This document shows, piece after piece, positions 1 through 20,788 of a stretch of 20,788 nucleotides of DNA. Within the stretch, counting starts at the first letter, position 1. Each line of letters opens with the position of its first letter. The stretch spans positions 1 through 20,788 of IMG/VR virus record IMGVR_UViG_3300047557_002184; one strand, given 5' to 3'. The position numbers and the translations under genes are program-made. The notes beneath the pieces were generated by a model. That model searched no databases, was not told where the DNA came from, and saw only the letters and a list, made by a program, of their open reading frames with translations. The DNA comes from a virus.

Positions 1-515
1 AAAGGCATGGCCTGCAGCAGGGTTCCATAGAGCATGGCCTGCGGGGCGTAGATCGTGAACCAATTGGTCTGATTTGAGGAATCCAAGGGCTGAATCCGCT
101 CGTAATAAAGCACCTCAAAGGTATAAGGCTGAGCCGGGGTGGGGGCGACCAGCCAATGGGTGTAGTCGTAGTCACAGTAAAACTTGGGCACATCCGTGTC
201 GGTGGGGTTTGGCCAATACTCCCGGAGGTACTCATACTTCCTCAAGAGGACAGGCCGCCTCTCCCCATCGACCACAATGTTCATAGAGACCGTTTTATGC
301 CACCTGGCGGGCTTATCGATGACCGGTTGGGTAGCCACCATGGTGCTCTGCTGAACCGTCAGGTTGCCCAAAAACTTGATTTCTGCGGCAATCACCTGCT
401 CGGCCAGCATGATGAAGGTCGGGATCTTCTCTAAGGTGGCCTGGTCGGTCCGCTCCAGGTAGGAGGAGATATCGGCCACTAAAGAATCATAGGTTTGGAC
501 AGCCGCTACCGTCAT
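1..515 (-). CDS. Head-tail adaptor / tail tubular protein A-like (T7 gp11-type), C-terminus cut by window edge
   Basis: The frame starts at ATG 515 and stays open to base 1, giving about 171 visible residues; the C-terminal end lies outside the window. It begins MTVAAVQTYDSLVADIS, then has a helical stretch (SSYLERTDQATLEKIPTFI, AEQVIAAEIK), a KPARWHKTVSMN strand segment and YEYLREYWPNP, then DYDYTHWLVAPTP and LYYERIQPLD. This order of elements is what I know from the phage adaptor family related to T7 gp11 and P22 gp4, which sits between portal and tail tube. The start codon overlaps the stop of the upstream gene by one base (TAATG), implying translational coupling. It lies far from the other adaptor-like gene (10239-11312) and after the lysis genes, so structural genes probably continue to the left. 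The family call comes from recognising the sequence pattern, not from a search. Confidence 0.72.
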   Translation of the reverse strand, partial: MTVAAVQTYDSLVADISSYLERTDQATLEKIPTFIMLAEQVIAAEIKFLGNLTVQQSTMVATQPVIDKPARWHKTVSMNIVVDGERRPVLLRKYEYLREYWPNPTDTDVPKFYCDYDYTHWLVAPTPAQPYTFEVLYYERIQPLDSSNQTNWFTIYAPQAMLYGTLLQAMP

Positions 516-922
516 TACCAGCTCCTGTATTTAGCGGTCTTCTCAGCGATCCGCTTAGGCTGAGAGACGAATTGTTTCCCTTGGGCCTTCCCCTCCCGCT
601 TAGCCCGGGTGGTGGCGGCGTATTCGGCCGAGGAAAGACTTTGGATGGCTTTCTTGGGCAGATACCGCTCCCCGGTGGCTTTAGGACCTTGGGTAGAGGG
701 CTTTCCGGACTTGGTTCCCCAATCCTGTTTAGACCATTGGGAGAGGCTGTTATCGGACCTTTTAGGGCCCTTGTAACCCCCTCCGGAGGCCTTGTACTTT
801 TGGGTGGCCAACTGGGCTTTTCTAGCCGACCACTGACCCGGCGAACCCCCCTTACCGGAGGCCTTCACTGAGGCGACAATCCGCTTCCATTTACCCGGGT
901 CAGATTTAACGGCTGAAGTCAT
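515..922 (-). CDS. Small basic DUF5872-like protein
   Basis: 135 residues, very rich in Lys, Arg, Ser and Gly, with no membrane segment. Two motif blocks are visible: an N-terminal block with GGSPGQWSARKAQL followed by YKASGGGYKG (about residues 25-52), and a C-terminal block with SLSQWSKQDWGTKSGKPS, then GERYLPKKAIQSLS and a basic end containing GKQFVSQPKRIAEKTAK. Both blocks match what I remember of DUF5872-type proteins, found in bacteria, phages and large DNA viruses; their function is unknown. The ATG at 922 overlaps the stop of the endolysin gene (ATGA), and its own stop overlaps the next start (TAATG), so it is translated as part of the lysis/adaptor run. Its high positive charge would suit nucleic-acid binding or packaging into the virion, but that is inference. 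Confidence 0.7.
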   Translation of the reverse strand: MTSAVKSDPGKWKRIVASVKASGKGGSPGQWSARKAQLATQKYKASGGGYKGPKRSDNSLSQWSKQDWGTKSGKPSTQGPKATGERYLPKKAIQSLSSAEYAATTRAKREGKAQGKQFVSQPKRIAEKTAKYRSW

Positions 923-1368
923 GAAAAGGCCCTAGTTCCCTGTTTGTCAATTATCAAGGTTGAGCCTCTAGGCTGCATCTGAGGTGTGTTTGGCACCGAA
1001 ATATGCGTCCAAGAGTCAAACTCCAAGATGATCTGATCGAAAGGCACTTTGGCGGCTATGCAGGCTTGCACCACCTCCCGTGGCCTCATCCCCGGAACTC
1101 TGAGGTCAGCCGCACAGCCAAGCCGGTGCTGAGAGGAGTCTTTAGACCCCACAGCGTCATTGACCGGCTTTGATCTAAAGGCACTGTTGATCATTACCGG
1201 TTTACCGCCTACCGCTTTTTTGACTTCTTGGAGGAGCGCGGCAAGCCTTTTGAGATTTTCGATTTCAACATCATTAGGCGTATTGTCAACGCCGAGCCGA
1301 ACTGCCGTATCCGAGCGAGTAAGTTCTTCATAGGTAAAGTTCTCCGAAAGTTTGTCAGTCGGGTTCAT
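919..1368 (-). CDS. Endolysin: peptidase M15-family L,D/D,D-carboxypeptidase-like
   Basis: 149 residues, the usual size of single-domain M15_3-type phage lysis enzymes, which cut peptide cross-links in peptidoglycan. The N-terminal part carries [19 protein letters not shown], typical of the family. [14 protein letters not shown] (61-74) leads to the zinc-binding motif [14 protein letters not shown], with His81 and Asp88. The late motif [15 protein letters not shown] supplies Glu116 as likely catalytic acid and His122 as third zinc ligand. No signal peptide or membrane segment is visible, so export through a holin is expected. ATG at 1368 overlaps the stop of the HNH gene (ATGA). Because that HNH gene looks inserted, the original neighbour was probably the 3TM holin-like gene at 1742-2143, a normal holin-endolysin pair. 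Confidence 0.88.
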
Positions 1369-1745
1369 TTACGAATCCCTTTCCATCTGCCTTTTGCAAC
1401 CATGTCTTCTGAATTTTGTTTTGCAGTTCCTATCCATAAATGTCTTGGATTGAAGCATTTTCTGTTATCACACGAATGGCAAACAAACATTCCATTTGGT
1501 ATTTGACCGTTAAATAACTGATAAGAATAACGGTGCGCTGTAAATACTCCGGTTTTTATTGACCCAAATTGGCCATATCCAGTTTGTTTAAAAACCGCAC
1601 CATCCCACTCCCAACACTCATTTTCGTCCCATTCTTTGTTGATATGCGATTTAAACCGACAATTATTTGAGCACCATTTTTCCCGTGAGGTGCTTGGCGA
1701 AAACAACTTATGGCAGACAGAACAGTTTCTGTCTTTATAAATCAT
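1365..1745 (-). CDS. HNH endonuclease (HNH_3 type), probable homing endonuclease
   Basis: 126 residues from ATG 1745. A TTG five codons upstream is also in frame, but the ATG forms an ATGA overlap with the holin-like gene and is preferred. An N-terminal zinc finger is seen (Cys8, Cys11, Cys25, Cys29), followed by CWEWDGA (44-50), a common start of this HNH family. The nuclease core is [11 protein letters not shown], then [20 protein letters not shown], with His90, Asn99 and His102 in the expected places, ending in a helix with [13 protein letters not shown]. Such enzymes nick or cut a target allele lacking the insertion and spread by repair. The gene is visibly richer in A and T than its flanks and separates the holin-like gene from the endolysin, both signs of a mobile intruder. 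It sits in the sense orientation and has kept translational coupling on both sides. Confidence 0.88.
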
Positions 1746-2143
1746 TTCTTTTTGCTCCAAATTTCAGCGATTTTTTCCATACCACGAGAGCCAAAGTAAA
1801 AAGAAAAAATTAACATCCCCCATTGGCCAAGCAAAGTCACATAATTTTCATTGGCGTTATAACCATAGGCTGACATCATTGCAAATAAAAAATAAGCCGC
1901 AAATACACTAATTAGAGCCATGGGGCGAATGTTTTTCGATAACCAAGAATCAGACGACATATCTGCTTCAAGGCGCTTGGTAAGTTCTACCTGCTCAGCC
2001 ATATCAGCCTGGAGCTGGGCAAGCTCACCCTTCTGACTTGCCTCCATCAAAGCGAGCTGGGCCTGAGCCTTGGCTGCCGGATCAGGCAAAACCTTATCCA
2101 GCACCTTCATTCCAACATCTAGCAAAGCGGCTATAGGAAACAT
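1742..2143 (-). CDS. Holin-like membrane protein (3TM / gene-transfer-release holin type)
   Basis: 133 residues. The N-terminal third is amphipathic and helical ([20 protein letters not shown]), then charged and coiled-coil-like to about residue 62. Two hydrophobic segments follow, at about 74-93 and 105-119, with a basic tail ending KKK. The 'V L P D P x A K A Q A Q L' start followed by a long charged helix and [14 protein letters not shown] is the pattern of the three-TM holin family described for gene transfer agents (Pfam Holin_3TMs), where a third hydrophobic segment is weak. A holin would permeabilise the inner membrane and let the M15 peptidase reach the wall. ATG 2143 lies two bases after the stop of the 136-residue membrane protein. 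The family call is moderately sure; which of the local membrane proteins is the actual holin cannot be decided from sequence. Confidence 0.7.
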
Positions 2144-2145
2144 AA

Positions 2146-2556
2146 TTACCTCGCTGTTTGGACTTCGTTATCGCCTTTTCGGACAATGACTTTGTCGCCC
2201 TCAACATTGACCGACATAGGATCTCGATCAGCCATCCGGTCAAGGCGAGCAATCAGCTCTTTCATAATCTCAAACTCAGGCTTATCCTGTTTTGGAGTAG
2301 CCCCGGCGATCCCGTTCATCATTGAGATCAGAGCAGTCAGAGAGGCACCCAATAAGCCCATCACCGCAGCCATCTTGCTTTCTTCAAGTTGAAGGCTAGC
2401 GGCTACACCGATTATTACAATCAGGGTGATATAGAAAAGACCATAACGTCCGATTGACTTGCCGGCTACTTCTTTAGCCGTTTGAGTCGCCTCTAGACGA
2501 TTTAATTCGGCTTTGATATCGATTTTAGCTTTTTGGAGCTCTTTGTCCGTAAACAT
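2146..2556 (-). CDS. Two-TM membrane protein of the lysis module
   Basis: 136 residues with a charged N-terminal helix (about 1-35) and two hydrophobic segments at about 38-55 (YGLFYITLIVIIGVAASL) and 62-83 (MAAVMGLLGASLTALISMMN). A long soluble C-terminal tail follows, with FEIMKELIARLDRMADRD and a short beta-like end (MSVNVEGDKVIVRKG). I do not recognise the family. Both segments are holin-like in length, and the gene sits between a one-TM protein and the 3TM holin-like gene, so a role as holin, antiholin or membrane scaffold of lysis is likely but inferred. Start ATG 2556 is two bases downstream of the previous stop. Confidence 0.62.
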   Translation of the reverse strand: MFTDKELQKAKIDIKAELNRLEATQTAKEVAGKSIGRYGLFYITLIVIIGVAASLQLEESKMAAVMGLLGASLTALISMMNGIAGATPKQDKPEFEIMKELIARLDRMADRDPMSVNVEGDKVIVRKGDNEVQTAR

Positions 2557-2558
2557 AA

Positions 2559-2756
2559 TTAAATTCCAAAGATCTTCTTAATAAATTCAGCAGCCACACC
2601 GGGGCCAAAAAGGACCGCAGCGATCGTGGCGTACAAAAGATATTCAATCTTGGTCATGCGCTTATCGCCGTCATCTAGCTGCTTGGAGATATGGTCATAC
2701 CTTTGAGCGCAAACCGCTTCATGTACGGCCATTCTTGTTTCCACCGAATCCTCCAT
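2559..2756 (-). CDS. Small one-TM protein, XhlA-like topology
   Basis: 65 residues from ATG 2756, which overlaps the TGA of the preceding small gene by one base (TGATG); a TTG one codon earlier is less likely. The N-terminal half is soluble and charged (METRMAVHEAV-type helix with a single Cys16, then DDGDKRMTKIEYLL). One hydrophobic segment spans about 39-58 and the tail is basic (FIKKIFGI). A soluble helix followed by a single C-terminal TM is the layout of hemolysin XhlA-like phage proteins that cooperate with holins, but the sequence match is too weak to assert homology. Its place among four membrane-protein genes supports a lysis role. Confidence 0.58.
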   Translation of the reverse strand: MEDSVETRMAVHEAVCAQRYDHISKQLDDGDKRMTKIEYLLYATIAAVLFGPGVAAEFIKKIFGI

Positions 2757-2929
2757 CAATCGAACCCCCGAAGTGTTTTGGCAAGACGAGCCCGCTGACC
2801 CAGCTTTCCTGGGGCTTTAGCCGCCTTGGTTAAGGTCTTAGCTGGGATCTTCTTGCCCTCTTTGATACCGAGCTGCTCACGCAACGCGCCCGGCTTCTTG
2901 ATTGCTTTCTGAATCCACTTTTCTGCCAT
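2756..2929 (-). CDS. Small basic protein with a KWIQKAI-KPGALR motif
   Basis: 57 residues, found by reading the frame directly. It begins MAEKWIQKAIKKPGALREQL, continues with GIKEGKKIPAKTLTKAAKA and ends with ARLAKTLRGFD. A Shine-Dalgarno-like AAGGA lies six to seven bases before the ATG, right after the stop of the upstream gene, and its TGA overlaps the next ATG. I recognise this as a recurring short protein in aquatic phages, with the pattern W-I-x-x-A-I-x-x-P-G-A-L at the start and A-x-L-A-K-T-L near the end; no function is known to me. It is strongly basic (many Lys/Arg, few acids) and has no membrane segment. Presence of start, RBS, coupling and family pattern make it a real gene despite its size. 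Confidence 0.72.
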   Translation of the reverse strand: MAEKWIQKAIKKPGALREQLGIKEGKKIPAKTLTKAAKAPGKLGQRARLAKTLRGFD

Positions 2930-2938
2930 GATCTATCC

Positions 2939-3163
2939 TTATTGAACCGCTTCCTCAGCGGGTTTTGTCTCTAAAGATGCTTTTAGCATTCCGATAAAGG
3001 CGTCTTTTCCAACACGGAGCTGGTCAATATTAAATTGAGCGGCTCCAATCTTTCTGTCCAAATCAGCTATGTGATTAACCATCATCTGCTGCTCTTGGGT
3101 CATGTCTTCAAAATTATGTTCAACACCATCAATAACAATGGGGGTCTTTTCATTTTTTCCCAT
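2939..3163 (-). CDS. Conserved small phage protein (possibly DUF6447-like)
   Basis: 74 residues: a short beta-like start with TPIVIDGVEHNFEDMTQEQQ, then a long helix (MMVNHIADLDRKIGAAQFNIDQL, 27-49) and a second helical part RVGKDAFIGMLKASL. The V-x-G-x-E-H/Y-x-x-x-D-L/M-T start plus a helical hairpin with D-R-K-I and Q-F-N-x-D-Q-L resembles small proteins I associate with DUF6447, but this is from memory and unverified. AAGGA seven bases before ATG 3163 overlaps the stop region of the 58-residue membrane protein. It is predicted soluble, probably cytoplasmic, and its function is unknown. Confidence 0.6.
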   Translation of the reverse strand: MGKNEKTPIVIDGVEHNFEDMTQEQQMMVNHIADLDRKIGAAQFNIDQLRVGKDAFIGMLKASLETKPAEEAVQ

Positions 3164-3173
3164 TTTATTTTCC

Positions 3174-3350
3174 TTATTTTTGAGATAAAGGCTGTGTGGT
3201 TACGAACCTCAAGACTGCGACGATTACCGCAATCACACACCCGACCATAGCCTGCCAAATCGGGGTAAGAGGCAATTGAAAAATAAATCCTTGGAGAACA
3301 GATAAGACTGCAACGATGACCGCAAACCATAGGGTTTTAGATTTAAGCAT
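3174..3350 (-). CDS. 58-residue two-TM holin-like protein
   Basis: This frame is short and was read directly. ATG 3350 is preceded by a good Shine-Dalgarno (AAAGGAG, seven bases away) and overlaps the end of the glycosyltransferase gene by eight bases; TAA is at 3174-3176. It starts MLKSKTLWFAVIVAVLSVLQ, giving TM1 at about 7-24, has a loop with QLPLTPIWQ, and TM2 at about 33-50 (MVGCVIAVIVAVLRFV), ending in TTQPLSQK. The 'K-S-K-T-x-W-F' start and 'L-R-x-V-T-T-x-P-L-S-x-K' end is a pattern I know from short phage membrane proteins often labelled holins. Size and two closely spaced TMs also fit pinholin-like proteins. It opens the lysis module directly after the fiber/glycosyltransferase genes. 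Confidence 0.68.
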   Translation of the reverse strand: MLKSKTLWFAVIVAVLSVLQGFIFQLPLTPIWQAMVGCVIAVIVAVLRFVTTQPLSQK

Positions 3351-4248
3351 CTAAATCTCCTTTAAGTAGTTCAGATACTCTGTGCCATTCGTTCTTACGC
3401 AATGTGGTTACAGAGTCGTACCACACGTTATTTTTCCACCGCCAGCAGACATAATCATCTTCCGGCAAAAGAACAATACATTTCACGCCCAAAGCCCCGG
3501 CAAGATGAGCAGTCCCGGTATCCACGGTGACTACTGCTTTCATCGCCTTCATGTGGCTTGCCGTTACAGACCAATCTTCTTTCCAGCCATCAGGCAGGGC
3601 ATGGAACGGACCTTCTTCTTCCGGGTTTAGACTGTAGCAATCCATCCCGCACAAGTCAGTCATAACCTCGGCTGTCGTGCTTTTAATGCCGTGAAGGTAA
3701 CGCTTAGACGCACCCCAATTCACTCCCACCTTGGATTCAATATTTGAGGGTTCGGCATCAAAGTAACCTTCTGAGCCGACAATCTTCTGAGTCGTAATTG
3801 GGAATAACTGTCGAGCGTAGGCCGGAGCATGAAGCGCAATAAAGGGCAGACTCATCGACCCAATCCAATAATCACAGGTCTGCGAGTCGCCCTTGGTTTC
3901 ATCGTTGGTTATAGCGTTAATGCACTCCATCTGAGACAGAAGTTTATGTAGGCTCTTGGTCTGAAGCACCACGATTTCCCTTGCACCTAAGACTTTAAGC
4001 AAAGGGAGGAACCTATAAAACTGTATGCAGTCCCCATAGCCCATCTCCATCTGAACCAAGACCGATTTGCCAAATAAAGACTGGCCCTGCCAAACAGGAG
4101 TTTTGGTGTGCTTAACAAACGGCTCATCCAGCGTTGCAATAGCATCAGGATGCCAGCGATACTCAAACAGCCTAAAGCCATTTAAGTAGTCACCGGCATG
4201 AAGGTGTGCGTATGCCTGATGATAAAGTTCGACTGGGGAGTGGTTCAC
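3343..4248 (-). CDS. Glycosyltransferase-9-like (GT-B) protein with short TPR-like N-terminus
   Basis: 301 residues. GTG 4248 is the only sensible start: it overlaps the fiber stop (GTGA) and has GGAGG four bases upstream (4253-4257). Residues 7-32 form a single TPR-like helix pair ending in GFRLFEYRW, the usual lead-in of TPR-linked glycosyltransferases. A Rossmann-like half follows, with VWQGQSLFGKSVLVQMEMGYGDCIQF (52-77). The second half opens with KVGVNWGAS (173-181) and carries VDTGTAHLAGALG (242-254), the nucleotide-sugar side motif of heptosyltransferase-like GT9 proteins, then CWRWKNNVWYDSV. Known relatives transfer sugars in LPS or glycan synthesis; substrate here is unknown. It sits between the S74 fiber and the lysis genes, so likely roles are glycosylating a virion protein or altering host surface glycans. 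Both are inference. Confidence 0.75.
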   Translation of the reverse strand: MNHSPVELYHQAYAHLHAGDYLNGFRLFEYRWHPDAIATLDEPFVKHTKTPVWQGQSLFGKSVLVQMEMGYGDCIQFYRFLPLLKVLGAREIVVLQTKSLHKLLSQMECINAITNDETKGDSQTCDYWIGSMSLPFIALHAPAYARQLFPITTQKIVGSEGYFDAEPSNIESKVGVNWGASKRYLHGIKSTTAEVMTDLCGMDCYSLNPEEEGPFHALPDGWKEDWSVTASHMKAMKAVVTVDTGTAHLAGALGVKCIVLLPEDDYVCWRWKNNVWYDSVTTLRKNEWHRVSELLKGDLDA

Positions 4249-7082
4249 TTAGCCTCCAATGCAGCCAGTCGTGCTTCAAATGCGGCGTTCTGTTCTTCTA
4301 AGGTCTCAATCCGAGCCATTGCTTCTTGCAAAGATTTAATAGCTAGCCAATACATTGGTTGTTCACGGATACCAAAATACTCAGGCGTGGCTTCTTTAGC
4401 CTCAACAGCAGGCTCAACCACATTGCCTTCTTCATCCAGTACAGCTTCTTTGGCCTCTACAGCTTCTTTGGCTTCTTGTGTCACTACAACCAACTCAGGA
4501 ACGATTGGTTGAACCTGTTGTGCAATTACACCATAGAGAAGCGGATCTCCGTCATTGCAGTCTTTGTATCGGAAATTAACAACCTCAATCTGTTTGATTT
4601 TGTTCCAAGTAGAATCAAGTGGAAAAATATCTTTTTTCAGCCGTCTGTCAGATGCAAGGTTGACATTGTTTGCAGAGTAGTTTGAAAGACCACCATTTGA
4701 AAGAATAGATGCCCTTCTAGTGACACCGTTATCATCGCAAGCTAAAAAATAATTTGTTCCATTATTAGGGGCAGCGCCACTAAAGTGTAAATATAAAGCG
4801 TAAGGGCTTGCACTGCTGTTTACAATATATGTTGAATTAACATCTGATTGATTATTTGTTAATTCATGGTACGTACTAGTAGCACCATAGTAACTTCCCG
4901 TGTTACTCGCCTTAAAGTAACCACCGGCTGTAAAGCGGCCACGTTCGGTTCCACCGTTCAAAAAAAGCTGCGCTCCCGAACCGTTGTTTTGAAAATAAAC
5001 GGTTTGTGTTGAGCCTACTTGATATATGTTAAAGTCCGTAGAAGTAGAATCTTTTCCAATTCGTATTCCACTGCCGTTTGTTCCAAACAATTGAAGCGTT
5101 GTATATCCAGTTCCAACCGGAGTTATTGTGGTTGCGCCAATCCCCACATTACCGCTGGAATCGATACGCATACGTTCTGAACCACCAGAGTTACTTCTAA
5201 AGATATGGTTAGTGGCATCATAAATGTTATTGCCAGCAGCAGAAAAATCTACAAATAAAGAACCACCTCCAGCACCTACAACGCCTAGTTTTGCAGAAGG
5301 GCTTGTAGTACCGATACCAACATCCCCGCCGGAGGTGATACGCATACGCTCGGTGAAACTAAAATTATTTCCTGCTGTACCTGATGCGGCTCCATACCAA
5401 ATATGATTTCCACTACTTTGTTCATAGTTTGTAGCAAAATCAGTAGCAATATATCTAGTTTGACTACCGCTATCTAAATACCAATTTGAGCCAAGCCCTA
5501 ATAAACTTGTTGCTGATGTTCCTGCAGTAAAAACTCCTGTTGCGCCTAGTTGTAGTGTTTTATTTTGAGTTCTCCAAGCACTCGGCGTAACTCCAATCCC
5601 AACATTACCACTGGAGTCGATACGCATACGCTCGGTGCCATCTGTTCCAAAAAGTAACGGGTCTGCGGTTTCAACATAGATATTTCCTGAATTTGCGCCT
5701 TGGTATATCCGCATAACACCAGATGTTCCATCAGATGTTTCTAAACGAATTAAACCGCCATTTGATGTGTTGCCTCCTGTAATCTGCAAAACTTTATATG
5801 CACCTACTGCGGTAGGCGAAGCCGTACCAATCCCAACATTACCGCTGGAGTCGATAAACATACGATAGGCTGACGCAGATAAATCATAAATACCAAAAGC
5901 ATTTACACCGCCAGCACCACCAATAAGTTCAAATTTGCTAGATACTCCGGTATCTTGAAGCGTAAGACCTGCCGCTCCGCTAGATGTGCTAATAGTTAAG
6001 TTTCTGTTTACTGCTGTTTGAGGTGAAGTCGTACCAATCCCAACATTACCACTGGAGTTGATACGCATCCGTTCTGACGAAACATTAACAAATCTGAGGT
6101 TATCGTTACCACCCCAAACTATTGCGTTGCCGTTGGTGGAATCTGCTTGTATGCCAACACCGCTTGACCCCCCAGTAGCATCAACACGAAGCTGTTGAGT
6201 TGAGTTTGTTCCAACGACATGAAGCCTGTTTGCAGGACTACTAGTACCAATCCCCACATTACCACTGGAGTCAATCCTCATCGCCTCTACGCCACCTTCT
6301 GCAAAGGCAATAGTGTCTGCGGCAGGGAAGAAGATACCTGTGTTGGTGTCGCCTGATGTGGTGATTGAGGGAGTGCCTACAGCTCCGGCATTAAATACAG
6401 CCCCGCCCGTTCCATTTGGGGAAATTACAATGTTGCCGTTCGTACCATCTTCAATCGTGATGGTTCCGGAGTTTGTTCCTGCATTGGTATTAAGAATCAG
6501 GTCGCCTGTCCCGTTAGTCGTCAGGGTAGCGTTAGCATTAGAGTCACCAATCCGAACCGTATCTGCATCGAGCTGAACGTCACCCGTTCCATTAGGGGCA
6601 ACAACCACATTCCCGTTTGTGTCGGTAGAGGAAAGGGTATTTCCGTCTAGTCTCAGATTATCGACATTTAACAGGGTAGAAATAGTGACCGCACCCGTTG
6701 AGTTAGCGATCGCCATAGCGGCCGTTCCGTCATTGGCCTTGTAGTTCGTCACCTGAACATTGGTTGCCGTCAGGGTCGTAACCCCAGCAATATCTCCCGT
6801 GGTGTCTGCGATCGTCACTACGGAGTTTTGAACCAGCTTTCCTGTGGTCCCGTCGAATCTGACGATAGCGTTATCTGTGCTCGATGCCGGGCCGACCACA
6901 TCTCCTGAGGCGCCAGCCTTTGAGGCGATAAGCTGAACTACCCCGCCGTTATCCTTGTAATAAAGCTTGCCATCTGTGATGTTGATAGCCAGTTCACCAC
7001 TGACAAGGTTTCCGGCCGCAGGTGCGGTAGCAGCCGTGGTGGAATAGTAAAGAGAGATTGGTGTAAATCCGACAGCAGCCAT
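4245..7082 (-). CDS. Tail fiber/spike protein with C-terminal S74 intramolecular chaperone
   Basis: 945 residues, start ATG 7082 in a TAATG overlap with the previous fiber gene. The N-terminus (MAAVGFTPISLYYSTTAATA, then SGELAINITDGKLYYKDNGG) is a common start of phage fiber proteins. About residues 100-265 are Asn/Gly/Thr-rich beta repeats with NGTGDV, NGTGDL and NGTGGA. Residues about 265-650 hold six copies of an ERMRIDSSGNVGIG-type repeat. The last 135 residues start with SDRRLKKDI; Ser811 and the Lys of RLK fit the Ser-Lys dyad of the S74 (endosialidase-type) chaperone, which trimerises the fiber and cuts itself off just before that Ser. That would leave about 810 mature residues. The chaperone ends in a coiled coil (LEEQNAAFEARLAALEAK). 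Probably the host-receptor-binding or side fiber. Confidence 0.92.
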   Translation of the reverse strand: MAAVGFTPISLYYSTTAATAPAAGNLVSGELAINITDGKLYYKDNGGVVQLIASKAGASGDVVGPASSTDNAIVRFDGTTGKLVQNSVVTIADTTGDIAGVTTLTATNVQVTNYKANDGTAAMAIANSTGAVTISTLLNVDNLRLDGNTLSSTDTNGNVVVAPNGTGDVQLDADTVRIGDSNANATLTTNGTGDLILNTNAGTNSGTITIEDGTNGNIVISPNGTGGAVFNAGAVGTPSITTSGDTNTGIFFPAADTIAFAEGGVEAMRIDSSGNVGIGTSSPANRLHVVGTNSTQQLRVDATGGSSGVGIQADSTNGNAIVWGGNDNLRFVNVSSERMRINSSGNVGIGTTSPQTAVNRNLTISTSSGAAGLTLQDTGVSSKFELIGGAGGVNAFGIYDLSASAYRMFIDSSGNVGIGTASPTAVGAYKVLQITGGNTSNGGLIRLETSDGTSGVMRIYQGANSGNIYVETADPLLFGTDGTERMRIDSSGNVGIGVTPSAWRTQNKTLQLGATGVFTAGTSATSLLGLGSNWYLDSGSQTRYIATDFATNYEQSSGNHIWYGAASGTAGNNFSFTERMRITSGGDVGIGTTSPSAKLGVVGAGGGSLFVDFSAAGNNIYDATNHIFRSNSGGSERMRIDSSGNVGIGATTITPVGTGYTTLQLFGTNGSGIRIGKDSTSTDFNIYQVGSTQTVYFQNNGSGAQLFLNGGTERGRFTAGGYFKASNTGSYYGATSTYHELTNNQSDVNSTYIVNSSASPYALYLHFSGAAPNNGTNYFLACDDNGVTRRASILSNGGLSNYSANNVNLASDRRLKKDIFPLDSTWNKIKQIEVVNFRYKDCNDGDPLLYGVIAQQVQPIVPELVVVTQEAKEAVEAKEAVLDEEGNVVEPAVEAKEATPEYFGIREQPMYWLAIKSLQEAMARIETLEEQNAAFEARLAALEAK
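5136..6281 (-). repeat. Six in-gene DNA repeats encoding RMRIDSSGNVGIG motifs
   Basis: Within the S74 fiber gene a unit of roughly 40 bases recurs six times, at about 5137, 5310, 5592, 5826, 6031 and 6246 (left edges on the plus strand). Each encodes variants of E-R-M-R-I-D-S-S-G-N-V-G-I-G. The copies are nearly identical at DNA level (plus-strand core like CCAATCCCAACATTACC) while the spacers between them differ in length and sequence. The unit is a known recurrent motif of fibers that precede S74 domains. The high DNA identity makes the copies likely crossover points for domain swapping; that last point is inference. Confidence 0.85.
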
Positions 7083-9898
7083 TAGAAGGTACCTCCAAAG
7101 ATTCCGGTCGTGGCCACCATTGTGCCAGCCGTTAAAGTGTTGCTATTAGGGTTATAAGTAAGATCTGTATCAACTTCCACCGCTTGGTTCCCGGTTGTTG
7201 CGTCAACGAAAGCTGGATAAAAAGTTGCATTTACTGAAGTTGCTGCAACTGCTACGTTATTAGCGTTTGTAGCCGTACCTACGGTCACCGTTGTTGGATC
7301 GGTCCACTGAGGTGCCGTGCCGCTCGATGTCATTATGTAAGTCGATGCACCGATGGCTAGCTTGGTAAACGCCGTGCTGGAGGCGTAATAAATCGTGTCT
7401 CCGGCCGTGTAAGAAGTAAGCCCCGTACCCCCTAGGGTCGTGATTACAGGAGAGGTCAGACTAAAGGTCGTTCCGGTAAGGGTTAAACCCGTACCCGCGG
7501 CATAAACCTGAGAGGATGAAAACTGCGTAAAGGTTAGATTCGTCGTTCCGATAATCAGGGGGTTATTGGTCGTTAATACATACGACTCACCCGCCCCGGT
7601 TAAACCCTCTTGGACGAAGAAATAATCGCCCTGTCCTAAACCTGTAGTGCTGTCCGGGCGATACCGATCCGTATCAGTCGATCGAGTCAGCACCCAAGGC
7701 GTACCACCCGGGTCCGGGGTTCCAACTGTAGTGACCGTATAAACCCCGTTTTCAAAGGCGTTAGCCTGGTTGTAAACCAAGACCCGGTTAGTAGCTGAGA
7801 GGGTTACACCATCAATTTGAATGGCCGCATTCGCCCCGGCGTTGGTTAGGGTTGCCCCCACCCCGGCGTTGACCGTTCCGGTAATCGTCAGACCCGTGCC
7901 GTTGGTTAAGGTCGTGATCTCCGGGCCGTTATAAGACAGCGACAGGGTTACCTGATTAGCCGCCGGAACTGAATAAACATAGTAAGCAGTACCGGAAGTA
8001 ATCCCATTCGCAGTGACTGAGAAGACAATCTGATCATTGACCGATAGGCTCGGCGAGGTTGAGAAGGTCAGGGTCTTATTTCCGGTGATATCGGTGACCG
8101 TGACCGCGGTTCCACCTGGGGTATAGGTGGCAGTCAGAGCGGTCGGGGTCTCCACCCGCACCGGGGTGTGGATATCGATCCCGGTTGAGACCTGATCGTC
8201 CACATACTGCTTTGTGGCCAACTGAAGAGCCGCCGACGGGGGTTGGGTAACCGTGACCGAGGTTAGCCCCGCTAAAGTTGAGGCGGTCGCTCCCAGGTTG
8301 ATTCCGGTGGTCCCGATCGTGATTGAGCTATTTTGCAGTGCCGCATTCGGGATGCTTGAGAAGTTCGTTCCCGTCAGAGTCGGAGCGGTCGAATAAGAGG
8401 GCGTCAGGCCCCCTACAAGGACGCCAGAGGCCTGTGCTAGGAAGGTCGTAGTTCCCGATCCGGTTTGGTAAGGAATCGATCCTGCAGCCCCTCCAGCGAG
8501 GTTTGTAGCCGTCCCAACTGCAAGAGTGGCCGGATCTGTCCACTGCGGAGCTGTAGCCCCTGCGGTAACGAAATATCCCAGGGTGCCCAAGGACAGCATA
8601 GCGGTCGAAGACGGTCCGTTTTGGTAAACAATCGACCCTTGAGCTCCGCCGGCGACATTGGTTGAGGTTGTTGCGGTCGCGGCGTTACCTGAGATGCTGA
8701 TATTCCAAGTGCCGGTAGCGTTCGTTCCTGAGGTACTCGGCGCCCCGATGGTGTTGTAGCTCACCGTGCGAGCCACCGACCCGTCAAAAGTCGTGCCTGA
8801 AGCCGCTCCTGAACCGCTATTATTGAAGGTTATGGCATTCGGTGTGGCCGCAGTAATCGTTCCCGAGGCCCCTAAAGCGACCGTCACCCCGTTATAGGTA
8901 ACTGAGCTGTTTTGCAGGGCTGAGTTGGGCAGATTCCCGATATTCGTTGCCGCCAGAGCTGAAAGTCGGCCATAGGCATCAACGGTAGCCGTCAGGGTTT
9001 GACTTTGGGACCCGTAGGAACCCGCTACAGCCCCTGTCGTTGTTAGTTGAGGGGTGACTGCCACCCACCCGTTAAAGGGGTCGTCTACGACCGTTAGGTC
9101 AATATTTGAGCTATCGATGAAGTTCAGGCCATCGCCTGAGGCCACAATCGATCCGTTATGGTAAAAATCGACCGTTCCGGAGGAAGTGGACAGATCCACC
9201 CAGCCGTTTTGGTAGACCTCATATTGGGCGGTGTCGGAATTAAACCGGATCTGACCGTTTGTGCCACCAGGCCGTTGGGCAGAGGTTCCAATTGGAACCG
9301 TCATCGCTCCCGTACCTGGAATCGACGGATCTGAGGTGATCGAAATCGTAGGATTGGCCGGGCCGGTCCCGTTTGCAACCGTGATTTGGTTGGCCGTGCC
9401 TAAAATCTCAACCGCGGTGTAAGAAGTGCCCCCGGAAATGCCGACAATTCCAGTCCCGGACAGGTTTGCAATGCTTTGAGCAAGCCCTGATAGCCCGATC
9501 GTCGGGTTTCCTGAGACTCCGTTGCCGTTTGTGACCGTTAAACCAGCTCCCGAGGCGGTAATCGTGCGGCCGGCGACTGTCGTCCCGCTTGTTTTAGCGA
9601 TGATTCCGTTATTGGAGGCCTCCAAAGACCCTGAGGCGCCGTTTAAAACGATCTGCAGGGTGGATAAAGCACCCCCATCGACCAAGGTGATACCCGTAGA
9701 TCCGGACAACGCCCTTGAATTCGGCAGTGTGGGCTCCTGATTAAGGGTCAAAAAGGTCTGTAACTGACTCGGAGAGGCCGCAATCGCCCCCGTCGTGGTC
9801 TGTACGGTCTTACCGTTTTGGACGATAGGCACCGACTCCGTGCCCGTAATTGGGCCGGCGGCGGGTAATTGGGTAATCGTGACTTGGGCTGAAGGCAT
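7082..9898 (-). CDS. Large fiber-like virion protein with repetitive Ala/Gly/Thr-rich beta structure
   Basis: 938 residues, ATG 9898 in a TAATG overlap with the zinc-ribbon gene. The N-terminal module TITQLPAAGPITGTESVPIV (residues 7-26) followed by QNGKTVQTTTGAI matches the start of the jelly-roll protein at 12251-12832 and looks like a virion-anchoring segment. The rest is low in charge and rich in Thr, Gly, Ala and Ser, with fiber repeats: TGTWNISISGNAATAT, two NSALQNSS/NAALQNSS units, and two APQWTDP-type units about 410 residues apart (DNA near 8531-8563 and 7295-7320). A TKQYVDDQV segment near residue 561 is typical of fiber shafts. An apparent folded domain lies around 700-785 (VLVYNQANAFENGVYTVTTV, GQGDYFFVQEG). 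No S74 or other C-terminal chaperone is present here; that sits only on the next gene. Role: fiber or baseplate-associated spike; exact part unknown. Confidence 0.82.
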   Translation of the reverse strand: MPSAQVTITQLPAAGPITGTESVPIVQNGKTVQTTTGAIAASPSQLQTFLTLNQEPTLPNSRALSGSTGITLVDGGALSTLQIVLNGASGSLEASNNGIIAKTSGTTVAGRTITASGAGLTVTNGNGVSGNPTIGLSGLAQSIANLSGTGIVGISGGTSYTAVEILGTANQITVANGTGPANPTISITSDPSIPGTGAMTVPIGTSAQRPGGTNGQIRFNSDTAQYEVYQNGWVDLSTSSGTVDFYHNGSIVASGDGLNFIDSSNIDLTVVDDPFNGWVAVTPQLTTTGAVAGSYGSQSQTLTATVDAYGRLSALAATNIGNLPNSALQNSSVTYNGVTVALGASGTITAATPNAITFNNSGSGAASGTTFDGSVARTVSYNTIGAPSTSGTNATGTWNISISGNAATATTSTNVAGGAQGSIVYQNGPSSTAMLSLGTLGYFVTAGATAPQWTDPATLAVGTATNLAGGAAGSIPYQTGSGTTTFLAQASGVLVGGLTPSYSTAPTLTGTNFSSIPNAALQNSSITIGTTGINLGATASTLAGLTSVTVTQPPSAALQLATKQYVDDQVSTGIDIHTPVRVETPTALTATYTPGGTAVTVTDITGNKTLTFSTSPSLSVNDQIVFSVTANGITSGTAYYVYSVPAANQVTLSLSYNGPEITTLTNGTGLTITGTVNAGVGATLTNAGANAAIQIDGVTLSATNRVLVYNQANAFENGVYTVTTVGTPDPGGTPWVLTRSTDTDRYRPDSTTGLGQGDYFFVQEGLTGAGESYVLTTNNPLIIGTTNLTFTQFSSSQVYAAGTGLTLTGTTFSLTSPVITTLGGTGLTSYTAGDTIYYASSTAFTKLAIGASTYIMTSSGTAPQWTDPTTVTVGTATNANNVAVAATSVNATFYPAFVDATTGNQAVEVDTDLTYNPNSNTLTAGTMVATTGIFGGTF

Positions 9899-10239
9899 TA
9901 TTCGCTCGGACTTATGACATCAAGGTTTCCATTGGACTCCGGATCGTCATTGTTGGTCTGTGTGGAGATTAAAAACTCCCCATAACCGCCCGTCTGAAGG
10001 GCAGGCTGCACATTGGCAACGCTTACATCCGGTCTCGGGAAGCGAAGGTTGATCCTTTCGGTCTTCCTTGCAGGCAATCTATACGGGTCAAACTCATCTC
10101 GGCAACCCTCATCGCAGACTCGCAGGCCTGGGAAATTAGGATCTGGACTTAAATCCACATAAGCCCGCTTCATCTTGCACCGATCGCATATCGCAATCGC
10201 TACAGAAGTTAAGCCGCGGGTATCTAAAAAGCGGGGCAT
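9898..10239 (-). CDS. Small zinc-ribbon protein next to the head-tail adaptor
   Basis: 113 residues. Four cysteines form a likely metal site: Cys18 and Cys21 in AICDRCKMKR, Cys42 and Cys46 in RVCDEGCRDEFDP. A conserved-looking segment follows, DPYRLPARKTERINLRFPRP (51-70), then a polar tail. I recognise the layout (CDRC...GLRVC...C...DPYRLP) from phages with similar adaptor genes, where it is unannotated. The start overlaps the adaptor stop (TAATG) and its stop overlaps the fiber start (TAATG), so all three are probably made in fixed proportion. A role in connector or fiber attachment is inferred from this context; DNA or RNA binding is the alternative for a zinc ribbon. Confidence 0.68.
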   Translation of the reverse strand: MPRFLDTRGLTSVAIAICDRCKMKRAYVDLSPDPNFPGLRVCDEGCRDEFDPYRLPARKTERINLRFPRPDVSVANVQPALQTGGYGEFLISTQTNNDDPESNGNLDVISPSE

Positions 10240-11312
10240 TATCTTGTGTAAACCGAGATATTCGGCGCATAGTAAATCGGGCTCTTGTCCCGCTCTTCCT
10301 GCTCCGCTTCGTAAATATATCGATCGGCCATCTTCTCAAGGTAGCCAATCCGATCAGGGGCAACATTCGGCATCTCAAGAGCCATCCGGTGGGCCAACAT
10401 AAAGACAGTGGCCTCATACCATCTTTGGGGAACTTCCAGCTCATCGGTCAGAGCTCCGACATCCATGATCTGCCGGGAATACCAAACCGTCATCTGAATA
10501 AACGGGTCATTCGGCACCGGCCATAGGTACATTGTCGGCTGCGGAATGGTGCGGTCAAACCAAAACTGATACGGCTGATTAGCAGTAAAGTTTTGATTCG
10601 GAAGGTTGGTGTAGTCGTCCCGGTTTAGGCGGGCCATCTGAATCAGGCGGGCGTTATTCCCTACGAACCACTCCCGAAGAGCGAGAGTCGTGCCGTTATA
10701 TGCCCTGATTCTGTAGTACTCAACATTCTGCCCGGGGTCCACATCTGTCCAAACCCACTGATTGTCTTCAACTGCTACTTGCCCCAGGTCCTCAAGCGTG
10801 TTCCAGGTAGAGCCGTCAGTCGAATACTCCAAAATGATAGACCATAGAGCACTACCACCGCCTGCAATATAAGGCAGGAAGCCAATGGAGCCAGCATAAA
10901 TCGGGTTGTCAGTTCCGTAAAAGACGGAGATGTTTCCGTTGGGGGCTGATTGTTGACAATAAGTGTCAATATCGGAGTCTGCGACATTTGCGACAACACC
11001 TCCTGCACTTGATGAGTAATCACCCACGGGGCGGCTCATAGTCCTGTAAAGCACATTCAGCACATCGATGCAGCCCAAGGGCATGGTGTAGATGTACTGA
11101 TTAGCCTTCAGACCGAAAACCTTTTTATTGATCGCCCAGTAGTTGATGCCTTTATTAGCTAAGGCAGACAGGGCAAAAAACAACGACTCGCGGGCAGAGA
11201 CAATCTGCTCCGAGGTCAGCTCTTCAGCAAGCTTGCCGCACCTGCGAGCTCCGTGATCGATCATCGTCTGAACATTGATGACCGTAGTTCCGACGGTTCC
11301 TGAATAGGCCAT
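10239..11312 (-). CDS. Head-tail connector/adaptor (P22 gp4 / T7 gp11-like) with an inserted beta-sandwich-like domain
   Basis: 357 residues. Residues 14-60 are helical (VQTMIDHGARRCGKLAEELT, ARESLFFALSALANKGINYW), leading to NQYIYTMPLGCIDVLNVLYR (71-90), a pattern of phage head-completion adaptors that dock under the portal. Residues 105-218 interrupt this fold with a Trp-rich, beta-rich domain (ALWSIILEYSTDGSTWNTLE, VEYYRIRAYNGTTLALREW) like discoidin or Ig-type sandwiches. The adaptor fold resumes with NRDDYTNLPNQNF, QPTMYLWPVPNDP and a C-terminal helix ending RYIYEAEQEERDKS. ATG 11312 is preceded by AGGGAG located in the loop of a seven-base-pair palindrome. The insert may be exposed on the virion; its ligand is unknown. 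Family call by pattern recognition. Confidence 0.75.
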   Translation of the reverse strand: MAYSGTVGTTVINVQTMIDHGARRCGKLAEELTSEQIVSARESLFFALSALANKGINYWAINKKVFGLKANQYIYTMPLGCIDVLNVLYRTMSRPVGDYSSSAGGVVANVADSDIDTYCQQSAPNGNISVFYGTDNPIYAGSIGFLPYIAGGGSALWSIILEYSTDGSTWNTLEDLGQVAVEDNQWVWTDVDPGQNVEYYRIRAYNGTTLALREWFVGNNARLIQMARLNRDDYTNLPNQNFTANQPYQFWFDRTIPQPTMYLWPVPNDPFIQMTVWYSRQIMDVGALTDELEVPQRWYEATVFMLAHRMALEMPNVAPDRIGYLEKMADRYIYEAEQEERDKSPIYYAPNISVYTR

Positions 11313-11336
11313 TTACCACTCCCTTGAATGTGGTAA
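11313..11336. promoter_or_regulatory. Perfect 7-bp inverted repeat holding the adaptor's ribosome binding site in its loop
   Basis: TTACCAC at 11313-11319 and GTGGTAA at 11330-11336 are perfect inverted repeats around a ten-base loop. On the minus strand the loop carries AAGGGAG, the Shine-Dalgarno of the adaptor gene, and the right stem base abuts its ATG. On the plus strand the element overlaps a TAATAT that could be a -10 box for the homing endonuclease gene. It could be an RNA hairpin presenting or masking the ribosome site, or a DNA operator; the sequence alone does not decide. Confidence 0.6.
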
Positions 11337-11339
11337 TAT
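11334..11339 (+). promoter_or_regulatory. Possible -10 box for the plus-strand homing endonuclease
   Basis: TAATAT ends seven bases before the ATG at 11347, so transcription from it would begin at or next to the start codon. The gene has no Shine-Dalgarno, so a leaderless message would fit. No good -35 box is seen 16-18 bases upstream, which keeps confidence low. Confidence 0.28.
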
Positions 11340-11346
11340 CATTGCT

Positions 11347-11841
11347 ATGGAACCAACACAAGAAACCATCAAATCGCTCCTTGAGTACAACCCTCTTTCT
11401 GGATTTTTAATTTGGAAAGATGGCAGGTCAAACATGGTTAAAGGCTCCAAAGCAGGATGCAAAAACAAAAGCGGTTATCTTGTTATAACCATCAATTCCA
11501 AAACCTACAGAATCCAACGAATAATTTGGATCTATATGTTTGGATTTATTCCTGATGGTTTTTACATTGATCATATCAACGGAAACAAAACTGACAATCG
11601 TTTAAGCAATCTTCGCTTGGCGACAAACAAACAAAACCAAGAAAACCGACCCGCGCCCTCAAATAACAGTTCAGGATATCGAGGTGTAACTTGGCACAAA
11701 TCCTATAAAAAATGGATGGCTCGGATTTGCCATAACAAAAAGCGTGAAACATTGGGGTTTTTTGATTCCCCAGAAGAGGCTTATAAGGCTTACAAAAAAG
11801 CCACAAAATCTTTGTATACACACGCTGACCGATTGCCATAA
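11347..11841 (+). CDS. HNH homing endonuclease with AP2 DNA-binding domain, antisense to all other genes
   Basis: 164 residues. The HNH core is YIDHINGNKTDNRLSNLRLA (73-92) with His76 and Asn82/Asn90 in expected places, preceded by RIQRIIWIYMFGFIPDG (55-71). Residues 109-156 form an AP2-type domain (GYRGVTWHKSYKKWMARI, then ETLGFFDSPEEAYKAY), which recognises DNA in this family of homing enzymes. The gene is the only plus-strand one. It starts 34 bases from the divergent adaptor start and ends one base before the convergent stop of the DUF6321-like gene. It is clearly AT-rich next to its neighbours. Both flanking genes look intact, so insertion was intergenic and did not destroy either. It has no ribosome binding site; see the TAATAT nearby. 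Confidence 0.93.
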   Translation: MEPTQETIKSLLEYNPLSGFLIWKDGRSNMVKGSKAGCKNKSGYLVITINSKTYRIQRIIWIYMFGFIPDGFYIDHINGNKTDNRLSNLRLATNKQNQENRPAPSNNSSGYRGVTWHKSYKKWMARICHNKKRETLGFFDSPEEAYKAYKKATKSLYTHADRLP

Positions 11842-11842
11842 A

Positions 11843-12250
11843 TCACCATCCCGGACACGCCCAACGCTTCATCGAAGCGCGGGCACGACTGCCGCGCTCA
11901 CTCTTTCTTGCAACAGGCCCCATTCGCGCACAAAACGAATCCCGCCTCGGTCCCCCCTGAGGTTGTGGTGCCTTGAGATTTGATCCGGTTTCCCGGTTAT
12001 ATTTAGCCCGGCCTTTAGCCGTAAGACCCGCCCCCTGAGATGCAGGAAGCTTTTCTCCACGGCCGACGGCTAGACTTACATCCCCGCCTTTTTTCATCTT
12101 ATTTGGCAGGTCTTTATAAGACTTCTTTCCAACATTTGATTCCGTGAACTCAGCGGCCACAGACGGCTTGATTCCAACTTTTTTAGCAAACTTTGGGTTG
12201 TACTCTGCCGCCTTCATGAGCCTGTACTGAGCTTTGGATTTAGCTGGCAT
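11843..12250 (-). CDS. Basic DUF6321-like protein
   Basis: 135 residues, strongly basic. Two parts are visible: residues 1-60 (MPAKSKAQYRLMKAAEYNPK, FAKKVGIKPSVAAEF, KSYKDLPNKMKKG), a motif also found alone in small phage proteins, and residues 75-135 (AGLTAKGRAKYNRETGSNLK, GGPRRDSFCARM, ASMKRWACPGW). The second part matches what I recall of DUF6321, seen in phages and large DNA viruses. Two cysteines lie in SFCARM and RWACPGW and might bind metal or crosslink. The protein seems to be complete at its C-terminus even though the homing gene ends one base away. Function unknown; a virion-packaged basic protein is one possibility. Confidence 0.75.
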   Translation of the reverse strand: MPAKSKAQYRLMKAAEYNPKFAKKVGIKPSVAAEFTESNVGKKSYKDLPNKMKKGGDVSLAVGRGEKLPASQGAGLTAKGRAKYNRETGSNLKAPQPQGGPRRDSFCARMGPVARKSERGSRARASMKRWACPGW

Positions 12251-12832
12251 TTAGGCCACCTGCTGAACGGTGACTAGCATTGATGGAATCGCCGGATAAA
12301 GAGCAGTCGATGGTAAGTGCTCAAGCGTCACATCTAAGCTCTCAGGTAACCAATAAAGCTGAACATAATCAGCAGAATTGAGTTGGAAGAAAAAGTTCCA
12401 AGCCGCGACTTGGTAGCCAAAAATTCCTGCGCTTTTTCTTGCCGGAATGGTCACATTGGTAGCTGAATTTGCTACATCCGTTCCGTTGACCTTGACCCAA
12501 ATCGTTACGATCTGCTGAGCGTTTGAGACATTTTTAAACTGTGCGCTAAATTGAACATCGTAAATTCCGGTGTTTGGCACCGTTAATTTACTGTTATCGA
12601 CAAGCGTCACACCGTCAGAGATATCTTGGGTGTTATAGGTAATCGCAGTTCCTGCGGTAAGGCTACCCGTCTGATCTGTAGAATCGCTCCATGAACCATA
12701 CGCTCGGTTGTAAGCAATGATGTCGCCAACAGTCGTCTTTTTGTTATCACCGCTTTGCACGATCGGAACTAACTCTGCCCCGGTCAGGGGAAGAGCTGCT
12801 GCGGTCATGGCTGAGATTTTGGTATCTGCCAT
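12251..12832 (-). CDS. Virion protein: fiber-anchor N-terminus plus C1q/jelly-roll-like domain
   Basis: 193 residues. Residues 1-40 (MADTKISAMTAAALPLTGAE, LVPIVQSGDNKKTTVGDII) are the same module that begins the 938-residue fiber. Residues about 60-193 are a beta-sandwich with GIYDVQFSAQFKN (89-101), TIWVKVNGTDVANSATNVTI (110-129) and AAWNFFFQLNSADYVQLYW (143-161). This order is characteristic of C1q/TNF-like heads on phage fibers and adhesins, usually trimeric. It is likely a short spike or head/tail decoration that binds a surface ligand. Spacing to both neighbours is zero to one base. No S74 domain or enzyme motif is seen. Confidence 0.75.
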   Translation of the reverse strand: MADTKISAMTAAALPLTGAELVPIVQSGDNKKTTVGDIIAYNRAYGSWSDSTDQTGSLTAGTAITYNTQDISDGVTLVDNSKLTVPNTGIYDVQFSAQFKNVSNAQQIVTIWVKVNGTDVANSATNVTIPARKSAGIFGYQVAAWNFFFQLNSADYVQLYWLPESLDVTLEHLPSTALYPAIPSMLVTVQQVA

Positions 12833-13054
12833 TTAAGACTCCAACTCAATTTTGTCGTCGTTTTCCTGAAGGACATAACCGGAGTCTTCCATCAGGATGT
12901 AATACGGTCCTGCAGCTATTGGGCCGCGGACAATTACTGACTGCCCGCCAACATCATTGCCGTACCCGTTATGGGCATCGGCAACAACGCCATCAGCCAA
13001 ACCAGGAAAGGTATTGGCAAAATTTGCTACGCCCTCAAAGCCAACTTGGGCCAT
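12833..13054 (-). CDS. Small conserved virion-region protein
   Basis: 73 residues, start overlapping the previous stop (TAATG). The first half is Gly/Ala-rich with NDVGGQSVIVRGPIAAG; the end has paired short strands, YYILMEDSGYVLQENDDKIE, a type of I-L-x-E-D-G / L-Q-E-N-x-D motif I have seen at the ends of several phage structural proteins. No enzyme motif or membrane segment. It is probably a minor structural protein; function unknown. Confidence 0.55.
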   Translation of the reverse strand: MAQVGFEGVANFANTFPGLADGVVADAHNGYGNDVGGQSVIVRGPIAAGPYYILMEDSGYVLQENDDKIELES

Positions 13055-13359
13055 TAAGCGATACCCGACTGCAGGAGCTTTAAGGTCACGGTGCCATCAC
13101 CCGAATTCATGGTGATACGGATTGCCGTTACCGGGAAAGCGTAGTTGCCATCAGCATTTGCAATCGCGGCCGCTACCGTAGGATGCGGAAACCAAGTTGA
13201 AAAGCTGCCTGCGGGATCATCGAATGTATGCTGAACCGTGTAATTAACGGTGCCGCTCTTGATTACCCCGAACCCGACATTAAACGGGTTGGTATTGGTA
13301 TTCATTACGATCGGGGTGCTTGATCCGACGCCGGTTTGAGAAACAGTTTGTAATTTCAT
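13054..13359 (-). CDS. Small beta-rich structural protein
   Basis: 101 residues of almost purely beta character: TPIVMNTNTNPFNVGFGVIK, TVNYTVQHTFDDPAGSFSTW, VTAIRITMNSGDGTVTLKLL. The pattern of Gly/Thr-rich strands with VQHTFDDP is one I know from small virion proteins of aquatic phages, mostly of unknown place in the particle. Its ribosome site (AAGGACC) follows immediately after a terminator-like hairpin, so its expression depends on read-through. No catalytic motif. Confidence 0.6.
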   Translation of the reverse strand: MKLQTVSQTGVGSSTPIVMNTNTNPFNVGFGVIKSGTVNYTVQHTFDDPAGSFSTWFPHPTVAAAIANADGNYAFPVTAIRITMNSGDGTVTLKLLQSGIA

Positions 13360-13371
13360 CTTTTGGTCCTT

Positions 13372-13395
13372 AAAAAGCGGGGGCTTTCGCCCCCA
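13372..13395 (-). terminator. Intrinsic terminator-like hairpin after the head module
   Basis: On the minus strand GGGGGC-GAAA-GCCCCC (stem at 13379-13394, GNRA tetraloop) is followed by GC and a run of five T. It begins a few bases after the stop of the Gly/Lys repeat gene and ends just before the ribosome site of the next gene. No room exists for a separate promoter, so it is probably a partial terminator that lowers expression of downstream genes, comparable in place to the terminator after the T7 capsid gene. Confidence 0.8.
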
Positions 13396-13401
13396 CCTTA
13401 T

Positions 13402-14316
13402 TTAGCACGAACCGCCGTTCCGCATTTTCTTTCCGTATTTGCTGTAAATCTCTACATCTTTAGATTTAGCAGCCTTCATGGCCGGTGCATTCTCCTTGTC
13501 AAACATCTTTGTAAGACGTTTTTCAGCAGGAGTCATGACCATGCCACCTTTTTTGAAGCTTCCGGAAAGTTGAGTAATGCTTACGGGCGCAGACGGTTTT
13601 TTATGACCCTGGGGCATTGCTTCCGCCTTGCCTGAGTCATTCACCGCTCCGCCCTTAGCATACTTTTTTGCGGCACCGCCTTTCTTGTAGCCACCGCCGT
13701 TGCCAAGCTTCACACCACCGGTTTTAGCCGGTGAATGATCAGGCTTGGTTGTAACCATCTTGGTGTTTTTGTATTCACCCGCGTCACGCGAACCCTCTTG
13801 CTCGGTGATGATTCCGCCTTTGGCATACTTCTTTACTTTGCCGCCGTGCTTGTAACCACCTTGGCCGTAGACTACGCCACCGGTTGCATACCCACCTTGA
13901 CCCTTGACCACACCGCCGGTTTTGAGACCCTTGTGAGCCTTGGAAGCTGGCTTATCGGCGTGTTCCTTGAGTTTTTTCTCAGTGGACGCCATTTTGGCCA
14001 TTTCCATCTTGTGCTCTTTTTTGGTCTCGCCACCCTCTTTCATCACCTGACCGGCTGATCCAACCGGAGCTGCAGGAGCAGCGCCAGACGGACGCATCTT
14101 CATCATGCGACGACGAGCGGCTAGAGTAGGACGCATCGGGGGCGCACCAGCGGGCATACCGCCAGTAGCTGGCATTCCTGCGGGGGCAGGAGTAGCCGTC
14201 GGAGCCAGGGCTCCGCCCATCTGCATCTTCTTCTCTACCTTGCCACCTTTTTTGAGCTTGAGCTCAACGGAAGGCTCCGTAGTCATCATCTTGACCATTG
14301 GTTTGAACTGACCCAT
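13402..14316 (-). CDS. Gly/Lys-rich repeat protein of unknown function
   Basis: 304 residues, very basic and low-complexity. The first third has a Met/Pro/Ala-rich stretch (37-90) containing AARRRMMKMRP. Residues about 131-223 hold repeats: TGGVVKGQGGYATGGVVYGQ (133-152), KHGGKVKKYAKGG (156-168) and KKGGAAKKYAKGG (211-223). The tail has SFKKGGMVMTPAEKRL and ends KYGKKMRNGGSC, with a single terminal Cys. I know similar K-K-x-A-K-G-G proteins from uncultured aquatic phages, without known function. The gene lies directly after capsid and beta-helix genes and is bracketed by two hairpins, which suggests a distinct transcript level or stability. Binding DNA inside the head, or holding it during packaging, is a plausible inference from charge; nothing proves it. 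Confidence 0.72.
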   Translation of the reverse strand: MGQFKPMVKMMTTEPSVELKLKKGGKVEKKMQMGGALAPTATPAPAGMPATGGMPAGAPPMRPTLAARRRMMKMRPSGAAPAAPVGSAGQVMKEGGETKKEHKMEMAKMASTEKKLKEHADKPASKAHKGLKTGGVVKGQGGYATGGVVYGQGGYKHGGKVKKYAKGGIITEQEGSRDAGEYKNTKMVTTKPDHSPAKTGGVKLGNGGGYKKGGAAKKYAKGGAVNDSGKAEAMPQGHKKPSAPVSITQLSGSFKKGGMVMTPAEKRLTKMFDKENAPAMKAAKSKDVEIYSKYGKKMRNGGSC

Positions 14317-14334
14317 ATCTGGCTCCTTAGGTTA

Positions 14335-14363
14335 GAACCCCGAGGGTTTCCCCCCGGGAGTTC
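14335..14363 (-). promoter_or_regulatory. Imperfect hairpin upstream of the Gly/Lys repeat gene
   Basis: On the minus strand GAACTCCCGGGG and CCCTCGGGGTTC pair (one mismatch, two G-U) around a GGAAA loop, starting one base after the stop of the beta-helix gene. No T run follows, so it is not a standard terminator. It may be an RNA-stability or processing hairpin at the 5' side of the repeat gene, whose ribosome site (AAGGAG) follows. Confidence 0.5.
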
Positions 14364-14364
14364 A

Positions 14365-15393
14365 TCAGGTCGGATTCACACCGATACCGCCGTCAGCCGC
14401 TGTCGGCGTGGGCATATCGATGTACATCTGACCACGGGTTGTAGCATCAGAGCCAAACTCGGTAATGCCCACCATCATCGTGTTTTGGAACACAACCTGG
14501 CCACCAGCCGAAGCTGCCATCGTGCCGAAAGCACTCAGGGTTGTGGAGGTCGAGCCCACGTTGTTGATGAATGAGCAGTTCTTGAACATTGCATAGCGGT
14601 CCATGCCGGAGGCAGTCGCTACGCTCAGTCCAATGGGAGTTGCGGCACTTGCTTGGAACGGGAACACGCAATCAATAAAGATATTGCGAGCCGTACCACC
14701 CGCCAGTTCAACCGTGGCGTTTGCAGCACCACGAGCTACCGTATCACCACCCAAAACGCAGTTGGTGAAGGTGTGCTCGCCGCCACCGTTTAGCTTTAAG
14801 GAGCGAGAGTTCGCGCCTGCAGCCGAGGTAGCGTCCGCCATACCGAAGATGTTGACGTTGCTATATGCGTTGCGTGAACCGGAATCGGTCCAAGCAATCA
14901 TGCCGTTGGCACCCGTGGAGAATCCACAGAATACCGACAGGTTAGCAAAGTAACAGCCGGAGGCGGTGACGTTGATAAACGCCAGACTATTGAAGGTTGC
15001 TTGGGTGTAGGTGCCCGTCGGAGGAGCAATACGCGCCCGCTGCGCCACCATAGTGGGAGCAGCCACACCGATGAGGTGCGTGGCGTTCTTGTTCCAATTC
15101 AGGGTGCCTGCAGTAGCACTTGAATCAATAGTTTGGGCCAAAGCGGTTGACAAACGTGCAGAGCCGGCAGAGCTGCCGTCGCCCATAAGGACGACGACAT
15201 CGTTATTACCGGCGGTGCATTTAGCTAAGGCGCCATACAGGGTTTTCAAAGGAAGTTCCGGAGTGCCTTCGTTACCATCAGCACCGTTTACAGGATCTAC
15301 GAAGTAGTAGTTGCCGGTAAAAGGAAGTCCACCAATGGTTCCGAGAACAGGCACACCAAAACTGGTAATCCCATTAGGGAAATTAGTCAGCAT
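14365..15393 (-). CDS. Beta-helix-like virion protein following the capsid gene
   Basis: 342 residues. It starts MLTNFPNGITSFGVPVLGTI, a recognisable N-terminus in phage virion proteins, then YYFVDPVNGADGNEGTPELP (29-48) and LKTLYGALAKC, the usual opening of pectate-lyase-like right-handed beta helices. The remainder shows regular short strands and Asn/Ser turns: SGCYFANLSVFCGFS, AYSNVNIFGM, HTFTNCVLGGD, RNIFIDCVF, YAMFKNCSFINN. No acidic catalytic cluster of a polysaccharide lyase is obvious, so a structural role is favoured. Ribosome site AGGAG lies near the ATG, right after the capsid stop. Position points to a head fiber or decoration; a tail spike is the alternative. Confidence 0.7.
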   Translation of the reverse strand: MLTNFPNGITSFGVPVLGTIGGLPFTGNYYFVDPVNGADGNEGTPELPLKTLYGALAKCTAGNNDVVVLMGDGSSAGSARLSTALAQTIDSSATAGTLNWNKNATHLIGVAAPTMVAQRARIAPPTGTYTQATFNSLAFINVTASGCYFANLSVFCGFSTGANGMIAWTDSGSRNAYSNVNIFGMADATSAAGANSRSLKLNGGGEHTFTNCVLGGDTVARGAANATVELAGGTARNIFIDCVFPFQASAATPIGLSVATASGMDRYAMFKNCSFINNVGSTSTTLSAFGTMAASAGGQVVFQNTMMVGITEFGSDATTRGQMYIDMPTPTAADGGIGVNPT

Positions 15394-15416
15394 GATTTTC
15401 TCCTGTTCTCAGACGA

Positions 15417-16331
15417 TTAAACACCCGGGGTTCCGTACATTGCACGAGGATCGGTAAAGCCGACGTCGTAACGCTCGGTGGCCTTGTACCGCATGGTGTC
15501 GGTCTCAAAGTCACCTTCCATGGTCTTCTCCAGACCACGGCGCATCATCAGCTTCATGCCCTCAGGAGCATCCGTCTGCACCCACCATGCAGTCGCAGAG
15601 GTCAGACGCGACAGAACAGCGGCACCCTCGTCGAGCAGTCCGATGGACTTGATCGGGTTGATGTCGTTGTTTGCGTTACCAGCGCGAAGCACGGACTTCA
15701 GCAGAACCTCAGCTTGGAAGACGTTGCCCGGAGCCACCACCAGTTGGCGGGGAACCAAACGGATCTTCTTGCCGTTGTTGTCTACTGCCTGACGGATCTG
15801 GATGAGCATCTGCTCAAGCGAGGTCTGTGACAGGTTAGCAGGCGTGGTCAGCAGGTTGCTGAAGGTGCCGTTTACGATCGGGTGCGAAGCGGAGTTCAGT
15901 TGAACGCCATCGCCACCGGGGTAAGCGGAGTTAAATGCACGGTTGAGCACGTTCGCGCACAGGGTCTCCTTGGTCTCAATCAGGGACTGAGCGAGGTGAC
16001 GTGCGTAAACTTGGCCGATACGGATATGGTCGCCGTCTTCCACCAGCACTTTGGTCAGGGCGAAGGCCAGGCCATACACCGAGTACACATAGCGCTTGAG
16101 GAAGAGAACACCACCCTGCTGATACGTTACCGGAGTACCGTCAGGCAGTTGAGGTGCTGCGCCAAATCCATAAAGGACCGGCTCTTCGTGATAGTTACGG
16201 GGAATACCTTGTTGCTCGCGGAAAACACGCGACCACTCATCGGTACGCTGATCATAGACTCCATCGAAGCATTCATTGAGAATTGGCTCAACTATGCTTC
16301 TAAAGTCGGTACTGCGCATCGGGGCTGCCAT
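15417..16331 (-). CDS. Major capsid protein (HK97 fold)
   Basis: 304 residues, typical for an HK97-fold capsid protein without protease domain. The N-terminal arm (1-45) is followed by an extended-loop region (PVLYGFGAAPQLPDG, GGVLFLKRYVYSVYGLAFAL, 73-92). A long spine-helix region is DHIRIGQVYARHLAQSLIET (101-120). P-domain/A-domain strands include KKIRLVPRQLVVAPG (188-202), FQAEVLLKS and a C-terminal DFETDTMRYKATERYDVGFT. It has the strongest ribosome binding site in the window, a full TAAGGAGG, which fits the most abundant virion protein. Scaffold, portal and co-chaperonin lie just upstream. It shows no cleavable pro-domain by eye, consistent with a separate scaffold protein. Confidence 0.88.
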   Translation of the reverse strand: MAAPMRSTDFRSIVEPILNECFDGVYDQRTDEWSRVFREQQGIPRNYHEEPVLYGFGAAPQLPDGTPVTYQQGGVLFLKRYVYSVYGLAFALTKVLVEDGDHIRIGQVYARHLAQSLIETKETLCANVLNRAFNSAYPGGDGVQLNSASHPIVNGTFSNLLTTPANLSQTSLEQMLIQIRQAVDNNGKKIRLVPRQLVVAPGNVFQAEVLLKSVLRAGNANNDINPIKSIGLLDEGAAVLSRLTSATAWWVQTDAPEGMKLMMRRGLEKTMEGDFETDTMRYKATERYDVGFTDPRAMYGTPGV

Positions 16332-16340
16332 GTTCTATGC

Positions 16341-16348
16341 CCTCCTTA
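16341..16348 (-). promoter_or_regulatory. Consensus Shine-Dalgarno of the major capsid gene
   Basis: The minus strand reads TAAGGAGG, fully complementary to the 16S rRNA 3' end, nine bases before the capsid ATG. Its TAA is also the stop codon of the preceding decoration-like gene, so termination and capsid initiation share the same bases. Confidence 0.8.
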
Positions 16349-16945
16349 AATAGCGTTGACAGTACCTGCGTACTGCGACTCGCTGATCTGAACCCGTACA
16401 ATCGTGTACGCATCTCCCCAAGCATTGTCGGGGTACGGAGCGATATCAATCACACGGCACTGCTTAGCGTTACCAGCGCCTGCGCCTGTGGTGCCGAGAG
16501 TGGCAGCCGACAGACCGGTGGTGGTTGAGCCAGCGGTTTCGTTGGTGATATCAAACTCATCGCCAACAGCGACCTGAGTCAGGGAACCTGCAGCCTGGAT
16601 CTCATAAACGATATTGGCATCTTGGTAGAAGTACGCAATTACCGAACCAACTTGGAACGACTCGTTGGCGGGCCAGTAGTTGCTTACACGACGACGGCCG
16701 GTGGCGTCAGTCCACTCAACACCCGCGAAGGCACCGAGGAACGGCTCACCTGTACCAGCAACTTCGATGTAGCCAGACGTGCTCATCTTGACGGGTTGGC
16801 CCTTCAAAATGTTGCTGGCATAACCGGCGGAGACATTTCCGCTAGTCGATACTGCTTGAATTCCGTTTGCAAGAGCGAAAGCGCGATCCAGACCAGAAGG
16901 ATGGAACGCGGGGCGCAGTCCAAACGGAGCAGAGGTAGCACTCAT
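16346..16945 (-). CDS. Probable capsid decoration / virion protein
   Basis: 199 residues, mostly beta. It starts MSATSAPFGLRPAFHPSG, continues with GYASNILKGQPVKMSTSGYI (41-60), EPFLGAFAGVEWTD (67-80), NYWPANESFQVGSVIAYFYQ (88-107) and ends DAYTIVRVQISESQYAG. 'P-F-G-L-R-P' starts and G-x-P-V-x-x-x-x-x-G blocks are seen in head decoration and minor capsid proteins; I recognise the type but not a named family. It lies directly before the capsid gene, and its stop forms part of the capsid ribosome site. ATG 16945 has TAAGGAG upstream. Role inferred from fold and place. Confidence 0.68.
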   Translation of the reverse strand: MSATSAPFGLRPAFHPSGLDRAFALANGIQAVSTSGNVSAGYASNILKGQPVKMSTSGYIEVAGTGEPFLGAFAGVEWTDATGRRRVSNYWPANESFQVGSVIAYFYQDANIVYEIQAAGSLTQVAVGDEFDITNETAGSTTTGLSAATLGTTGAGAGNAKQCRVIDIAPYPDNAWGDAYTIVRVQISESQYAGTVNAI

Positions 16946-16982
16946 TTCTTACTCCTTAATGGTTGATAAGCCCTCCCCTCTG

Positions 16983-17516
16983 TTAGAAAACAGGGGCAGG
17001 AAGGGGTTTGTCAATGTCGCCTAACCCCTCTCCCTCAACCTGTCCAAGCCTACGGCCTGAACTGTCGCGCCCTACTTGTTGCTCCGCATTCACCTTGATC
17101 TTGTTTGCTTCCTCAAGCGGTTGATCGTGGTGGAAATGGGTCATGATGTCCTGATAAAGCTCTTCAGGGATCTTGAATAGCAACATCTCGTTGCAAGCGA
17201 CATAACCAACGTACTCGCCAGCCTTTACGCGATAATTTTCAAACCCTTGTATCTCTTCGGCTTTCACCGGTACATACCCAAGTCGAATTCGCTTATCGAT
17301 ACTGTCGTAACTATTAGTGGTTGATAGCCAGCAGACGTGCCAGCCGGGAATGTGAGGCGCATTAGGCAGCGCACTTTGTGTCCATTCATCTTTAAACATC
17401 CTGCGACGCTCTTCGGATGATACGAACGAATCCTCTGGTGGCTTTCGGCTTGCGTCCTCACTTGAGCGAGTTTCGCGTGAACCAGAAGATAAAGATTTTT
17501 TGAGTCGAGAATCCAT
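16983..17516 (-). CDS. Conserved unknown protein of the head module
   Basis: 177 residues. The first 45 are charged and probably disordered (many Ser, Arg, Glu). The core (about 55-140) has GWHVCWLSTTNSYDSIDKRI, RLGYVPVKAEEIQGFENY, GEYVGYVACNEMLLFKIPEE and a helix YQDIMTHFHHDQPLEEANK. The tail is Gly/Arg-rich and ends in PLPAPVF. I have a sense of this core in other aquatic phages next to scaffold and capsid genes, without known function. No enzyme motif found. It starts three bases after the scaffold stop, with AAGGAGC upstream. Assembly factor or minor head protein are the likely roles. Confidence 0.65.
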   Translation of the reverse strand: MDSRLKKSLSSGSRETRSSEDASRKPPEDSFVSSEERRRMFKDEWTQSALPNAPHIPGWHVCWLSTTNSYDSIDKRIRLGYVPVKAEEIQGFENYRVKAGEYVGYVACNEMLLFKIPEELYQDIMTHFHHDQPLEEANKIKVNAEQQVGRDSSGRRLGQVEGEGLGDIDKPLPAPVF

Positions 17517-17519
17517 GAG

Positions 17520-18470
17520 TTAGCTCCTTTGTTGTTTGGCGTAATTGGCGTAACGAGCGATCATTTTTTTCTTCATGACCGGGTCGTCCCAAAAACCTGC
17601 ATCTTTCATCGCTTTTACCTGATCAGGTGTTAAGGTAAATGTCGTGCGGCTAGATCCGCCTCCCACTTCCCTTTCTGACCCGGTTACGACGCTTTTAGGA
17701 GCCCTCCTCACTTGGGGTTCTTCGGTTTCATCAGTATAAATGTGCGGCAATTTTCTCTGCAACCGACGATCTAGCTCATTCCAATATGACGGAGTTGCCG
17801 GGTTGTAACCTTCCTCAGCTAACTGCGTATCCAGTCGTTTGGCAATCCGAGAGTCCTCATCATCACCGTCTGGGTCATACCAAGGATTCTTTTCCATCCA
17901 CTGATATGCCAGGCGCTGAACCTCGGGTTCGGTTTTTGTCGATTGCGGAGCTGACTGCTCGGCACGGGATTTGGCCGATTGGATCATCTCCATCCGCTTT
18001 CGGGCGTTTTCATAAACCTCTTGGGCTTTTATAAACGCTTGGCCATCCGAGTTATCGGTGGCCTCTTTCATTTGGGCTCGGGCCCAATTTAGGCGAGTCT
18101 CCTCATCCCTCATAGCCTTATCGATTTGGGCTAGGTCTGAGGTGTGGGAGCGCTTCTCCAAGGCGGCCAAGCGCTCCATGAGCTCTTGATTCTGCCGCTG
18201 CAAAAAGACCAGTCGCTGGTCCTTTTCTTGGTTGACCTTTTTGATGTACTCCTTCTTTGCCTTCCTGCGGGCACGTCTTGCCTCCCGGACAGAGTCGGTA
18301 TCGTCTGGCTGATCCTCCTCTTCCTCGGCATCCCCGCCTTCAGCCATCTGAGGTTCTTTTTCCTCCTGAGCTTCTTCCTCAGGGAACATATCCTGCGGCC
18401 CCTCAACTATGACGGAGCCGTCCTTTTCCTCAGAAATCTTGATTTCTTCTTCTTTGGTTTCAGTAGTCAT
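17520..18470 (-). CDS. Capsid scaffolding protein
   Basis: 316 residues. It has a very acidic N-terminus (1-60, long Glu/Asp runs), a basic patch VREARRARRKAKKEYIKK (61-78) and a coiled coil (about 79-108, QRLVFLQRQNQELMERLAAL). A helical middle follows (112-172), then NPWYDPDGDDEDSRIAKRLD and PSYWNELDRRLQRKLPH (193-243). The C-terminus is a helix pair with TLTPDQVKAMKDAGFWDD and basic KKKMIARYANYAKQQ. Acidic, coiled-coil and basic-tail layout between portal and capsid genes is the hallmark of phage scaffolds, and the NPWYD...YWxELDRR...LPH block is familiar from scaffolds of other phages. The basic end would contact capsid subunits. It is expected to leave the head before DNA packaging. Confidence 0.82.
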   Translation of the reverse strand: MTTETKEEEIKISEEKDGSVIVEGPQDMFPEEEAQEEKEPQMAEGGDAEEEEDQPDDTDSVREARRARRKAKKEYIKKVNQEKDQRLVFLQRQNQELMERLAALEKRSHTSDLAQIDKAMRDEETRLNWARAQMKEATDNSDGQAFIKAQEVYENARKRMEMIQSAKSRAEQSAPQSTKTEPEVQRLAYQWMEKNPWYDPDGDDEDSRIAKRLDTQLAEEGYNPATPSYWNELDRRLQRKLPHIYTDETEEPQVRRAPKSVVTGSEREVGGGSSRTTFTLTPDQVKAMKDAGFWDDPVMKKKMIARYANYAKQQRS

Positions 18471-18479
18471 GGTTTACCC

Positions 18480-18914
18480 CTATACGAAGGCTTTCATGGC
18501 CAGAGGGTCGCCAGTAACCTTAGCGATGACCTCATGGTCGTTTAACACCATAAACAGGGCTTTTTCGTCGTCGAGCTGGCCAGGCACTGGCACTTCCCAA
18601 CGGTCTCCGCCCCACTTGGGAACCCTCAAATAGTCCCCAACCTCGCACCACGACCCTTCGGGCCACGGCTCCATGGTGTCGCGCTTTTTGAACGCCAGTG
18701 GGCCAATTTCAATGACTTTGGCCACCATGTTGTTCCACTTTTCGGTCTCCTTAGTCTCTTCGACCAGGATGATCCCCGCGCTAGTTGCCTTCTTTTTTGT
18801 GCGCCGCAACTGAACCAAAATACGGGCACCAAGAGGTTTTGCACCGGGGTCCACGCTCGGAAATGCCCAAGCCAATTCAGCTTCGCTAGAAGCTACCGGT
18901 TCATTCATCTTCAT
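18480..18914 (-). CDS. Phage GroES-like co-chaperonin
   Basis: 144 residues, longer than bacterial GroES (about 97). ATG 18914 has AGGA five bases upstream; the ATG one codon earlier is too close to it. After about 25 extra N-terminal residues comes PLGARILVQLRRTKKK (27-42), the usual first strand. The mobile loop follows, with SAGIILVEETKETEKW (45-60); its Ile-Ile-Leu (48-50) sits where GroES has the Ile-Val-Leu that docks onto GroEL. VAKVIEIGPLAF (64-75) precedes an enlarged roof-loop region (76-91, Pro/Trp-rich). GSWCEVGDYLRVPKWGGDRW (87-106) and LFMVLNDHEVIAKV (120-133) match the second half of GroES. Like T4 gp31 it would cap host GroEL to fold capsid protein; that partner is inferred from its place between portal and scaffold. 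It overlaps the preceding gene by 14 bases. Confidence 0.82.
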   Translation of the reverse strand: MKMNEPVASSEAELAWAFPSVDPGAKPLGARILVQLRRTKKKATSAGIILVEETKETEKWNNMVAKVIEIGPLAFKKRDTMEPWPEGSWCEVGDYLRVPKWGGDRWEVPVPGQLDDEKALFMVLNDHEVIAKVTGDPLAMKAFV

Positions 18915-19083
18915 CATCGTCCTTTAATAGACTGTTAAGAATGTCCAAAGACTCCTGTAGTCCTTGGTACTGGCCGACCAAACGCTGATAAGACTCCCAG
19001 TTCGCTACTCCGGTAGCGAGGGACGCGGCTATCTCAGCCTGCCTAGCCTTAATCGCGCCGATCAGATCGGAAGTTGTGTTCAT
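18901..19083 (-). CDS. Small helical acidic-tailed protein
   Basis: 60 residues, ATG 19083 in an ATGA overlap. Almost wholly helical with heptad-like spacing (SDLIGAIKARQAEIAASLAT, YQRLVGQYQGLQESLDILNS), ending in the acidic tail LLKDDDEDE. I recognise this as a frequent tiny gene near portal genes in related phages but know no function. No cysteine or membrane segment. A small assembly factor is possible. Confidence 0.6.
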   Translation of the reverse strand: MNTTSDLIGAIKARQAEIAASLATGVANWESYQRLVGQYQGLQESLDILNSLLKDDDEDE

Positions 19084-19244
19084 TTTTTCTTCTGGCTTAG
19101 ACCTCCTTTCGGTTTGGATTGGTTGTCCGACTGGCTCTTATTGCCCGTCGGCTGCATGGTTTGGCCGGTCAGGGGAACGCCCATGGCCATCCGTTTGCGC
19201 TGTGTCACAAACTCGGTTTTCTGCTCTTTATCGTAATCAGACAT
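19080..19244 (-). CDS. 54-residue polar protein after the portal
   Basis: Starting at ATG 19244 (AAGGAAG seven bases upstream) gives MSDYDKEQKTEFVTQRKRMA and so on to a Lys-rich end GGLSQKKK; a longer in-frame start inside the portal gene is less likely as it has no such site. 54 residues, rich in Gln, Lys and Ser, probably disordered. TGQTMQPTGNKSQSD lies in the middle. Function unknown. It starts one base after the portal stop and its own stop overlaps the next ATG. Confidence 0.58.
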   Translation of the reverse strand: MSDYDKEQKTEFVTQRKRMAMGVPLTGQTMQPTGNKSQSDNQSKPKGGLSQKKK

Positions 19245-19245
19245 C

Positions 19246-20788
19246 TCAGCTTCCTTTCTGGGTAAATTCAACGGCGGTCTTATCCTGGTCAAATTTCAAC
19301 CGGGCCGCATCACGCATAAGTCGTGCCGTTTCGATGCGTTCTTTCATCTCCAAGTCGCCCATAGCAATAGCGAGCTTGTATTTCTGCTCTTCCATGGCGA
19401 TCTCGTAGTCGTTTTCCAAGCGGGCCATCTCGCGCTCGGCTTCCGCGGCCATTTGGCGGTCCTTGATCTGCATCTCGGCCTGGTCGCGCTGGGCGCGGCG
19501 CTGAGTCTCGGCCATGGATGTATCGAGAAGCACCTTGGCGTCCGGGGTGAGCGGCGGCTGGGGCTTGTACTGTTGGGCAGACTGGACCATCTGTTGGATG
19601 ACCGGCAGGATGCCCTGCAGGGTCTCCTGGGTGTCCATGTTGACGTGCTGAGCCGCCATGGCGTAGAGCTGATCCAAGTCCTTCGGATCGACCACCATGC
19701 CGTAATCCTCGTGCTCTTGGCCGCCCAAAGCCTTGTTGACGTAGCCCTTAGAGCGATTCAGATACCAAAGCACGATGTGCTGCTTGACGTGCTCCATAGC
19801 CTTGGGGATGTATTGCGGCGCAATAAGCGGATTACCCCCGAATACCGGGTCTTTAGCGAAATCTAGGTGGCTCTGAATATGAGCTAGGTGATCTTGTTCG
19901 GGATAAGCAAACGCCATCTGCCCGATCGACATGGCCACGTTTTCATTGGCTGCGTCCATCTTCTCAGGCGCCGGCACATCGACCATCAGCTCGTTGACTC
20001 CCGGCACTTTGATCTGTTTTAAGAACCTGGAGAGCACCGCCCGGCGGTTAAAAAGGTCCGGATTCTTATCCATGATGGCCATAACCGCTTGGGTCTGCGC
20101 CATCCGCTGGGTTTCCGAGAAGATATGCGGGTCAGAAACCGGGATAACGTCGGTATTGCGGGCAAAGTCCTCGCGGGCGATATCTAAATCAGCCACGATC
20201 TCGGACTTCTTCATATCGTCCAGATACCAGCGGTTGATTCGGCCCAAGATCTTCAAGACTCGGCCTTGGGACTCGTGCAGGCGGGCGTGAATAGAGGAAA
20301 AAACTACCGCTCCCTGCTCAATTAGCGCCTGAGTCGTGCCGACCGGGGTGTTTTGGCCCACATCGGCAATTTTTTCCTCTGCCGTGGTCACCACGCCCTT
20401 GGCCGCACCGGTCAGCCAGCCCAAGAGCGAGTAAAGCACTTGGGACGGCGGGTTAAACGGCATCGGCATGGCCAGTTTTCGGACGTCATCCACCCCCGGA
20501 GCCGCTTCGATCTCCGAGACTTGGGTGATTTCCACTTGTTGGCTCTGCCCAGACACCTTAGCGCCCTTCAGCTTCAAGAGAGTAGCGGCGTTGTTGATGT
20601 GGGCAGAATCCAGTAGGGCCCGCAAAGCGCCCGTTAGAGCGGCTGCTAGGCCTCCAATGAGGTGAGGTAGGCCCACAGCGTAGGCGCCCCGCCAAGGGAT
20701 GAATTTGAACTCCACAATCCAGTCCAATTTGGTCATGGATTCGTCGTTTTCTTCCCAATTTCGGTATAGGCCGACGACTTCGTTATCC
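19246..20788 (-). CDS. Portal protein, N-terminus beyond the right edge
   Basis: The frame is open through base 20788; 513 residues are visible, and the internal ATG at 20736 is not the real start (DNEVVGLYRNWEEN precedes it in frame). Visible hallmarks are FKFIPWRGAYAVGLPHLIGG, then AALTGALRALLDSAHINNAA, the QQVEITQVSEIEAAPGVDDV region and GTTQALIEQGAVVFSSIHAR with LHESQGRVLKILGRIN. This order is what I know of P22-type portals in aquatic phages. The last 100 residues are a long charged helix (QRDQAEMQIKDRQMAAEAER onward), likely the crown or barrel extending into the head. The portal is the dodecameric entry for DNA and nucleates assembly with the scaffold. It leads the head module; terminase is expected to the right. 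Confidence 0.85.
   Translation of the reverse strand, partial: DNEVVGLYRNWEENDESMTKLDWIVEFKFIPWRGAYAVGLPHLIGGLAAALTGALRALLDSAHINNAATLLKLKGAKVSGQSQQVEITQVSEIEAAPGVDDVRKLAMPMPFNPPSQVLYSLLGWLTGAAKGVVTTAEEKIADVGQNTPVGTTQALIEQGAVVFSSIHARLHESQGRVLKILGRINRWYLDDMKKSEIVADLDIAREDFARNTDVIPVSDPHIFSETQRMAQTQAVMAIMDKNPDLFNRRAVLSRFLKQIKVPGVNELMVDVPAPEKMDAANENVAMSIGQMAFAYPEQDHLAHIQSHLDFAKDPVFGGNPLIAPQYIPKAMEHVKQHIVLWYLNRSKGYVNKALGGQEHEDYGMVVDPKDLDQLYAMAAQHVNMDTQETLQGILPVIQQMVQSAQQYKPQPPLTPDAKVLLDTSMAETQRRAQRDQAEMQIKDRQMAAEAEREMARLENDYEIAMEEQKYKLAIAMGDLEMKERIETARLMRDAARLKFDQDKTAVEFTQKGS

Follow-up and report, generated by a model that had tools for sequence, protein, structure and literature searches.

The window, by which we mean the whole 20,788-base linear IMG/VR virus record analysed here, comes from a freshwater phage and carries its late genes on the minus strand; a megablast search of it against phage records returned no match. 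Its head operon runs from the portal gene through an ORF of about 60 codons, a co-chaperonin gene, a scaffold-like gene and two genes for proteins of 177 and 199 amino acids to the capsid gene (Table 1), so that two further genes separate the scaffold-like gene from that of the capsid protein. The capsid protein also matches a Mu gpT-like family in Pfam. The initial annotation had placed the co-chaperonin between portal and scaffold, which is right overall, except that the ~60-aa ORF separates it from the portal gene. The 316-aa protein matched no named family, phrog_28737 being a PHROG of unknown function; its acidic, coiled-coil-like composition and its position suggest that it is the scaffold. 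A possible short basic ORF on the minus strand (19080-19292), between the portal gene and the 60-aa ORF, loosely resembles gp92 of phage RW (L082:7611-7739).

Table 1. Head-operon genes of the window and segments of its co-chaperonin
Feature	Position	Strand	Basis or remark
Portal protein	19246..20787	-	phrog_1216, E 1.8e-9; 5' end cut at window edge
Small acidic ORF, 60 aa	18901..19083	-	directly upstream of co-chaperonin, overlaps its start
Co-chaperonin, Cpn10/GroES family, 145 aa	18480..18917 (incl. stop)	-	PF00166, phrog_3188, AlphaFold2, Foldseek
Co-chaperonin, alternative start	18914	-	second Met; start used by most homologues
N-terminal extension, residues 1-26	18840..18917	-	alignment; pLDDT ~86-95 at residues 11-30
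Mobile loop, residues 39-65	18723..18803	-	4-5 residues longer than in bacterial GroES
IIL hydrophobic tripeptide, residues 49-51	18765..18773	-	expected GroEL contact
Roof loop, residues 73-92	18642..18701	-	20 residues in alignment
Hairpin 102-119, lineage-specific insertion	18561..18614	-	18 residues in window protein
C-terminal extension, residues 135-145	18483..18515	-	alignment
Scaffold-like protein, 316 aa	17520..18470	-	position, composition, phrog_28737
Conserved head-operon gene, 177 aa	16983..17516	-	synteny
Conserved head-operon gene, 199 aa	16346..16945	-	phrog_37556; synteny
Major capsid protein, 304 aa, 33.7 kDa	15417..16331	-	PF25209 Phage_capsid_4, E 2.7e-13

The co-chaperonin gene is real and of an already recognised kind, encoding a divergent member of the Cpn10/GroES family. 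This bears out the initial annotation, which had proposed a divergent phage co-chaperonin and recommended a comparison with the Pfam Cpn10 profile PF00166; the ORF scores 27.5 bits against that profile (gathering cut-off 21.1; E 3.3e-6), and phrog_3188, co-chaperonin GroES, is the sole PHROG family that it matches (E 3.9e-10). The GroES beta barrel, whose absence had been named as one observation that would count against the proposal, is predicted in an AlphaFold2 model made from 79 aligned sequences (mean pLDDT 80) and is consistent with the Foldseek results; the least certain inner stretch of the model lies in the mobile loop (residues 44-49, pLDDT below 50). All 22 Foldseek matches in the PDB at E<=0.001 are co-chaperonins (human Hsp10, bacterial GroES/Cpn10, chloroplast Cpn20 and T4 gp31), and the best-matching viral structure models are named co-chaperonins. 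VIA-align put the same group on top, with a best Z of 8.9 over 94 residues at an rmsd of 4.1 A; because this Z alone is middling, the family verdict rests on the sequence profile and Foldseek together. The gene is under purifying selection, with a median pairwise dN/dS of about 0.07 within its clade at a dS that is near saturation. Its boundary had earlier been given as 18914, which agrees with the alternative start at the second methionine, while the ORF itself reaches 18917.

Segment lengths were compared in a single alignment of the phage lineage, bacterial GroES and gp31. On the strength of these lengths, the three features pointed out at the outset, namely 25 extra N-terminal residues, an IIL tripeptide and an enlarged roof loop, can all be accepted as real: compared with GroES, the extension adds about 23-25 residues, the tripeptide lies within the mobile loop at residues 49-51, and the roof loop has 20 residues versus 16 in bacterial GroES. 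A longer mobile loop, a C-terminal extension and a hairpin insertion had been overlooked. The N-terminal part ranges from 18 to 52 residues across the phage lineage versus 3-9 in bacteria; that of the window protein has a predicted helix at residues 12-18, and an AFPxxDPG motif in the extension is conserved in the window and Caulobacter clades. The mobile loop, with 27 residues in the window protein, measures 26-27 nearly throughout the lineage (minimum 25), compared with 22-23 in bacteria and 27-28 in gp31, and the C-terminal extension comes to 9-11 residues in all lineage phages, 11 in gp31 and 0-3 in bacteria; these two lineage-wide traits are shared with gp31. Roof loops of 20 residues occur in the window, Caulobacter and CRP clades, and those of 16-17 in the DSL-LC04/HTVC023P and cyanophage clades; gp31 has 9 residues here. 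The hairpin at 102-119 is lengthened solely in the window and Caulobacter clades (10 residues in bacteria and in the other clades).

Of the segments tested, the tripeptide region varies least, with a mean entropy of 1.0 bit. In the 79 sequences, G48 is invariant and both I49 and L51 are conserved in at least 90%, and the tripeptide is kept in sequences just ~25-30% identical to the window protein. The co-chaperonin of Alcaligenes phage QDWS535 (L335:3531-3872) is atypical, with a less clear mobile loop (ALGIDLSA) and a possibly altered GroEL contact.

The same order of head genes is found at every one of the loci L001-L080 whose flank reaches, and in MW202545, Caulobacter phage RW, CRP-902, HTVC027P, DSL-LC04, HTVC023P, 023Pt_psg01, CRP-901, MW202785, MW202796 and MW202675, the last with extra small genes. 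MinM2 shows it as far as its record extends, and phage QDWS535 has it without a separately annotated small ORF. At the testable loci of the other three IMG/VR clades, the capsid gene lies downstream in 112 of 112 and the scaffold-like gene is present in 209 of 209, counts that show order and not independent events, since the loci were found via the co-chaperonin and many are near-copies. The portal tally of the CRP clade is set aside, its query having been a CDS annotated as nuclease. The scaffold-like gene is conserved beside the co-chaperonin in L001-L080 as in these three clades. Hundreds of IMG/VR contigs have the co-chaperonin at this place, as do isolated phages infecting Caulobacter, Pelagibacter, Roseobacter, cyanobacteria and Alcaligenes, and it is often annotated as GroES. 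The view that a co-chaperonin inside the head operon is uncommon did not hold up, for it sits at the same place in all related phages examined but two, and these two carry one elsewhere. Close relatives on contigs binned with metagenome-assembled genomes (L339-L347), many of them from freshwater, are assigned mostly to beta- and gammaproteobacteria, which is a weak host hint only.

The ~60-aa upstream ORF also keeps its place across very divergent phages, with a motif like ESYQRLVGQYQGL. It is present throughout L001-L080 wherever the flank reaches, and in the other three clades a homologue precedes the co-chaperonin at 227 of 228 loci that could be tested. A match to the RecBCD inhibitor gp5.9 of phage T7 (E 0.03) was not repeated in homologues, and that assignment was dropped.

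Searching 50,697 phage records with the capsid protein gave 21 relatives. A whole-record search with the Cpn10 profile found a co-chaperonin in 15 of 15 full-length records with a homologous capsid protein, the count leaving out MW202604, which has the same length as MW202601 and an identical capsid protein; in five further records, which are near-copies, the co-chaperonin was matched by tblastn. Gene order had raised the suspicion that it was lost from MW202601 and from the methanogen virus BK063670, but the genome-wide profile search found both: in MW202601 at 13699-14163 (L415:1700-2164), in another region near the gene for a single-stranded DNA-binding protein, and in BK063670 at 42883-43134, upstream of the terminase gene. 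Both viruses have thus kept the co-chaperonin despite its relocation. When two distant capsid proteins were used for reverse searches, one record was added, a 10.8-kb fragment in which no Cpn10 was found and which, as a fragment, does not decide the matter. As background, a bacterial GroES query matches 92 of the 50,697 phage records, a figure that misses divergent ones. A search of eight complete relatives found no GroEL, whereas its control was positive in all 14 genomes. Co-occurrence of co-chaperonin and capsid protein is also expected from shared ancestry.

Gp31 is the established case of a phage co-chaperonin that replaces GroES. With the fold and family, the conserved tripeptide, the fixed place, the co-occurrence with the capsid protein, the lack of GroEL in complete relatives and the failure to nest within bacterial GroES (see below) all established by computation, the best reading, and one that the analysis supports as quite probable, is that the window co-chaperonin stands in for host GroES on the GroEL of the host while heads are assembled, following the gp31 strategy from a separate lineage. 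In this model a dome of seven copies would, late in infection, dock onto host GroEL by way of the IIL-bearing mobile loop, where host GroES would otherwise sit. The cage so modified would favour the folding of head proteins encoded in the same operon, chiefly the major capsid protein, which is the likeliest client.

The protein might instead be a helper of dosage, supplying extra lids when synthesis of head proteins peaks, without any particular client or geometry of the cage; the loop changes would then be drift. An ordinary cage could hold a capsid protein this small, and roof and hairpin lengths do vary among clades, but drift is unlikely to have fixed the gp31-like longer mobile loop and C-terminal extension in all main clades, and we consider this explanation unlikely. 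Still less probable is a reuse of the GroES fold, for example in head assembly or as part of the virion, with GroEL binding lost; the strict place among head genes and the additional N- and C-terminal parts would fit such a role, yet few positions are as well conserved as the tripeptide expected to contact GroEL and the glycine beside it. Loss of the GroEL contact in side branches is conceivable, given the less clear loop of the Alcaligenes phage.

Phages do carry host-like GroES, one record having a copy 60% identical to bacterial GroES, and the gene could in principle be a host groES recently captured as a passenger. In a tree of 69 sequences, however, the 36 bacterial GroES, mostly from Pseudomonadota, form one clade without phage members (support 100/98), although the alignment is short. 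The best bacterial-profile score for the window clade is low, and the gene order is old; recent capture is thus hardly credible. Bacterial GroES score at most 48.5 bits and gp31 at most 3.8 bits against the profile of the lineage, which together with the tree argues for a long-standing lineage of phage co-chaperonins distinct from gp31, the inner order of the tree being unsure because it has few columns and several long branches. A special kinship with gp31, suggested by a PEG..CEVGD stretch, was rejected on the grounds that the profiles are far closer to bacterial GroES; in hhalign comparisons, the score of gp31 with the window clade was not clearly above its score with bacterial GroES, and the window protein gave no profile match to the gp31 family phrog_931, so that kinship is seen only at the superfamily level.

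Returning to replacement of host GroES on GroEL, gp31 resembles the window protein as a phage co-chaperonin recovered in the fold search, with a long mobile loop and a C-terminal extension, and as a lone co-chaperonin acting on host GroEL. It differs in that the roof loop is absent, the gene lies outside the head operon and the client is gp23. In T4, gp23 (56 kDa) is described as slightly too large for the GroES cage, and the longer gp31 loops have been credited with an 8% larger chamber (PMC6318259). The suggestion that the enlarged loop of the window protein changes chamber size stands as far as the enlargement goes, but an effect of size for a large substrate is weakly argued where the capsid protein has 33.7 kDa versus 56 kDa for gp23; also against it, gp31 manages without a roof loop and some phages of the lineage lack the enlargement. 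A capsid protein of 33.7 kDa should fit the ordinary GroEL-GroES cage, which speaks against the need for a special lid. A bolder version, in which this capsid lineage obligately needs its own co-chaperonin because the small capsid protein cannot fold with host GroES, the two genes having stayed together and the gp31-like longer mobile loop having evolved independently, is put forward tentatively and is somewhat doubtful. On this view the genes have been retained together across phages of alpha-, beta- and gammaproteobacteria and cyanobacteria, as well as in the methanogen virus.

Bacterial GroES shares the Cpn10 domain, beta barrel and tripeptide with the window protein but has neither terminal extension, and its mobile and roof loops are shorter by 4-5 and 4 residues. 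Closest are the co-chaperonins of Caulobacter phages RW, KcrB, RLK and GB2A and of MW202545, 57-63% identical over most of the protein, with the same gene order and insertions and differing by sequence drift alone; GenBank entries of relatives carry the annotation co-chaperonin GroES, but not in every record, GB2A and RLK listing a hypothetical protein. The GroES of HTVC023P-type pelagiphages and CRP-901-type roseophages belongs to the same family, likewise lies between the portal and capsid genes and has both the long mobile loop and the C-terminal extension, but is only ~27-31% identical and has an unenlarged hairpin 102-119 and, in the HTVC023P type, an unenlarged roof loop. GroES is one of 13 core genes in HTVC023P-type phages (PMC9599517, 2022) and is drawn in a roseophage genome map (PMC10149686). 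In the part of the literature covered, we found no statement of a strict tie to one capsid lineage or of gp31-like loop lengths, and we claim no priority.

Phage co-chaperonins as such are known, but to our knowledge few clients are established besides T4 gp23. A capsid lineage that seemingly never loses its co-chaperonin, with cultivable Caulobacter members, would offer a simple second system in which to ask what makes a capsid protein require a GroEL lid of its own and, because this capsid protein is not large, to address cage size versus contacts between lid and client. In another kind of phage, Xanthomonas phage PBR31 (L417), a GroES gene lies just upstream of the terminase and portal genes.
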